From positions 115,846 to 179,845 of the forward strand of contig CACEGG010000002.1 of assembly GCA_902559035.1 (NCBI GenBank): a stretch of DNA of 64,000 bases. Direction: 5' to 3'. The position numbers were made by a program, and so were the translations under genes. This DNA is from an uncultured Bacteroidota bacterium (GTDB lineage Bacteria; Bacteroidota; Bacteroidia; Flavobacteriales; Flavobacteriaceae). This document shows positions 1-64,000 of this stretch, in pieces (positions within the stretch are counted from its first letter, which is position 1; every line of letters begins with the position of its first letter). The notes below the pieces were generated by a model. That model was given only the letters and a program-made list of their open reading frames with translations, did not search any database and was not told the origin of the DNA.

Positions 1-479
1 AAATGAACTCAGATATGCATATTATTCTCAATACTTTTGAGGAAAATCAAAATCTTAGATCATTAGTTGAAAGCAGAGTTGTTAAAAATAGCCTTAAGTT
101 GAGTACTTTAAGCTTAATATTTAAAAATTTAAACTCTCTTGCAATAAAGTTTATCAATGTCCTTTCGGAAAACAACAGAATAGATCTTTTAGAAATAATT
201 TCCTTCAAGTTTACAGAGCTATATAAAGATCAAAAAGGGATTCAGTCAGCGTTAGTTACAACAGCAATCCCACTTAATGAAGAAATGAAATCAGAAGTTT
301 TAAATGTGATTTCTAAACTTACCAATAAACAAACCACTTTATCAAATAAAGTAGACAGCTCTTTAATTGGAGGTTTTATTTTAAGAGTTGGAGATATAGA
401 ATATAATGCAAGCTTTAGAAACAAGCTAAAAACTATAAAACAAGAATTTACTAAGAATACTAATTTATCAATATCATAG
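1..479 (+). CDS. atpH: F1F0 ATP synthase subunit delta (5'-truncated by window edge)
   Basis: Subunit delta joins the F1 head to the peripheral stalk of the ATP synthase at the inner membrane. About 158 residues are visible; the family is usually about 175-185, and the typical N-terminal opening (a short helix with R-Y-A) is absent, so the gene most likely starts before the window and the ATG at base 3 is internal. The C-terminal motif DSSLIGGFILRVGD is characteristic of the family. It ends 3 bases before atpA, in the normal bacterial order H-A-G. No atpD or atpC follows; these often lie elsewhere in Bacteroidota. Confidence 0.9.
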   Translation, partial: MNSDMHIILNTFEENQNLRSLVESRVVKNSLKLSTLSLIFKNLNSLAIKFINVLSENNRIDLLEIISFKFTELYKDQKGIQSALVTTAIPLNEEMKSEVLNVISKLTNKQTTLSNKVDSSLIGGFILRVGDIEYNASFRNKLKTIKQEFTKNTNLSIS

Positions 480-482
480 ATT

Positions 483-2057
483 ATGTCACAAATCAAACCA
501 GCTGAAGTATCAGCAATATTAAAAAAACAATTAACCGGATTAGACGCTTCAGCTTCTCTTGATGAGGTGGGAACAGTTTTACAAGTTGGGGATGGAATAG
601 CAAGAGTTTACGGGCTTTCAAATGTTCAGTATGGTGAGTTAGTTCAATTCGATTCAGGACTTGAAGGCATTGTTCTGAACCTTGAAGAAGATAATGTAGG
701 GGTTGTTTTACTTGGTCCTTCTAAAGAAATCAAAGAAGGGGATACCGTTAAAAGAACTCAGAGAATTGCGTCAATTAATGTAGGAGAAGAAATAGTAGGT
801 AGAGTAGTTAATGCTCTTGGGAAACCAATTGATGGAAAAGGAAATATTGAAGGAAAGCTATATGAAATGCCACTAGAAAGAAAAGCACCTGGTGTAATTT
901 TTAGACAGCCTGTCAATGAGCCTTTGCAAACCGGAATCAAATCAATTGATGCTATGATTCCAGTTGGAAGAGGTCAAAGAGAGTTAGTGATTGGAGATAG
1001 GCAAACTGGAAAAACTACAGTTTGTATAGATACTATACTAAATCAAAAAGAATTTTATGACGCAGGAGAACCTGTTTATTGTATATATGTTGCTATTGGA
1101 CAAAAAGCTTCAACGGTTGCTGGTATTGCTAAAACTTTGGAAGATAAAGGAGCAATGGCCTACACCACAATTGTAGCTGCTAATGCTTCGGATCCTGCCC
1201 CAATGCAAGTATACGCTCCTTTTGCAGGTGCGGCTATTGGAGAGTTTTTTAGAGATACAGGAAGACCAGCATTAATTATCTATGATGATTTATCTAAGCA
1301 GGCAGTTGCCTATCGTGAAGTTTCACTTTTATTAAGAAGACCACCAGGAAGAGAAGCATATCCAGGAGATGTCTTTTACTTACACTCAAGATTACTTGAA
1401 AGATCTTCAAAGGTAATTGCTGACGATGGTATTGCGAAAGACATGAATGATTTACCGGATTCACTTAAACCTATTGTAAAAGGTGGAGGGTCATTAACTG
1501 CTTTACCAATAATTGAAACTCAAGCAGGAGATGTTTCTGCCTATATTCCCACAAACGTAATTTCTATTACTGACGGACAAATTTTCTTGGAATCCAATTT
1601 ATTTAACTCTGGTGTTAGACCAGCAATTAACGTAGGTATTTCAGTTTCAAGGGTTGGAGGTTCAGCTCAGATTAAATCAATGAAAAAGGTTTCAGGAACT
1701 CTTAAGCTAGATCAAGCACAATTTAGAGAGCTTGAAGCTTTTGCTAAATTTGGATCAGATTTAGATGACGCAACTTTAAACGTTATTGAAAAAGGAAAAA
1801 GAAATGTTGAAATCTTAAAACAAGCCCAAAATGACCCTTTTACGGTGCAAGATCAAGTAGCGATTATTTTCGCTGGGTCAAAAAATCTACTAAGAAATGT
1901 TCCAGTTGAGAAGGTTAAAGAATTTGAAAGAAAATACATCGACTTTTTAAATACAAAACACAAAAAAACCATGGAGACTATAAAGTCAGGTAAACTAACT
2001 GATGAGGTGGTCGAGGTTTTAACAAAAACAGCTGAGGAGTTAAGTTCAACTTATTAA
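483..2057 (+). CDS. atpA: F1F0 ATP synthase subunit alpha
   Basis: Non-catalytic nucleotide-binding subunit of the F1 hexamer. It has 524 residues, normal for the family. The Walker A loop GDRQTGKT is at residues 171-178, and the alpha/beta signature [14 protein letters not shown] lies near residue 380. The sequence is alignable end to end with AtpA, with no break. It starts 3 bases after the atpH stop and is followed 12 bases later by atpG, so it is co-transcribed with them. Confidence 0.98.
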
Positions 2058-2069
2058 TTATAAGTATAA

Positions 2070-2930
2070 ATGGCAAATTTAAAAGAAATTAGAATTAGGA
2101 TAGGGTCTGTTTCATCTACGATGCAGATCACTAGCGCAATGAAAATGGTTTCTGCTGCCAAATTAAAAAAAGCTCAAGATGCAATTACCGCAATGAGGCC
2201 TTACTCTAATAAACTTTCAGAATTAATGCAGGGTTTCAGTAGCGCAAGTGATTCAAGCAGTAAATCATTCACTGAAAATAGACAACTTAATAAAGTTTTG
2301 GTAGTTGCAATTAGCTCAAACAGGGGCTTATGTGGGGCATTTAATGCTAATATTGCAAAAGAGATATCAATTTTAAAGTCTAAAGAAAAATTCAAAAATT
2401 CTAAGATTGATTTTTTAACAATCGGAAAGAAAATTAACGATACGCTTTCGAAAACAGAAACTGTAATACAAAATAGCAGTGATGTTTTCGATGATTTAAA
2501 TTACGAGAATGTTTCTAACATTGCTAACACGTTAATTAATCACTTTACATCTCTAAATTACGATCATATCGAAATTGTTTACAATTCTTTCAAAAATGCT
2601 GCTACTCAAATTATTAAATCAGAACAATTTCTTCCAATACCTGTTAATGAACATACTGGTTCAGAAAATCAGGATTACATATTTGAGCCATCTCTAGAAA
2701 GTATAGCAAATACTTTAATTCCAAAATCTTTAAAGATTCAGTTATTTAAGGCAATTAGAGATTCATTTGCCAGTGAACACGGAGCTAGAATGACTGCAAT
2801 GCACAAGGCTACTGACAATGCCTCTGAGCTTAGAGATGAGCTTAAGTTAACTTATAATAAGGCTAGGCAGGCTTCCATTACAAACGAAATTTTAGAAATA
2901 GTCGGTGGGGCAGAAGCACTAAACAATTAA
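2070..2930 (+). CDS. atpG: F1F0 ATP synthase subunit gamma
   Basis: Central rotor shaft of F1, coupling proton flow to catalysis. It has 286 residues. The N-terminal helix carries the family pattern (IRxRIxSVxSTMQITSAMKMV, residues 7-27) and the C-terminus ends with the matching helix (ARQASITNEILEIVGGA). Both helices form the coiled-coil shaft. It is the last ATP synthase gene here. Its stop codon at 2928-2930 is followed directly by a 12-bp inverted repeat that reaches into the dut start (see the separate entry), which suggests translational coupling. Confidence 0.97.
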   Translation: MANLKEIRIRIGSVSSTMQITSAMKMVSAAKLKKAQDAITAMRPYSNKLSELMQGFSSASDSSSKSFTENRQLNKVLVVAISSNRGLCGAFNANIAKEISILKSKEKFKNSKIDFLTIGKKINDTLSKTETVIQNSSDVFDDLNYENVSNIANTLINHFTSLNYDHIEIVYNSFKNAATQIIKSEQFLPIPVNEHTGSENQDYIFEPSLESIANTLIPKSLKIQLFKAIRDSFASEHGARMTAMHKATDNASELRDELKLTYNKARQASITNEILEIVGGAEALNN

Positions 2931-2966
2931 TCTTAAAACCATTATTTTAGACAGATGGTTTTAAGA
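2931..2966 (+). promoter_or_regulatory. RNA hairpin sequestering the dut start codon
   Basis: The bases right after the atpG stop, TCTTAAAACCAT (2931-2942), are the exact reverse complement of ATGGTTTTAAGA (2955-2966), whose first three bases are the dut ATG. The loop is 12 bases (2943-2954). In mRNA this gives 12 Watson-Crick pairs covering the start codon. There is no U-run after the 3' arm, so it is not a terminator. Inference: a ribosome finishing atpG would cover and open the 5' arm, coupling dut translation to atpG. Confidence 0.6.
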
Positions 2967-3389
2967 CTAGTTAACAAATCCAACAATGATCTACCAAGAT
3001 ATGAAACTGAGCTCTCTGCGGGTATGGATGTTAGATCTTTTATTGAATCTCCAATAATTTTAAAACCTTTTGAACGAAAGTTGGTGAGTACCGGTCTCTA
3101 TGCTCAACTTGAAAAAGGATATGAAATTCAGGTTAGACCAAGAAGCGGACTTGCTCTGAAAAAAGGCATTACTGTACTCAATTCACCCGGGACAATTGAT
3201 GCAGACTATAGAGGAGAAATAGGAGTTATTTTGATAAACTTTTCTAATGACGATTTTATAATTAATTCTGGAGACAGGATAGCTCAATTAGTTGTTAGTA
3301 AGCATGAACAACCTAATCTAGAACAAACAGATTCTTTAGATTCAACATCAAGAGGAGAAAAGGGGTTTGGCAGTACTGGAGTAAATTAA
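2955..3389 (+). CDS. dut: dUTP diphosphatase (dUTPase)
   Basis: Hydrolyses dUTP to dUMP and pyrophosphate, keeping uracil out of DNA and supplying dUMP for dTMP. It has 144 residues, the usual trimeric dUTPase size. All five family motifs are present in order: AGMDVRS, RPRSGLALKKGI, GTIDADYRGEIGV, RIAQLV and the C-terminal P-loop-like RGEKGFGSTG. The start is fixed by similarity at the N-terminus. It lies 24 bases after atpG and 5 bases before the nucleotidyltransferase gene. Its ATG is in the 3' arm of a 12-bp hairpin, so initiation may depend on atpG translation. Confidence 0.97.
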   Translation: MVLRLVNKSNNDLPRYETELSAGMDVRSFIESPIILKPFERKLVSTGLYAQLEKGYEIQVRPRSGLALKKGITVLNSPGTIDADYRGEIGVILINFSNDDFIINSGDRIAQLVVSKHEQPNLEQTDSLDSTSRGEKGFGSTGVN

Positions 3390-3394
3390 CTAGC

Positions 3395-4411
3395 ATGAAA
3401 TTAATTATCCCAATGGCAGGAAGAGGGTCAAGACTTAGACCTCATACATTAACAACTGCAAAACCATTAATTAAAGTAGCAGGAAATAGTATCTTACTAC
3501 AACTCGTTAAAGATGCTGTTAAGTTGGCGGATGAACAAATTGAAGAAATGGCATTTATTGTTGGAGACGAATCTTTTTTTGGAGAAGAAATCATATCAGA
3601 ATTAAATGTTTTGGCAGCGGAATTTGGCTCTAAAGCTACAATTTACAGGCAACGTATTCCAATGGGGACAGGTCACGCTATCATGTGTGCAGAAGAATCC
3701 CTAAATGGCAAAGCCATGGTTATTTATCCAGACACTTTAATAAGGTTTAATGAAAGTTTTGACAAAAGTGCAGATGCTGTAATTTGGACCAAAGAAGTTG
3801 AAAACCCTGAGGCATATGGTGTGATTAAGCTAAACGACAAGGGTAATATTATTGATCTTGTTGAAAAACCTCAATCTCTTATTTCTAATTTAGCAGTAAT
3901 TGGGCTGTATTATTTTAAGGAAATCTCACAATTGAAAGATCAACTACAAAATGTTATAGATGAGAAAATAATTCATTCTGGGGAATATCAAATTAATGAT
4001 GGATTACTAAAAATGATTAAAAATGGCAGAGTTTTTAAAGCAGGAAAAGTATCAGAATGGTTAGATTGTGGGAATGTTGAAAGCTCAATTAATTCTAATA
4101 AAAAAATGCTTGATTTTCATAAAATTGATAAAATTCCTTTAGTTTCCAGCGACGTAAAGTTGGTAAATTCAAAAATAATTGATCCTGTTTACATTGATTC
4201 CGGAGTGGTTATTGAAAACTCAACAATTGGGCCTCATGTTTCTATTTACAAAGATTCTACAATAATCAATACATCAATTCAAAATTCAATCGTTGGAAGT
4301 TCTTCCACAATCTCTGACGCAAATATTATTGATTCAATGATAGGTAATAACTGTAAGTATGATGGAAATTATAAATCAGTAAATATTGGAGATTACAGTG
4401 AGTTAATTTAA
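3395..4411 (+). CDS. Sugar-phosphate nucleotidyltransferase with left-handed beta-helix tail
   Basis: Likely transfers a nucleotidyl group from an NTP to a sugar 1-phosphate. The N-terminal nucleotidyltransferase fold (about residues 1-235) opens with the pyrophosphorylase loop MAGRGSRLRPHTLTTAKPL and carries a DxxIRF-type acidic site and the VEKP motif. Residues 255-338 show hexapeptide-like isoleucine/valine-rich repeats expected for a left-handed beta-helix. This resembles RmlA- or GlmU-like proteins, but the sugar and nucleotide cannot be told from sequence. It is co-directional with dut and with the lipoprotein gene 9 bases downstream. Confidence 0.85.
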   Translation: MKLIIPMAGRGSRLRPHTLTTAKPLIKVAGNSILLQLVKDAVKLADEQIEEMAFIVGDESFFGEEIISELNVLAAEFGSKATIYRQRIPMGTGHAIMCAEESLNGKAMVIYPDTLIRFNESFDKSADAVIWTKEVENPEAYGVIKLNDKGNIIDLVEKPQSLISNLAVIGLYYFKEISQLKDQLQNVIDEKIIHSGEYQINDGLLKMIKNGRVFKAGKVSEWLDCGNVESSINSNKKMLDFHKIDKIPLVSSDVKLVNSKIIDPVYIDSGVVIENSTIGPHVSIYKDSTIINTSIQNSIVGSSSTISDANIIDSMIGNNCKYDGNYKSVNIGDYSELI

Positions 4412-4420
4412 CTTGCTGTT

Positions 4421-5176
4421 ATGAGAATTTTTCTTTTAGTAATCTTAATTATATTTTCAGGATGTAATATTACAAAGAAAGCTAATACCTCGTCAACAAT
4501 AAAAAAAATTCCAACTAAGCGAATAATAGAAAACGTAGAAAAAAACAAAAGTGATTTCACATATTTGTTGTTGAGGTCTCAAGCAACGGTTATAGAAAAT
4601 GGATCGAAAAGTCAATTTAATGTTTCTATAAGAATTAAAAATGATGACAAGATTTTAATTAGCGGATCTTTACTAATACCCCTCTTCAAAGGCTTGCTTA
4701 TGGAAAATAAACTAATGTTTTATGAAAAACTCAACAAGTCATACTATGATGGGAGCTTTCAATATGTCTCAGATCTATTTAACTTTGAATTTTCGATTGA
4801 GTCTGTTCAAAACTTGTTCATTGGAGAGCCTCTAACTTTTAAAGATTCAAAACTTACACAAACTTTAAAAAACTCGGAATATGAGCTTGAAAGTTTTGAT
4901 AGAAAGAGAAAAGTTTTAAAGTCTTACACTTTTAATCCAATTAATTTTAATTTAAAGAAACAATCGTTTTCAAATAATTCTGGAGCTAAACTGAGCGTGG
5001 TTTATGATAACTATAAAACTTTGGAAAAAGTTAATGTTCCTCAGTTGATAACAATACTAGCTACAAATAAGGAGAAAACAACACGAGTTGTTATAAAATC
5101 AAAAATTAGTAGAATAAACCAAGAAGTTAGCTTTCCATTTAAAATTCCCTCTGGCTATAAAAAAATTAAATTATGA
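4421..5176 (+). CDS. DUF4292 family lipoprotein
   Basis: Function unknown. The 251-residue product starts with a short hydrophobic segment ending in the lipobox FSGC (Cys15), so it should be a lipoprotein. The rest is beta-rich, with no catalytic motif seen. In flavobacteria a DUF4292 protein commonly precedes an EnvC/M23-like gene, as here, where the stop and the next start overlap as ATGA. By fold it may resemble LolA/LolB-like lipoprotein carriers, but that is an inference from general knowledge of the domain and was not tested. Confidence 0.75.
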   Translation: MRIFLLVILIIFSGCNITKKANTSSTIKKIPTKRIIENVEKNKSDFTYLLLRSQATVIENGSKSQFNVSIRIKNDDKILISGSLLIPLFKGLLMENKLMFYEKLNKSYYDGSFQYVSDLFNFEFSIESVQNLFIGEPLTFKDSKLTQTLKNSEYELESFDRKRKVLKSYTFNPINFNLKKQSFSNNSGAKLSVVYDNYKTLEKVNVPQLITILATNKEKTTRVVIKSKISRINQEVSFPFKIPSGYKKIKL

Positions 5177-6402
5177 GGAAATTCTTTTTTAGAAAAACAA
5201 TGCTTTTTTTATGGATTGTTCTGCTATGCTCAAATTCTATTTTTTCTCAAAACAACAGAAAACAGCTTGAAAAACAAAAAGAAGCTATTCAGAAAGAATT
5301 GAAAGAAATTAACGCACTCTTGTTTAAAAACAAAAAACAAAAGGCATCCACTTTTACAGATATAGAAAACATTAATTATAAGATTCAGAGAAAACAAGAA
5401 GTTATAAAGCTAACAAACAGACAAATTAATCTATTAAACATAGAGATAGAAAAAAACAAAAACCAACAGGTTGATTTAAGTAAAAGGTTAAAAGAAGTAA
5501 AAGCAGCATACAAGGAAATGATTCTAAGATCTTATAAATCAAAATCAGGGAAAAATAAACTTATGTTTGTTTTGTCCTCAGAATCTTTTTTTCAAGCCTT
5601 TAAAAGAACCCAATACATCAAACAGTATGCAGCTTTTAGAAGAAATCAAGCTAATAAAATATTAACTATATCAGACGAGCTTAAGCTAACAAATGATGAA
5701 TTGACAGAAAGAAAAAAACTTAAAGAAACTCTGTTGACTAATAATCGATTAACTCAAAAAAGCTTAGAAAAAGAAAAAAACCAAGCCAATGAAATTGCCT
5801 TTAAGCTCAAAAGCCAAGAAAAAAAGTACAAAAAAAATATTTTAGCAAAACAAAAAGAAAGTTTAAAAATTGATAAACAGATTGATAAATTAATACGTGA
5901 GGCAATTGCAGCGTCAAACAAAACCAAAACCAAAACCAAAACCAAATCTAACAGTTTTAACTTGACCCCAGAAGCCATAGCCCTAGCTAAAAACTTTGAG
6001 CTTAATAAAGGAAAACTACCTTGGCCTGTTTCTAGGGGAGTCGTGATTCAAAGATTTGGTACTCAGCCTCATCCAGTTGTAAAAACTGCCAAAATAAAAA
6101 GCAACGGAATTGTTATAGCCACCGAAAAATCTGCAAAAGTAAAAACAGTTTTTAAGGGGCAAGTTTTATCCGTATTAAAGTTTAGGGGGAGTAATCCTAC
6201 TATTTTGATTCAGCACGGAAACTATATCACGGCTTATAAAAACCTTTCTAAGGTTTTTGTTAGCAAAGGGGATGTGCTTGAATCTGAACAAGCTATTGGA
6301 GAAGTCTTTACAAATAAAACCAATAGTCAATCTACAATTCAGTTCAGTATTTTTAAAAAAACCACTCCATTGAATCCTCTTTTTTGGATTTTAAAAATGT
6401 AA
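5173..6402 (+). CDS. EnvC-like murein hydrolase activator with degenerate M23 domain
   Basis: A 409-residue secreted protein: N-terminal signal peptide (about residues 1-26, ending SIFSQ), a long Lys/Glu/Gln-rich coiled coil (about 27-240), a low-complexity KTKTKTKTK linker (about 250-258) and a C-terminal LytM/M23 fold (about 285-409). The M23 zinc ligands are missing: the HxxxD site reads KSNGIVI and the HxH site reads TIQFSIF. That pattern fits non-enzymatic EnvC-type activators of cell-wall amidases during division. It overlaps the DUF4292 gene by 4 bases and converges on ribE 4 bases away. Confidence 0.82.
   Translation: MRKFFFRKTMLFLWIVLLCSNSIFSQNNRKQLEKQKEAIQKELKEINALLFKNKKQKASTFTDIENINYKIQRKQEVIKLTNRQINLLNIEIEKNKNQQVDLSKRLKEVKAAYKEMILRSYKSKSGKNKLMFVLSSESFFQAFKRTQYIKQYAAFRRNQANKILTISDELKLTNDELTERKKLKETLLTNNRLTQKSLEKEKNQANEIAFKLKSQEKKYKKNILAKQKESLKIDKQIDKLIREAIAASNKTKTKTKTKSNSFNLTPEAIALAKNFELNKGKLPWPVSRGVVIQRFGTQPHPVVKTAKIKSNGIVIATEKSAKVKTVFKGQVLSVLKFRGSNPTILIQHGNYITAYKNLSKVFVSKGDVLESEQAIGEVFTNKTNSQSTIQFSIFKKTTPLNPLFWILKM
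5919..5942 (+). repeat. CAAAAC hexanucleotide tandem repeat (4 copies) inside the EnvC-like gene
   Basis: Four perfect copies of CAAAAC followed by a near-copy CAAATC. The repeat encodes alternating Lys-Thr in the linker between the coiled coil and the M23 fold. Because the unit is six bases, gain or loss of copies by slippage would keep the reading frame and only change the linker length. Confidence 0.9.
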
Positions 6403-6406
6403 AAAA

Positions 6407-6994
6407 TTAACCGTAGTTTTTAGCCATCTTTGTTAGGTATTTTCCTAAAATGTCAAATTCTAAGTTCACATCATTTCCGTTTTCTAGGTTCTGAAAGCTG
6501 GTATGCTTATAAGTATATGGGATTATAGCTACTTTAAACCCGTTTGACATTGAATCAATAACAGTTAAACTTACCCCGTTAATTGCTATGGAACCTTTTT
6601 CAACTGTGATGTTATCAGACTTTTCATATTCAATTGTGTACTCCCAGCTTCCATTTTTTGTTTCGGATTTAATACATTTTCCTATTTGATCAACATGACC
6701 TTGAATCATGTGACCGTCAAGCCGGTCTCCAATTTTCATGGCTCTTTCAAGATTAATTAAATCTCCCTTTTGCCATTTGTTTATTGTTGTTTTGTTTATT
6801 GTTTCTTCAATTGCAGTTACTGTATATTGATCATTGTTTATACTAACAACAGTTAAACAAATTCCATTGTGAGAAACGCTTTGGTCGACTTTAAGTTCGG
6901 ACGCAAGAGATGAAGATAGAGTAATATTAAGGTTACCCTGTGAATTTTCTATAGCAACTATTTTGGCAAGGTTTTCAATAATTCCAGTAAACAT
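6407..6994 (-). CDS. ribE: Riboflavin synthase, alpha subunit
   Basis: Converts two molecules of 6,7-dimethyl-8-ribityllumazine into riboflavin and a pyrimidinedione. The 195 residues form two repeated lumazine-binding barrels: the first opens MFTGIIE and contains NGICLTV, the second contains GHVDQIG and NGVSLTV. The length is normal. It stands alone on the minus strand, convergent with the EnvC-like gene and divergent from pdxA, so it probably has its own promoter in the 61-base gap. Confidence 0.96.
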   Translation of the reverse strand: MFTGIIENLAKIVAIENSQGNLNITLSSSLASELKVDQSVSHNGICLTVVSINNDQYTVTAIEETINKTTINKWQKGDLINLERAMKIGDRLDGHMIQGHVDQIGKCIKSETKNGSWEYTIEYEKSDNITVEKGSIAINGVSLTVIDSMSNGFKVAIIPYTYKHTSFQNLENGNDVNLEFDILGKYLTKMAKNYG

Positions 6995-7024
6995 CAGTAT
7001 TAATTTATATCTTTATTAACCCTT

Positions 7025-7032
7025 CAAAATTA
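7025..7032 (-). promoter_or_regulatory. Possible ribE promoter -7 box
   Basis: On the minus strand the sequence reads TAATTTTG, an exact match to the Bacteroidota -7 consensus TANNTTTG, 30 bases before the ribE ATG. No TTG is seen at the expected -33 distance, so the call is weak. Confidence 0.3.
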
Positions 7033-7055
7033 CTAATAATTAAAGAATAATATAA

Positions 7056-8111
7056 ATGAATAATAAACCTTTACCAATAGTCGGAATTTCATGTGGAGAT
7101 CCGAACGGTATAGGTATAGAAGTAATTTTAAAAACGCTAAGCGATAAAAGGATCTTAAGTTTTTTTACTCCAGTCATATTTTGTAATATAAATCTATTAA
7201 TAGATCAAAAAAAACTTTTAGGTATTGATTTAGATTTTATTAAAATTGAAAAAAACAAACAACCTATAAAAGGCAAAATTAACGTAGTTAATGTTTGGCA
7301 AGAAAAATTTGAAACATGTTTTGGGGATCCATCGATTGAGTCTGGCAAACTATCGTATTTGTCACTGGAAGCTTCAGCAACTTCATTGGCGGAAAATAAA
7401 ATAGACGTTTTAGTAACAGCCCCTATCAATAAAAATAATATTCAGAACGAAAATTTTGAATTCCCTGGTCATACAGATTATCTAGCTAAAAAATTTGAAG
7501 GCAAGAGTTTGATGTTTATGGTTTCAGAGGATTTAAAAGTTGGACTTGTTACGGACCACATTCCTATTAAGCAAGTTCATTCTAACATCACTAAGGATAA
7601 AGTCAAAGAAAAATTTTCATTAATTAAAGAATCGTTAATTAAAGACTTTGGAGTTCAAAGACCCAAAATAGCTGTACTTTCTATTGACCCTCATGTAGGG
7701 GACGGCGGGACTATTGGAGACGATGATGATAAAATTTTAAAGCCTGCATTAAAAGAGATATCTGAAACTGAAAGTTTTGTTTTCGGCCCCTTTTCAAGCG
7801 ATAGTTTTTTTGGCTCAGGACTTTATAAAAAATATGATGCTGTTTTAGCTATTTATCACGATCAAGGATTAATCCCTTTTAAAACACTAAGCTTTGGTGA
7901 AGGAGTTAATTATACGGCCGGCTTAACTAAAATAAGAACCTCGCCTGATCATGGAACTGGATACGATATTGCCGGCAAAGGATTAGCGTATAATACATCT
8001 TTTAAAAAAGCCATATTTTCTGCTATTGAGATTTTAAATTCAAGAAAGCTTAATGAAATTTTAAATAAAAACCCCTTGTCTGTAAAAAAGACTAAAACGG
8101 TTAATAAATAG
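7056..8111 (+). CDS. pdxA: 4-hydroxythreonine-4-phosphate dehydrogenase
   Basis: NAD-dependent oxidation of 4-phosphohydroxy-L-threonine in the DXP-dependent pyridoxal 5'-phosphate pathway. It has 351 residues, normal length. The opening GISCGDPNGIGIEV, the metal-site region FPGHTDYLAKKF, VLSIDPHVGDGG and the C-terminal HDQGLIPFK and RTSPDHGTGYDIAG motifs are all present. It is followed after 50 bases by the DUF177-rpmF pair. Confidence 0.96.
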   Translation: MNNKPLPIVGISCGDPNGIGIEVILKTLSDKRILSFFTPVIFCNINLLIDQKKLLGIDLDFIKIEKNKQPIKGKINVVNVWQEKFETCFGDPSIESGKLSYLSLEASATSLAENKIDVLVTAPINKNNIQNENFEFPGHTDYLAKKFEGKSLMFMVSEDLKVGLVTDHIPIKQVHSNITKDKVKEKFSLIKESLIKDFGVQRPKIAVLSIDPHVGDGGTIGDDDDKILKPALKEISETESFVFGPFSSDSFFGSGLYKKYDAVLAIYHDQGLIPFKTLSFGEGVNYTAGLTKIRTSPDHGTGYDIAGKGLAYNTSFKKAIFSAIEILNSRKLNEILNKNPLSVKKTKTVNK

Positions 8112-8115
8112 GCTG

Positions 8116-8142
8116 TTACAATTATAATATTTCTTATATTCG
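8116..8142 (+). promoter_or_regulatory. Possible promoter of the DUF177-rpmF-fabH-accBC unit
   Basis: In the pdxA/DUF177 gap a TATATTCG box (8135-8142) differs by one base from TANNTTTG and is preceded 16 bases upstream by TTA (8116-8118) in place of TTG. It is placed 19 bases before the DUF177 ATG. Both elements are imperfect. Confidence 0.3.
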
Positions 8143-8161
8143 CTGCCTCAAACTAAGCGTT

Positions 8162-8683
8162 ATGCAGTTTTTAAATCAGTTTGTAATTAATTTTATAGGA
8201 TTAAAAGATGGACTGCACGAGTTTGAGTTTGATTTAGACAATACGTTCTTTGAACATTTTGATTATAATGATTTTAATAACTGTAAAATTTCTACTAAGG
8301 TTGTTTTAAATAAAAAAGCAAATCTTTTAGAGCTTAATTTTTCATCGTTTGGTAAAATTAATTTGAATTGTCATGTTTCCAACGAACCCTTTGATTTTTC
8401 TCACAAAAATGAGATGAACCTAGTGGTTAAGTTTAGCTCTGAAATGATAAACGACAATGAGGAGTTTTTAGTTTTACCTGTTGGGGCATCACAAATTAAT
8501 GTTGCACATTACTTATATGAGATGATAATATTATCTTTGCCAATTAAAATCATACATCCCGGAGTTGAAGATGGCTCTTTAGAGTCCGAAACATTAAACA
8601 CTTTAAGGGAATATGAAAAGAATGTTTATAAAAAAAACAATAAAATAGACCCTCGTTGGGACAAATTAAAAGATTTAATATAA
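8162..8683 (+). CDS. DUF177 (YceD-like) protein
   Basis: Member of the YceD/DUF177 family, which is almost always encoded directly upstream of ribosomal protein L32 and is linked with 23S rRNA or ribosome accumulation in plants and bacteria; the exact bacterial role is unsettled. The product has 173 residues. It shows the NxCHVS region and a C-terminal DPRWDKLKDL segment typical of flavobacterial homologues. It is 6 bases upstream of rpmF. Confidence 0.85.
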   Translation: MQFLNQFVINFIGLKDGLHEFEFDLDNTFFEHFDYNDFNNCKISTKVVLNKKANLLELNFSSFGKINLNCHVSNEPFDFSHKNEMNLVVKFSSEMINDNEEFLVLPVGASQINVAHYLYEMIILSLPIKIIHPGVEDGSLESETLNTLREYEKNVYKKNNKIDPRWDKLKDLI

Positions 8684-8689
8684 AAGATT

Positions 8690-8887
8690 ATGGCACATCC
8701 TAAAAGAAAAATTTCCAAAACTAGGAGAGACAAAAGAAGAACTCACTACAAAGTTTCAGACTCTCAAATAGCCACATGTAAAACAACAGGTGAAGCGCAC
8801 TTATACCACAGAGCTCACTGGCATGAAGGTAAATTATATTATAGAGGTAAAGTTTTAATAGACAACACTGTTGAGGCGGAAGCTTAA
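8690..8887 (+). CDS. rpmF: 50S ribosomal protein L32
   Basis: Small 65-residue basic ribosomal protein. The N-terminus [20 protein letters not shown] is the family hallmark. Only one Cys (residue 30) is present, so this is a form without the CxxC zinc ribbon seen in some L32 proteins. It is coupled to the upstream DUF177 gene and followed by a 109-base gap holding a phased repeat array. Confidence 0.97.
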
Positions 8888-8920
8888 TTAAAACAAGTTT
8901 TTTCTATTTTTTAACAATTA

Positions 8921-8973
8921 TTGCCATTTTTTTGCCATTTTTTGCCATTTTTTGCCATTTTTTTGTCATTTTT
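8921..8973 (+). repeat. Phased TTGCCATTTTT tandem array before fabH
   Basis: Five consecutive units of 10-11 bases: TTGCCATTTTT (8921-8931), TTGCCATTTT (8932-8941), TTGCCATTTT (8942-8951), TTGCCATTTTT (8952-8962) and a variant TTGTCATTTTT (8963-8973). The period equals one DNA helical turn, so the T-tracts lie on one face and should bend the DNA. The array ends 23 bases before the fabH start. Its role (curved upstream promoter element, protein binding or slippage-prone switch) is unknown. Confidence 0.85.
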
Positions 8974-8996
8974 GATCAAAATTCTAAATTCTGAAT

Positions 8997-9989
8997 TTGA
9001 AAAAAATTAATGCTTCAATAACTGCAGTTGGTTCTTTTTTACCTCAAACCGTTCTAAGCAACCTTGATTTAGAAAAAATAGTTGACACAAATGACGAGTG
9101 GATAACGACACGTACTGGAATTAAAGAACGAAGAATTTTAGATAAAGGAATTGGTACATCCTATATGGCAATAAATGCGGCAAAGGCAATTATTGAAGAA
9201 AAAAAAATAAATCCTCTTGAAATTGATTTAGTTATTGTAGCAACTATTACCCCTGACATGCACGCTACAGCAACTGCAGCATTCGTAGCTTCAAAAATAG
9301 GGGCAACTAATGCTTTTGGTTTTGATATAAATGCAGCTTGTTCAGGGTTTTTATATGGGATGTCAACTGCCTCAGCGTTTATAGAATCAGGAAGGTATAA
9401 AAAAATTTTATTGATTGGCGCAGATAAGATGTCGTCAATTGTTGACTATACAGATAGAAATACTTGTATTATATTTGGGGATGGAGCTGGAGCTGTCCTT
9501 ATGGAGCCTAATAACGAGGGATTAGGAGTTCAGGATGAATACTTGAGATCAGACGGTAATAATAGAGATTTATTGAGAATTGAGGCAGGAGGGTCACAAA
9601 CCCCAATAACTGTTGAGGCAGTTAATGAAAAAAAACATTTTATATATCAAGATGGAAAAAATGTTTTTAAGCATGCAGTTTCAAACATGGCTGATGCATC
9701 TGAAAAAATTATGACAAGAAATAGCCTTAATAATACTGATGTAAACTTTTTGGTTGCCCATCAGGCTAACAAACGTATTATTGATGCTACATCAAATAGA
9801 ATGGGGATAGTAGACGAAAAAGTATTAATGAATATTCATCGCTATGGAAACACAACTGCAGCGACGATTCCTCTTATTCTTTCAGATTATGAATCTAAAT
9901 TTAAAAAAGGAGATAATATTATTTTTGCCTCTTTTGGAGCAGGCTTCACGTGGGGAGCAATGTTTTTAAAATGGGCATATAACCACTAA
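8997..9989 (+). CDS. fabH: Beta-ketoacyl-ACP synthase III
   Basis: Condenses acetyl-CoA with malonyl-ACP to start fatty acid synthesis. It has 330 residues. The catalytic triad is visible: Cys115 in INAACSGF, His255 in AHQANKR and Asn285 in HRYGNTT. The start is TTG; the N-terminus KKINASITAVGSFLP fits the family and no ATG lies nearby, so TTG is the best choice. It is followed by accB and accC, forming a fatty-acid initiation unit. Confidence 0.96.
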   Translation: MKKINASITAVGSFLPQTVLSNLDLEKIVDTNDEWITTRTGIKERRILDKGIGTSYMAINAAKAIIEEKKINPLEIDLVIVATITPDMHATATAAFVASKIGATNAFGFDINAACSGFLYGMSTASAFIESGRYKKILLIGADKMSSIVDYTDRNTCIIFGDGAGAVLMEPNNEGLGVQDEYLRSDGNNRDLLRIEAGGSQTPITVEAVNEKKHFIYQDGKNVFKHAVSNMADASEKIMTRNSLNNTDVNFLVAHQANKRIIDATSNRMGIVDEKVLMNIHRYGNTTAATIPLILSDYESKFKKGDNIIFASFGAGFTWGAMFLKWAYNH

Positions 9990-9999
9990 CAATTTTATT

Positions 10000-10476
10000 A
10001 TGAATATTAAAGAAATTCAACAACTAATCAAGTTTGTATCCAAGTCGGGTGTGAGTGAAGTAAAAATTGAATCTAAAGATTTAAAGATTAGCGTTAAAAC
10101 AGGGAAAAATCCGACAGTAATTCAAAACGAACCCGTATTAGTAAGTCAACAACCAATTGCTCAAACCGTTCCAACTACGTTTGAACAGAATGAACCAATT
10201 ATCCCTAATGAACCTTCCTCTAATGAAGACGATCATCTTATTACAATCAAGTCTCCTATTATCGGGACATTTTACAGAAAACCATCGCCAGATAAGTCTA
10301 ATTTTGTCGAAATTGGAGATAGTATCAGCGAAGGAAGCATACTGTGTGTAGTTGAAGCCATGAAATTATTCAACGAAATTGAATCAGAATGTTCAGGGAA
10401 AATTGTCAAAATATTAGTCGATGATGCTTCACCAGTTGAATTTGATCAACCATTATTTTTAGTTGACCCTTCTTAA
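10000..10476 (+). CDS. accB: Biotin carboxyl carrier protein of acetyl-CoA carboxylase
   Basis: Carries biotin between the carboxylase and the carboxyltransferase of acetyl-CoA carboxylase. It has 158 residues: a short N-terminal domain, a Pro/Glu/Asn-rich linker (about 45-80) and a C-terminal biotinyl domain with the EAMKLF motif, the biotinylated residue being Lys122. The gene lies 10 bases after fabH and 11 before accC. Confidence 0.97.
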
Positions 10477-10487
10477 ATAATTTACAT

Positions 10488-11834
10488 ATGTTTAAAAAGA
10501 TATTAGTTGCCAACAGAGGTGAAATAGCTCTTAGAATAATAAGAACATGTAAAGAAATGGGGATTAAAACAGTTGCTGTTTATTCTGTTGCTGATGAAGA
10601 AAGTTTACATGTAAAATTTGCTGACGAAGCTGTTTGTATAGGCCCTGCTAATAGCTCAGAGTCATATTTGAAAATTTCAAATATTATTGCAGCTGCAGAA
10701 ATAACAAATGCAGATGCAATTCACCCTGGCTATGGATTTTTATCAGAGAATTCTAAATTTTCTAAAATTTGTGATGAACATAAAATTAAGTTCATTGGAG
10801 CATCACCTGAAATGATAGATAGAATGGGTGATAAAGCTTCAGCAATTGCAACAATGAAAGAAGCAGGAGTTCCTACAATTCCAGGATCAGAGGGGATTAT
10901 AGACTCTTTTGATAAAGCAAAGAAAATAGCAAAGAAAATCGGTTACCCTGTTATGATTAAGGCCACTGCTGGTGGTGGTGGAAAAGGGATGAGAGCTGTT
11001 TGGAAGGAAGATGGATTTTTAGACTTGTGGGAGAGCGCAAAACAAGAAGCTAATGCTTCTTTTGGAAATGACGGTATGTATATGGAGAAGCTAGTTGAAG
11101 ACCCAAGACATATAGAGATACAGATTGTAGCAGATAAATTTGGTAAAGCTTGTCACCTTTCTGAAAGAGATTGTTCAATTCAAAGAAGACATCAAAAATT
11201 GACTGAGGAGACACCATCTCCGTTTATGACCGACAAACTAAGAAATAAAATGGGTGAAGCTGCGGTCAAGGCAGCTGAATTTATTAAATATGAGGGGGCT
11301 GGGACTATAGAGTTTTTGGTGGATAAGAACAGGGACTTTTATTTTATGGAAATGAATACAAGAATTCAAGTAGAACACCCAATAACTGAACAAGTAATAG
11401 ACTATGATTTAATAAAAGAGCAAATTAAAGTTGCAGCAGGAATAAAAGTTTCAGGGAATCATTATTTTCCAAAACTTCATTCAATTGAATGCAGAATAAA
11501 TGCAGAAGATCCATACAATAACTTTAGACCTTCTCCTGGAAAAATCACTAATCTTCATTTACCTGGTGGGCATGGGGTAAGATTAGACACACATGTTTAT
11601 AGCGGTTATATTATTCCACCAAATTATGACTCTATGATAGCCAAGCTAATTGTTACTGCACAAAATCGCGAGGAAGCAATAGATAAAATGAGACGAGCAC
11701 TTGATGAATTCGTTATTGAAGGAATCAAAACAACTATTCCATTTCATAGACAACTGATGGATAATCCAGATTATTTATCAGGAGACTATACCACCAAGTT
11801 TATGGAGGACTTTGAAATAGAAAAGATAAACTAA
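10488..11834 (+). CDS. accC: Acetyl-CoA carboxylase, biotin carboxylase subunit
   Basis: ATP-dependent carboxylation of biotin on AccB, the first half-reaction of malonyl-CoA formation. It has 448 residues, the normal length. The N-terminal domain begins [16 protein letters not shown]; the ATP-grasp glycine-rich loop GGGGKGM is near residue 165, and [14 protein letters not shown] marks the active site. It is the end of the DUF177-rpmF-fabH-accB-accC run. Its stop overlaps the end of asd on the other strand by 4 bases. Confidence 0.97.
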
Positions 11835-12814
11835 AAGAACTTTTTTACTACTTTTTCAGCAATTTGAATAGCATTTGTGGCAGCACCTTTTCTTAGATTA
11901 TCAGCCACAATCCAAAGATTTATAGTATTAGTACAAGAAAAATCCTGTCGAATTCTTCCAACAAAAACATCATCTTTTCCGCCTGAGTAGAACGGCATTG
12001 GATATAAAAGCTCAGAAATATTGTCTTGCACCGTAACTCCAGACGTTGTGGATAAAATGGATTTAATATCAGAAATTACAAAAGAGTTTTTAAACTCTAT
12101 GTTTACGGATTCGCTATGTCCACCCATTACAGGGATTCTAACAGCCGTTGCGGTAACCTTAATTTCTTTATCAAGAATTTTATTAGTTTCATTAGAAAGC
12201 TTCATTTCTTCTTTAGTATAACCGTTTTCTAAAAAATCATCACAATGAGGAATGGCATTTTGATGGATTTGATAATTATAAGCCATTTCTCCCTCAATAT
12301 TATTTGATTCATTTTCTAATTGTTTTACTGCTTTAACGCCAGTTCCAGTGATAGATTGATATGTTGAAACAACAACTCTATTAATTTTATACTTTTTATG
12401 TAAAGGATATAATACCATTAGCATTTGAATAGTGGAACAATTAGGGTTAGCAATGATTTTATCATTTGGATCAATTAAGTTTCCATTAATCTCGGGAATA
12501 ATAAGCTTTTTTGATGGATCCATTCTCCAAGCTGAAGAATTATCAATTACAGTTGTACCAATTTCGGCAAATTTAGGAGCCCAATTCAGAGAAGTATTTC
12601 CTCCAGCAGAAAATATAGCAATATCTGGCTTTTCTTCAAGAGCCATTTCAAGGTCTATTAGAGAGTAGAGTTTGCCTAAGTAAGAAATAGTTTTGCCAAC
12701 GGATTTTTTTGAAGCTACTAAAAGAAGTTGATCATATTTGAAATTTCGTTCCTTTAACACCTCAAGCATTACCGTTCCGACCATTCCTGTTGCGCCTACT
12801 ATTGCTAATTTCAT
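11831..12814 (-). CDS. asd: Aspartate-semialdehyde dehydrogenase
   Basis: Reduces L-aspartyl-4-phosphate to aspartate semialdehyde on the way to lysine/diaminopimelate, threonine and methionine. It has 327 residues. The NADP-binding GATGMVG loop is at the N-terminus, the catalytic Cys126 in NPNCSTIQ, and the QSITGTG and [10 protein letters not shown] motifs follow. It is on the minus strand, convergent with accC (4-base overlap), with a good promoter match 16 bases before its ATG. Confidence 0.97.
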
Positions 12815-12830
12815 TTTAAAATAATTTACT

Positions 12831-12857
12831 CAAAAATATAGAATTAATACCTATCAA
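12831..12857 (-). promoter_or_regulatory. asd promoter (Bacteroidota TTG / TANNTTTG type)
   Basis: Reading the minus strand: TTG (complement of 12855-12857), 16 bases, then TATTTTTG (complement of 12831-12838), an exact match to TANNTTTG, ending 16 bases before the asd ATG. The same TTG-N16 spacing occurs before cvpA. Confidence 0.5.
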
Positions 12858-12911
12858 CTCAGGGTTAAATAAAATAAGTCAATTTTTAAACAAAAAGTTA
12901 TAAATAAAACA

Positions 12912-14009
12912 CTATCTGACTAATTTTCTTTTAATTCTTCTGGACAAAGATGTTATCAGTTCATAAGAAATTGTACCTGCTTTAGTAGTAAATTCTTCTG
13001 CGGTGTAGGAGTCGTCATTAAAAATAATCACTTCGTCTCCTTCGTTACAACTTATTCTACTTATATCAACCATTATCATATCCATACAAACATTACCAAC
13101 TATTTTGGCCATTTGTTTTCCAATTAAAACTTCTCCTGTTCCTTTACCATAGATTCGACCAATACCATCAGCATGGCCAATTGGTAAAGTGGCAACGGTA
13201 ATATTAGATTTAGCAGTATATCCCAAGTTATATCCTACAGAATCTCCTGCATTTAAATGATGAATTTGAGATATAATTGTTTTTAAAACCAATATTGGCT
13301 TTAGATCGTTTTTAAACTTAATATCATTTCCAAATCCATACAGTCCAATGCCTGATCGTACCATATCAAATTGATAATCTGAATAGTTTAAAATTCCAGA
13401 AGTGTTAAGCAAATGTTTTTTAAGCTTTACTTTTAATTGCGTTTCTAGGGAGTTGGAAATTGATTGAAATTGTGCTATTTGATTTTTAGTGTATTCGACT
13501 TCTTTGGGATCTTCAGAAGCTCCTAAGTGAGAAAATAAATATTTTGGAAGGTTATTTTTGATTAAAGGAAAGAGTTTTTCTACATCTTCTTTTAAAAATC
13601 CAAGCCTGTTTAGACCAGTATTAAACTTTATTTGGTAGGGGTATTTTTCTATATTATTATAACGCAGTGTTTTTAAAAAAAAAGTAAAAATTCGAAAGGA
13701 GTAAATACTTGGTTCAAGAGAGTAATTAATAATATTTTCAAAATCGTCTTCTTGAGGATGCAGTACTAAAATGGGTAATCTAATTCCGTTTTCTCTGAGC
13801 TCAATTCCCTCATTGGTGTATGCAACAGCTAAATAATCAGCCCCAATTTTTTCTAATTCTTTTGATATTATAACAGAATCTGAACCATATGAAAATGCTT
13901 TAACAACTGCCATAAATTTAGTGTTAGAACTAACTCTAGACTTTAAAAATTTAAGATTCTCTTTCAAATTTTCAAGCTTAATTTCAAGAGTAGTTTCCTT
14001 TACTGACAT
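12912..14009 (-). CDS. alr: Alanine racemase
   Basis: PLP-dependent interconversion of L- and D-alanine for peptidoglycan. It has 365 residues. The PLP lysine is Lys37 in VVKAFSYGSDS, a Bacteroidota-like variant of the usual VVKANAYGHG. The second-domain motifs SVGYNLGYT and LPIGHADGIGR are present. In many Bacteroidota Alr is fused behind a MurF domain; here it stands alone. Its ATG overlaps the tdk stop by one base (TAATG), so the two are translationally linked. Confidence 0.95.
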   Translation of the reverse strand: MSVKETTLEIKLENLKENLKFLKSRVSSNTKFMAVVKAFSYGSDSVIISKELEKIGADYLAVAYTNEGIELRENGIRLPILVLHPQEDDFENIINYSLEPSIYSFRIFTFFLKTLRYNNIEKYPYQIKFNTGLNRLGFLKEDVEKLFPLIKNNLPKYLFSHLGASEDPKEVEYTKNQIAQFQSISNSLETQLKVKLKKHLLNTSGILNYSDYQFDMVRSGIGLYGFGNDIKFKNDLKPILVLKTIISQIHHLNAGDSVGYNLGYTAKSNITVATLPIGHADGIGRIYGKGTGEVLIGKQMAKIVGNVCMDMIMVDISRISCNEGDEVIIFNDDSYTAEEFTTKAGTISYELITSLSRRIKRKLVR

Positions 14010-14584
14010 TATTTTTTATTTCTATTAACCATTTTCTTAACAAAGGCTTCTCTGGATAATGGCTTATATTCTTTTTTTTCTCCAATTAACACCAAATCAT
14101 CACTATTATCTTTTCGATAACTATAGCCAGCTGGATTACCAGTTTCCATACAAACCGCATGAACTTTCATTACATCCTCAGCACATGCCATTAAGTTCGG
14201 CATTGGGCCAAAAGGATTTCCCTCAAAATCCATGTCAAGACCAGCGATAATTAGCCTATGTCCCTTGTTTGCCAGTAAATTACATACATCAACAATAGAT
14301 TGGTCAAAGAATTGAGCTTCATCAATTCCTATCACTGGATAATTAACACTTAAATCTAATATTTCTTTAGGGCTTGAAACAATTGATGCAGAAATTTCGT
14401 TTTTTGCATGTGAAATAATTTTATTTTCAGGATTTCTTGAATCGATCTTAGGTCTAAAAATGATATATTTTTCATCAGCTAATTCAACTTTTTTTATCCT
14501 ACGGATTAGTTCTTCCGTTTTTCCTGAAAACATTGACCCACATATTACTTCAATTCTTCCTTTAAAAATATGCTTATTATCCAT
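14009..14584 (-). CDS. tdk: Thymidine kinase (type II)
   Basis: Phosphorylates thymidine to dTMP (salvage). It has 191 residues. The P-loop GSMFSGKTEEL is near residues 16-26, and the IGIDEAQFF lasso/Walker B region and the C-terminal YKPLSREAF are present. The usual four-Cys zinc site is degraded: the first pair reads VCMETG and the second pair is lost. This form seems common in Bacteroidota, so it is not taken as a sign of a dead gene. It is transcribed ahead of alr and divergent from rsmI. Confidence 0.93.
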   Translation of the reverse strand: MDNKHIFKGRIEVICGSMFSGKTEELIRRIKKVELADEKYIIFRPKIDSRNPENKIISHAKNEISASIVSSPKEILDLSVNYPVIGIDEAQFFDQSIVDVCNLLANKGHRLIIAGLDMDFEGNPFGPMPNLMACAEDVMKVHAVCMETGNPAGYSYRKDNSDDLVLIGEKKEYKPLSREAFVKKMVNRNKK

Positions 14585-14661
14585 GTTGGTATTATTTATT
14601 GAAATTCCTTGTAAAGTAGTTAACTTTAAAGATTAGACAAATGTCCTAAATTTAATTCAAC

Positions 14662-15342
14662 ATGGCAAAATTATATATAGTACCAACACCAATTGGAAAT
14701 TTAGAGGATATTACACTAAGGGCTTTAAATATTTTAAAAGATGTTGATTTAATTTTATGTGAAGATACTAGAAGAAGTAAGAAGCTTTTAAATCATTTCA
14801 AAATTGAGACTAAAGTGAGGTCTCATCATAAGTTTAACGAACATAAAGAAGTTGGACTGGTCATTGAAAAAATTAAAAGCGGAGATAAAATTGCATTAGT
14901 TTCTGATGCAGGCACACCAGGAATTTCTGATCCAGGGTTCTTAATAGCAAGAACTTGTATTGAAAACAATATTGAAATTGATTGTTTACCAGGTCCTACC
15001 GCTTTTGTGCCAGCCTTAATAAATAGTGGAATACCATGCGACAAATTTGTTTTTGAGGGATTTTTACCAATAAAAAAAGGGAGAAAAACTAGGCTAGAAA
15101 AACTTTCTTACGAAGATAGAACAATGGTTTTTTACGAATCCCCTCACAAAATTTTAAGGACATTAAAGGATTTTAAAACTGTTTTTGGAAATGAAAGAAA
15201 AATATCAATTTCAAGAGAACTTACTAAAATATTCGAAGAAAACATAAGAGGATCAATTCTTGAAGTTTTGGGGCTAATTTCAGAGAAACCACCCAAGGGT
15301 GAGCTTGTAATCATTGTTGAAGGGTATAAAAAATCTAAATGA
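14662..15342 (+). CDS. rsmI: 16S rRNA 2'-O-ribose C1402 methyltransferase
   Basis: SAM-dependent methyltransferase acting on the decoding-centre base C1402 of 16S rRNA. It has 226 residues. The tetrapyrrole-methylase fold is recognised by LYIVPTPIGNLEDITLRAL, CEDTRRSKKLL, LVSDAGTPGISDPGF and GPTAFVPAL. The C-terminus is shorter than in some homologues (about 280 residues), as in other Bacteroidota. It overlaps recJ by 4 bases (ATGA). Confidence 0.95.
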   Translation: MAKLYIVPTPIGNLEDITLRALNILKDVDLILCEDTRRSKKLLNHFKIETKVRSHHKFNEHKEVGLVIEKIKSGDKIALVSDAGTPGISDPGFLIARTCIENNIEIDCLPGPTAFVPALINSGIPCDKFVFEGFLPIKKGRKTRLEKLSYEDRTMVFYESPHKILRTLKDFKTVFGNERKISISRELTKIFEENIRGSILEVLGLISEKPPKGELVIIVEGYKKSK

Positions 15343-17021
15343 ATTGGATTTTAAATAATACAAATGAAAACGAAGCAGTCGATACTCTTTCAAAGGAATT
15401 GAAAATTTCTCCAATACTGTCTTCAATGCTTGTTAAAAGACAAATTAGAACTTACGACCAAGCGAAAGATTTTTTTAGGCCAAATTATGAAAGTCTTCAT
15501 GATCCTTTTTTAATGAAAGATATGGGTAGGGCCACCAACAGGCTTAACAAAGCTATCCAAGATAAAGAGTCAATAATGGTTTTTGGTGACTACGATGTGG
15601 ACGGGACCTCATCTGTGGCATTAATAACACTTTACTTAGAATCATTAGGACTGAAAATATTAAAATATATTCCAGACAGAACAAAAGAAGGGTATGGTGT
15701 TTCCATGAAAGCTATTGATCTTGCGATTTCAAAAAAGCTAAAATTAATTATTGCCTTGGATTGTGGAATTAAAGCACATAATCAAGTTGATTATGCTAAA
15801 AAAAATAAAATTGACTTTATAATTTGTGACCATCATAATCCAGACGAAAAGCTTCCAAATGCCTTAGCTATTTTAAATCCCAAAAGAAAAGATTGTGAAT
15901 ATCCATTTAAGGAACTTTGTGGCTGCGGAGTTGGATTCAAACTGATACAAGCCTTAGATCGCGACTTGACTCATAATTCAGATTTAGTAAATTATTTGGA
16001 TTTAGTTGCACTAGCAATAGCAGCAGATGTAGTTCCCGTTATTGGCGAAAATAGAATAATGGCTTTTTTAGGTCTTCAAATCATTAATTCGAATCCTAGA
16101 ATAGGAATACACAGTATATTAAAATCGAATCAAAAAAAAGAATATATAATAAGTGATCTAATGTTTTTTGTTGCTCCTAGAATTAACGCAGCAGGAAGGA
16201 TTAAACATGCAGAATTAGCTTTACAGCTATTGATTAGCTCAAATGAAGAACATGCCAATTTATTAGCAAAAGAAATAGAAAGTTTAAATTCAGAAAGAAG
16301 ATTAATTGAAAAACAAATGACCAGTGAAGCTGTTTTACAAGTTGAAGAGGACAAAGAATGCAATTCTATAGTTGTTTATTCCTCAAGCTGGAATAAAGGA
16401 GTTGTGGGGATAGTTGCCTCACGCCTTGTGGATAAATTCTATAAACCTTCAGTCGTATTTTGTGAATCTTTAAACGGCACGTTAACAGCATCAGCCAGGT
16501 CAATTAAAGGAGTTGACCTGTATAAGATTATAAAAAGCTGCGATGATCTTGTTGAGCAATATGGCGGCCATAAGTATGCAGCTGGTTTAACAATAAAAAA
16601 AGAAAACATAAAGCTTTTCAAAAAAAGATTTGATGATGCTGTTTCTGAAATGCAATCAAATCAACTTGTAGAAAAAGAAATTTTGATAGAATCAAAAATT
16701 AATTTTGATGAAATTACACCAAAGTTTTTTAGAATTTTAAAACAATTTGAACCTTTTGGCCCAGGAAATAAAGCCCCTTTGTTTTTAACAGAAAACCTTA
16801 AGCTAAAAGGGAAACCTTATGAACTTGGAAAAGAAAAAGAACATATAAAAATGAATTTAAAACAAGGCATTAGTGATCAATTCTCTTCTATCGGTTTTTG
16901 GTTAGCAAACAAATTTCAATCAATAGAAAATAAATCAAATTTTTCTGCTGTCTACAGTATTGAAGAAAACAATTGGAAAGACAGGACTACTATTCAGCTT
17001 AACCTCAAAGATTTTAAATAA
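15339..17021 (+). CDS. recJ: Single-stranded-DNA-specific 5'-3' exonuclease RecJ
   Basis: Degrades single-stranded DNA 5' to 3' in RecFOR recombination, mismatch repair and base excision repair. It has 560 residues. DHH-family metal motifs are present: GDYDVDG (83-89), DHH (164-166) and the DHHA1 motif GGHKYAAG later in the protein. The length is typical. The start overlaps the rsmI stop as ATGA. A bidirectional-looking terminator follows directly. Confidence 0.96.
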   Translation: MNWILNNTNENEAVDTLSKELKISPILSSMLVKRQIRTYDQAKDFFRPNYESLHDPFLMKDMGRATNRLNKAIQDKESIMVFGDYDVDGTSSVALITLYLESLGLKILKYIPDRTKEGYGVSMKAIDLAISKKLKLIIALDCGIKAHNQVDYAKKNKIDFIICDHHNPDEKLPNALAILNPKRKDCEYPFKELCGCGVGFKLIQALDRDLTHNSDLVNYLDLVALAIAADVVPVIGENRIMAFLGLQIINSNPRIGIHSILKSNQKKEYIISDLMFFVAPRINAAGRIKHAELALQLLISSNEEHANLLAKEIESLNSERRLIEKQMTSEAVLQVEEDKECNSIVVYSSSWNKGVVGIVASRLVDKFYKPSVVFCESLNGTLTASARSIKGVDLYKIIKSCDDLVEQYGGHKYAAGLTIKKENIKLFKKRFDDAVSEMQSNQLVEKEILIESKINFDEITPKFFRILKQFEPFGPGNKAPLFLTENLKLKGKPYELGKEKEHIKMNLKQGISDQFSSIGFWLANKFQSIENKSNFSAVYSIEENNWKDRTTIQLNLKDFK

Positions 17022-17022
17022 A

Positions 17023-17052
17023 AAAAAGCCCCTTAAAACAAGAGGCTTTTTT
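17023..17052 (+). terminator. Intrinsic terminator after recJ
   Basis: The stem AAAAAGCCCCTT pairs with AAGAGGCTTTTT around a 5-base loop, with one C-A mismatch, and a T-rich tail follows. A-runs on the opposite flank let it also end transcription of the convergent TonB receptor gene that stops at 17072. Confidence 0.75.
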
Positions 17053-17071
17053 AAAAAAAGTATTTAATTAT

Positions 17072-19780
17072 TTAGAATCTGTAAGTAAAACCTACATTCC
17101 AAGTTCTCCCCCATCCAGGGAAAACTCTGTTTCTAGTATTAACACCCAAATAAGTTGAGTCCCCAGGGCCAGCAACATAATTATTCTTAGATTCAGCAAA
17201 GTAATAATTATCAAAGATGTTATTGATATTTGCTCTAAGGAAGATTGTTTCCCCAGCAATGTCTAACTTATAAGAAGCTCCGAAATCAAACAATTCGTAA
17301 GCTGGAAGTTGCATAGCCTGATCTTCTTCGTCCGTAAAATCTTCAGGATTAAAGTCGGAATAAAGATCTGAAGCATTGAACATACTGATATTAAATTTAA
17401 ATAAGTCAGAAGGTGTTACAACAAGATTTAGTCTTGAAGTTGTTTGAGCTGCATCACCAACCTTAACACCATCTAAGTAAATAGTTGATGAACCTATTAA
17501 TTGTTGACTTGAGTCAAACACATCAGCTTTAACATCACCTCCATACTCGTAGTTTCCAAGAGACAACATTCCTTCAACTTTAACAAACGGGCTAATTTCT
17601 AATACACCATCGAATTCAATTCCTGTATGTACTTGTTCAATTCCATAGTAATTAGCTGAACCATTAACCCCATCAACTCTTACTCCATCAGAAAGGAATC
17701 TATCTTTCCAACTAGTTCTGTAAATATTAACATTGAAGTTTAGATTATTGGATCTGTATCCGTACCCAGCTTCTAAGCCAACAACTTTTTCATTTCTTAA
17801 GTCGGCGTTAAGGTTGTTACCATAATTAACATATACAGCATCGAAATTTGGTTGTTTCGAGTAAGTACCAGCATTAACATAGACATTGCTTTTAGCGTCT
17901 ATATTGTAGTTAGCACCACCTTTTATGTTACCCCCACTAATGTTTTTCCAGTCAGTTTTTTGATTTCCAGGTGTTTGATTAAAGAACTCCTCTCTTTGGA
18001 ACCCTTGATTTGAAACAGCTCCTTGTACAAATACTGACAGATCATCATTTTTGTATTCAAGCTGACCAAACACACCACTCCATCTTACAAACCCATCATT
18101 GTGGTAGTCAATTTTTTCTTCATCATCTGTATCTCTAAAGACATTCCATAATTCTCCTAGATTAGAGCTGTATGTTTTTGTTCTAACAGCGCTTCCACCA
18201 GAGTAATTCACATTATCAAAATCTCTATAACCGTCAGCTCCTAAAAGGTGATCAAGTCTTCTGTAATGGATTCCTCTATAGTTTCTTAGGTCAACTCCAA
18301 AATCTAGAGTTAGCTTATCTGAAAGTTCTTTCTTTAGATTAATAAGAGTACCAACAAAATTATGTGAGTTTACTGACGCTCTTCGTACAAACCCGTTTCT
18401 TTTAACTCCGTCAACTCTTTCATCTTGATCGTTTACTATGTAAAGGCCTGTTGCAGCATCAACAACATTGTTGTAACTGTAGCCTCCACTCCAATTACCT
18501 CCTTGACCGCTGTTTGATCTTACAATTTGATCCCATTCAACTTCTCCCGTTATATCACTTCTAAATCTTGAACTACTAGCGTAATTTCCTCCAAGACGTC
18601 CGATATCCCCAGTTCCTCCACCTCTACCTACAGAATAATACGCTGAGGCAGAAAGATTAGTAGTGGAGTTAATTTCATATTCCCAGTTAACCGAAGCAAT
18701 TGGCTTGTGGTAGAAGTTTCTTCTCCAGTTAAATTCTTGTCCATTTAAGTATCCGTGATTGTAATTATATCTGATACCGTATTTTTCATAATCAGCTGCA
18801 GTAGCCATATTGTAGTAACTGCTAGTTCTTTGATTGTGTGTTTGAGGAGCACCAGTAACAATTACTTGTACATTGTGCTTATCATCATCTGATTGCCATC
18901 CGTATCCTAAAAAGTAATTGTAGCCCTCAAAAGAAGTTCCATTAACATAACCATCACCTTCAACTCTTGAAAAAAGAAAAGAAAGGGCACTTCCACCTTC
19001 CATTTCACCAGTGTTGTAAGACATAACAGTTTTCATATAACCATCGTTACCAACTGTAGCGGCTATTTTACCTCCTTTTGTAAGTTCAGTTGATTTTGTC
19101 AGAACATTTATAGTTCCTCCAACAGACGATATAGCAAGTTTTGAAGCACCAAGACCTCTTTGTACTTGCATTGCTGATACAACGTCAGTAAGACCAGACC
19201 AGTTAGACCAGTAAACTCTTCCGTTTTCCATGTCATTTACAGGGATACCATTAATTAAAACAGCTGTGTTTTGCGAATCAAAACCTCTAACATTAATTCT
19301 TGAATCACCAAATGCACCACCAGCTCTAGTTGCATAAACACCAGGTGTTGAATTAAGCATTTCAGGAAGTTCTAAGTTTCCAATTCTTTCTTGAATATCT
19401 GAAGCCGTTAAGGTTGAAACAGCAACAGGTGTTTCTCTGTCTATTGCAAAATCAACAGTTCCAAAAACAGTTATTCCATCAAGTTCGTTAGCACTTGCTA
19501 CAAGGGCAACGTTTCCTAGGTTAATTCCTCCACTAAAAGATATTTCTTTAGTGTCGTAACCAATGTATGAAACAACTAAAGTTCCAGAACCCGTGGCATT
19601 AATTGTGAAAGCCCCATTAAAGCCTGTTGAAACTCCGTTAGAAGTCCCTTTGACAAGCACTGTAGCACCAGGAAGAGGAGAGCCTAATTCTGAATCAACA
19701 ACTGTACCTGTGACAGCATTTTGAGCGTAGCTATAACCTGAAATCAAGATAGCCACAAAAAGTAAGATTAATTTTTTCAT
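17072..19780 (-). CDS. TonB-dependent outer membrane receptor with carboxypeptidase-regulatory-like domain
   Basis: Outer membrane beta-barrel importer driven by TonB. It has 902 residues: signal peptide (about 1-19, ending GYSYA), a CarboxypepD_reg-like domain (about 22-90, VTGTVVDSELGSPLPGATV), a plug (about 115-235, with NVRGFDSQNTAVLINGIPVND) and a barrel ending in an aromatic residue (VGFTYRF). No SusD partner is adjacent, so a polysaccharide SusCD role is unlikely from context; the substrate is unknown. It is convergent with recJ. Three phased TTAAAT repeats lie 33-59 bases upstream of the start. Confidence 0.93.
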   Translation of the reverse strand: MKKLILLFVAILISGYSYAQNAVTGTVVDSELGSPLPGATVLVKGTSNGVSTGFNGAFTINATGSGTLVVSYIGYDTKEISFSGGINLGNVALVASANELDGITVFGTVDFAIDRETPVAVSTLTASDIQERIGNLELPEMLNSTPGVYATRAGGAFGDSRINVRGFDSQNTAVLINGIPVNDMENGRVYWSNWSGLTDVVSAMQVQRGLGASKLAISSVGGTINVLTKSTELTKGGKIAATVGNDGYMKTVMSYNTGEMEGGSALSFLFSRVEGDGYVNGTSFEGYNYFLGYGWQSDDDKHNVQVIVTGAPQTHNQRTSSYYNMATAADYEKYGIRYNYNHGYLNGQEFNWRRNFYHKPIASVNWEYEINSTTNLSASAYYSVGRGGGTGDIGRLGGNYASSSRFRSDITGEVEWDQIVRSNSGQGGNWSGGYSYNNVVDAATGLYIVNDQDERVDGVKRNGFVRRASVNSHNFVGTLINLKKELSDKLTLDFGVDLRNYRGIHYRRLDHLLGADGYRDFDNVNYSGGSAVRTKTYSSNLGELWNVFRDTDDEEKIDYHNDGFVRWSGVFGQLEYKNDDLSVFVQGAVSNQGFQREEFFNQTPGNQKTDWKNISGGNIKGGANYNIDAKSNVYVNAGTYSKQPNFDAVYVNYGNNLNADLRNEKVVGLEAGYGYRSNNLNFNVNIYRTSWKDRFLSDGVRVDGVNGSANYYGIEQVHTGIEFDGVLEISPFVKVEGMLSLGNYEYGGDVKADVFDSSQQLIGSSTIYLDGVKVGDAAQTTSRLNLVVTPSDLFKFNISMFNASDLYSDFNPEDFTDEEDQAMQLPAYELFDFGASYKLDIAGETIFLRANINNIFDNYYFAESKNNYVAGPGDSTYLGVNTRNRVFPGWGRTWNVGFTYRF

Positions 19781-19812
19781 AATTTATTTTGTAGTTTATT
19801 CTGCAAATGTGC

Positions 19813-19839
19813 TTAAATTTTGTTAAATAACTGTTAAAT
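19813..19839 (-). promoter_or_regulatory. Helically phased ATTTAA repeats upstream of the TonB receptor gene
   Basis: On the plus strand TTAAAT occurs at 19813-19818, 19823-19828 and 19834-19839, spaced 10 and 11 bases; two of the copies extend to TGTTAAAT. On the coding strand this reads ATTTAAC, 4 bases, ATTTAAC, 3 bases, ATTTAAG, 33-59 bases before the ATG. Same-face direct repeats suit a response regulator or AraC-type activator, but no factor can be named. The rest of the 145-base gap shows only A/T runs. Confidence 0.4.
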
Positions 19840-19925
19840 CAACATTACTTTTTTTTAACAAAAGTTGTGTATAACTCAGCTTATTTTCAAATTGTTACTT
19901 TTTTAAAAAAAAAAGAAGGCTTTAA

Positions 19926-21566
19926 TTATGAATTTGATAAATAGTTCTTAAGAAGAGAGCTAGTAGAACTATCGTGATTAGAAATTTTATTTTCATTAAT
20001 TTCTTTCAAAACTTTTGAAGCCAGTTGTTTACCTAGTTCAACACCCCACTGATCATAACTGAAAATATTCCAAATAACACCTTGAACAAAAATTTTGTGT
20101 TCATACATAGCAATTAAAGAACCCAAACTTTCAGGAGATAATTTGTTTATCAAAAGCGTGTTAGTGGGTTTATTTCCAGGGAATATTTTAAAAGCTTTTA
20201 AAGAGTCTATTTTTTCTGTACTTGTATTAGAACTTTTTAACTCATTAACAACCTCATTTTCAGTTTTTCCCATCATTAAAGCTTCAGTTTGAGCAAAAAA
20301 GTTTGACATTAATTTATCATGTTGGGTATTTTCTTTGTGAAGAGGCTTTTTAAAGCCAATAAAATCACATGGGATAAGCTTAGTTCCTTGGTGAATGAGT
20401 TGAAAAAATGCATGTTGTGCGTTTGTTCCTGTATCCCCCCAAATAATATTACCAGTTTGATAATCTACTGTATCTCCGTTTCTATCAACACTTTTGCCAT
20501 TACTTTCCATGATAGCTTGTTGCAGGTATGCGGGCAATCTATTTAAATATTGTGTGTAAGGGATCACCGCCTGAGTTTCAGCTTTGAAAAAATTATTATA
20601 CCAAATACTTATAAGAGCTAGTAAAACAGGAATATTAGATCTGTAGCTTGTGTTTTTAAAATGATCATCCATTTTATTTGCGCCAAGAAGTAAATTATTA
20701 AAATTATTGTATCCAACAGAAAGACTTATTGAAAGACCTACTGCACTCCAAAGAGAAAATCTTCCTCCTACCCAGTCATTCATTGGAAAAACATTTTCAG
20801 AATTTATTCCAAATTCTTTAATAGCATTTTCATTGGTTGAAACCGCTGCAAAATGTTTGACAACACAATTTTTGCCAAGCTTACTAATTAACCAGTTTTT
20901 AATTGTATTTGCATTTGAAAGAGTTTCTTGTGTAGTAAAAGTCTTTGAAACAACAATAAACAACGTGGTTTCAGGGTCTAATTTTTTAATAATCTCTAAA
21001 ACATGATCTCCATCAACATTTGAAACGAAATGTGTTTTAAGACTAGTTGAGTAATATTTTAGTGCTTCGACTATCATTACAGGCCCAAGATCCGAACCTC
21101 CAATTCCAATATTCACTATGTCAGTAAATTTTTTATTAGTAGAGCCTTTTAATTTTCCAGAAAGAACGTTGTTAGTGAAGTCCTTTATTTTTTCTCTAGT
21201 TTTTTCCAGAGAGGGAATAATATTCACCCCGTCTAGTTCAATTTCAGAACTTTTTAAAGATCTGACAGCAGTATGTAAAACTGCTCTATTTTCAGTTTCA
21301 TTAATTACTTGCCCATAGAACTGTTTAGAAATAGCATCACTTAACTCACATTCTTCTGCTAACTGTAGGAGTAAGTCTAATGTGGTATCGTCAATTATAT
21401 TTTTTGAGAGGTCTACATTAAAATCTTCCCAGGTAATGTTAAAGTTGTCTGGATTATTTCTTTCCTCAAGAAGAGATTTTATCTTTTTGTTTTTAATTTT
21501 ATCGAAATGATCATTAAGTTTTTCCCAAGATTTAGTTTGTGTTGGATTTATTTTTTTTAAAGTCAT
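19926..21566 (-). CDS. pgi: Glucose-6-phosphate isomerase
   Basis: Interconverts glucose 6-phosphate and fructose 6-phosphate in glycolysis and gluconeogenesis. It has 546 residues. Recognised by NIGIGGSDLGP, the VSKTFTTQET segment, NDWVGGRFSLWSAVGLS, WGDTGTNAQHAFFQLIHQG and the C-terminal QWGVELGKQLA with the catalytic lysine. It lies 13 bases after the M23 peptidase gene on the same strand. Confidence 0.97.
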   Translation of the reverse strand: MTLKKINPTQTKSWEKLNDHFDKIKNKKIKSLLEERNNPDNFNITWEDFNVDLSKNIIDDTTLDLLLQLAEECELSDAISKQFYGQVINETENRAVLHTAVRSLKSSEIELDGVNIIPSLEKTREKIKDFTNNVLSGKLKGSTNKKFTDIVNIGIGGSDLGPVMIVEALKYYSTSLKTHFVSNVDGDHVLEIIKKLDPETTLFIVVSKTFTTQETLSNANTIKNWLISKLGKNCVVKHFAAVSTNENAIKEFGINSENVFPMNDWVGGRFSLWSAVGLSISLSVGYNNFNNLLLGANKMDDHFKNTSYRSNIPVLLALISIWYNNFFKAETQAVIPYTQYLNRLPAYLQQAIMESNGKSVDRNGDTVDYQTGNIIWGDTGTNAQHAFFQLIHQGTKLIPCDFIGFKKPLHKENTQHDKLMSNFFAQTEALMMGKTENEVVNELKSSNTSTEKIDSLKAFKIFPGNKPTNTLLINKLSPESLGSLIAMYEHKIFVQGVIWNIFSYDQWGVELGKQLASKVLKEINENKISNHDSSTSSLLKNYLSNS

Positions 21567-21579
21567 TTAGATAAATCTT

Positions 21580-22818
21580 TTATGATTTTGTTGCAAAGGT
21601 AACATTTGATTTGATAGCATCTAGCTGTTTTTTGATAGGATCCATATGAACCATATAACGCTCTTTTAGCTCCTTAGAAATAGGTTTTGCTTCAGGTAGC
21701 TTTTGCTTTAAGGGATCGACTTGTCTACCATTTTTCCAAAATCTATAACAAACGTGAGGTCCAGAGGTGTTTCCAGTCATTCCTACCGTACCAATGTAAT
21801 CACCTTGTTTTACAAATTGCCCTACTTTAACGCCTCTTTTATCCATATGAAGATATTGAGTTGAATAAGTCCCATTATGCTTTATTTTGACATAATTACC
21901 ATTAGATCTTGTATAGCTTGATTTTGTTACTGTTCCACTAGCAGTTGCTCTGATTGGAGTTCCAACAGCAGCTGCAAAATCGGTACCTTTATGAGGTCTA
22001 ATTCTATATCCATAGTATGCTATTCTTCTTTTCAGATTATATCTAGAAGACACTCTACTGAATTGAACAGGGGATCTTAAAAAGGCTCTTCTTAAATTTT
22101 TCCCATTTTCATCAAAATATTCAACAATTCCTCTTTTTGGGTCAGTTTCAAATTCAATGGCGTAAAAAGGTTTCCCACGATGTTCAAAAAAAGCGGAATG
22201 AATTCTATTAAGACCCACATAAATAGAATCATCAATATATTTTGCGGAATAAATAATTTTAAAATTATCTCCTTTCTCCAGTCTAAAAAAATCAATAGTC
22301 CAAGCATATATTTCAGAAAGTTCATTTGAAAGTAGTGGCGAAAGCTTTTGTTTTTCCATTGTCTCGGACAATGAACTAGTGATAATGCCCTCAGCTTCAA
22401 ATTCTTTTATTTTTACAGCCTTTGATTTTTTTTCTGCCCAAAGCGAGTCGGTAAGAGAAACAACTACATAATCAATTTTGTTAGGCTGATAAATAAATAT
22501 CTGAGGCGTGTTTAAAGAATCTTTTGAAGAAAGAATAGTATAGGGTTTGCCAATATTTATTTTTCTAATATCATACACCTTTTTTACTTTTTGAACTATA
22601 TTATAAATTTGAGGATAATAAAGATTATTTCTTTCTAATATTGAACCAAAAGAATCACCATTTTTTACTTTACTTTTTTTTACATTATAATTGTTTAAAG
22701 TGTATCCAAACTCAGTGATAATCTTTTCTTCTACCTTTTTTTGAACTTCTTTTTTTTCTGCTTTTGAGCATGAAATAAGAAATATAGAAATAAGAAAAAA
22801 AGAAAGTATTCTATTCAT
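21580..22818 (-). CDS. M23 family metallopeptidase, lipoprotein
   Basis: Predicted peptidoglycan endopeptidase. Taking the second of two nearby ATGs (22818), it has 412 residues with a lipobox LISC, a LysM-like or OapA-like middle and a C-terminal LytM domain. Zinc-site residues are His276 and Asp280 (RPHKGTDF), with YLHMDK near 325 and GPHVCYRFW: His355 is kept but the usual last histidine is Cys357, which can also bind zinc. It overlaps the DUF3108 gene by 8 bases; an ATG at 22824 is the alternative start. Confidence 0.87.
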   Translation of the reverse strand: MNRILSFFLISIFLISCSKAEKKEVQKKVEEKIITEFGYTLNNYNVKKSKVKNGDSFGSILERNNLYYPQIYNIVQKVKKVYDIRKINIGKPYTILSSKDSLNTPQIFIYQPNKIDYVVVSLTDSLWAEKKSKAVKIKEFEAEGIITSSLSETMEKQKLSPLLSNELSEIYAWTIDFFRLEKGDNFKIIYSAKYIDDSIYVGLNRIHSAFFEHRGKPFYAIEFETDPKRGIVEYFDENGKNLRRAFLRSPVQFSRVSSRYNLKRRIAYYGYRIRPHKGTDFAAAVGTPIRATASGTVTKSSYTRSNGNYVKIKHNGTYSTQYLHMDKRGVKVGQFVKQGDYIGTVGMTGNTSGPHVCYRFWKNGRQVDPLKQKLPEAKPISKELKERYMVHMDPIKKQLDAIKSNVTFATKS

Positions 22819-23629
22819 TAACATTAACTTTAAATGGGTGTTTCAAACCTCTGAATTCCTCAAGATCTGCCTCAATTGACCCAATTCTAAGTCCAGCTTC
22901 AATTTTTATTGGCAGTTTGTTCTTGTCGTTACTGACCCATAGAGTCAAACTTTCACTATCACTGAAAACTCTTCCAGATTCTATGTAAGGTCTAAATTTT
23001 AAACAATTAATTTCGCCAAATTTAGTCTTAATATTCTCATACCCTAAAAATTTCATTTTAAAGGGATAATTTTCAGCATCGAAAAAAATAGTTATTCGTA
23101 TAAAGTCATTAATTTTTAAACTTTTCACATCAAAATGATTTCTCAGAAAATAAAATGTTGAAATTAAATCTTGAACATTTTTTTCAATATCTACAGTGCT
23201 TAATTTGGAGTTTTTAATATCATTTACTTTTGCAATATTATTATTATAATCGTAAAGTATTTCGACGTTTTTAGTGTAACCTCCTTCATATATATTTCGA
23301 GTAGACTTTAAGGGTTTGACTAACGATTGATCAAAATAGGTCTCGTAAATATCCTCAACTTTAAAAAAAAATCTTGCGATCCCAGTAGTTCTTCCAATAG
23401 CAGTTGCCTTATAAATTTTTATATCGTCTAAAATTTCTTCTTTTAAATCTAAAGTAGCGTAACTAGCATTAAAAATACCATAATGAATTCTAAATTTTAA
23501 AGACTCTCCTGCTTGGAAAGCATCGTAAGATTTACTTATAAAAGGGGCGCTAACACCAGAGTAGTTTTGAGCATTGAGTTGAAAACAGACAGATAAAGTA
23601 AACAATAAAAAAGCTTTTTTCAGACTCAT
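22811..23629 (-). CDS. DUF3108 domain-containing exported protein
   Basis: Function unknown. The 272-residue product has a signal peptide (about 1-20, ending QLNAQ) and the DUF3108 pattern: GESLKFRIHYGIFNASYATLDL near the start, a periodic beta-rich middle and LWVSNDKNKLPIKIEAGLRIG near the end. It is thus probably periplasmic or surface-associated. The start is ATG, 21 bases after uvrC. Its stop overlaps the M23 peptidase start, so the two products probably act together in the envelope; that is inference from the overlap only. Confidence 0.8.
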   Translation of the reverse strand: MSLKKAFLLFTLSVCFQLNAQNYSGVSAPFISKSYDAFQAGESLKFRIHYGIFNASYATLDLKEEILDDIKIYKATAIGRTTGIARFFFKVEDIYETYFDQSLVKPLKSTRNIYEGGYTKNVEILYDYNNNIAKVNDIKNSKLSTVDIEKNVQDLISTFYFLRNHFDVKSLKINDFIRITIFFDAENYPFKMKFLGYENIKTKFGEINCLKFRPYIESGRVFSDSESLTLWVSNDKNKLPIKIEAGLRIGSIEADLEEFRGLKHPFKVNVNE

Positions 23630-23650
23630 TTAGTGCTAAAATAATAAATA

Positions 23651-25483
23651 CTAACTTCTTGAATTTAAAAAATCTCTTAATTTTTTAGTTTTACTTTTCC
23701 CAATTTCAGCTATTAACAAATCATCTGGTGTTTTGCTAATTATTTTTAAAGATTTAAACTTTTTTAAAAGTTTAACTTTAGTTTTTTCTCCTAACCCTGG
23801 GATGGAATCAAATGATGAATTTAGCGCCTGTTTACTTCTCTTATTTCTGTGAAAAGTAATTGCAAAACGGTGAGCTTCATTTCTCATCAGTTGAATTACT
23901 TTTAATGTTTCAGACTTCTTGTTCAGGTAAAGTGGGATGGGGTCATTTGGATAAAAAATTTCTTCCAACCTTTTAGCAATTCCAAGAATTGCGATCGTTT
24001 TTTCGAGGTTTAATTTTTTTAACGCTTTAATTGATGAGCTAAGTTGACCTTTTCCTCCATCAATTACAATTAAATCAGGTAAATTGGAATTTTCATCTAA
24101 CATCCTTTTATACCTGCGATAAACGACCTCTTCCATAGAAGCATAATCATCTGGACCCTCAACAGTTTTTATATTAAATAATCTATAATCTTTTTTAGAG
24201 GGTTTGGCGTTTTTAAATACAATACAAGACGCAACTGGATTAGAACCTTGAATATTAGAGTTATCAAAACATTCAATGTGAACAGGGTTAGAATTTAATC
24301 TTAAATCCATTTTCATTTGAGCAAGTATTCTGTTTGAATGTCTTTCAGGATCAACAATCTGAATTTTCTTAAGCTTCTCAAGTTTAAATTGAGAAGTATT
24401 TCTTAAGGATAAGTCAAGAAGTTTTTTATTATCCCCTGCTTTTGGAACAATAAATTTGATATCTAAAATATTTTCAAAACCTATGTTAGAAATAATAGTC
24501 TTATTTTCAGACTGAAATTTTTCTCTTAGGTTAATTATAGAAATTAAGAGTAATTCGTTATCGGGTTCATCTAACTTTTTTTTGATTTCTATATTGTGAA
24601 ATCTTATGACCCTCCCATAAGCTACCTGTAAATAATTTACGTAAGCATGAGTTTGGTCTGAAATTATACTAAACACATCAATATTATTGAGTTTGGAACT
24701 TACTACAGTTGATCTAAACTGATAATTTTCAAGTAGCTGTATTTTTTCTTTAACTTTTTGAGCATTTTCAAACTCTAATTTCTCAGAAAATTCATTCATT
24801 TTGCTCTTTAGCTTTTCTTTAGAGGGAGATAATTTACCCTTTAGAATTTCTCGAACAAACTTTATGTTATTTTCATATTCATTTTCAGAAATCAATATTT
24901 CATTTGAATCAATAATATCTCCTTTATGAAACCCAAGAATTAAAGTATTTCCAGATTTCTTTAAAATTCGAAGCGATAGCTTCTCCTGTTCTGAGTTTAT
25001 TTGTTTTTCAGAAAGGTTGTAATTGCTAATTCTTAAAGGATACAGGTTATTTATTAAGTCTAATAAAATATTAATCGTTTTATAGTTTGTATAAGGCCCA
25101 TAATATTCCGATCCATCTTTAACTATTTTTCTAGTAAATAAAACTCTAGGAAATCGTTCTTTTTTAATACAAATCCATGGATAAGTTTTGTCATCTCTTA
25201 ATAAGATATTGTATTTAGGTTGATATTTTTTTATAAGAGAGTTTTCTAAAAGAAGAGCATCAGATTCAGTACTAACAATAACGTGTTTAATCTCATAAAT
25301 ATTTTTTACAAGATTTTTTGTTTTCCTTGACGTAATTGTTTTTCTAAAATAAGATGAGACTCTTTTTTTTAAATTTTTTGCTTTTCCAATGTAAATGATA
25401 GCATTGTCTTTATTCAAAAATTGATAAACGCCAGGTTTAGAAGGCATAGTGGAAAGTTCAATTTTTAGAGAAGGGCTAATCAC
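23651..25483 (-). CDS. uvrC: Excinuclease ABC subunit C
   Basis: Makes both incisions in UvrABC nucleotide excision repair. It has 610 residues: GIY-YIG nuclease (about 10-95, PGVYQFL and IIYIGKAKNLKKR), a UvrB-interacting UVR segment (about 205-240), an RNase H-like nuclease (IECFDNSNIQGSNPVASCIVF; VIDGGKGQL) and a C-terminal helix-hairpin-helix region (IPGLGEKTKVKLL). The predicted start is GTG at 25483; an ATG 12 codons later would cut into the GIY-YIG domain edge. Confidence 0.95.
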   Translation of the reverse strand: MISPSLKIELSTMPSKPGVYQFLNKDNAIIYIGKAKNLKKRVSSYFRKTITSRKTKNLVKNIYEIKHVIVSTESDALLLENSLIKKYQPKYNILLRDDKTYPWICIKKERFPRVLFTRKIVKDGSEYYGPYTNYKTINILLDLINNLYPLRISNYNLSEKQINSEQEKLSLRILKKSGNTLILGFHKGDIIDSNEILISENEYENNIKFVREILKGKLSPSKEKLKSKMNEFSEKLEFENAQKVKEKIQLLENYQFRSTVVSSKLNNIDVFSIISDQTHAYVNYLQVAYGRVIRFHNIEIKKKLDEPDNELLLISIINLREKFQSENKTIISNIGFENILDIKFIVPKAGDNKKLLDLSLRNTSQFKLEKLKKIQIVDPERHSNRILAQMKMDLRLNSNPVHIECFDNSNIQGSNPVASCIVFKNAKPSKKDYRLFNIKTVEGPDDYASMEEVVYRRYKRMLDENSNLPDLIVIDGGKGQLSSSIKALKKLNLEKTIAILGIAKRLEEIFYPNDPIPLYLNKKSETLKVIQLMRNEAHRFAITFHRNKRSKQALNSSFDSIPGLGEKTKVKLLKKFKSLKIISKTPDDLLIAEIGKSKTKKLRDFLNSRS

Positions 25484-25526
25484 AATTCTAAATTAATTCT
25501 TTTTAAATTTGTATAAAAAATATAAT

Positions 25527-25847
25527 ATGGAAATGTTTTGGGGGGTATTTTTTTGTGATTTGACGTTTATTGCTGTTGCATATATTACCAACGAAAATAA
25601 TGCTGATATGTTACTTGCGGGATACAATACCATGTCTAAAAAAGAAAAAGAATCTTTTGATTTAAAAAATTATTTAATTTTTTTTAAAAACTTTTTTATT
25701 AAGCTAACTCTCTACAGTACCATAATTTTTTTGATGCTTTTCATAGCTTTTGATGAAATTACAGCATTTATAGGATACTTAGTTTCAGTTCTTGTTCCTT
25801 TACCCTATATGGTATATAAAGGGAATAAATTTAAAATTAATAAATAG
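25527..25847 (+). CDS. DUF3784-like small membrane protein
   Basis: About 106 residues with two or three hydrophobic segments (N-terminal, about 55-80, and about 82-98). The stretch AGYNTMSKKEKESFDLKN matches the conserved core of DUF3784 membrane proteins, whose function is unknown. Upstream TTG codons could extend the frame to 25509, but the ATG at 25527 (or 25533) is preferred. Its stop overlaps the GTG start of the next gene by one base (TAGTG). Confidence 0.65.
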   Translation: MEMFWGVFFCDLTFIAVAYITNENNADMLLAGYNTMSKKEKESFDLKNYLIFFKNFFIKLTLYSTIIFLMLFIAFDEITAFIGYLVSVLVPLPYMVYKGNKFKINK

Positions 25848-26416
25848 TGTTTAAGCAAGAATTAAGAAGCCTTTATAAATCTAAAAGGAATTCCTTGACT
25901 AGAAACGAAGTTGAAGCTCTAAGCTTAAGAATAGCCAATAATGTTTTGGGATTAGAAATATGGGATTACGATAATTATCATATTTTTTTTCCAATTGAAA
26001 AAAATAATGAAATTGATACTAAATTAATTATTCAAGCTATTCAAGGCAAAGACAAGAATGTTATTCTCCCTAAATTAAATTTAGCAAAAAAGACACTTTT
26101 AAATTTTCTTTTGACTGATTCAACTTTGTTAAAACAAAATGAGCTTGGAATTGTAGAGCCTCAGTCAGGAATTTTAATTGATGAGTCTCAAATTGAAGTC
26201 GTTTTCGTCCCATTATTATGCTTTGATAAAAAAGGACATAGAGTTGGGTATGGTGGAGGCTATTACGATCGATTTTTAATAAAATGTAAACCAAGCAGTA
26301 TAAAAATTGGGGTTTCTTTTTTTGATCCAGTACAGGAAATATTGGATGTAGGCGGAACTGATGTAAGGTTAAGTTTTTGTATTACACCTAAAAAAGTTTA
26401 TGAATTTTCAGGATAG
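25847..26416 (+). CDS. 5-formyltetrahydrofolate cyclo-ligase
   Basis: ATP-dependent conversion of 5-formyl-THF to 5,10-methenyl-THF in folate one-carbon metabolism. It has 189 residues. The family core FVPLLCFDKKGHRVGYGGGYYDRFL is clear. The GTG start overlaps the preceding stop by one base, which supports it. The 3' end overlaps lspA on the other strand by 19 bases, one of several tight convergent overlaps. Confidence 0.93.
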   Translation: MFKQELRSLYKSKRNSLTRNEVEALSLRIANNVLGLEIWDYDNYHIFFPIEKNNEIDTKLIIQAIQGKDKNVILPKLNLAKKTLLNFLLTDSTLLKQNELGIVEPQSGILIDESQIEVVFVPLLCFDKKGHRVGYGGGYYDRFLIKCKPSSIKIGVSFFDPVQEILDVGGTDVRLSFCITPKKVYEFSG

Positions 26417-27030
26417 ATTTTTCTATTAAAAACAAGCATTATTCCAACACCAATAGAAATTGCACTATCAGCAATATTAAAAACAGGTTCAAAAAAAGTA
26501 AAACTTTCTCCTCCGAAGTAGGGAATCCAGCTGGGCCATTCCCAAGAAAACATTGGGAACTGAAGCATATCAACTACATGACCATAAAAGAAGGATTCAT
26601 ATCCATTCCCAGGGCTAAATTGCGCTATATTATAATAACTGTTTGAGAATAAATAACCATAAAAAACAGAATCTATAATATTTCCAATAGCTCCGGCAAG
26701 TATTAGTGATAGACTTATTACTAAAAGTTTATTAGCATTTTGTTTGATACTATTATAAAGCCAATAAAAAATAAAAGTAACGGCAACCATTCTAAAAAGA
26801 GTTAAAAATAGTTTTCCATTTCTTTCAGAGATGAAAGGGATGAAATCATTGATTGTTGCTCCCCAAGCCATTCCTTTATTTTCAATAAATAAAAGTTTAA
26901 ACCAACCTAAATCGAATAAAGGAAGTTCTCCGTAGAGTGTTAAAGGAAAATTTAATTTAATGTATATTTTAGAAACCTGATCAACAACTAAAATTAAAAA
27001 AACAATAAGTAAAGATTTTTTTAAAGTCAT
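26398..27030 (-). CDS. lspA: Lipoprotein signal peptidase (signal peptidase II)
   Basis: Inner-membrane aspartyl protease that removes signal peptides of prolipoproteins. It has 210 residues from the ATG at 27030 (MTLKKSLLIVFLILVVDQVSK); an upstream TTG at 27045 is less likely. Four membrane segments are seen, and the two catalytic Asp motifs are NIIDSVFYG and FNIADSAISIG. It is longer than the 160-170 residues of E. coli LspA because of an insertion before the last segment, as in other Bacteroidota. It follows the DksA-like gene. Confidence 0.93.
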   Translation of the reverse strand: MTLKKSLLIVFLILVVDQVSKIYIKLNFPLTLYGELPLFDLGWFKLLFIENKGMAWGATINDFIPFISERNGKLFLTLFRMVAVTFIFYWLYNSIKQNANKLLVISLSLILAGAIGNIIDSVFYGYLFSNSYYNIAQFSPGNGYESFFYGHVVDMLQFPMFSWEWPSWIPYFGGESFTFFEPVFNIADSAISIGVGIMLVFNRKIYPENS

Positions 27031-27057
27031 AGTTGCAGAATTCAATAAAGAGATGAA

Positions 27058-27432
27058 TTATTTTTGCATATTCTTAGCCTCAATACTTAGTGTGGCATGA
27101 GGAACAAGTTCCAATCTTTTTTTATTTATCAGTTTTCCAGTTACTCTACAAACACCATAGGTTTTATTTTCGATTCTAATCAGTGCACCTTGCAAGTCTC
27201 TAATAAATTTTTCTTGTCTAATAGCAAGTTGTGTATTCGCTTCTTTGGACATGGTTTGTGAACCTTCCTCAAAAGCTTTAAAAGTTGGAGAGGTATCTTC
27301 AGTGCCATTATTTCCATCGTTCATATATGCACTTTTAATTAACGCTAAGTCGTTTTGAGCCTTTTGTATTTTTTCTTCTATTAAAGATTTAAAATGTTTT
27401 AAGTCTTTGTCTGAGTATCTTGTAATTCCCAT
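27058..27432 (-). CDS. TraR/DksA family protein with degenerate zinc finger
   Basis: A 124-residue protein with an N-terminal helical coil (about 8-85) and a C-terminal remnant of the DksA zinc finger (YGVCRVTGKLI, about 92-102). Only Cys95 remains of the four zinc ligands; the second pair is replaced by the PHATLSIEAK segment. DksA-type proteins bind in the RNA polymerase secondary channel; whether this one does is not known. It sits between ileS and lspA, 2 bases after ileS, as in many flavobacteria. Confidence 0.85.
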   Translation of the reverse strand: MGITRYSDKDLKHFKSLIEEKIQKAQNDLALIKSAYMNDGNNGTEDTSPTFKAFEEGSQTMSKEANTQLAIRQEKFIRDLQGALIRIENKTYGVCRVTGKLINKKRLELVPHATLSIEAKNMQK

Positions 27433-27434
27433 AA

Positions 27435-30400
27435 CTATTCAATTTTAGTTAAATATAATTTAGAACTTATATTATCAAATTTAATTTCAATACCGTTATC
27501 TAAAGAGTCTGAAAACTCGAGTTTTTCTGCTAGAGTTTCACTCAAAATATAATTTTGGTTTTCAAAAATAGCTTTTTCAAGTATAATATCCTTCTGAATT
27601 TTTAAATAAATTTTGTCAGTTACCTGAAGACCAGAGTCTTTTCTCAAGTTTTGAATTTTATTAATTAGTTCTCGGCAAATACCTTCATTAATTAGCTTTT
27701 GATCTAACTTTATATCAAGGGCTACTGTAATTCCTTTTTCAGATGCTACAAGCCAACCATCTATGTCTTCAGAAATAATCTCCAAGTCGATTGCTTCCAG
27801 AGCTATTACTTCCTCATCTAGCTTTATCGAAACGGATTGATTATTTTCAATTTTATTAATCTCACTTTCTCTGAGATTTTTAATTTTTTCAACAGCTTTT
27901 GAAAGTTTTTTCCCAAGTTTAGGGCCAAGTGTTTTAAAATTTGGCTTAACTTTTTTTATCAATATTCCAGAGGAATTGCTAATTAATTCAACCTCTTTAA
28001 TATTAACCTCTGATTTAATTAAATCAGAAATTTCAACAATTTCTTTTTTCTCTAAATCGTTTAGGTAGGGGATCATAATTTTAGAAAGCGGCTGTCTTAC
28101 TTTAATCTTCTCTTTCTTTCTTAATGATAGTGCTAAAGAGCAAATTGTTTGTGCTTTTCTAATTTTTTGCTGTAAACTAGGATTAATATTCGACTCATTA
28201 TAGGCAGGGAAATTTTCGTGATGGACAGAATCAAGTACGTCATTACCAGTGCAATTAACTAAGTCTTTGTAAAGTCTATCCATGAAAAAAGGTGCAATTG
28301 GAGATGATATTATGGCAATATCTTTTAAGCATTTATAAAGAGTTTGATAAGCACTTATTTTATCTTGACTATATGACCCCTTCCAGAATCTTCTTCTAGA
28401 TAATCTTACATACCAGTTACTTAAATAGAGTTGAACAAAATCTGAAATAGCCCTAGCTGCTTTTGTTGGCTCATAGTTGGAGTAATGACCATCAACCTCA
28501 GAAATTAATGAATTGAGTTCTGAAATTATCCATCTATCAAGCTCAGGCCTTTCATTTAAAGAAAGCTCTTTTTCATCAAAAATAAAATTATCAATGTTTG
28601 CATATAGAGCAAAGAAAGAATAGACATTGTAGAGGGTTCCAAAAAACTTTCGCTTACTTTCTTCAATACCTTCAATATCAAATTTTAGATTATCCCAAGG
28701 ATTTGCATTACTGATCATATACCACCTAGTTGCATCTGGTCCAAATTCTGAAATAGTTTCAAATGGATCTACAGCATTACCTAGTCTTTTGGACATTTTT
28801 TGTCCATTTTTATCCAATACTAGACCATTAGATATAACGTTTTTATAAGCGATTGAATCAAAGACAGTGGAAGCAATTGCATGAAGAGTGTAAAACCAAC
28901 CTCTAGTTTGATCAACTCCTTCTGCAATATAATCTGCAGGAAAAGCTTCACCATTTTCAATTTTAGATTTATTTTCAAAAGGATAATGCCATTGAGCATA
29001 GGGCATAGATCCAGAATCAAACCAAACATCTATCAAATCAGATTCTCTAAACATTTTTTTCCCAGATGAAGAACACAGAACAATATTATCAACAATATTT
29101 TTATGTAAATCAATTTTATTATAATTTAAATCACTCATGTCATTTGGGTCAAAGCCATCAAATGGGTCTTTTTGCATAAAGCCCTTAGAAAGAGATTTTT
29201 TAATTTCATTTTTTAGTTCCAACATTGATCCAATAACGATTGTTTCTTTTGAGTCAGATGATTTCCAAATTGGAAGAGGGATTCCCCAGAATCTAGATCT
29301 AGACAGGTTCCAATCATTAGCATTAGCTAGCCAATTTCCAAATCTTCCCTCTCCAGTAGATTTTGGTTTCCAATTAATTGTTTTATTAAGCTCTACTAGC
29401 CTTTCTTTTTTATCGGTTACTTTTATAAACCAAGAATCTAAAGGGTAATATAAAATTGGTTTATCAGTTCTCCAGCAATTTGGATAACTATGGACATATT
29501 TCTCAACTTTAAAAGCTCTATTTTGTTCTTTTAGTTTAATTGCAATTTCAACATCTACAGATTTTTGAGGAATGTCATTATCATCATAATACTCATTTTT
29601 AACAAACTTTCCTCCTAAAGATCCGAGCTCTTTTCTAAATTTTCCTTGCAAATCAACAAGAGGAACTAATTGTTTGTCTTCATCTTCAATCAATAATGCT
29701 GGAATTGGTGGGTTGGCCAACTTTGCGACTTTAGCATCATCAGCTCCAAAAGTTGGAGCAGTATGAACAATCCCAGTTCCATCTTCAGTGGTTACAAAAT
29801 CTCCTTCAATGACTCTAAAGGCATCATTTGGATTATCGTTGGGTAAAGGAGCTTCGTCCCAAAGTTGTTCATACCTGATGTTAAGAAGATCTTTTCCACA
29901 AAAATTTTCTTGCACTAGGTATGGAATTTTTTTGTCTTTACGAGAATCAAATATTAAATCATCATCACTATTTACCTTAGTGTAATTGCCCCCAAAAACT
30001 TTAGAAATAAGATCGCTAGCCATTATGACATTGATGAATTTGAAAGTATACTGGTTGTAAGTTGAGATTACGCTGTAGTCAATTTTAGGACCAACTGTTA
30101 GTGCAGTGTTTGATGGTAGAGTCCAGGGTGTTGTAGTCCAAGCTAATATAAAAAGACTTTCATGTTTTTTTAAAAAATCTGGAAGGGAACTTTTAATAGT
30201 TTTAAATTGAGCAGTAACGGTTGTATCGCTAACGTCTTGATAGGTTCCAGGCTGGTTTAGCTCATGTGAACTTAAGCCGGTCCCCGCTTTTGGAGAGTAA
30301 GGCTGAATAGTATAACCTTTATATATAAGGTTTTTATTATATAATTCTTTTAGAAGCCACCAAACTGATTCAATATATTTAGATTCATAAGTTATGTAAG

Positions 30401-30839
30401 GGTTACTCATGTCTACCCAGTAACCCATTTTTTTAGTTAGATCATTCCAAACATCAGTATACTTCATGACAGCTTTTTTACAAGCCTTATTATAATCTTC
30501 AACAGATATTTTTGTTCCTATATCCTCTTTTGTAATACCTAGATCTTTTTCTACACTTAGCTCAATTGGAAGGCCATGCGTATCCCATCCCGCTTTTCTT
30601 TCAACTTGAAATCCCTTTAAGGTTTTAAATCTGCAAAAAATATCTTTGATGCTTCTAGCCATAACATGGTGAATACCAGGCATTCCGTTAGCAGATGGGG
30701 GCCCTTCGTAAAAAATAAATTTTGGAGCATCTCTCCTAATACTAATGCTTTTTTCAAAAGATTTATTCTTTTCCCAGTCGCTAAGCACTTCATCCGCAAC
30801 TTTCGATAAATCCAAGCCTTTATATTCTTTAAACGCCAT
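27435..30839 (-). CDS. ileS: Isoleucyl-tRNA synthetase (long, eukaryote-like type)
   Basis: Charges tRNA-Ile and edits misactivated valine. It has 1134 residues, longer than the roughly 940 of E. coli IleS and typical of the eukaryote-like class 2 form. The HIGH-type motif is GIHH (55-58), preceded by YEGPPSANGMP; KMSKR lies near residue 682; the CP1 editing region contains LAWTTTPWTLPSNTAL. The C-terminal zinc finger of the bacterial form is absent. Class 2 IleS proteins are often mupirocin-tolerant, which is a family-level inference. Confidence 0.96.
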   Translation of the reverse strand: MAFKEYKGLDLSKVADEVLSDWEKNKSFEKSISIRRDAPKFIFYEGPPSANGMPGIHHVMARSIKDIFCRFKTLKGFQVERKAGWDTHGLPIELSVEKDLGITKEDIGTKISVEDYNKACKKAVMKYTDVWNDLTKKMGYWVDMSNPYITYESKYIESVWWLLKELYNKNLIYKGYTIQPYSPKAGTGLSSHELNQPGTYQDVSDTTVTAQFKTIKSSLPDFLKKHESLFILAWTTTPWTLPSNTALTVGPKIDYSVISTYNQYTFKFINVIMASDLISKVFGGNYTKVNSDDDLIFDSRKDKKIPYLVQENFCGKDLLNIRYEQLWDEAPLPNDNPNDAFRVIEGDFVTTEDGTGIVHTAPTFGADDAKVAKLANPPIPALLIEDEDKQLVPLVDLQGKFRKELGSLGGKFVKNEYYDDNDIPQKSVDVEIAIKLKEQNRAFKVEKYVHSYPNCWRTDKPILYYPLDSWFIKVTDKKERLVELNKTINWKPKSTGEGRFGNWLANANDWNLSRSRFWGIPLPIWKSSDSKETIVIGSMLELKNEIKKSLSKGFMQKDPFDGFDPNDMSDLNYNKIDLHKNIVDNIVLCSSSGKKMFRESDLIDVWFDSGSMPYAQWHYPFENKSKIENGEAFPADYIAEGVDQTRGWFYTLHAIASTVFDSIAYKNVISNGLVLDKNGQKMSKRLGNAVDPFETISEFGPDATRWYMISNANPWDNLKFDIEGIEESKRKFFGTLYNVYSFFALYANIDNFIFDEKELSLNERPELDRWIISELNSLISEVDGHYSNYEPTKAARAISDFVQLYLSNWYVRLSRRRFWKGSYSQDKISAYQTLYKCLKDIAIISSPIAPFFMDRLYKDLVNCTGNDVLDSVHHENFPAYNESNINPSLQQKIRKAQTICSLALSLRKKEKIKVRQPLSKIMIPYLNDLEKKEIVEISDLIKSEVNIKEVELISNSSGILIKKVKPNFKTLGPKLGKKLSKAVEKIKNLRESEINKIENNQSVSIKLDEEVIALEAIDLEIISEDIDGWLVASEKGITVALDIKLDQKLINEGICRELINKIQNLRKDSGLQVTDKIYLKIQKDIILEKAIFENQNYILSETLAEKLEFSDSLDNGIEIKFDNISSKLYLTKIE

Positions 30840-30899
30840 TTTTATTATATCAGATTTTGATAAAAGCGAAAGTAACTATTTTAGATCAAATTTTATGAC

Positions 30900-33365
30900 T
30901 TAAAACAGATAACTTAAAACAATATTTAAGTTTCGGCCTGGAGCAGATATCCCAGATGCAAATTCTCTATAATGAACATCTAGTAGATTATCTAAAATTA
31001 TTACAGTTTTAAGCCTTTTTGAAAAAGAGTAAGAAGAGGAAAGTTTTAATACACTCCATGAAGGCATTCCATAATAATAAATTTCCCCATTTTTATTTAA
31101 TATAGGCGTTTCTTCAAGCCCGTCTTCACCTCCAATACTGTAATCTTCTGGAGCTTTGGATTCGGAAAATCTAAAAGAGAATTGAGTTTCAAGTTTATTC
31201 AAATTTAACTTCAATAGAAGGTTGCCAAAGAGAGGAGAAATTGAAGGTATTGGATGGTTATAATCCGTATTTCTTCCTTCTGTATATGTCAAATTTCCTT
31301 TCACAAGTAAGTTTTTGGATAAAGAAGTTTTAAAATCAAACGTGGCTCCATAAATATATGCACTGCCTTTATTTATGTTAGCCATTGTAATGACCTCTTC
31401 CGAATTGAAAATAATTGTTTTATAATCATCGGAAGATTGATCAGTTTTAATTTCGTAGAAATCTCTAGAAATATGTTTTGAAATATGTGTGTAATAAGCG
31501 TTTATCGAAAATCCACTTAATTTATTTTTGGAATATTTTGATATACCAATTTCAGAGTTATACGCATATTCAGGTTTTAAATGTGGATTGGGAACTGTAA
31601 GAATTCCACTTTTTTCCCTGATTTTTCCAATATCGTCAATGTTAGGTGATCGAAAGCCACTAGAAAAATTTCCATTTATTTTCCAGTTTTTTGTGGTTCT
31701 ATACACTAATCCAATACTAGTGGTAAGGGAAGAGTTATTTGAAGATACATCGCTAAGGTTTGATTGAACAATCTCTTTGTTATTCCACTTAGCTTTAAGT
31801 TGGGTATTTGTGTATCTCATACCTATGTTTACATTGGATTTTTTAGAAATATCTTTTCTGTACTCATAGTATGTCGCAATTGATCCATAATATCCTTGTT
31901 GACTTGGATATCGAGTTGGAGCATCGTAAGATTTATTATCTTCAATTAATCTATAGGAGGAGTCTAAAACAAATTTTTGTAAATACGCTGTTGATGAAAT
32001 ATCGTTAAACACATATTCAAATCCATAAGCCCAAGAGGAATTATCAGATGAATTTTTAAATAAATCGAAATTAATGGAAAATACATCTAGTGATTCAATT
32101 TGATTTAAACTTTCAAGATCTTGAAATTTTCTGTAATGTCGTGATTCCCCAATTTTCTGATAGGCTAAAAGGAGTTTTCTTTTATCGCTAAAACTATTTT
32201 TTTTTGAAAGATTAAGCTGAGACGAAATCATTGTTCTTTTCTGAGGTCCATAACTCCATTTGGAGTATTTATAATTCCCATTTTTTAATTCATTTAACTT
32301 ATCAAATCGATGTATGTCAGATGATTTTGAGTTTTGAAAATTTAAAATAAGACTAGAGAAATCAGATATCTTAAAATTTAGTTTTTGTAAAAAATCGTAT
32401 TGATTATAAGAAGTGTGTTTTTGTATATTAGGATTTGGGTTTGTAATAAAAGAATTATTATACTTTTCCGGATTAATGAAATGATAATCAAGACCCCATG
32501 ACTCAAAACCGTGATTTCTATTACTACCCATTATAATATCCCCGAATTTTGAAAAAGAAAAATTGGTGTAGCTAGCCCATTTTTTTTTACTGTACTCAAT
32601 ATCAAAATTTTGTACAATATTTTTAAGACGAGGGTTATAAGATGAAACGCCAGTGAAATTCCATTCTTTTGAATTATTTATTTTAGGTGTTTTTGTATAA
32701 TAATGAACTACTCCTCCAAGCGCATCAGACCCATAGCCTACCGACGATGGGCCATAAATAACTTCAGTCCTTTCTAAACTATTTGGGTTGATTGTGATAG
32801 AATTTTGTAAATGACCAGATCTGTAGATTGCATTATTCATTCTAACACCATCAATTACTAATAAAACTCTATTTGCCTCAAACCCTCTGATTACAGGGCT
32901 TCCTCCTCCTCCTTGAGATTTTTGAACTCTTACCCCATTTGCATATCTCAAAAGATCCGCTGATGTTTGGGGGGAGTTTAACTTTAGATCTTCATACGAA
33001 ATAACAGAAACTTGTTTAGAAATCTTACTCTTGTTTTCTTTGCTACGAGCTACAGATAAAACTACTTCATTTAAGGCTTGTGCAGCAGGAATTAAATACA
33101 CTTTAGAGTTATCGATTTCATTTTTGACTATCGATAGACTTTTGTAAGAAACATGACCAAAAATTAAAGTGTCTTTAGAACTGAATTTATTTAAATCAAC
33201 AAGTCCATTAAAATCAGAAATAATTGACTCCATGCTTTGCTTACTAAATACCGTAGCATTGGGAATTATGTTTCCGTTTTCTGAGTCTATAATTGATATT
33301 TTTTGAGAAAAAGAAAAATTAAAGAAAAGAACAAATAATAATATTAATTTATTGAAATAATTCAT
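30900..33365 (-). CDS. TonB-dependent outer membrane receptor
   Basis: Predicted TonB-driven importer of 821 residues: signal peptide (about 1-20, ending FSFSQ), a short carboxypeptidase-regulatory-like domain (about 22-95), a plug (about 105-235, with SPVIRGFEANRVLLVIDGVRM and YGPSSVGYGSDALGG) and a barrel ending VLSYLF. The plug wording resembles haem/haemoglobin receptor families, but the ligand is uncertain. The start overlaps the recO end by 17 bases, so it is probably co-transcribed with recO. Confidence 0.92.
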   Translation of the reverse strand: MNYFNKLILLFVLFFNFSFSQKISIIDSENGNIIPNATVFSKQSMESIISDFNGLVDLNKFSSKDTLIFGHVSYKSLSIVKNEIDNSKVYLIPAAQALNEVVLSVARSKENKSKISKQVSVISYEDLKLNSPQTSADLLRYANGVRVQKSQGGGGSPVIRGFEANRVLLVIDGVRMNNAIYRSGHLQNSITINPNSLERTEVIYGPSSVGYGSDALGGVVHYYTKTPKINNSKEWNFTGVSSYNPRLKNIVQNFDIEYSKKKWASYTNFSFSKFGDIIMGSNRNHGFESWGLDYHFINPEKYNNSFITNPNPNIQKHTSYNQYDFLQKLNFKISDFSSLILNFQNSKSSDIHRFDKLNELKNGNYKYSKWSYGPQKRTMISSQLNLSKKNSFSDKRKLLLAYQKIGESRHYRKFQDLESLNQIESLDVFSINFDLFKNSSDNSSWAYGFEYVFNDISSTAYLQKFVLDSSYRLIEDNKSYDAPTRYPSQQGYYGSIATYYEYRKDISKKSNVNIGMRYTNTQLKAKWNNKEIVQSNLSDVSSNNSSLTTSIGLVYRTTKNWKINGNFSSGFRSPNIDDIGKIREKSGILTVPNPHLKPEYAYNSEIGISKYSKNKLSGFSINAYYTHISKHISRDFYEIKTDQSSDDYKTIIFNSEEVITMANINKGSAYIYGATFDFKTSLSKNLLVKGNLTYTEGRNTDYNHPIPSISPLFGNLLLKLNLNKLETQFSFRFSESKAPEDYSIGGEDGLEETPILNKNGEIYYYGMPSWSVLKLSSSYSFSKRLKTVIILDNLLDVHYREFASGISAPGRNLNIVLSYLF

Positions 33366-34068
33366 AAAGAATATTAAGTGACTTAGGTCTTTTAAAGTCA
33401 GGTAGGTGAATTTGCATATATTTTATTAAAAATTCGATCAATTCTTTTCTTTTGTTAGAGGTATTAACCTCACCTACAACATCATCAAATTCTGTGCCTA
33501 AAAAGGATTTAAAATAGTCAACTAATTCTCCATTAATACAGAACTCACTCTGGTCATATTCACAAAAAACTCCATCAATCATATTAAACCCATTCATTGT
33601 TTTCTCTGTTTTTTCGGGGGATATACCCAAAAAAGAAAGGAGTTTGACTAAAAATTGTATGTGAAAATTGCTGAATTTTTCAGAATTGTCTAGCCAAATC
33701 ATAGATTTTTTCACAAATTCAAATAATTCAATATTTTTCTCCTCTTCTTTAATACTTTTAGCTAATACTTCTGATAAAAAAAGAACAATTGAATTTTTAA
33801 ACATATCAATGTGTATTGTTTTGTATGAATTACTAATTTTTGCAGATCGGATACTTTCTAAATTACCCTTATTTTTATGGTTAGCATCAATTTCTAGAAT
33901 TGTAAGTGGCTGAAACAATCCAATGTTAAGAGATTTTTTTTTTGAGGATCTAATTCCCTTAATTAAATAGGATTTTAACCCATCAGATTTTGTAAAACAT
34001 TTTACAATTATGCTGGTTTCAGAATACTTTACGTAATTCAGTGAAATAGATTCAGTAGAAATTAACAT
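33349..34068 (-). CDS. recO: DNA repair protein RecO
   Basis: Loads RecA on SSB-coated single strands with RecF and RecR. It has 239 residues with an N-terminal OB fold (about 1-80, including ESISLNYVKYSETSIIVKCFT) and a helical C-terminal domain with a partial zinc site (GVFCEYDQSEFC, about 172-183). It directly follows gdhA without a gap and overlaps the TonB receptor gene. The pairing of recO with this receptor is usual in flavobacteria. Confidence 0.92.
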   Translation of the reverse strand: MLISTESISLNYVKYSETSIIVKCFTKSDGLKSYLIKGIRSSKKKSLNIGLFQPLTILEIDANHKNKGNLESIRSAKISNSYKTIHIDMFKNSIVLFLSEVLAKSIKEEEKNIELFEFVKKSMIWLDNSEKFSNFHIQFLVKLLSFLGISPEKTEKTMNGFNMIDGVFCEYDQSEFCINGELVDYFKSFLGTEFDDVVGEVNTSNKRKELIEFLIKYMQIHLPDFKRPKSLNILYELFQ

Positions 34069-35409
34069 TTAGACAATTCCTTGAGCTAACATGGCATCAG
34101 CTACTTTAATAAACCCTGCTATGTTGGCACCTTTTTCATAATCCACCCATCCTTTTTCTTGACCATGCGTCAAACAAGAGGCATGAATATCATTCATAAT
34201 TTCTTGTAACTTTGAGTCAACTTCTTCTCTGGACCAGCTGTATCTTAAGGAATTTTGTGCCATTTCTAATCCAGAGACAGCAACTCCTCCAGCGTTGGAA
34301 GCTTTTCCTGGTGCATATAATATTTTGTGTGCTTTGAATACTTTTATTGCTCCAGGAACACATGGCATGTTTGCACCTTCACTCACACAGACACATCCAT
34401 TATTAATTAGTGATTTTGCATCTTTTTCTTTTAGTTCGTTCTGAGTTGCACAAGGTAGAGCTATATCACACGGAATATCCCATGGAGTTTTATTCTTTAA
34501 AAATTTAGCATTAGAGTATTTTTTTGTGTATTCACTAATTCTGCCTCTTTCATTATTTTTTAGGTTCATTATGTAAGCAAGCTTTTCTTTGTCAATACCT
34601 TCCTCATCAAAAATTGTCCCAGAGGAATCTGACATTGATATAACTTTTGCCGAAAGATGTAAACACTTTTCAGCAGCATATTGAGCAACATTTCCTGATC
34701 CAGAAATAGTCACAGTTTTCCCTTTAATTGAATCAGAAATATGTTTAAGCATATTTTCTGCAAAATAAACGGTTCCATAACCAGTTGCTTCAGGACGAAT
34801 TAAAGACCCACCCCATGAGAGGCCCTTTCCTGTTAATACTCCACTAAACTCTTTTTTTAATTTTTTATATTGACCAAACATGTAGCCAATTTCTCTCCCC
34901 CCAACACCTATGTCACCAGCAGGAACATCAGTATTTGGTCCAATGTATCGGTATAATTCTGTCATAAAACTTTGACAAAACCTCATTACTTCTCCATCAC
35001 TCTTACCTTTTGGGTCAAAATCTGAACCTCCTTTACCAGCTCCCATAGGAAGGGTAGTAAGGCTATTTTTAAAAACCTGTTCTAATGCTAAAAATTTCAA
35101 AATACTAAGATTTACCGTAGGATGAAATCGTAATCCTCCTTTGTAAGGTCCAATAGCTGAATTCATTTGAACTCTGTAGCCTCTATTAACCTGTATTTCC
35201 CCGTTGTCATCTACCCAGTTTACCCTGAACATCAGGACTCTTTCCGGCTCAACCATTCTCATTAGAATATTTTTACCGTGATATATGTCTTGAGATACAA
35301 TGTATGGTAGTACGTTTTCTGAGATTTCCCTTACAGCCTGCATGAATTCGGGTTCATGAGAATTTTTTCTATCAATTTCTGCTATAAAGTTTTCAATAAT
35401 TTTTTTCAT
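34069..35409 (-). CDS. gdhA: NADP-type glutamate dehydrogenase
   Basis: Reversible reductive amination of 2-oxoglutarate to glutamate, central to ammonium assimilation. It has 446 residues, the hexameric small-subunit type. Motifs: GPYKGGLRFHPTVNLS (substrate lysine), LPMGAGKGGSDFDPKG (catalytic lysine), DVPAGDIGVGGREIGY and the nucleotide-binding SGSGNVAQYA. It lies between the metB-type gene (58-base gap) and recO. Confidence 0.97.
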   Translation of the reverse strand: MKKIIENFIAEIDRKNSHEPEFMQAVREISENVLPYIVSQDIYHGKNILMRMVEPERVLMFRVNWVDDNGEIQVNRGYRVQMNSAIGPYKGGLRFHPTVNLSILKFLALEQVFKNSLTTLPMGAGKGGSDFDPKGKSDGEVMRFCQSFMTELYRYIGPNTDVPAGDIGVGGREIGYMFGQYKKLKKEFSGVLTGKGLSWGGSLIRPEATGYGTVYFAENMLKHISDSIKGKTVTISGSGNVAQYAAEKCLHLSAKVISMSDSSGTIFDEEGIDKEKLAYIMNLKNNERGRISEYTKKYSNAKFLKNKTPWDIPCDIALPCATQNELKEKDAKSLINNGCVCVSEGANMPCVPGAIKVFKAHKILYAPGKASNAGGVAVSGLEMAQNSLRYSWSREEVDSKLQEIMNDIHASCLTHGQEKGWVDYEKGANIAGFIKVADAMLAQGIV

Positions 35410-35467
35410 AATAAAAACAATTATTAAACATTAATATCTAACTAAGTTAATCAAATAATATTTAGAG

Positions 35468-36607
35468 CTAAGAAATCGCCTGGTTTAAATCTCCAATTAA
35501 ATCATCAATATCTTCAATACCCACACTTAGTCTTATTAATGAGTCTACTACTCCAGCTTTCTCTCTTTCTTCTTTTGGAATTGATGCGTGAGTCATTGAT
35601 GCTGGATGCCCAGCTAAACTTTCTACACCTCCAAGAGATTCTGCAAGAGTAAAAATTTTGAGGGATTCAATTATTTTAATTGATTTTTTAAAATTATTTC
35701 CTTTAGTTGTAAATGAAATCATTGCTCCAAAATCGTTCATTTGTTGAACAGCAATATTATGATTGGCATGAGATTTAAATCCTGGCCAATAAACATTTTC
35801 AATTTCAGCATGACTGCTTAAGTATTTTGCAATTTTTTCAGCGTTTTCGCAATGTCTTTTCATTCTTACATGAAGAGTTTTTATTCCTCTTAATGTTAAA
35901 AAACTATCCATTGGTCCACAAATTGCTCCACTAGCATTTTGAATAAAATAAAGTTTTTCGGAAAGCTGTTCATTGTTCACTATCAGTGCACCTAAAACTA
36001 CATCACTATGTCCTGCCAAATATTTTGTGGCAGAATGCATGACAATATCAGCTCCCAAAGAAAGAGGTTGTTGTAAGAAAGGAGTCGCAAAAGTATTGTC
36101 AACTCCTAAAAGTATATTGAATTTTTTAGCTATCAGACTAAGTCTATTAATATCAATTATATTCATCATTGGGTTTGTTGGTGTTTCAACCCAAATAAGT
36201 TTAGTTTTATTGTTAATTAAATTTTCAACACTTGATAAATTTTCCATTTCAGTGAAATGAAAAACAAGCCCATAATCTTCGAAAATTTTAGTGAATAGTC
36301 TGTATGATCCACCATACAAGTCATTGGTAGAAATAATTTCGTCACCAGGTTTTAACAATTTTAACACAGCATCAATTGCCGCCAAACCCGAACCAAAAGC
36401 TAATCCAAATTTACCATTTTCAATACTAGCTAATGAACTCTCTAGAGCGGTTCTTGTGGGATTATGGGTTCTACTATACTCAAAACCCTTGTGGTCTCCT
36501 GGACTTTTTTGAGCATATGTCGAGGTCTGATATATGGGGGGCATTACAGCATTATATCCTTTTTCTGTTATTTGACCTCCGTGAATGGTTTTGGTATTAA
36601 ATTTCAC
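35468..36607 (-). CDS. Cystathionine gamma-synthase / gamma-lyase family PLP enzyme
   Basis: Trans-sulfuration enzyme of methionine/cysteine metabolism. It has 379 residues. The PLP lysine is Lys195 in HSATKYLAGHSD. FEYSRTHNPTR, LYGGSYRLF and the C-terminal SLGGVESLAGHPASMTH with RLSVGIEDIDDL are family hallmarks. Sequence alone does not settle synthase (MetB) against lyase. The start is GTG, directly abutting the azurin stop, and the N-terminus MKFNTKTIHGGQ supports it. Confidence 0.92.
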   Translation of the reverse strand: MKFNTKTIHGGQITEKGYNAVMPPIYQTSTYAQKSPGDHKGFEYSRTHNPTRTALESSLASIENGKFGLAFGSGLAAIDAVLKLLKPGDEIISTNDLYGGSYRLFTKIFEDYGLVFHFTEMENLSSVENLINNKTKLIWVETPTNPMMNIIDINRLSLIAKKFNILLGVDNTFATPFLQQPLSLGADIVMHSATKYLAGHSDVVLGALIVNNEQLSEKLYFIQNASGAICGPMDSFLTLRGIKTLHVRMKRHCENAEKIAKYLSSHAEIENVYWPGFKSHANHNIAVQQMNDFGAMISFTTKGNNFKKSIKIIESLKIFTLAESLGGVESLAGHPASMTHASIPKEEREKAGVVDSLIRLSVGIEDIDDLIGDLNQAIS

Positions 36608-37096
36608 TTATTCAATAATAAATTCACCTTTCATAATTTGGTAGTGACCTGGGAATGTACATATATAGATGTAACTTCCAGGTTCATCAACTGTAAAAGT
36701 TATACTGTCAGACTCACCACCACCTAGCATATTTGTATAAGCTATTGTTTCATCACCCTCAGGAATATATTGATTGTCTTTTGCAATTACAGCTCTTTGA
36801 GCAAAATCATCAACATCAACATCCTTTTTTAACAATACAAAATTATGACCCATAAATTCTTTAGCTATTTTCCCAGTATGATTAAGTATAAGGTTAATTT
36901 CTTTACCAGCTTGACCTTTCAATAAATTTTTATCAAACATCATTAGATCGTTTGAGTTCAAAACTAATCTAGTAGAATTTACTACTGGTTTTATTTCTGT
37001 TTTAGTTCTTTTATATGTAAACTTCTCTTTTTTTGGTTCATTTCCACAACCTACTAATAATAGAAGAGTAAAACATAGTGTTAGAATATTTTTCAT
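36608..37096 (-). CDS. Azurin-like type 1 copper lipoprotein
   Basis: Small blue-copper electron carrier. From the ATG at 37096 it has 162 residues with a lipobox LVGC (Cys17), an acidic/Lys linker and an azurin domain. Copper ligands match azurin: His84 (MGHNF), Cys146, His151 and Met155 in the spacing CTFPGHYQIM (C-x4-H-x3-M). A TTG further upstream (37111) lies inside the probable promoter box and is rejected as a start. Its redox partner is unknown. The metB-type gene follows without a gap. Confidence 0.93.
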   Translation of the reverse strand: MKNILTLCFTLLLLVGCGNEPKKEKFTYKRTKTEIKPVVNSTRLVLNSNDLMMFDKNLLKGQAGKEINLILNHTGKIAKEFMGHNFVLLKKDVDVDDFAQRAVIAKDNQYIPEGDETIAYTNMLGGGESDSITFTVDEPGSYIYICTFPGHYQIMKGEFIIE

Positions 37097-37108
37097 GATT
37101 TTTTTTTT

Positions 37109-37116
37109 CAAATTTA
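37109..37116 (-). promoter_or_regulatory. Probable azurin promoter -7 box
   Basis: The minus strand reads TAAATTTG, an exact TANNTTTG match, ending 12 bases before the azurin ATG at 37096. No clean TTG lies at 16-20 bases (a CAA at 37130-37132 gives a 13-base spacer). The matching distance to the start at asd and cvpA supports it. Confidence 0.4.
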
Positions 37117-37122
37117 CGACTC

Positions 37123-37183
37123 ATTGATTCAAAAAAAAAATTAAAAATCTACTTAATTATCCCTAGTTATCCTTAGAATCAAT
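37123..37183. repeat. Direct and inverted repeats in the azurin/DUF1080 divergent gap
   Basis: Two adjacent 10-base units, TTATCCCTAG (37157-37166) and TTATCCTTAG (37167-37176), differ by one base. An 8-bp perfect inverted repeat, ATTGATTC (37123-37130) and GAATCAAT (37176-37183), brackets an A-rich stretch. The layout would suit a regulator of one or both divergent genes; no factor is identified. Confidence 0.4.
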
Positions 37184-37213
37184 AATATCATATTATTTTT
37201 TACCTTTATTATA

Positions 37214-37942
37214 ATGAGGAATATTTTTATACTAGTTTTTTTTCTAAATTATTTTATTATTTTTTCTCAAAGTAAGGATACTGAAGTGTGGGGGCCTGTC
37301 CCTGAAAAGATTAATACTTATTATGATAATTTGCCGCCAAGTGACGCTATTGTTTTATTTGATGGAACCGATTTTTCAAATTGGGTAACATGGGGAGATA
37401 AAGAGCCTCAATGGATAATTAATGATGATGGTTCTATGACGGTAGTAAATGGAAAGGGTTCAATTTTCACAAAAGAATCTTTTGGATCTGTTCAGTTGCA
37501 CATTGAATGGAAAGCAGGCACTAAAGCAATTAGTAAACACAAAGATCAAAGTAGATCTAATAGTGGGGTATTTTTGCAGAGAAATTATGAAATACAAATT
37601 TTAGATAGTTATGAAAACCCGACCTATGTAAATGGCCAGGCAGGTTCAGTGTATAAGCAACATATTCCACTTGTAAATGCTTCACGAAAACCTGGCGATT
37701 GGCAGTCTTATGACATAATTTTTAATGCTCCAGTGTTTAAAAATAAAAAATTAGAAAAACCAGGTTTTTTCACTGTTTTCCATAACGGAATATTAATTCA
37801 AAATCACGTTGAAATTTTTGGAACCACAACAAACGTAGGACAACCTAAATACTCTGCTCATGGAGATGCACCAATAATGTTACAAGATCATTGCTGTATT
37901 CCATTAAGTTTTAGAAATATATGGGTTAGAAAATTAGAGTAA
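37214..37942 (+). CDS. DUF1080 (3-keto-disaccharide hydrolase-like) exported protein
   Basis: A 242-residue protein with a signal peptide (about 1-19, ending IIFSQ) and one DUF1080 concanavalin-like domain: LFDGTDFSNWVTWGD, LHIEWKAG, NSGVFLQRNYEIQILDS, GQAGSVYKQHIPLVNASR and the C-terminal IMLQDHCCIPLSFRNIWVR. The family includes 3-keto-glycoside hydrolases and many proteins of unknown substrate. It is divergent from azurin and 27 bases upstream of yicC. Confidence 0.88.
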   Translation: MRNIFILVFFLNYFIIFSQSKDTEVWGPVPEKINTYYDNLPPSDAIVLFDGTDFSNWVTWGDKEPQWIINDDGSMTVVNGKGSIFTKESFGSVQLHIEWKAGTKAISKHKDQSRSNSGVFLQRNYEIQILDSYENPTYVNGQAGSVYKQHIPLVNASRKPGDWQSYDIIFNAPVFKNKKLEKPGFFTVFHNGILIQNHVEIFGTTTNVGQPKYSAHGDAPIMLQDHCCIPLSFRNIWVRKLE

Positions 37943-37969
37943 GCCCTTCTTTTTTGTAAATTTACATCC

Positions 37970-38824
37970 ATGTTACAATCAATGACCGGATTTGGACAAT
38001 CTGCTCTAACATCTGAACTAGGTGAAATTACGATTGAAATAAAATCACTTAACAGCAAAAATTTTGATATAAATTTTAATATACACTCCCATTTAAAAGA
38101 TTTAGAAAAAGAACTAAGATCTTTATTATCAGCTAAATTATTAAGAGGGAAAATAGAACTTAAAATATCAATAGCTACTGAAAAACCTGCCAATTCTTTT
38201 AATAAAAAAATTATCAAAAATTACATTAAAGAATTAAAATCAGTGGTAAAAACAAAGGACTCAGAACTTTTGAAAATAGCGATAAACCTTCCTGAGGTTT
38301 TTTCCAAACAAAATTTTGAAATAACTAATTCACAAAAGGATGAAATTAACAATCAAATTAATAAAGCTTGTAAAGAATTAATTGAATTTAGAAAACAGGA
38401 GGGTAAAGCTTTAGAAAAGGATTTAAACAATCAAATAAATTTAATCGAGAAGGATATGCTTGAAGTTATTAACCTAGCTCCAGAAAGAAAAGATTCTATT
38501 AAAAACAAATTAAACTCAAGCTTACAAGAACTGAATGTCGAATTAAATAAGGAAAGGTGGGATCAAGAAATAATATACTATTTAGAGAAATATGATATTA
38601 ACGAAGAAATAGTCAGACTAAAAAATCATTTAAACTTTTTTAGAGAAACTGTTAACTCAAGTATTTCAGAAAAAGGAAAAAAATTAGTTTTTATTTCTCA
38701 GGAAATTGGAAGAGAAATAAATACTATAGGCTCCAAAGCCAATCATTCAGCTATTCAAAAAAATGTTGTCGATATGAAAAATAATCTTGAGAAGATTAAG
38801 GAACAATTATTAAACGTTTTATGA
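37970..38824 (+). CDS. YicC family protein (predicted endoribonuclease)
   Basis: Homologue of E. coli YicC, implicated in RNA decay. It has 284 residues: LQSMTGFGQ at the start, IEIKSLNSKNFDINF, then a long helical middle and the C-terminal signature FISQEIGREINTIGSKANHSAIQ. A 12-bp palindrome, TGTAAATTTACA (37955-37966), containing a near -7 box lies just before the ATG. It overlaps gmk by 4 bases (ATGA), a common pairing. Confidence 0.93.
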   Translation: MLQSMTGFGQSALTSELGEITIEIKSLNSKNFDINFNIHSHLKDLEKELRSLLSAKLLRGKIELKISIATEKPANSFNKKIIKNYIKELKSVVKTKDSELLKIAINLPEVFSKQNFEITNSQKDEINNQINKACKELIEFRKQEGKALEKDLNNQINLIEKDMLEVINLAPERKDSIKNKLNSSLQELNVELNKERWDQEIIYYLEKYDINEEIVRLKNHLNFFRETVNSSISEKGKKLVFISQEIGREINTIGSKANHSAIQKNVVDMKNNLEKIKEQLLNVL

Positions 38825-39396
38825 AAAATTTTGGCAAGTGCATAATTTTTTCTGCACCCTCTGGAAGTGGTAAAACTACTTTAGTTAGAGAATTATTAGA
38901 AAAAAGTGAACTGAACCTGAGTTTTTCTATTTCTGCAACAACAAGAAACAAACGCCAAGGAGAAATCAATGGAAAAGATTATTTTTTTAAATCTAGGTCA
39001 GATTTTAAGAAATTAATTAAAAACAATCAATTTTTAGAATTCGAAGAAGTTTATGAAGATGTATTTTATGGAAGCTTAAAAGAAGAGGTTAACAAATTGC
39101 TCGAAACCAGTAATGTGATTTTTGATATTGATGTAATTGGCGGTATTAAGTTGAAAAATTTTTTTCAACATGATGCATTAGCAGTGTTTGTTAAACCCCC
39201 TAGTATTGAAGAACTAAGAAAAAGATTAGTTTCTAGAGCTTCTGATTCACTTGAATCAATTAATTCAAGAGTTGAAAAAGCAGTAAAAGAAATAGAAAGC
39301 GAATCAAGCTTTGATGTAACAATAATCAATAACGACTTAATTACAGCCAAAAAAGAATCCTATAACATTGTAAAAAACTTCTTGATTAATGAATAA
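38821..39396 (+). CDS. gmk: Guanylate kinase
   Basis: Phosphorylates GMP to GDP. It has 191 residues. The P-loop SAPSGSGKTTL is at residues 11-21, and the GMP-binding region SISATTRNKRQGEINGKDYFF and the lid RLVSRASDS follow. The start overlaps the yicC stop and the stop overlaps the nadD start by 8 bases, so the three genes form one tight unit. Confidence 0.96.
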   Translation: MKNFGKCIIFSAPSGSGKTTLVRELLEKSELNLSFSISATTRNKRQGEINGKDYFFKSRSDFKKLIKNNQFLEFEEVYEDVFYGSLKEEVNKLLETSNVIFDIDVIGGIKLKNFFQHDALAVFVKPPSIEELRKRLVSRASDSLESINSRVEKAVKEIESESSFDVTIINNDLITAKKESYNIVKNFLINE

Positions 39397-39958
39397 AACC
39401 ATAGGCTTGTTTTTTGGAACTTTTGATCCATTACATAATGGTCACATTGCTATAGCAAAGTATTTTTTAAATAAACTAAGTCTTGACCAAATATGGTTTG
39501 TGATTACTCCACTAAGTCCATTTAAGCAAGCTAATAAAGTTTCGAATTATTATAACAGATTTAAAACAATTGATAATTATTGTAAGAAAAATAAAAGAAT
39601 TGTTTGTTCTGATGTTGAGTTTAAACTTACACCACCATACAATACCTCTGACACATTAATACATTTAAACAAAGAGTATACAGATACAGACTTTAAAATT
39701 ATTTTAGGCGAGGACAACCTTAATACTTTGCATCTTTGGAGTAATTATGAACTTATTCTACAACATAAAATATGTGTTTACCCGAGGAAAAGTCAATCTT
39801 TAGAGAAAAGTAGATTAGTAGACCATAAAAACGTTACTCTATATGATGCTCCAATTATGGAAATTTCTTCTACTTTAATAAGAAATAACATTAAAAATAA
39901 CATCTCAATTTCAGATTTAGTTCCAAAAGAGATTGAAGAAATGTTGGTCAAAAAATGA
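39389..39958 (+). CDS. nadD: Nicotinate-nucleotide adenylyltransferase
   Basis: Adenylates nicotinate mononucleotide to deamido-NAD in NAD synthesis. It has 189 residues. The nucleotidyltransferase motif GTFDPLHNGH (residues 10-19) and the C-terminal SSTLIRN motif (ISSTLIRNNI) are intact; PLSPFKQ matches the substrate loop. It overlaps gmk by 8 bases and is the last gene before the 118-base gap leading to the bat operon. Confidence 0.95.
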   Translation: MNKTIGLFFGTFDPLHNGHIAIAKYFLNKLSLDQIWFVITPLSPFKQANKVSNYYNRFKTIDNYCKKNKRIVCSDVEFKLTPPYNTSDTLIHLNKEYTDTDFKIILGEDNLNTLHLWSNYELILQHKICVYPRKSQSLEKSRLVDHKNVTLYDAPIMEISSTLIRNNIKNNISISDLVPKEIEEMLVKK

Positions 39959-39998
39959 TTTACCTCTTTAACTAAAGAAATATTTAACCAATTATTAA

Positions 39999-40028
39999 CA
40001 ATTTGAATCATTTTTTTTATTCAAATTG
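39999..40028. repeat. 10-bp inverted repeat upstream of moxR
   Basis: CAATTTGAAT (39999-40008) and ATTCAAATTG (40019-40028) are exact reverse complements, separated by CA and eight Ts. The right arm ends in the TTG that fits the -33 element of the moxR promoter. There is no T-tract after it, so a terminator for nadD is less likely than an operator. Confidence 0.5.
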
Positions 40029-40056
40029 CACCCCCTTAGTTTAATGAGTAATTTTA
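40026..40056 (+). promoter_or_regulatory. Probable promoter of the moxR-bat operon
   Basis: TTG (40026-40028), a 20-base spacer and TAATTTTA (40049-40056), one base off TANNTTTG, ending 20 bases before the moxR ATG. The -33 element is inside the right arm of a perfect inverted repeat. Confidence 0.4.
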
Positions 40057-40076
40057 TAATATTAACATAGAATAAC

Positions 40077-41072
40077 ATGAATAAAGAAATAGACATTAAA
40101 GAAATTAATGAAATCATTGAAAAAGAAAGTGCTTTTATTGATATACTATTATTAGAAATTAACAAGGTTATAGTTGGTCAAAAGCATATGATTGAAAGAC
40201 TTTTGATTGGTCTTCTGGGACAGGGGCATATCCTATTAGAGGGAGTCCCAGGTTTAGCGAAGACACTTGCGATTAATTCTTTAAGCAAAGCCGTTAAAGG
40301 TAGTTTCAGTAGAATTCAATTTACACCTGATTTATTGCCTGCAGACGTAGTTGGTACCATGATCTACAATATGAAAGAAAATGATTTCTCAATTAAGAAA
40401 GGCCCAATTTTTGCTAATTTTGTTTTAGCTGACGAAATTAATAGAGCTCCAGCAAAAGTTCAATCTGCTCTACTAGAGTCAATGCAAGAGAAACAGGTTA
40501 CAATTGGTGATTCTACCTTTAAATTAGCACCTCCTTTTTTAGTAATGGCCACTCAAAACCCTGTTGAACAAGAAGGGACGTATCCTTTGCCTGAAGCGCA
40601 GGTTGATAGATTTATGTTGAAAACAATTATTGATTACCCTAAGTTAGAGGATGAACAGCTAATAGTTAGGGCTAATATTAATAATAGTTTTGGCGACATT
40701 AAACCTGTAGTAACTGTTAAACAAATAATTAAAGCACAGGAATCTGTTAGACGAGTTTATATGGATGAAAAAATTGAAAAATATATTTTAGATTTAGTGT
40801 TCGCTACCAGGTATCCTGAAAAATATGGTTTAGATGAATTAAAACCCTTAATAAATTTTGGAGCTTCACCCAGAGGAAGCATAAATCTAGCTAATGCTGC
40901 AAGATGTTATGCTTTCATAAAAAGAAGAGGATATGTAATTCCTGAAGACGTTAGAGCAGTTATTCATGATGTTTTAAGACACAGAATAGGGTTAACATAT
41001 GAAGCTGAAGCAGAAAGTATTTCTTCTGAGGAAATAATTAACAAAATTGTTAATCAAGTAGAAGTACCTTAA
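40077..41072 (+). CDS. MoxR family AAA+ ATPase
   Basis: Chaperone-like AAA+ ATPase thought to act with VWA-domain proteins. It has 331 residues. The Walker A GVPGLAKT is at 56-63, with Walker B VLADEINRAP, sensor-1 MATQNPVEQEG, an arginine-finger region PLPEAQVDRF and a C-terminal lid GASPRGSINLANAAR. It is the first gene of the bat locus (DUF58, BatD-like, BatA-E follow), so it probably remodels or matures these membrane VWA proteins. Confidence 0.95.
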   Translation: MNKEIDIKEINEIIEKESAFIDILLLEINKVIVGQKHMIERLLIGLLGQGHILLEGVPGLAKTLAINSLSKAVKGSFSRIQFTPDLLPADVVGTMIYNMKENDFSIKKGPIFANFVLADEINRAPAKVQSALLESMQEKQVTIGDSTFKLAPPFLVMATQNPVEQEGTYPLPEAQVDRFMLKTIIDYPKLEDEQLIVRANINNSFGDIKPVVTVKQIIKAQESVRRVYMDEKIEKYILDLVFATRYPEKYGLDELKPLINFGASPRGSINLANAARCYAFIKRRGYVIPEDVRAVIHDVLRHRIGLTYEAEAESISSEEIINKIVNQVEVP

Positions 41073-41110
41073 AAATAATTCCAATTTTTAAACTTACTAA
41101 TTTCAATATT

Positions 41111-41977
41111 TTGGAGACTAAAGATTTATTAAAAAAAGTTAGAAAAATTGAAATCAAAACCAGAAAGTTAAGTAGTAATATTTTTGGTGGAGAATATCAT
41201 AGTGCTTTTAAAGGACGAGGAATGACTTTTAGTGAGGTTAGAAATTATCAGTTTGGAGATGATGTTCGAACAATAGATTGGAATGTTACAGCAAGGTATA
41301 ATGAACCATTTGTCAAGATTTTTGAGGAAGAAAGAGAACTTACATTGATGCTGATGGTAGATGTTAGTAACTCCGCTTTGTTTGGGACTAATAATGCCTT
41401 AAAGAAAAATATTATAACTGAAATTTCAGCAACATTAGCTTTTTCAGCCCTTCAAAATAACGATAAAGTAGGGTTGATTTTGTTTAGTGATCAGGTAGAG
41501 CTCTACATTCCACCTAGCAAGGGTAAAACACATGTATTAAGAATTATCAGAGAGCTTATTGAGTTTAAACCTCTTAGCAAAAAAACAGATATTAAAGTCG
41601 CTTTGGAATTCTTAACAAGAATTTTAAAAAAGAAATCTATTACATTTATTTTGTCTGATTTTATTTCATCTGATTATGAAAAATCTTTAAAAATAATTTC
41701 TAAAAAACATGACTTAACAGGCATTAAAGTTTACGACAAGTTTGAAGAGGCTATTCCAAACCTTGGATTAGTTCAAATGTTTGATCAAGAGACAGAAGAG
41801 ATTAAAATGATAGATACTTCTTCTAAATCATTAAGAGATAACTATAAAAGAGAAATGTCTTTAAATTTTAAAAAATTTAACGATTTATTTACTAAAAATG
41901 GTGCAGGTACAATTTCTTGCAGAACAGATGAGAGTTATATTAAAAAGCTTTTAAATTATTTTAAAAATCGTGGATAA
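41111..41977 (+). CDS. DUF58 / VWA-like protein of the bat operon
   Basis: A 288-residue cytoplasmic protein. The DUF58 core GGEYHSAFKGRGMTFSEVR and DDVRTIDWNVTARYNEPFVK is followed by a VWA-like fold with the MIDAS-type DVSNS. The start appears to be TTG at 41111 (METKDLLKKVRKIEIKTRKL), as the N-terminus matches relatives and the next Met is inside the domain. It typically pairs with MoxR. Its end overlaps the next gene by 8 bases. Confidence 0.9.
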   Translation: METKDLLKKVRKIEIKTRKLSSNIFGGEYHSAFKGRGMTFSEVRNYQFGDDVRTIDWNVTARYNEPFVKIFEEERELTLMLMVDVSNSALFGTNNALKKNIITEISATLAFSALQNNDKVGLILFSDQVELYIPPSKGKTHVLRIIRELIEFKPLSKKTDIKVALEFLTRILKKKSITFILSDFISSDYEKSLKIISKKHDLTGIKVYDKFEEAIPNLGLVQMFDQETEEIKMIDTSSKSLRDNYKREMSLNFKKFNDLFTKNGAGTISCRTDESYIKKLLNYFKNRG

Positions 41978-43538
41978 ATTTAAAATTGTATTTATTGCTA
42001 TTTTCATTTGCACAAGCGCAAGTTTGTACTCTCAGGCTGTTATTGATGTTGACTCAAAAATAGACAGCCTAACAATAAAAGTTGGTGAGGAAATTAAATA
42101 TGAATTCTCTTTCACGTTAGACTCAATAGAAAAGTCTGAATTTAAATTTTCAAAAATAAATCCTCCATTTGAAATTATAGAAGAATTTGAATTGGACACT
42201 CTCATCATAAAAAATAAATATCGCTTTACAAAAAGATACTCACTAACCAGTTTTGAGCCCGGTTCATTTTCAATAATTAACCCTCTCAAAATTGTAGATC
42301 AGATAATTAAAACAGGAGATTCAATAATTGTTAATGTTTCTAATGTTAAAGTTGATACAGTAAGTAAAAAGTTTTTTGATATAAAAAATATAATTTCTGT
42401 TGATAGAAATAATGAAGGCTGGTGGAAAAAATATTTTTTATTTTTTTCTATAGCCATAATTTTATTTTTAATAAGCTTATTATATAAAAATTCAAACTTT
42501 TTTAAATCTTCTGAAGAGGTCATTACGCCTCCTCTCGAAAAGGCAATTAAGGCATTAAAACAATTAGAACTTAAAGACTTGAATAATCAATTAGATTATA
42601 AATTATATTATTCAAAGCTGACGGAAATTGTTAAGGGATATTTTGAGGAAGAAGTTAAGGTAGATGCCCTAGAAAGTACAACAAACGAACTAATAGAAAA
42701 ATTAGAATTACTAAAAGATGCTGGGCAACTAGATATTACTAAAGAAACCTTAAATAATTTTAAGTCAGTTCTTGCAACTGCAGATTTAGTGAAATTTGCA
42801 AAATCTAATCCTGGATCAGAGACTGCTATACTAGATAAAAAAGTATTGGAAACTGTTTTGGTAGATACAAAAGAGGCAATCCCAGAGCCAAGTGAAGAAG
42901 AATTATTGAAAAATGAGATTTACTTAAAAAAAATTAAAGAACAAAAGAAAAAGAAACTGTATTTAAATATCTTTAAAATTAGCTCAGTTTTAATAACCTT
43001 ATCTTTAGTAATCTCAATATCAATATTTGGATGGCAAGATGTTAAGGATACAATTGTTGGGAATGAAACAAAAAATCTTCTTGAAAAAAAGGATTGGGTA
43101 GAAAGTAGTTATGGAGCTTATCCAATTTCTATTACCTCTCCTGATGTTTTGAAAAGAAATGATTCAAAGTTAGGTCAGCTTTTTGATTTTCAAACTCTAG
43201 AAGATTCATTTTTTATTTCAGTTTTAACAAAACCAATTAACGAAGAAGAAGATCATCAGGCTATATTAATAGAAAATTTAAAATCTAAGGGAGCACTAAA
43301 TATATTAACTCAGGAAGAAGAATTCTCACTTAATGACGGTATAAGTACCACCAAATATTTTGGTTCATTTGATTATAATAAAATTGATGGAAACTCAGTA
43401 AAAAAAGAATACTACAATTTAACATTTTTTGAGAACGGAGGAACACAAATTATAACTACCATTATAGATAGAGATAATAAATATTCATCGGAAATAATTA
43501 AACGAATTGAGAATTCAATTTATTTTAAAAAAGACTAG
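41970..43538 (+). CDS. BatD-like two-pass membrane protein of the bat operon
   Basis: A 522-residue protein with an apparent GTG start, a signal peptide (about 1-22, ending LYSQ), an N-terminal beta-sandwich region (about 25-130) like BatD, a membrane segment (about 152-172), a cytoplasmic helical domain (about 185-325), a second membrane segment (about 335-355) and a periplasmic tail. No catalytic motif is seen. It lies between DUF58 and batA in the place of a conserved but poorly described component. Its function is unknown; a role in assembly of the VWA complex is inference. Confidence 0.75.
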   Translation: MDKFKIVFIAIFICTSASLYSQAVIDVDSKIDSLTIKVGEEIKYEFSFTLDSIEKSEFKFSKINPPFEIIEEFELDTLIIKNKYRFTKRYSLTSFEPGSFSIINPLKIVDQIIKTGDSIIVNVSNVKVDTVSKKFFDIKNIISVDRNNEGWWKKYFLFFSIAIILFLISLLYKNSNFFKSSEEVITPPLEKAIKALKQLELKDLNNQLDYKLYYSKLTEIVKGYFEEEVKVDALESTTNELIEKLELLKDAGQLDITKETLNNFKSVLATADLVKFAKSNPGSETAILDKKVLETVLVDTKEAIPEPSEEELLKNEIYLKKIKEQKKKKLYLNIFKISSVLITLSLVISISIFGWQDVKDTIVGNETKNLLEKKDWVESSYGAYPISITSPDVLKRNDSKLGQLFDFQTLEDSFFISVLTKPINEEEDHQAILIENLKSKGALNILTQEEEFSLNDGISTTKYFGSFDYNKIDGNSVKKEYYNLTFFENGGTQIITTIIDRDNKYSSEIIKRIENSIYFKKD

Positions 43539-43539
43539 T

Positions 43540-44541
43540 ATGCCTAATAATATGATATTTTCAAATCCTGAATTTTTATGGCTTATTATAGTGCTACTAT
43601 TTTTAATCTTATTTGATTATAAATTTAAATCTCAGAAAATTTCTAATTTTAATATATCATCTATCAAGTCTTTTTCAAAAAAATCCTTAAAAGCTAGATT
43701 ATATCCTTTTTTAAATATTATAAGATATTTAGCAATTATGTTTTTGATAGTAGGTTTAGCTAGACCTCAAATTATAGATGTGTCTACTCAAACAAAAAAA
43801 AGTAGAGGAATAGATATTGTTATTGCAGTTGACGTATCGTCTAGTATGTTAGCTCAAGATTTAAAGCCAAATCGACTGGAAGCTCTAAAAGAGGTTGCTA
43901 AAGAATTTATTAATGATAGGACTAACGATAGAATTGGCTTGGTAGTTTATGCTGGAGAAAGTTATACTAAAACACCAGTGACATCAGACAAATCTATTAT
44001 TATAAACTCTTTAAATGAAATAATTTTTGATGGAGTTATTGAAGATGGAACAGCAATTGGTATGGGTTTGGCAACATCAGTAAATAGATTAAAAGACAGC
44101 AAAGCAAAAAGTAAAGTGGTTATCCTACTTACAGATGGAGTAAACAACTCTGGCTTTATAGATCCAAACACTTCAGCTGATTTAGCTTCTTCTTTTGGAA
44201 TAAAAACCTATACAATTGGACTGGGTAGCAATGGAAATGCACGAGCCCCTATCGCCTTAAATCCAGACGGGTCATTTAGGTATGGTTTAACTAAAGTTGA
44301 AATTGATGAAAAGCTTTTGAAATCAATTGCTTCAAAAACAGGTGGCTTATATTTTAGAGCTACAGATAACAAAAAATTAAAAGAAATATATGACGAGATT
44401 AATAAATTAGAAAAAACCGAAGTAGAGGAATTTAAATATTCAAATGCAAAAGAAATTTATAGAATTTTCATTTTGATTTCAATTTCTTTAATCCTAATAG
44501 AATGGATTTTCAGATCGACAATTTTTAAAAGTTTTATTTAA
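43540..44541 (+). CDS. batA: BatA, membrane VWA protein
   Basis: A 333-residue protein with two N-terminal membrane segments, a von Willebrand A domain (about 85-290) and a C-terminal membrane segment. The MIDAS motif is DVSSS in IVIAVDVSSSMLAQDLKPNR, and LLTDGVNNSG carries the later aspartate. The ATG at 43540 (or 43552, MIFSNPEFLW) is chosen; an in-frame TTG at 43507 lies inside the previous gene. Bat proteins were named from aerotolerance in Bacteroides fragilis; their mechanism is unclear. Confidence 0.9.
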   Translation: MPNNMIFSNPEFLWLIIVLLFLILFDYKFKSQKISNFNISSIKSFSKKSLKARLYPFLNIIRYLAIMFLIVGLARPQIIDVSTQTKKSRGIDIVIAVDVSSSMLAQDLKPNRLEALKEVAKEFINDRTNDRIGLVVYAGESYTKTPVTSDKSIIINSLNEIIFDGVIEDGTAIGMGLATSVNRLKDSKAKSKVVILLTDGVNNSGFIDPNTSADLASSFGIKTYTIGLGSNGNARAPIALNPDGSFRYGLTKVEIDEKLLKSIASKTGGLYFRATDNKKLKEIYDEINKLEKTEVEEFKYSNAKEIYRIFILISISLILIEWIFRSTIFKSFI

Positions 44542-45578
44542 TGTATCAATTAGAAGAGACATCATATTTTTATATTCTACTCATTATTCCAATAATGATA
44601 ATAGGTTTCTTGTTTTTAAAAACATGGAAAAAAAATATTCAAAAAAAATATATTTCTGAAAATTTACTTCAATTTTTAAGTCCAAATATTTCTAATTTTA
44701 AGCCAAGAATTAAACTGCTTTTTTTAATATTATTTATCCTTTTTTCAACAATTGCATTAGTTAATCCAAAGATTGGAACAGAATTAAAAACTGTTAAAAG
44801 AGAGGGTGTTGACATAGTTTTTGCTCTTGATGTTTCTAAAAGTATGTTGGCTGAAGACATAGCACCAAATCGGTTAGAAAAGGCTAAAAGAATTGTTTCA
44901 GAAATCATCAATACTTTAAATAATGACAGAGTTGGGGTAATTGCATATGCGGCAACAGCTTTGCCAATTTTACCTATTACAGACGACTATTCAACAGCAA
45001 AAACTTTTCTACAAAGTTTAAACACAGATATGTTATCCTCTCAAGGGACAGCAATTGTTCAATCAATAAACTTAGCACAAAAATTTTATGACGATGAAGA
45101 TCAAACTAACAGAGTTTTGTTCATTCTTTCAGACGGTGAGGACCATGAGGTTGAAAGACAAAATTTACTTGAACTAGCTGAACGATCTGGAATAACAATT
45201 ATAACCATTGGTCTGGGTTCAGTCAAGGGAGCGCCAATTCCAATTAAAGAAAATAATATTGTAAAATCTTATAAAAAAGATGAAAATGGGGATGTTGTTG
45301 TGACAAAGCTTAATACCCAGTTACTAAATACGATAGCGAACTCCTCAAGAGGAATCTATATTGAGGGTGTTAATACCGAGCTAGTTGTTGAGGAAATTTC
45401 TAAAAGATTAAAAGAAATGGATAAAAAAGAATTTGAGTCTAAACAATTTGTTGCTTATAAAGACCAATTTCAGTGGTTTATTTCATTTGCAATTCTTTTT
45501 TTAAGTTTGGAATTATTAGTTTTTGAAAAGAAAACATATTGGGTTAAAAAATTAAATTTATTTAATGAGAAAAATTAG
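44541..45578 (+). CDS. batB: BatB, membrane VWA protein
   Basis: A 345-residue paralogue of BatA: two N-terminal membrane segments, a VWA domain with MIDAS DVSKS (DIVFALDVSKSMLAEDIAPNR) and LSDGEDHE, and a C-terminal membrane segment (about 312-330). It starts in the batA stop (TAATG, one-base overlap) and overlaps batC by 14 bases, so translation of the three genes is likely coupled. Confidence 0.92.
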   Translation: MYQLEETSYFYILLIIPIMIIGFLFLKTWKKNIQKKYISENLLQFLSPNISNFKPRIKLLFLILFILFSTIALVNPKIGTELKTVKREGVDIVFALDVSKSMLAEDIAPNRLEKAKRIVSEIINTLNNDRVGVIAYAATALPILPITDDYSTAKTFLQSLNTDMLSSQGTAIVQSINLAQKFYDDEDQTNRVLFILSDGEDHEVERQNLLELAERSGITIITIGLGSVKGAPIPIKENNIVKSYKKDENGDVVVTKLNTQLLNTIANSSRGIYIEGVNTELVVEEISKRLKEMDKKEFESKQFVAYKDQFQWFISFAILFLSLELLVFEKKTYWVKKLNLFNEKN

Positions 45579-46338
45579 TTACATAGTTTTACTATTCTTC
45601 TGTATAAAGATTAATTCTCAATCAACTACAATTGATAAAGAGTCAAACAACCTAACGTTGGATGGAAATATTGAGTTTTCTGAAAAGAATTTAATTGAAG
45701 CTGAAGCATTATACAGAAAATCTATTTCAAAAGATTCTACTAATATTGCAGCAAGTTATAATTTGGCTAATTCTTTTTATAATAAAGAATTAAATCAAGA
45801 GGCTTTAAATCAATATAGGTCTTCAATAAAAAAAGCAAAAGACAAAACGACCCTGCATAAGTCATTTCATAATTTAGGTAATCTTTTTATGAAAAATAAA
45901 GATTATCAAAACGCTGTAAACTCATTTAAAAATGCATTATTAAATAATCCTAAGGACGATGAAACTAGATACAATTATGTCTTAGCTAAAGAATTATTAA
46001 AAAACCAACAAAAGAATAACAAAAAAGACGATAAAGACAAGAAAAACGATAAGGACAAGAAGGATGATAAAGACAAGAAGGATGATAAAGATAACAAGGG
46101 AGATAATAAAAAAGATGAAAAGAAAAACGATAAAAAAGAGGACAAGAAAAACGACAATAATAAAAAAGATAATAAAGACAATAAAAATGAAAAGAACAAA
46201 CCTAAACCCAATAAAATATCTCCTGAGCAATTAAAAAACCTACTTAAAGCAATGGACAATGAAGAAAAGAAAGTTCAGAAAAAGGTTAATAAAAATAAAG
46301 TTAAAGGTGTCCCAGTAAAAAATAAAAAAGATTGGTAA
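45565..46338 (+). CDS. batC: BatC, TPR protein with Lys/Asp-rich tail
   Basis: A 257-residue exported protein: signal peptide (about 1-19, ending INSQS), tetratricopeptide repeats (about 28-150, for example AASYNLANSFYNKELNQEALNQ cut to its core) and a highly charged low-complexity segment (about 150-215) built from Lys, Asp and Asn. The C-terminal 40 residues contain ISPEQLKNLLKAMDNEEKKVQ, a conserved BatC tail. It overlaps batB by 14 bases and precedes batD by 5. Confidence 0.88.
   Translation: MRKISYIVLLFFCIKINSQSTTIDKESNNLTLDGNIEFSEKNLIEAEALYRKSISKDSTNIAASYNLANSFYNKELNQEALNQYRSSIKKAKDKTTLHKSFHNLGNLFMKNKDYQNAVNSFKNALLNNPKDDETRYNYVLAKELLKNQQKNNKKDDKDKKNDKDKKDDKDKKDDKDNKGDNKKDEKKNDKKEDKKNDNNKKDNKDNKNEKNKPKPNKISPEQLKNLLKAMDNEEKKVQKKVNKNKVKGVPVKNKKDW
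46030..46101 (+). repeat. 18-bp in-frame tandem repeat in batC
   Basis: Four imperfect 18-base units at 46030, 46048, 46066 and 46084 encode six-residue units DKDKKN, DKDKKD, DKDKKD and DKDNKG (residues 156-179). A looser Lys/Asp-rich stretch follows to about 46200. The open frames on the opposite strand here are artefacts of this composition. Confidence 0.85.
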
Positions 46339-46343
46339 TTAAA

Positions 46344-48119
46344 ATGAAATTGAAAATTTATTTATTGGCTTTCTTACTACAGTTTTCAATTGTTCAGATG
46401 ACTGGACAAGAAGATTCTGTAAATTTTGAAACAATTTTGAGTAAAAAAACATTAGGACTAAACGAAAATTTAAGAGTAGATTTCAAAATGAATAAAGACG
46501 GAGATAATTTTAATCCACCAGATTTTAAAGGATTTAGAGTTATTGGGGGACCTAATCAATCCGTTAGTAATATGTGGGTCAACGGCAAAAGAACTTTTTC
46601 TAAAAGTTATTCATATTTTTTAAGCCCTTTGGGAAAAGGCTCTCTTACTATAGGTCAAGCAACTATTGAAATAGACGGCCAGGTTTTTAAAACCCTTCCT
46701 TTAAAAGTAAATGTTAGTGAATCAGTTTCTATAAGTAAAGATCCTGATGATCCTAGTTATATTGTAAATGAAAATTTACACTTAGTGGCAGAAGTTTCGA
46801 ATACAAATCCTTTTTTAAATGAGGGTATTTCAATTATTTATAAGCTCTATTTTTCTCCTCAAATCAATGTTACAAATGTTGGAGAAATTGAAACCCCAGA
46901 GTTTGAAAATTTTTGGTCTCAAAATATTAAAATCCCAAGACTTCAAATTGAAAGAGGTTCATATAAGGGGGACAGTTATAATTATGTAACATGGAAAAAA
47001 ACAGTTTTGTATCCACAAAAAACAGATAAACTTGAAATACTTCCTTTATCATTAGATGTTTCGGTTGATGTTCCAACAAATCGAAGAGATTTTTTTGGAA
47101 ACAGAATTTATAACCAAGTGTCTAAAAAAGTAACTGCTGGGAAAAGAATTATTCAAGTAAAAGAATTACCCGTTAACTCACCAGAAAGTTTTAATGGAGC
47201 TGTTGGAGACTTTGAGATAGATCTTAGAACGACTAAAACTGATTTAAATGCCTCCGAATCTTTGCAAGCAACGGTTGAAATTTCTGGTAAAGGAAATTTA
47301 AAATTATTTTCTCCACCATCTCTTCAGGTGCCAAGCTCATTAGAGAAATATGATCCAGAGTATAATGAAAAAGTTTCTACAAACATAACAGGAATGAAAG
47401 GGAGTATCTCTAATACATATACTTTAGTCCCGCAGTTTCAAGGAAAGTATCCGATAAATGCAGTAGAATTTACTTTTTTCAATACCAGTTCAAAAAAGTA
47501 TGAAACTCTAAAATCCAAAGAAACTGTAATAAATGTATTAGAGGGGCCAACCTCATTTGAGAGCAATAAACCTTCAACTGATTCATCAATTATTTCAAAT
47601 AATATTCTTCCTTCAATCAATCAATTTAAGTTTATTAAAACTAATCCCGAATTAATTAAAATTAATTCTAAACCCTTTATTTATTCAATAAGTTTTTATT
47701 TACTTCTTTTATTACCAATAGTAATCATGATTATCATAATAGTGTTTTTTAAATCAAAAAAAATCACTAGCTCTGAAAGGGAAGAACATAATTCAAGAAG
47801 AGCAAACAAGCTTGCAAGAAAATATTTGTCTGAAGCCAAGAAAAATTTAGATAAAAAAGACTTGTTTTATGTCTCACTTGAAAAAGCCTTACATAACTTT
47901 TTAAAATCTAAACTTTCAATAGAAACTACAGACTATAGTAAACAAAGAATTTCAGAGTTACTTTTAGAAAAAAATATAGGTAAAGAACCTAAACAGCTTT
48001 TTATAACATTAATTGAAAATTGTGAATATGCAAGATATACTCCTGCATCAAATGTAGCAATCAATAAAGATTATGAAAATGCAGTAAAAGTCATTTCAGA
48101 AATTGATAAAGTAATTTAA
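46344..48119 (+). CDS. batD: BatD, exported membrane protein
   Basis: A 591-residue protein from the ATG at 46344: signal peptide (about 1-21, ending MTGQ), a long periplasmic beta-sandwich region (about 25-440; GFRVIGGPNQS, YVTWKKTVLYPQKTD and GNLKLFSPPSLQVP are BatD-like), one membrane segment (about 450-475) and a cytoplasmic helical tail. An in-frame TTG at 46332 inside batC is the less likely start. It is adjacent to batE with no gap. Confidence 0.9.
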   Translation: MKLKIYLLAFLLQFSIVQMTGQEDSVNFETILSKKTLGLNENLRVDFKMNKDGDNFNPPDFKGFRVIGGPNQSVSNMWVNGKRTFSKSYSYFLSPLGKGSLTIGQATIEIDGQVFKTLPLKVNVSESVSISKDPDDPSYIVNENLHLVAEVSNTNPFLNEGISIIYKLYFSPQINVTNVGEIETPEFENFWSQNIKIPRLQIERGSYKGDSYNYVTWKKTVLYPQKTDKLEILPLSLDVSVDVPTNRRDFFGNRIYNQVSKKVTAGKRIIQVKELPVNSPESFNGAVGDFEIDLRTTKTDLNASESLQATVEISGKGNLKLFSPPSLQVPSSLEKYDPEYNEKVSTNITGMKGSISNTYTLVPQFQGKYPINAVEFTFFNTSSKKYETLKSKETVINVLEGPTSFESNKPSTDSSIISNNILPSINQFKFIKTNPELIKINSKPFIYSISFYLLLLLPIVIMIIIIVFFKSKKITSSEREEHNSRRANKLARKYLSEAKKNLDKKDLFYVSLEKALHNFLKSKLSIETTDYSKQRISELLLEKNIGKEPKQLFITLIENCEYARYTPASNVAINKDYENAVKVISEIDKVI

Positions 48120-48878
48120 ATGAAAAATTTAGTACTAATTATAGTTTTATTTATCTCAAGCGTTGCGTTTTCACAAACAAATAATAATATAAAATTTAAA
48201 CAAGGCGTTCAGGATTATAATAATGGGGATTATTTAAGTGCTATTAGTCTATTCACAGAAATTATTAATAATGGAGAACATTCAAAGCAGTTATATTTCA
48301 ACTTAGGAAATACCTACTATAAACTTAATGATATCCCAAATAGTATTTATTATTATGAAAAAGCTTTAAAATTAGATCCAAGTGATATTGATACACTAAA
48401 CAATTTAGCATACACTCAAAATATGTTAATTGATAAAATAGACATGCTTCCTTCAAACCAGTTATCGAACATATTAATAACTATTTCTAACTTATTTTCA
48501 ATAAATCAATGGCTATGTATTGGAATAATTTCATTTTACATTTTTTTAATTTTATTTATACTTTATTATTTCAAAAGAGACAGTAATTCTAAAAAAACAT
48601 ACTTTACATTTTCTTCAATTGTTTTTTGTATTTCTATTGTTTTTATTTTGACAGGAATAACAAAATTTGAAAATCAACAATCAAATGTAGAAGCTATAAT
48701 TTTTGATAAGAAAATAGATTTTAGGACTGAGCCAAACTATAGAAGTGAAGTTCAGTTTAATTTACACGAAGGCACAAAGGTAAAATTAAAAGAAGAGTTA
48801 GGTGATTGGGTTTTAGTTGAACTTAGTAATGGAGCTAGTGGATGGCTTGAATTAAATTCAATCAAAAAAATTGATTGA
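48120..48878 (+). CDS. batE: BatE, TPR and SH3-domain membrane protein
   Basis: A 252-residue protein: signal peptide (about 1-19, ending VAFSQ), two TPR units (about 23-105), two membrane segments (about 135-155 and 163-183) and a C-terminal bacterial SH3 domain (about 190-250; DFRTEPNYRSEV, GDWVLVEL, GASGWL). It is the last gene of the bat operon. It converges on cvpA, sharing 21 bases at the 3' ends. Confidence 0.9.
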   Translation: MKNLVLIIVLFISSVAFSQTNNNIKFKQGVQDYNNGDYLSAISLFTEIINNGEHSKQLYFNLGNTYYKLNDIPNSIYYYEKALKLDPSDIDTLNNLAYTQNMLIDKIDMLPSNQLSNILITISNLFSINQWLCIGIISFYIFLILFILYYFKRDSNSKKTYFTFSSIVFCISIVFILTGITKFENQQSNVEAIIFDKKIDFRTEPNYRSEVQFNLHEGTKVKLKEELGDWVLVELSNGASGWLELNSIKKID

Positions 48879-49379
48879 ATTTTTACTATAATCAATAATA
48901 TTCAACAAGTATTCTCCAATTTCTAAAGTAGGGTTATAAAAAACAAGCTTTTCTAAAGCTGTTTGGTCAACAATAGAAAATTCAGAATTAATATTTTCAA
49001 AAAACACCAAACAAAAAGATATTATCAAGACATATTTAACCCCACCAAATACCCCTCCTAAAAGCTTATTGACAAATCCTAAAAACATAACTTTCGCAAT
49101 TTTAGTTAAAAGTTTTGCAAGAAGTGAAACAGAAAAAATAATTATAACAAATGTGAAGGCAAATGAAAAAATCTTTAAATAGCTATCATTAATTGATTCT
49201 AATTGAGCTGCAAAATTTATATTTACAAAAGTTAGGGTTAGATCCGAGAATTTTAACGATCCGTAAACTCCAAGAATTAAAGCAAATACTGAACTTAACT
49301 CATTGATTAGGCCCTTGGAGAATCCACGATAAGATCCTAAAAGGATTAAGCAAACAATAAAAATATCTAAGTAATTCAA
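48858..49379 (-). CDS. cvpA: CvpA family membrane protein
   Basis: A 173-residue protein with four membrane segments and the CvpA pattern: NYLDIFIVCLILLGSYRGFSKGLI at the start (cut to YRGFSKGL as its core), then a glycine-rich LGGVFGGVKY loop. The family is linked to colicin V production and envelope stress; the exact role is open. TTG is the apparent start, supported by the N-terminal match and by a promoter 11 bases upstream. Confidence 0.85.
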   Translation of the reverse strand: MNYLDIFIVCLILLGSYRGFSKGLINELSSVFALILGVYGSLKFSDLTLTFVNINFAAQLESINDSYLKIFSFAFTFVIIIFSVSLLAKLLTKIAKVMFLGFVNKLLGGVFGGVKYVLIISFCLVFFENINSEFSIVDQTALEKLVFYNPTLEIGEYLLNIIDYSKNSINFFD

Positions 49380-49390
49380 GATTTTATTTA

Positions 49391-49417
49391 CAAATATAGG
49401 TATATTGTTTTCATCAA
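49391..49417 (-). promoter_or_regulatory. cvpA promoter (Bacteroidota type)
   Basis: Minus strand: TTG (complement of 49415-49417), 16 bases, TATATTTG (complement of 49391-49398), an exact TANNTTTG match, ending 11 bases before the cvpA start. The element order and spacing equal those before asd. Confidence 0.55.
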
Positions 49418-49431
49418 ATTATAAATTATGT

Positions 49432-49791
49432 ATGATGAAAATCAAAAATGATTTGAAAGAAAAATGGGATTTAATTTTAAGCCTTATATCGACAAAATTT
49501 AACAATGGAGAAAAACTTGATATTGAAAGTATTATTTTTTTAATTGGAGTTCAAGAGTTAGGTCAACCAGACTTAAAATTTAATAAAAACCAGAAAATTG
49601 ATTTAATGCATATTGCAGTATGTCGTTTGCTTGAGCCATTTGGATATTATAAATTTGATTATGTTGACGAAGACGGATGGCCTCACTATAAAATCATTAC
49701 TAAACTTCCGAACCTAAAGGCAGGGGAACAAAGTATTTTAATGAAAGAAGCTATAATTAATTATTTTATTGAAAAACAGCTTATTGAATAA
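49432..49791 (+). CDS. Conserved hypothetical protein upstream of pheS
   Basis: I do not recognise a named family. The 119-residue soluble product (ATG at 49432 or 49435) has no signal or membrane segment. It contains IESIIFLIGVQELGQ and FGYYKFDYVDEDGWPHYK, an aromatic-rich core that looks conserved, and a helical C-terminus. In-frame TTG at 49405 is less likely. Divergent from cvpA and 40 bases upstream of pheS. A small basic/acidic helical protein of unknown role. Confidence 0.7.
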   Translation: MMKIKNDLKEKWDLILSLISTKFNNGEKLDIESIIFLIGVQELGQPDLKFNKNQKIDLMHIAVCRLLEPFGYYKFDYVDEDGWPHYKIITKLPNLKAGEQSILMKEAIINYFIEKQLIE

Positions 49792-49831
49792 ATCAAAATG
49801 AGTATTTTTGAAGCATTAGATCAACAAGTTT

Positions 49832-50851
49832 ATGATTAAGGAAATAGAGGAAAAAATCAAAAAAGTATTAGACTTTAATAGTAAAGATAGTAACGAAATT
49901 GAAGACTTTAGAATAGAGTTTTTAGGCAAAAAAGGACATATTTCAAGATATTTTTCTGAATTTAAAAAAGTAAAAGACACTGAAAAAAAAGAATACGGAT
50001 TAGCTATTAATAAATTAAAATCAACTGCTCAAGACAAAATTGAAGAATTAAAAAAGTCTATAAATTGCTCAGAAAATAAAAAAACAAATAATATAGATTT
50101 AACTCGACCCGCATCAATGATTGAACTTGGATCTAGACATCCAATCTCAATTATTAGAGATAAAATAATCGATATATTTTACAAGATAGGCTTTAATATT
50201 TCTGAGGGTCCTGAAATTGAAGACGACTGGCATAATTTCACTGCTTTAAATCTTCCTTTGCATCATCCTGCTAGGGACATGCAAGATACTTTCTTTATTA
50301 ATAAAGATCCTGACCTTTTATTAAGAACACACACTTCATCTGTACAAATAAGACACATGGAGAATAATGAACCTCCTATAAGAACCATATCACCTGGAAG
50401 AGTGTATCGAAATGAAGATATTTCTGCTAGATCCCATTGTTTTTTCCACCAGATTGAGGGACTTTATATTGATGAAAATGTATCATTTGCTGATTTAAAA
50501 CAAACCTTATTGTTTTTTACTAAAGAGTTATTTGGCAAATCTAAAATTAGACTTAGACCATCTTATTTTCCGTTTACAGAACCAAGCGCGGAGGTTGATA
50601 TTTATTGGGGTTTAAATTCTGAAACAGATTACAGAATTACAAAAGGAACAGGCTGGCTTGAAATTATGGGTTGTGGAATGGTAGATCCAAATGTTTTGGA
50701 TAATTGTAAAATAGATTCAAATAAATATTCAGGTTTTGCTTTTGGTATGGGTATTGAAAGAATCGCAATGCTTCTTTACCAAATAGAGGATATAAGGATA
50801 TTATATGAGAATGATATTAGATTTAACTCTCAATTTAAAGATTCAATCTAA
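49832..50851 (+). CDS. pheS: Phenylalanyl-tRNA synthetase alpha subunit
   Basis: Catalytic subunit of the heterotetrameric PheRS. It has 339 residues: N-terminal coiled coil (about 1-85), then the class II core with [50 protein letters not shown] and [13 protein letters not shown] (motif 3). The beta-subunit gene is not in the window. Its end overlaps gpsA on the other strand by 9 bases. Confidence 0.96.
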
Positions 50852-51832
50852 GTCAATCGTAAGATCTTTTATAATTTTTCTAGGACTTTTATTTTCATAT
50901 AATATTTTATACGCTGAGTTAATAATTTTAAACTGTTGACTGCTGTCAGAAATAAGTTCATAAGCATTTTTTGTTGCATAGTACCCTTCTGCTATCATAG
51001 ACATTTCTGACACTGCAGACTTTAAGGTGTATCCTTTACCGATCATATTTCCTAGCGTCCTGTTTCTGCTAAATGATGAGTAGCAAGTTACAAGCAAATC
51101 TCCTAAGTATTCGGAGTCGTTTATATCACGTGAAGTTTTGTAAATTTTAAGAACAAATTTTTTCATTTCCCTAACACAGCTACTTATTAAAACACTCTGG
51201 AAATTATCTCCATAACCTAAACCATGGCAAATACCAGCCATGATGGCATATACATTTTTAAGCATAGCTGCATATTCAACGCCCATAGTATCCTTAGAAA
51301 ATTTTACATTAATGTAATTAGACATTAAAGAATTGGTCATTTCAGTTCCAATAGCTTTATTTTTGCAAGCCACAGTTAGATAAGATAATTTTTCTAGGGC
51401 AACTTCTTCTGCATGACAGGGACCAGTGATAATTCCAATTTGAGAAAAAGGGATTTTATAAAATTTATTTAAATGTTCACTGACAATTAAATGAGATTCA
51501 GGAATCACGCCTTTTAGTGCTGAAAAAATTTTTTTCTCTGAAATTAAATGTTTGATTTTTTTTAATTCATCATCTACAAAAGGAGAGGGTATAGCTAAAA
51601 TTAAAACCTCTGATTTATTCACAACTTCAATAATTGATGAACTAGGATTTATTTTAGACATTTTTAAATTTATAGACCTTAAGTATTTTGGGTTTTTCCC
51701 ATTCTCCTTAATTGAAGAAACATTTTCGTCACTTCTAACATACCAATTTATTACATCGTTATTTTCTGACAACATTTTTACAATAGCAGTTCCCCAACTA
51801 CCACCTCCAAGGACACCATATCTTAAATTCAT
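50843..51832 (-). CDS. gpsA: Glycerol-3-phosphate dehydrogenase (NAD(P)+)
   Basis: Reduces dihydroxyacetone phosphate to sn-glycerol 3-phosphate for phospholipid synthesis. It has 329 residues. The N-terminal nucleotide-binding [12 protein letters not shown], then [18 protein letters not shown] and the C-terminal [19 protein letters not shown] and [18 protein letters not shown] motifs are present. It is convergent with pheS. Confidence 0.95.
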
Positions 51833-51928
51833 TTTATAAAGATTAACAAAATTTTGTGAATCTACTACTCAAATTAAAATTAAATTTATGATTAATAAAG
51901 TTCAATAGTTAATTAATAGTTTGGTTTT

Positions 51929-51959
51929 ACACTCTCTTTTTTAAGGGAGTGTTTTTTTT
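51929..51959 (+). terminator. Strong intrinsic terminator with no obvious upstream gene
   Basis: ACACTCTC (51929-51936) pairs over 8 bases (one T-G) with GGGAGTGT (51945-51952) and is followed by eight Ts. It points in the plus direction, but no plus-strand gene lies within 1 kb upstream apart from pheS, whose end is at 50851 behind antisense gpsA. The 144-base gap 51833-51976 could therefore encode a short RNA; no other feature is seen in it. Confidence 0.75.
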
Positions 51960-51976
51960 ATTAAATAATTCTTAAG

Positions 51977-52405
51977 CTATCCTAAAAAAAGAAAAAGTAG
52001 CCCAATTGTATAAAATAATATAACTCTAGAGAACCTTTTCTTATTTGAATTAGCTTTTTTAAATAATGACCAACCTATATTAATTAGTAAAACAGCAAAA
52101 ATGTTATAAAATGGAGATTCTATTAGAAAATAGAATACATCATTGTTGTTAAAAATTTCCTTAAATCCATTGGACCACAATTTTAGTTTAGGTGATAATA
52201 AGTATAAAATTAATTTAATTGATAGATAAATATTAGAGAAAATCAATCCGAATAAAGTAATTCTCAAATCAAGTGGTTTAAAATTTAGATTTTTTAAAAG
52301 ACTAAAGATGAATCTAAATATGGTGTAAAATAAAACGGTCAATGTCACAATCTTACAAAAAGAATGTAATTGAAAAACCCAAGTATATATTAAAGTATAA
52401 TCCAT
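51977..52405 (-). CDS. Hypothetical four-segment membrane protein
   Basis: No family recognised. The 142-residue product has four predicted hydrophobic segments (about 12-36, 45-70, 90-115 and 122-141), with few charged residues between them and a short Lys/Asn-rich loop (KKANSNKKRFSR). An early His (residue 13) and aromatic residues could fit a haem-binding or b-type membrane fold, but nothing proves this. It directly abuts the ABC ATPase stop on the same strand (no gap), so the two are probably translated from one mRNA. Confidence 0.6.
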   Translation of the reverse strand: MDYTLIYTWVFQLHSFCKIVTLTVLFYTIFRFIFSLLKNLNFKPLDLRITLFGLIFSNIYLSIKLILYLLSPKLKLWSNGFKEIFNNNDVFYFLIESPFYNIFAVLLINIGWSLFKKANSNKKRFSRVILFYTIGLLFLFLG

Positions 52406-54022
52406 TTAAAAATCACTTGCCTTTAACAATGCTTTTGTGTATTTATTTTTAGGAGAATTAAACAAAGAATCAGTTTCGTTAAGCTCAACTATTTTACCTT
52501 TTTCTAATACAATTACTCTATCAGTAAAATAGCGTATTACAGACATGTCGTGAGAAATAAAAACATAAGTAAATCCAAATTGTTCTTTTAAATCATTTAA
52601 TAAGTTTAAAATCTCAGCTTGAATCGAAACATCCAAAGCAGATACAGATTCATCACAGACAATAATTCTTGGATTAAGAGCTAATGCTCTGGCAATTACA
52701 ATTCTTTGCCTTTGACCACCTGAAAATTCGTTCGGAAATTTATTAAAATCTTTTTCTTTCAGTCCGACTTGTTTCAATAAACTCAGCGCTTTGAGTTTCA
52801 TTTCTTTTTTTGTTTTAAATATGCTATGAACTATCATTGGCTCAACTATTGAATCACCAATGCAAATTTCAGAGTTAAGCGATGAATAGGGGTCTTGAAA
52901 AATTAATTGAACATTTTTTCTAAAAACAGTACTTTTTATATACTTGATGTTTTCATTTTCAAAATATACTGCTCCTTTTTTGAGTTTAACTAAACCTAAA
53001 ATACATTTAGCAATTGTTGATTTGCCTGACCCAGATTCCCCAACTATTCCAAGAACTTCTCCTCTAAAAACATTAAAAGAGATATTATTAATAATTTTAT
53101 TTAATCCATATGAAAAATGTAATTCTTCAACTCTTAAAATAGGGGGTTGACCATATATTTTTGAATGAAAAAGCTTTCTCTCTTTTTTTGTAAGAAACTT
53201 AATTTCTCTTATTTTTTTTGTTAACAATCTATATGGTCTATTTTTCTTTGGCGGTGTAGAATGGATCAAATCGTAAGTATAGCTTTCCCTTGGGGATTTA
53301 AATATTTTGCTAGCACTGCCTTGTTCAATTATAAAACCATTTTTTAATATAATTAGATTATCAACAAATTTAGATACCAAGTTCAAATCATGTGATATAA
53401 AAATAACACTCATTTTATATTCAAGTTGTAAGGATTTAATTAAAGAAATAATTTCATTTTTAACTAAACCATCAAGAGATGTTGTTGGCTCATCAGCAAT
53501 AAGTAGTTTCGGATTACAAGCAATAGCGATAGCTATCATTATTCTTTGTTGTTGCCCACCACTTAATTGATGGGGATATTTTTCGTAAACAACTTTAGGG
53601 TTTTTTAGTTGTACTTTTTCAATAAGATCTAAAACTTTCTTTACATCAGACTCTTTGTTATTTTTATTATGATTGGTAACTATTTCTAAAATTTGATGTC
53701 CACATTTCATGCTTGGGTTCAATGAGCTCATCGGTTCCTGAAAAATTATTGAGATCTCTTTTCCTCTTATTGTTTCAATTTTTTTCTTTGACAAATTAGA
53801 CAATTCAGTCCCTTCGAAAACAATTGATCCCTCAGATTGAAAACTACTATTATTTAGTAGATTCAAAATTGATAAAGCTGTTATTGATTTTCCTGATCCA
53901 GATTCCCCAACGATTCCTAATATTTCATTTTTATTTAGTTGGAATGAAATTTCTGATAAAATTATATTACTATCTATTTTTACTGTTAATTTTTCTAATG
54001 ACAGAAGGCTATTGTTTTTCAT
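52406..54022 (-). CDS. Fused oligopeptide/dipeptide-type ABC transporter ATPase (DppD-DppF-like)
   Basis: A 538-residue protein with two complete ABC ATPase halves. The first Walker A GESGSGKS is at 39-46, with signature LSGGQQQRIMIA and DEPTTSLD; the second Walker A lies near residue 330, with signature FSGGQRQRIVIARALALNPRI (core SGGQRQR) and DESVSALD. Each half ends in the oligopeptide-type extension. Peptide or nickel uptake is typical for the family. No permease or binding protein is nearby, so partners must be encoded elsewhere. Confidence 0.93.
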   Translation of the reverse strand: MKNNSLLSLEKLTVKIDSNIILSEISFQLNKNEILGIVGESGSGKSITALSILNLLNNSSFQSEGSIVFEGTELSNLSKKKIETIRGKEISIIFQEPMSSLNPSMKCGHQILEIVTNHNKNNKESDVKKVLDLIEKVQLKNPKVVYEKYPHQLSGGQQQRIMIAIAIACNPKLLIADEPTTSLDGLVKNEIISLIKSLQLEYKMSVIFISHDLNLVSKFVDNLIILKNGFIIEQGSASKIFKSPRESYTYDLIHSTPPKKNRPYRLLTKKIREIKFLTKKERKLFHSKIYGQPPILRVEELHFSYGLNKIINNISFNVFRGEVLGIVGESGSGKSTIAKCILGLVKLKKGAVYFENENIKYIKSTVFRKNVQLIFQDPYSSLNSEICIGDSIVEPMIVHSIFKTKKEMKLKALSLLKQVGLKEKDFNKFPNEFSGGQRQRIVIARALALNPRIIVCDESVSALDVSIQAEILNLLNDLKEQFGFTYVFISHDMSVIRYFTDRVIVLEKGKIVELNETDSLFNSPKNKYTKALLKASDF

Positions 54023-54025
54023 TTG

Positions 54026-55174
54026 TCAATTAGAATTTTCAAGCATTTTTAGGGATTCTTTAAAATAGACATCAAAGTCTTTAGGCCTGTTATTGTCTTT
54101 TTCATTATTTCTTTCACCAAGCCTTACTATAATTGTATTTTTTTCTGGTATGACTATAACGTATTGCCCTAAAATCCCTCTCATGGCAAAAAATATATCT
54201 TTATTAATTTCTCCTAGCCAAAATCCATATCCATATTCAGAACTTTCTTTAAATCTAGGCTTTATAGATTTCACAACAAATGTAGAATCTAGAATTTGAT
54301 TACCATTCCATTTTCCAAAATCCTTATATAATTTTCCAAATCTAGCAAAATCTCGAGCGTTTGAATTAAAGCAGCAATATGCCTTAACACTGCTATTTTT
54401 CTTACCATCAATTTGCCAAAAAACATTATTTTCAAAGCCAAGAGGATCTGTGAACCACTCTTTTACTAAGTCTGAAATCTTTCTGCCAGTCGCTTTTTCA
54501 ATAGTCATTGATAAAAGTTGTGTATTACTACTATAGTATTTAAAACTTTTTCCAGAGGGTTCTATGATTTTTCTCGATTTAATCAATTCATTTAGTTCAC
54601 TAGTAATATAAGATCTTGCTGTAACTCCAAAAATGTTAGTATAACTCTCATTCCAATCCATTCCAGAGGACATACTAGCTAAATCTCCAATTGTTAGATC
54701 CGAAGCAAGTCCATTATTGTACTCATTTATATAATTACCAACTTTGTCATTCATGGATTTAAAAAATCCTTTTTCTATAGCTTTTCCCACGGCTGCAGAA
54801 ACAATACTCTTTGCCATTGAAAAAGAGTTACTGTGAGAATTTTTATCATAGTCACTAAAATATTTCTCATGCCAAATAGAGTCATTCTTGATTATTAGAA
54901 AAGCTACAGTTCCGAACTCTTCATGTAAATTTTTTAGTTTTTCAGTTTCTGGGACTTTATTGTAATTCTTATGAATCGGCCATTTTTGGGGATTTGAACT
55001 TTTAGTTATTTCAACATTGTCAAAATATTTATAATCAGTTATATCAGCTTCAGTCCTTTGAATTTTATAAATAGTACCAATTAGTTCAGAAAAATAAACG
55101 ACCTCAGAACTAAAAATAAATCCTCCAAAAATTAAAATTATTATTAAGCTAATCTTGCTTTTAAAAATTTTCAT
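54026..55174 (-). CDS. Serine hydrolase of the beta-lactamase/class C family
   Basis: A 382-residue protein with an N-terminal signal or anchor segment (about 6-24). The catalytic SxxK is Ser119-Met-Ala-Lys122 (SFSMAKS), and the Tyr site lies at about 213-214 (FKYYSSNTQ). GLASDLTIGDLASMSSGMDW is typical of the family. Homologues include esterases, penicillin-binding proteins and 6-aminohexanoate-dimer hydrolases; the substrate cannot be told. It is placed 3 bases upstream of the ABC ATPase gene and 20 bases after hemB. Confidence 0.88.
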   Translation of the reverse strand: MKIFKSKISLIIILIFGGFIFSSEVVYFSELIGTIYKIQRTEADITDYKYFDNVEITKSSNPQKWPIHKNYNKVPETEKLKNLHEEFGTVAFLIIKNDSIWHEKYFSDYDKNSHSNSFSMAKSIVSAAVGKAIEKGFFKSMNDKVGNYINEYNNGLASDLTIGDLASMSSGMDWNESYTNIFGVTARSYITSELNELIKSRKIIEPSGKSFKYYSSNTQLLSMTIEKATGRKISDLVKEWFTDPLGFENNVFWQIDGKKNSSVKAYCCFNSNARDFARFGKLYKDFGKWNGNQILDSTFVVKSIKPRFKESSEYGYGFWLGEINKDIFFAMRGILGQYVIVIPEKNTIIVRLGERNNEKDNNRPKDFDVYFKESLKMLENSN

Positions 55175-55194
55175 ATACCACTAATGTATGAAAA

Positions 55195-56169
55195 TTAGGA
55201 AAGTAATTTTATTGCATCTTTTGCAAAGTAAGATGCTATCATTGTAGCACCAGCTCTTTTCATTGAAATAAGTTGCTCTAACATAACTTTATCGTGATCG
55301 AGCCATCCTTTTTGAGCTGCAGCTTTGAGCATAGAATATTCTCCGCTGACTTGATAAATCGCAATTGGTGAATTAAGGCTGTTTTTTAAATCTCTTAAAA
55401 TGTCTAAGTAGGAGATACCAGGCTTTACCATTATAATATCAGCTCCTTCCTCGATATCTGCTTTTGCTTCACTCACAGAGTCAAATTTATTAGCAAAGTC
55501 CATCTGATATGTTTCTTTATCTCCAAACCCTGGCTTAGTTTCTAACGCATCTCTAAATGGACCGTAAAAATTTGAGGCATATTTAACAGCATAGCTCATA
55601 ATTCCCGTGTGGTGAAATCCATTTTTTTCAAGAGTATTTCTAATGGATAAAACTCTTCCATCCATCATATCACTAGGAGCAACAACATCAGCACCAGCTT
55701 CGGCATGAGATAAGGCCATCCTAGATAATATTTCATTTGTTTTATCATTAATGATTTCATTATTCTCAACAACTCCATCATGTCCAAAATTTGAATAAGG
55801 ATCTAGAGCAACATCTGTCATAATAGTAATTTCTGGAACGCAATCTTTGATTTCTTTTATTCCTCTTTGCATTAAACCAGCATTATTAAGAGCTTCAGTT
55901 CCATAATTATCTTTTAGGCTTTCAGGTACTTTCGCAAATAAAAGAACTGCTTGAACACCCAAACTCCACAGCTGTTTGACTTCTTTGCTGATATTATCTA
56001 AACTAAACCTATAATAATTTGGCATTGATGGAATTTCATCCTTTATATTTTTACCCTCAACTAAAAAAAGAGGAACAATAAAATCATGAGGGTGAATGGT
56101 CGTTTCTCTCACCAAATTTCTTAAAGATTTTTTTGATCTTAATCTGCGATTTCTTTTTAATGGATACAT
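55195..56169 (-). CDS. hemB: Delta-aminolevulinic acid dehydratase (porphobilinogen synthase)
   Basis: Condenses two 5-aminolevulinate to porphobilinogen. It has 324 residues. The metal site reads DVALDPYSNFGHDG (119-132): aspartates and alanine replace the zinc cysteines, so this is the magnesium-type enzyme. The Schiff-base lysine motif MVKPGISYLDI follows, near residue 249. It is the last gene of the minus-strand haem run and lies 10 bases after hemF. Confidence 0.96.
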   Translation of the reverse strand: MYPLKRNRRLRSKKSLRNLVRETTIHPHDFIVPLFLVEGKNIKDEIPSMPNYYRFSLDNISKEVKQLWSLGVQAVLLFAKVPESLKDNYGTEALNNAGLMQRGIKEIKDCVPEITIMTDVALDPYSNFGHDGVVENNEIINDKTNEILSRMALSHAEAGADVVAPSDMMDGRVLSIRNTLEKNGFHHTGIMSYAVKYASNFYGPFRDALETKPGFGDKETYQMDFANKFDSVSEAKADIEEGADIIMVKPGISYLDILRDLKNSLNSPIAIYQVSGEYSMLKAAAQKGWLDHDKVMLEQLISMKRAGATMIASYFAKDAIKLLS

Positions 56170-56179
56170 AACTTATATT

Positions 56180-57082
56180 TTAAGCCCAATCTTTTGGGAA
56201 TTGTAATATTTTTAATAGAGAATTTTCTTCACTGTCTTTTTCAGGAAGATGATTATATTCCCATTTTACTTTAGGAGGCATACTAATCAGAATGCTTTCG
56301 ATTCTACCGTTTGTTTTTAAACCAAATAACGTTCCTTTGTCATGAAGAAGATTAAATTCAACATATCTGCCTCTTCTGATATGTTGCCAATTAATATTTG
56401 ATTCATTGAAAGGCATATTTTTTCTTTTTTCAACTATTGGTAAATAAGATGTCTTTATACATTGTCCCATTTCTTTAATAAATGACAGCCATCTTTCGTT
56501 AGTCATAAGTTTATTTTCTCTGCAGTAATCAAAAAACACTCCGCCAACTCCCCGAGCTTCATTTCTATGACTGTTCCAAAAGTAATTATCACATTTCTTT
56601 TTATAATCTTCATAAAAATTTGAATCGTAATTATCGCATGTGTTTTTGCATGTCTTGTGAAAATGAATAACATCATTTTCAAATAAATAATAGGGAGTTA
56701 AGTCTAGACCTCCTCCAAACCAAGAATCTTTTAATTCATCTTTTTCATATAATTCAAAGTATCTTAAATTTGCATGGAACGTTGGAACCATGGGGTTTTT
56801 TGGATGAATTACAATACTTATTCCACAAGCAAAAAACTCTGAATTAGTTACTTTTAACATTTTAGACATAGAATCTGGTAGCTGCCCATGAACTTTAGAA
56901 ACATTTACTCCTCCTTTTTCAAATACGTCCCCGTTTTCAATTACCATAGTCAGCCCACCACCACCTTTTTCCCTATTCCAATGTTCACTTTTAAATTTTT
57001 CTTTTCCATCAATTATTTCAAGTGAAGAGGTTATATCTTTCTGTAGATTATCTATAAAATTTGAAAATTTTTTTTTAATCAT
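56180..57082 (-). CDS. hemF: Oxygen-dependent coproporphyrinogen III oxidase
   Basis: Converts coproporphyrinogen III to protoporphyrinogen IX with O2. It has 300 residues. [55 protein letters not shown] and LMSMPP-like [13 protein letters not shown] are family hallmarks. Use of HemF indicates an aerobic route; no hemN is in the window. It overlaps the hemE end by 8 bases. Confidence 0.96.
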
Positions 57083-58106
57083 TAGAGAAACTTTTAATTG
57101 TGTCTACAAATACTTTTACATTATCAACAGGTGTATTAGGTAAAATACCATGACCTAAATTTGCTATGTATTTTTGATTACCAAATTCGTTTAGCATTTC
57201 TTTGGTTAGCTTAATCAATTCATTTTTTGGCGAAAAAAGTCTAGAAGGGTCCATATTGCCTTGAAGAGTAATATTATTCCCTGACAAATACCTTGCATTC
57301 CTTGCTGAACACGACCAGTCAATTCCTAATCCGGAAGCTCCTATTTTTGAATAGGAATTTATCGCATGCCAGCAACCCTTAGGGTATATAATAATGGGTT
57401 TTAATGCCTTTAAAGCATCATTAATTTTTTTTATGTAGGGGAAGGAAAAAATATTATAGTCAGTATGTGAAAGAACTCCACCCCATGAATCAAAAATTTG
57501 AACCGCATCAACTCCAGCTTCAATTTTCTTTTTTAAATATTCAATAGTTATGTGGGTAATCTTTTCTAATAACATGTGGGCAAGTTCGGGATTTTCAAAA
57601 CAAAAACTTTTAGCTATATCAAATGTTTTAGATCCACTCCCTTGAACCATGTAGCATAAAATTGTCCATGGAGAACCGGCAAAACCTATCAAAGGGATAT
57701 GCTCTGGAAGCTCTTTTTTAGTCATTTTTACCGCCCTAAAAACATAATCCAATTTTTCTTCAACATTGCTTGTGTTTAGTCCTAATACATCAGATTTTTT
57801 TCTAACAGGGAATTCTATGAATGGACCAAAATTATTTTTCATTTCTACATTTACACCCATTGCTTGAGGAATAACAAGAATATCACTAAAAATTATTGCA
57901 GCATCTAAACCAATCTGTTTAATTGGCATTAATGTGATTTCTGTTGCAAGCTCAGGTGTTTGACATCTAGTAAAAAAATCATACTTATTTTTTAGTGTCA
58001 TAAAATCAGGCAAATACCTTCCAGCTTGTCTCATAATCCATACAGGAGGCCTGTCAACAGGAAGGCCCTGTAATGCTCTTAAAAATAAAGGGGTGTTATC
58101 ATTCAT
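57075..58106 (-). CDS. hemE: Uroporphyrinogen decarboxylase
   Basis: Removes four carboxyl groups from uroporphyrinogen III. From the ATG at 58106 it has 343 residues; a TTG start at 58133 would add nine residues and is not favoured. [53 protein letters not shown] (core GFAGSPWT), IFDSWGG and [11 protein letters not shown] are present. It overlaps hemD by 8 and hemF by 8 bases. Confidence 0.95.
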
Positions 58107-58767
58107 TTGCAAATAATTTAATGGTTTTATCAATTACATGTTTAATTGATGGTGTTTTACAGCTTAACACATTTGAAGAGTAATTTTTTGCATAACTAGC
58201 TGTCGTCTCACCAATGCAAATACAATGGGAACTGCCTAGTGTGTTGTTTTTTAAAAAACTTTTTATTCCACTAGGACTGTAAAACATGATTGCTTCAAAT
58301 CTATCTTTCAATACTACAGAACTGGGCTTGTTATTATAAACAGCAATTTCTTTTAAATCAATTTTTTCTTTTTTAAAAAAAGCGGTAAAATCATCATTTT
58401 TTATGTTACTTCTGCAAAAAAGAAATTTTTCATTTTTTGCTTTTTTTGAAATAAAATTTGCCAATTTTGATGAGTTTTTAAGGTTTTTTTCTACTTTTTG
58501 ACCATGTTTTGATAAAATTGACTTTGTATTTTCACCTACACAATAAATTTTATTAAAGATCAAGTTAATATTTTTTGAAATTGAAAAAACAGCATTAACA
58601 GCATTTTGACTCGTAAAAATCCAGCTCCCATTATGCTCCGGTAATTCGAAATTTAATGAGCTTATTTTTATAAAATCATGTTCAAATAAATCAAACTTTT
58701 TGTCATCAAACATTTCTCTTAGGTTCTTGTTTAATATTTTTGTGGAAAGAATTTTAATTTTTTTCAC
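58099..58767 (-). CDS. hemD: Uroporphyrinogen-III synthase
   Basis: Cyclises and inverts ring D of hydroxymethylbilane. It has 222 residues. The family is poorly conserved; recognised by [35 protein letters not shown] and [13 protein letters not shown], and by position between hemC and hemE. The start is GTG, overlapping the hemC stop as GTGA. Confidence 0.9.
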
Positions 58768-59672
58768 CTTTCATCTTTTAATTCATCAAGTATTTTTTCT
58801 CCACCCTCAAGCATTAATTGATAATATATTTTTTCAAAAGCATGTTCATCAGTTGTTTCGTATTCTTGAAAAACGGTTGCTGATTTTTTGCTATTTAAAG
58901 AAGTTATATTGACCTTAAAGTTAAGTTTGTCATCATTAATAAATGCATATGCTGAAATTGGGACTGAACAACCTCCGTTCATTAACTTTAGAAACCTTCT
59001 TTCTTGAGTAACACACCAATATGTTTTTTTACAATTGATAGATTTTAATAATTTATTGATTACCAAATCGTTAGACCTAGTTGCCACCCCAACTACACCT
59101 TGAGCAGCTGAAGGGACCATCCATTCTATTAATTCAAAATGTTTTGGATTAATTGACAATCTATCAAGTCCAGCTTTAGCAAATATTGCCCCATCCCATT
59201 CATTGTTTTTTAATTTGTTAATTCTTGTTCCTACATTTCCTCTGAGAGAAACAATTTCATGCCCGGGATACTTTTTAAGCCACTGAGTTTTTCTCCTAAT
59301 ACTGCTAGTGGCTATAGTAAGTTTTTTTTCCAGATTAACTGATTTGTTTTTATAAACAACAACATCGTTTGGATCAGCTCTTTCGAAAACACATTGAATA
59401 GTTAAACCAGAAGCCATATTTATTGGAACATCTTTTAAGCTATGGACTGCGATGTCAATACGATTATTTAATAATGCTTGGTCTAAATTTTTAGTAAAAA
59501 TTCCGCTTACTCCAAAATCATATAATGGAGTAATTTGATTAATATCACCCTCAGATTTTATTTTGATTATTTCACAATTAATACCTAGATCTTGGAGTTT
59601 TTTTTTTGTATAGTTTGCTTGCCATACAGCAAGCTCACTTTCTCTAGTACCAATTCTAATTTTAGTAATCAT
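58764..59672 (-). CDS. hemC: Porphobilinogen deaminase (hydroxymethylbilane synthase)
   Basis: Polymerises four porphobilinogens. It has 302 residues. The dipyrromethane cofactor cysteine is Cys235 in NGGCSVPISA. IRIGTRESELAVWQA, DIAVHSLKDVP, ATSSIRRKTQ and SLRGNVGTRINKL are family motifs. It overlaps hemA by 11 bases and hemD by 4. Confidence 0.96.
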   Translation of the reverse strand: MITKIRIGTRESELAVWQANYTKKKLQDLGINCEIIKIKSEGDINQITPLYDFGVSGIFTKNLDQALLNNRIDIAVHSLKDVPINMASGLTIQCVFERADPNDVVVYKNKSVNLEKKLTIATSSIRRKTQWLKKYPGHEIVSLRGNVGTRINKLKNNEWDGAIFAKAGLDRLSINPKHFELIEWMVPSAAQGVVGVATRSNDLVINKLLKSINCKKTYWCVTQERRFLKLMNGGCSVPISAYAFINDDKLNFKVNITSLNSKKSATVFQEYETTDEHAFEKIYYQLMLEGGEKILDELKDER

Positions 59673-60897
59673 TGTGATCTAGTTGAAAAATTGTTTTGAT
59701 AGATTCCAATTCTTCTTCAAAATCATCACTATCTCTCAAATGATTAGCAACTTGATTTGTTATTTTTTGTATCAAATGTTCAGAGACTTCTTTAACACTA
59801 TCATCATTGAAAGAGGAGGTTTTTTTCTTAAGAAGTGAAATTTTCTGTTCTTGGATTTTCTTTAGTTTTACTTTTAGCGCATTAACGGTAGGGGCAAATT
59901 TTCTACTTTCAACCCATAAATAAAAATCCTCAATAATTTCATCGATTATAAGCTCAGCGTCTGGGATAAATGTTTTTCTATTTTCTAATGTTTCGTTCGT
60001 TACTTTTGACAAGTAGTCAATATCTAGCAGGTCTACATTTTCGTATTCATCTAATTTTTCTTCTACATTTTTAGGCACAGATAGGTCTAAAATTATCAAG
60101 GATTTAGATTTAGAGACCATGTCTTTTTTTATTGTAGGTGTATTGGCTGAGGTAGCTACAATTAATATATCAGAATTTAAAATTTGAGATTTAAGATTGG
60201 AAATATTCTCTACTAAAACTTCAAATTTACCAGCCACTAATTTAGCTTTATCTTCAGACCTGTTTATTAGAGTTATATGTTTATTGGAGGTGTGTTTCAC
60301 AAGATTTTCACAAGTATTTCTACCTATTTTCCCAGCTCCGAATAAAAGAATTTTTTTAGATTTTAAATCATCAACATTATCTAAAATATACCTTACAGCA
60401 GCATAGGAAACAGATGTCGCACCAGAAGATATTTTAGTTTCATTTTTAATTCTTTTGCTAGCATGTTTGACCATATTAAACAAACGTTCAAAGGATGAAT
60501 TAACTGCACCTAGCCTTTTTGATCTTAAAAAACTATTATTTAATTGAGCTATTATTTCAAAATCTCCAAGTATTTGACTGTCTAAACCTGTTCCCACTTT
60601 AAATATGTGTTTGACAGCATCTTCTCCTTTTATTATGTATCCATATTTTTTAAAATCTTTTATCGATCCATTTGAATATTTACAGAATAGTTCTGTAAGC
60701 AAATTAAAATCTTGGGACGAAGAATAAATTTCTACTCTGTTACAAGTCGAGTTTACAACTAAGGAATCAATACCAATTTTTAAAGAATGTTTAATGAGCT
60801 TTTGAGAGTTTTCTAAATTTAAATTAAATTTCCCTCTGGTAGATGTATCGGCATTTTGATAACTAATTCCAATAACGTTAAAAAAATGAGTCTTCAA
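59662..60897 (-). CDS. hemA: Glutamyl-tRNA reductase
   Basis: Reduces glutamyl-tRNA(Glu) to glutamate-1-semialdehyde, the first committed step of the C5 haem pathway. It has 411 residues. The nucleophile is Cys52 in VNSTCNRVEIY; GLDSQILGDFEIIAQ and the NADP-binding LLFGAGKIGRNT are present. The start is TTG, with an in-frame stop immediately upstream and no early Met, so TTG is strongly implied. It is the first gene of the hemA-C-D-E-F-B run and is divergent from the AraC regulator. Confidence 0.95.
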   Translation of the reverse strand: MKTHFFNVIGISYQNADTSTRGKFNLNLENSQKLIKHSLKIGIDSLVVNSTCNRVEIYSSSQDFNLLTELFCKYSNGSIKDFKKYGYIIKGEDAVKHIFKVGTGLDSQILGDFEIIAQLNNSFLRSKRLGAVNSSFERLFNMVKHASKRIKNETKISSGATSVSYAAVRYILDNVDDLKSKKILLFGAGKIGRNTCENLVKHTSNKHITLINRSEDKAKLVAGKFEVLVENISNLKSQILNSDILIVATSANTPTIKKDMVSKSKSLIILDLSVPKNVEEKLDEYENVDLLDIDYLSKVTNETLENRKTFIPDAELIIDEIIEDFYLWVESRKFAPTVNALKVKLKKIQEQKISLLKKKTSSFNDDSVKEVSEHLIQKITNQVANHLRDSDDFEEELESIKTIFQLDHNDY

Positions 60898-61032
60898 TTA
60901 ATCTGTTTTTTCAAGTGTAAAAATAATATTAGACTTAATTAAAAAATAACTCTTAAGGTTCTATTAATAACGCCATGAGTTTTTTAATAAAAACATCTAT
61001 AAAAATATCAACAAATTTCATATTTTTACAGA

Positions 61033-61051
61033 GATAATGATAATTGTATGC
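61033..61051. promoter_or_regulatory. Fur-box-like sequence in the hemA/araC gap
   Basis: GATAATGATAAT (61033-61044) equals the first 12 bases of the classical 19-bp Fur box; over all 19 positions 14 match. It lies 42 bases before the AraC ATG and 135 from hemA. Bacteroidota Fur sites are less well known, so this may be chance. Confidence 0.35.
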
Positions 61052-61057
61052 CAATTC

Positions 61058-61078
61058 AATTTAGAATGGTTCTAAATT
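61058..61078. promoter_or_regulatory. Perfect 9-bp inverted repeat before the AraC gene
   Basis: AATTTAGAA (61058-61066) and TTCTAAATT (61070-61078) are exact reverse complements around TGG. The dyad ends 15 bases before the AraC ATG (61094), a position where a bound repressor would block transcription. Elsewhere in this 196-base divergent gap I see only A/T-rich sequence and no clear TTG/TANNTTTG pair. Confidence 0.5.
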
Positions 61079-61093
61079 AAAAAAATATTTTTG

Positions 61094-61975
61094 ATGAATT
61101 TAAAAAATATCGCCAAAGGAACTACAGAAAGTTATAAAGTTGATGAGGGTATAATTTTACTCAAACAGTCTAATGATACCGATGTTGAATTAAATTATAA
61201 TTATAACATTGGTAAAGATTATATTCAATTTCATTTTTGTTTAAAAGGTTTTTCAAAATTTTTATTTAATAAGGGCTCATATGTTTTTAATGTTAAAAAT
61301 GAGAATTCCATTTTGCTTTATAACCCAGACAAAGAACTCCCAATTGATTTACTTTTAGACTCAAAAAGTCAGGTACTTTCTATTTTAATATCTATCAAAA
61401 AATTTCATGGACTGTTTTCAAATGAAGCAGATCAAATATCTTTTTTGAACAATGATAACATGGGTAACAAGCTATATAAAGAAAAAAATATTGGCCCAAT
61501 GATTGCAATAATCCTTAACCAAATGTATCAGCAATCTATGGATTTGACTATGTACAAACTCTACTTAAGAGGAAAAGTATTTGAACTGATGAGCTTGTAT
61601 TTTAGTAAAGACAAAGAAATGGACATCGAGCAATGTCCGTTTTTAGCTGATGATAATAATATTAAAAAAATTAAGTTAGCAAAAGAAATTATTATTTCCA
61701 GAATGATTGAACCACCAACCCTTATAGAACTTTCTAAAGAAGTTGATATTAGTTTAAAAAAACTCAAGCAGGGTTTTAAGCAAGTTTATGGATCTTCAGT
61801 TTTTTCTTTTTTGCTAGATTATAAAATGCAGGTTTCAAAAAGGTTACTTTCGACTGGAAATTATAATGTAAATGAAGTTGCTTTAAAAGTAGGATACAGC
61901 ACAGCTACTCATTTTATAAATGCCTTCAAGAAAAAGTTTGGAACTACACCCAAAAAATATTTAATGTCAATTTAA
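61094..61975 (+). CDS. AraC family transcriptional regulator
   Basis: A 293-residue regulator: an N-terminal sensing domain (about 1-180), a CPFLADD segment (about 183-189) typical of a PchR-like group, and a C-terminal AraC DNA-binding domain with two helix-turn-helix units (about 205-293; ELSKEVDISLKKLKQGFKQVYG and VNEVALKVGYSTATHFINAFKKKFG, each cut by the usual GY and F-K-K-x-F-G). ATG at 61094 is preferred over TTG at 61091. It is divergent from hemA and 3 bases upstream of hemH, so it is a good candidate regulator of haem synthesis; its effector is unknown. Confidence 0.9.
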   Translation: MNLKNIAKGTTESYKVDEGIILLKQSNDTDVELNYNYNIGKDYIQFHFCLKGFSKFLFNKGSYVFNVKNENSILLYNPDKELPIDLLLDSKSQVLSILISIKKFHGLFSNEADQISFLNNDNMGNKLYKEKNIGPMIAIILNQMYQQSMDLTMYKLYLRGKVFELMSLYFSKDKEMDIEQCPFLADDNNIKKIKLAKEIIISRMIEPPTLIELSKEVDISLKKLKQGFKQVYGSSVFSFLLDYKMQVSKRLLSTGNYNVNEVALKVGYSTATHFINAFKKKFGTTPKKYLMSI

Positions 61976-61978
61976 AAA

Positions 61979-62998
61979 ATGAAAGGAGCTCTACTCGTAA
62001 ATTTAGGTTCGCCTGATAGTACTGACACAAAAGATGTCAAAAAATATTTAAAACAATTCTTAATGGATGAAAGGGTTATTGATGAACCTCTCTGGTTAAG
62101 AACAATTTTAGTTAAAGGAATTATTTTAAATTTTCGACCAAAAAAATCAGCGAAAGCTTACAAAAAAATTTGGTGGGATGAAGGGTCCCCTCTTATTGTT
62201 TTATCGTATAGATTATTAAAAAAAGTTAGTTCTATGACTTCTATTCCAGTAGCACTTTCCATGAGATATGGAAACCCTTCAATTAAATCTGGAATCCAAG
62301 AACTTGTTGACAAAGGTGTAACAGAAATTCTATTAATCCCATTATATCCACAACATGCAATGGCCTCAACTGAAACGATCTTGGTTTTGGCAGAAAAAAT
62401 TAGAAATGAATTTTATCCTCAAGTTCAGTTCACTAACCTTCCGGCTTTTTACAATCATAAAGATTACATAAGAGTTCTTTCAAATTCAATTCAAAATCAC
62501 CTAAAGGACAAAAAGTGGGATCATATTCTTTTTTCATATCATGGGATTCCTGAAAGACATATAAGAAAATCTGATATTACTAAATCTCACTGTAAAATTG
62601 ACCAAAGTTGTTGTAAAACAAGCTCTCCTGCACATAAATATTGTTATAGGCATCAGTGTTATGAGACAACCAGGCAAGTGGCTGAGTATTTGGAACTTAA
62701 GGATGGATCTTATTCAAGTTCTTTCCAGTCTAGACTGGCAGGTCAACCTTGGTTAAAACCATATACTGATAAGGTTGTTGAAAATTTTGCTGAAACAGGA
62801 ATGAAAAACATGGCTATTGTTACTCCTGCATTTGTCTCGGATTGTTTAGAAACTTTGGAAGAAATTGCAATGGAAGCAAAGGAAGATTTTATTGAAAAGG
62901 GAGGAAATGAGTTTCATGTTGTACCTTGTTTGAATGACGATAAAGATTGGGTAAAAACCTTAAGTAGGTGGATAGATGAATGGGCAAATATTAATTAG
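61979..62998 (+). CDS. hemH: Ferrochelatase
   Basis: Inserts Fe2+ into protoporphyrin IX. It has 339 residues. LLVNLGSPDS, LSMRYGNPSI, the catalytic His188 in SYHGIPERHIRKSD and LETLEEIAMEA are present. Between His188 and residue 230 lies a Cys-rich stretch: Cys205, Cys211, Cys212, Cys222 and Cys227. This resembles the internal [2Fe-2S] segment reported for some bacterial ferrochelatases; whether a cluster forms here is unproven. It follows the AraC gene after 3 bases. Confidence 0.95.
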   Translation: MKGALLVNLGSPDSTDTKDVKKYLKQFLMDERVIDEPLWLRTILVKGIILNFRPKKSAKAYKKIWWDEGSPLIVLSYRLLKKVSSMTSIPVALSMRYGNPSIKSGIQELVDKGVTEILLIPLYPQHAMASTETILVLAEKIRNEFYPQVQFTNLPAFYNHKDYIRVLSNSIQNHLKDKKWDHILFSYHGIPERHIRKSDITKSHCKIDQSCCKTSSPAHKYCYRHQCYETTRQVAEYLELKDGSYSSSFQSRLAGQPWLKPYTDKVVENFAETGMKNMAIVTPAFVSDCLETLEEIAMEAKEDFIEKGGNEFHVVPCLNDDKDWVKTLSRWIDEWANIN

Positions 62999-63009
62999 AA
63001 TATAAAGTT

Positions 63010-63543
63010 TTGGAATATTATAACATTATAAAGTCACTTCATATTATTTTTGTAATAACCTGGTTTGCAGGACTTTTTTACATTCCAAGATTATTCATAT
63101 ACTACATTGATGCAACAAAAAAAACTTCTAAAGAAAGAAATATTTTAACAAATCAGTTTAGCATAATGATGAACCGATTATGGTATATTATAACATGGCC
63201 ATCTTCAATTCTTGCTCTTATATTTGGATTTTGGCTGTTGATTTTAGTTCCACAGTGGCTATACCAGAACTGGATGATTGCTAAATTGTTTTTTGTTTTA
63301 GCTCTAGTCATTTATCATTTAAAAACACATTTTATTTTAAAAGAATTACAACAAGGGATTGTAAACTATTCATCTGATTTTATGAGGATATGGAATGAAG
63401 TTACAAGTATTATTCTAGTGTCGATAGTTTTTTTAGTAGTTTTAAAAAATAACGTCAACTGGTTAAAATTCACTATTGGAACCATACTTTTTGTTCTGGT
63501 AATTTTGATTTTAATCAAATTATATAAAAGAATAAGAAATTGA
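63010..63543 (+). CDS. hemJ: Protoporphyrinogen IX oxidase, HemJ type (UPF0093)
   Basis: Membrane enzyme oxidising protoporphyrinogen IX to protoporphyrin IX. It has 177 residues and four or five membrane segments. The N-terminal motif SLHIIFVITWFAGLFYIPRL (with the conserved His11) and the central LKTHFIL are HemJ hallmarks. The start is TTG at 63010; no ATG occurs before the motif. Placed between hemH and a histidine kinase, it supplies the penultimate step missing from the hemACDEFB run. Confidence 0.92.
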   Translation: MEYYNIIKSLHIIFVITWFAGLFYIPRLFIYYIDATKKTSKERNILTNQFSIMMNRLWYIITWPSSILALIFGFWLLILVPQWLYQNWMIAKLFFVLALVIYHLKTHFILKELQQGIVNYSSDFMRIWNEVTSIILVSIVFLVVLKNNVNWLKFTIGTILFVLVILILIKLYKRIRN

Positions 63544-64000
63544 TAAGTAATATAAATTTCAATACAAATCTTTCACTAAGAGCTAGGATATTTTTAGCTA
63601 TGACTTTAATAGTTGTTGCAACATTTGTGTTAATTTCCGTAATCACTATTCCTCAATTTAAAACACAATCAGATAAATATCATTCTAAAAGATTGGAAAG
63701 AAAAGAGGCTCAAATCCAGAGGAGTATTGCTTATTTTTCTAAAGAAGCAGGTGAGAAGATAAATACCGAAGAGTTTGATTTGATTTTAGCTGAAAAAATT
63801 TATGAAGTTTCTGACGTACAAAGTGTTAAGTTTAGTATCTATGATATTGATGGCAAGCTTATTAACTCAACTTTACCCAAAAAAGAAATTAACACTATAA
63901 ACTCAGACCTTCTTAACAGAATACTCAATCAAAATGACTCCAAAATAATTGAGATCACACAAATGGACGATATTCAATATCGATCTTCCTATTCTTTAAT
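63540..64000 (+). CDS. Sensor histidine kinase, N-terminal part (cut by window end)
   Basis: An open frame continues past the window from a TTG at 63540 that overlaps the hemJ stop. The first 153 residues show a short cytoplasmic tail, LSLRARIFLAM, a membrane segment (about 18-36) and a periplasmic helical sensor region with RLERKEAQIQRSIAYF and SIYDIDGKLINSTLP. This matches flavobacterial two-component sensor kinases usually found after hemJ. Kinase domains are outside the window. It is not a complete gene here. Confidence 0.75.
   Translation, partial: MISNINFNTNLSLRARIFLAMTLIVVATFVLISVITIPQFKTQSDKYHSKRLERKEAQIQRSIAYFSKEAGEKINTEEFDLILAEKIYEVSDVQSVKFSIYDIDGKLINSTLPKKEINTINSDLLNRILNQNDSKIIEITQMDDIQYRSSYSL

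Follow-up and report, generated by a model that had tools for sequence, protein, structure and literature searches.

A predicted hairpin over the dut start codon, directly behind atpG, as a candidate for translational coupling in a Flavobacteriaceae genome

In Escherichia coli, the ATP synthase genes atpH and atpA are reportedly joined by RNA-unfolding translational coupling. In phage T4, gene e is silenced on read-through transcripts by a hairpin that has a promoter inside it. Gene pairs of the first kind are reviewed in PMC12548453, the available text of which cites Rex et al. 1994 on E. coli atpHA and records a known objection to the unfolding model, namely that a start freed under the terminating ribosome must compete with refolding. 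Stable folds immediately after a stop codon, known as ribosome termination structures, are described as widespread in the available text of PMC7518266, where their definition asks for 40-nt windows that fold at no more than -6 kcal/mol, for five such windows in a row that are more stable than randomized sequence, and for a gap of at least 25 nt or a next gene on the opposite strand; they are depleted at shorter gaps, and their proposed effect is insulation. In the Bacteroidota, according to the available text of PMC6847099, Shine-Dalgarno sequences are missing, and in Flavobacterium johnsoniae initiation is tuned by mRNA structure.

The locus that we compare with these systems lies in the window, by which we mean the whole 64,000-nt stretch of a Flavobacteriaceae genome (G000) that was analysed. 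The genes concerned are all on the forward strand and begin at the window's edge with atpH (ORF 3-479), followed by atpA (483-2057), atpG encoding the ATP synthase gamma subunit (2070-2930; Pfam PF00231, E 3.2e-95), dut encoding a dUTPase of 144 aa (2955-3389; Pfam PF00692, E 2.3e-32), a nucleotidyltransferase gene (3395-4411) and a DUF4292 gene (4421-5176). The gap between atpG and dut is 24 nt and contains no terminator call. This dut gene is the sole dUTPase match in the genome assembly, which is 88.6% complete. Its start call is right, since all 19 genus relatives with a readable junction have ATG or GTG at the aligned place. The start is preceded by C at -3, a rare base there (31 of 375 starts), which we discount as evidence because C at -3 lowered output by just 15% in the F. 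johnsoniae test reported in part of PMC6847099.

The atpG stop TAA (2928-2930) is followed without a break by the 5' arm of the hairpin (2931-2942), the core of which is paired in four species, then by a 12-nt loop (2943-2954) that contains TATTTTAG and may be closed by a U2943-G2954 wobble, and finally by the 3' arm (2955-2966), which is codons 1-4 of dut with the ATG (2955-2957) inside. All 12 pairs between 2931-2942 and 2955-2966 are Watson-Crick, so that the preliminary description was right about the perfect pairing between the first 12 bases of dut and the 12 that follow the atpG stop. It had also stated that a poly-T tail is absent, and indeed both a T tract and a terminator call are lacking at the junction. 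Folding of the 101-nt junction region, which it had proposed, recovered the stem at -23.0 kcal/mol (z -3.5), with one of 200 shuffles equally stable. RNAfold extends the stem by the U-G pair 2943-2954 and by five outer pairs, arranged around one A x C mismatch, between 2925-2929, which overlaps the atpG stop, and 2968-2972. The junction repeat spans 18 nt with 89% paired, and one other separate-arm repeat is equally long (9631-9668, 83% paired), among the best 25 by length of the window's 41 inverted repeats with arms at most 40 nt apart. An Rfam covariance-model search of 2700-3400 with E up to 1 gave no matches.

This junction resembles E. coli atpH-atpA in that the genes are close and on the same strand, a structure lies over the downstream initiation site, relief is expected from the upstream ribosome and the operon is of the same type, that of ATP synthase. 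It differs in that the pair is atpG-dut and not two ATP synthase genes, that the mask lies on the AUG and the opening codons, in bacteria that lack Shine-Dalgarno sequences, and that the coupling here is predicted. Two features expected of coupled genes are found: a short co-directional gap (24 nt) and a predicted structure over the downstream initiation site, by which dut ranks first among 304 ATG-called starts. The likeness to a ribosome termination structure, as described in the available text of PMC7518266, is the stable fold immediately after the stop codon, the energy of which (-13.4 kcal/mol in the first 40 nt) lies below the limit of -6 kcal/mol. In contrast to those structures, the fold here includes the next start codon, the next gene is on the same strand after only 24 nt, and the effect proposed for the dut hairpin is release and not insulation.

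We sampled 464 kb of the same genome (1.58 Mb in total), made up of the window and 20 further stretches, called ORF starts mechanically and took as opening cost the energy needed to open positions -3 to +9 around each start. Perfect hairpins of at least 12 bp with loops of 3-25 nt number 18 in this sample, including that of dut, and 11 of them have loops of 3-6 nt. The hairpin by itself is therefore unremarkable, and the unusual feature is where it sits, across a start codon. For dut the opening cost is 14.94 kcal/mol, which ranks first among the 304 ATG-called starts (mean 3.16, sd 1.91), with the next at 9.42. When 90 GTG- and TTG-called starts are added, dut is second of 394; one TTG-called start costs 15.6 kcal/mol and another 13.6, and the former sits in a terminator-like hairpin and is probably miscalled. 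First-order Markov sequences reached at least 14.9 kcal/mol in none of 9,120 draws and at least 14 in three, an expectation of 0.1 case at that level among 304 starts. The Markov test alone leaves chance possible, because extrapolation to the whole genome gives about a third of a case. Folds behind the stop codons of 194 same-strand gene pairs (gaps of -10 to 60 nt) average -2.2 kcal/mol (sd 2.3); the atpG fold is the second strongest, and the single stronger one carries a terminator's T tract.

The best reading of the hairpin, which we put forward tentatively, is that it couples translation of dut to that of atpG. On the mRNA of the atp operon it would mask the dut start codon and close dut to new ribosomes. 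The footprint of a terminating ribosome would hide the first 12 bases after the stop codon. A ribosome terminating on atpG would occupy precisely the 5' arm, the 3' arm with its ATG would be released, and dut would become translatable, initiated either by a newly recruited 30S subunit or, 24 nt further on, by the ribosome that has just finished atpG. The level of dUTPase would then follow translation of atpG. We infer co-transcription, the ribosome footprint and the coupling itself. When 2931-2942 was masked computationally, the opening cost of dut, 14.9 kcal/mol before, fell to 3.9, which is close to that of an average start (3.2), and the unpaired probability of the start rose from 0.004 to 0.37. 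The same masking in a relative with the stem (G005, locus L006) lowered the cost from 8.35 to 4.82 kcal/mol and raised the unpaired start from 0.9% to 55%. In two further relatives (L005 and L008), moderately high costs (4.7 and 5.5) hardly change, and pairing of the start codon falls from 97% to 79% and from 98% to 71%. Coupling is the most economical explanation because the stem covers the start, the T tail is absent and masking frees the start. The preliminary description went further and suggested that dut may be translated only when atpG is. The computed gain in accessibility when the 5' arm is masked is consistent with this, which is weakened by the presence of the stem in just three of 19 relatives.

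The order of the two genes is shared far more widely than the stem. In a genus set of 22 genomes, 21 have a dut match (G006 has none) and 20 have a readable junction (that of G012 is truncated), and in all 20, the window's included, dut directly follows atpG. The gaps range from 19 to 56 nt, with 19-25 nt in eight species, among them the window's, and 42-56 nt in twelve. In named genomes, eight of the best 80 dut loci have an atpG match within 2 kb upstream, and L023 alone among these 80 has atpG next to dut; the 40 bases preceding its dut match those of L014. A search of the family covered 299 genomes, of which 286 have a dut match, and gave 27 new loci from other genera. An atpG match is contained in four of the 27 and adjoins dut in one (L103, G087), where atpG lies about 53 nt upstream and the dut start is ordinary, with an opening cost of 1.3 kcal/mol and no hairpin. 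From the genus-wide order and L103 it follows that the order is slightly older than the genus or was gained twice. Further members were sought in viral contigs, and none were found there. The link between ATP synthase and dUTPase expression proposed in the preliminary description thus loses ground: with the order throughout the genus and in one of 27 loci from other genera, the neighbourhood looks more like gene-order history.

Three relatives share this stem, its register and its 12-nt loop: G005 (L006), G008 (L008) and G015 (L005, the weakest). An in-register stem covering the start is therefore present in four of 20 species including the window's, and is weak or absent in the other 16; being in register in just three of 19 genus relatives with the same order, it is clade-specific. 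The preliminary description had held that unpaired bases at this junction in relatives with the same gene order would speak against its reading, and this is what most genus relatives show, although not the nearest ones. The four stem species, which were picked after the folds had been seen, group together with support of 93/92, slightly below the tool's mark of 95, and 92% of bootstrap trees need one change of the stem label; a smaller data set did not decide this fork. The compensatory changes that had been proposed as a check do exist in the stem-group relatives. For the four species, RNAalifold gives a helix of eight pairs that takes in the dut start. Two of these pairs have changed in both arms: one involves the first base of the start codon (U-A to C-G where G008 uses GTG), the other that of codon 2 (C-G to U-A). 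In the outer part of the stem a further pair has changed likewise (C-G versus U-A), so that the full 12-pair stem has three pairs changed on both sides, with 83.3% of cells paired. Slid registers of the same alignment reach 56.3% of cells at most. Among 500 four-sequence shuffles, 12 reach the observed compensatory values and 241 the count of pair types.

Beyond the four species the signal fades. The sister group of the four keeps part of the pairing. Some of the retention of pairs comes cheaply, since a transition (A to G or C to U) can still leave a G-U pair. Across all eight near species, 68.5% of cells are paired, 45 of 500 shuffles reach the count of pairs changed on both sides, and RNAalifold finds no consensus helix; nor does it find one in the twelve species with 42-56 nt junctions. 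The sister group (L003, L004, L007, L009) has a different hairpin at the dut start, which was not counted as the same stem; it is weak (-2.95 kcal/mol) and has one pair changed on both sides. Arm-swapping gave p = 0.016 for duplex energy, 0.024 for hairpin energy and 0.084 for start pairing in the eight species, 0.017, 0.007 and 0.020 in all twenty, and 0.37, 0.40 and 0.67 in the twelve alone. A genus-wide conserved RNA was rejected, the twelve long-junction species having neither a consensus fold nor a preference for their own partner. Within the four stem species, the true arrangement of arms comes first among the 24 possible ones. The arm-swapping signal leans on the window species: when it is removed, the true arrangement of the remaining seven is equalled or bettered by 532 of 5,040 permutations. 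By opening cost, dut ranks first of 16 starts in the G005 stretch, first of 12 in G008 and third of 14 in G015, and its mean over seven relatives without the window species is fourth of 18 starts. As a control set we also took the 17 orthologous starts that are represented in at least three of the four stem species. The start codon lies within a consensus helix in three of them; dut has the highest probability (1.0, at -6.05 kcal/mol), and the two others reach 0.84 and 0.72 (-1.0 and -3.1 kcal/mol). The atpA and DUF4292 alignments have lower energies (-8.8 and -6.4), with hairpins mostly outside the start. In most of the 16 stemless species the cost of opening dut is ordinary, except in L012, outside the stem group, where another fold brings it to 8.39 kcal/mol, level with L006. 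Conservation of the stem is thus narrow and, as judged from these alignments, suggestive.

Several other explanations must be weighed against coupling. A serious rival, and the best one, is a promoter in the loop: a -7 element at -12 would start a leaderless dut mRNA at the A of the AUG, this short mRNA would lack the 5' arm and be translated, and the hairpin would silence dut on atp read-through mRNA alone. Such an arrangement would be like that of phage T4 gene e, in which the long transcript hides the start and the shorter one would not, with the difference that the -7 element here is imperfect in three of four species and that the transcripts are predicted. We regard a loop promoter as unlikely on balance, and the two models can coexist. 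The -7 element of the phylum is given in part of PMC6847099 as TAHHTTTG at -12 to -5, 4-5 nt from the start site. The window's TATTTTAG, at -12 from the ATG, agrees with it in five of six letters (T-6 is A), and the loop of G005 (L006) holds an exact TATTTTTG starting 12 bases before the ATG. We surveyed the motif upstream of 593 ATG-called ORFs in 0.71 Mb of the genus (the window and L130-L166; several ORFs are orthologous and so not independent) and found its main peak between -27 and -23, with a second peak at -12/-13. There are five cases at -12, dut of G005 included, and three at -13, and these eight compare with about 0.5 expected from the far-upstream frequency of 0.26 per position; leaderless genes therefore seem to be a real class in the genus. 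A further five cases stand at -15, of which three are 272-aa genes with a 22-nt gap, apparently one family. Candidate leaderless genes include L139:13622-14740, L139:5561-5929 and L157:12935-13789. The second peak and the invariance of T-12, A-11, T-8 and T-7 across the four stem species favour a loop promoter, whereas the exact element occurs in one of the four only, with five of six letters in the window and L008 and four of six in L005. TTG was not found at -33 spacing in L002, L006 and L008, which counts little because the -33 motif is much less evident in F. johnsoniae, as stated in the available text of PMC6847099. Also against a loop promoter, eight other genes that carry the motif between -12 and -15 and closely follow a gene on the same strand have opening costs of 1.8-6.5 kcal/mol and therefore no comparable hairpin, and leaders exceed 10 nt in 87% of F. 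johnsoniae transcripts with a probable promoter (PMC6847099, in part). A combined, two-transcript switch, in which a leaderless mRNA from the loop promoter would be free and the atp read-through mRNA locked until atpG is finished, seems clearly improbable to us; if true, a 36-base element would divide dUTPase between the traffic of the energy operon and dut's own promoter. We set aside an E. coli-type promoter match (2831-2858), which is of another promoter type; such matches occur at chance level (36 found, 36.8 expected).

The hairpin may also have no function, as a chance hairpin or an ancestral weak pairing that merely lowers dut translation where little product is needed. This we consider possible though rather unlikely. 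It would fit the roughly one perfect hairpin of at least 12 bp per 26 kb in this AT-rich genome, the absence of the stem from 16 of 20 species, where the dut start is mostly ordinary, and a compensation that rests on few substitutions, with a swap signal that is not significant without the window species. It sits less well with the failure of all 9,120 simulated starts to reach the cost of dut, with the identical register in four grouped species and three pairs changed on both sides, and with start pairing that is the highest of 17 orthologous starts. Moreover, burying the dut start without relief should be costly, because this is the only dUTPase match in the assembly. The structure could instead serve atpG, by blocking unwanted re-initiation or by stopping exonucleases after processing of the atp mRNA, for which its position directly behind the stop, its strength there and the abundance of such structures (PMC7518266, in part) speak. 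We find a service to atpG quite improbable, since structures of that class are defined by gaps of at least 25 nt and depleted at shorter ones, as described in the same partial source, the gap here being 24 nt, since strong post-stop folds between close genes are rare among the 194 pairs, and since, under insulation, the sole dUTPase gene found could be reached neither by re-initiation nor through an open start. An RNA thermometer or an intrinsic terminator is highly improbable. The AU-rich stem over a start codon would suit a thermometer, and the preliminary description had raised a temperature-responsive switch; by computation, however, the start is 0.1% unpaired at 25 C and 4.6% at 60 C, and a thermometer is unlikely because the start is still 95% paired at 60 C. 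For the protein-responsive switch that it had raised as well, no result of the analysis pointed to a protein ligand. An intrinsic terminator on either strand was ruled out, as there is no T tract after the stem and no terminator call.

If coupling is the correct reading, it would extend a known mechanism to a new pair of genes, in bacteria that do without Shine-Dalgarno sequences. A strong mask on the sole dUTPase gene detected, retained across a group of species, would make a clean natural case in which to study how ribosomes of this kind link the translation of adjacent genes. An enzyme of the nucleotide pool would also be tied to the operon of ATP synthase in a lineage with small genomes, perhaps for no other reason than that the genes came to lie side by side. 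In the open-licence literature we found no report of an operon of dUTPase and atpG in Flavobacter or of translational coupling to an upstream gene in Bacteroidia/Flavobacterium, and coupling of dut or dUTPase was not found there among the matches listed.

Some further sites were noted during the analysis. The atpH-atpA junction (about 455-490) has the strongest consensus fold among the 17 orthologous start alignments (-8.8 kcal/mol), lying just upstream of the atpA start and touching it. The start of the DUF4292 gene has opening costs of 6.2-8.3 kcal/mol in five relatives (orthologs L152-L156), where it ranks first or second of 11-15 starts, and of merely 3.8 in the window species. A hairpin of -8.6 kcal/mol stands directly after a stop codon at L136:5115-5154 (G000:C2:25115-25154), and the next ORF is called at a GTG 20 nt on, within or near the loop. 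Finally, a perfect palindrome, TGTTCCACGTGGAACA, lies immediately 3' of a stop codon at L139:12637-12652 (G000:C2:92637-92652), about 23 kb upstream of the window, and resembles a parS site.
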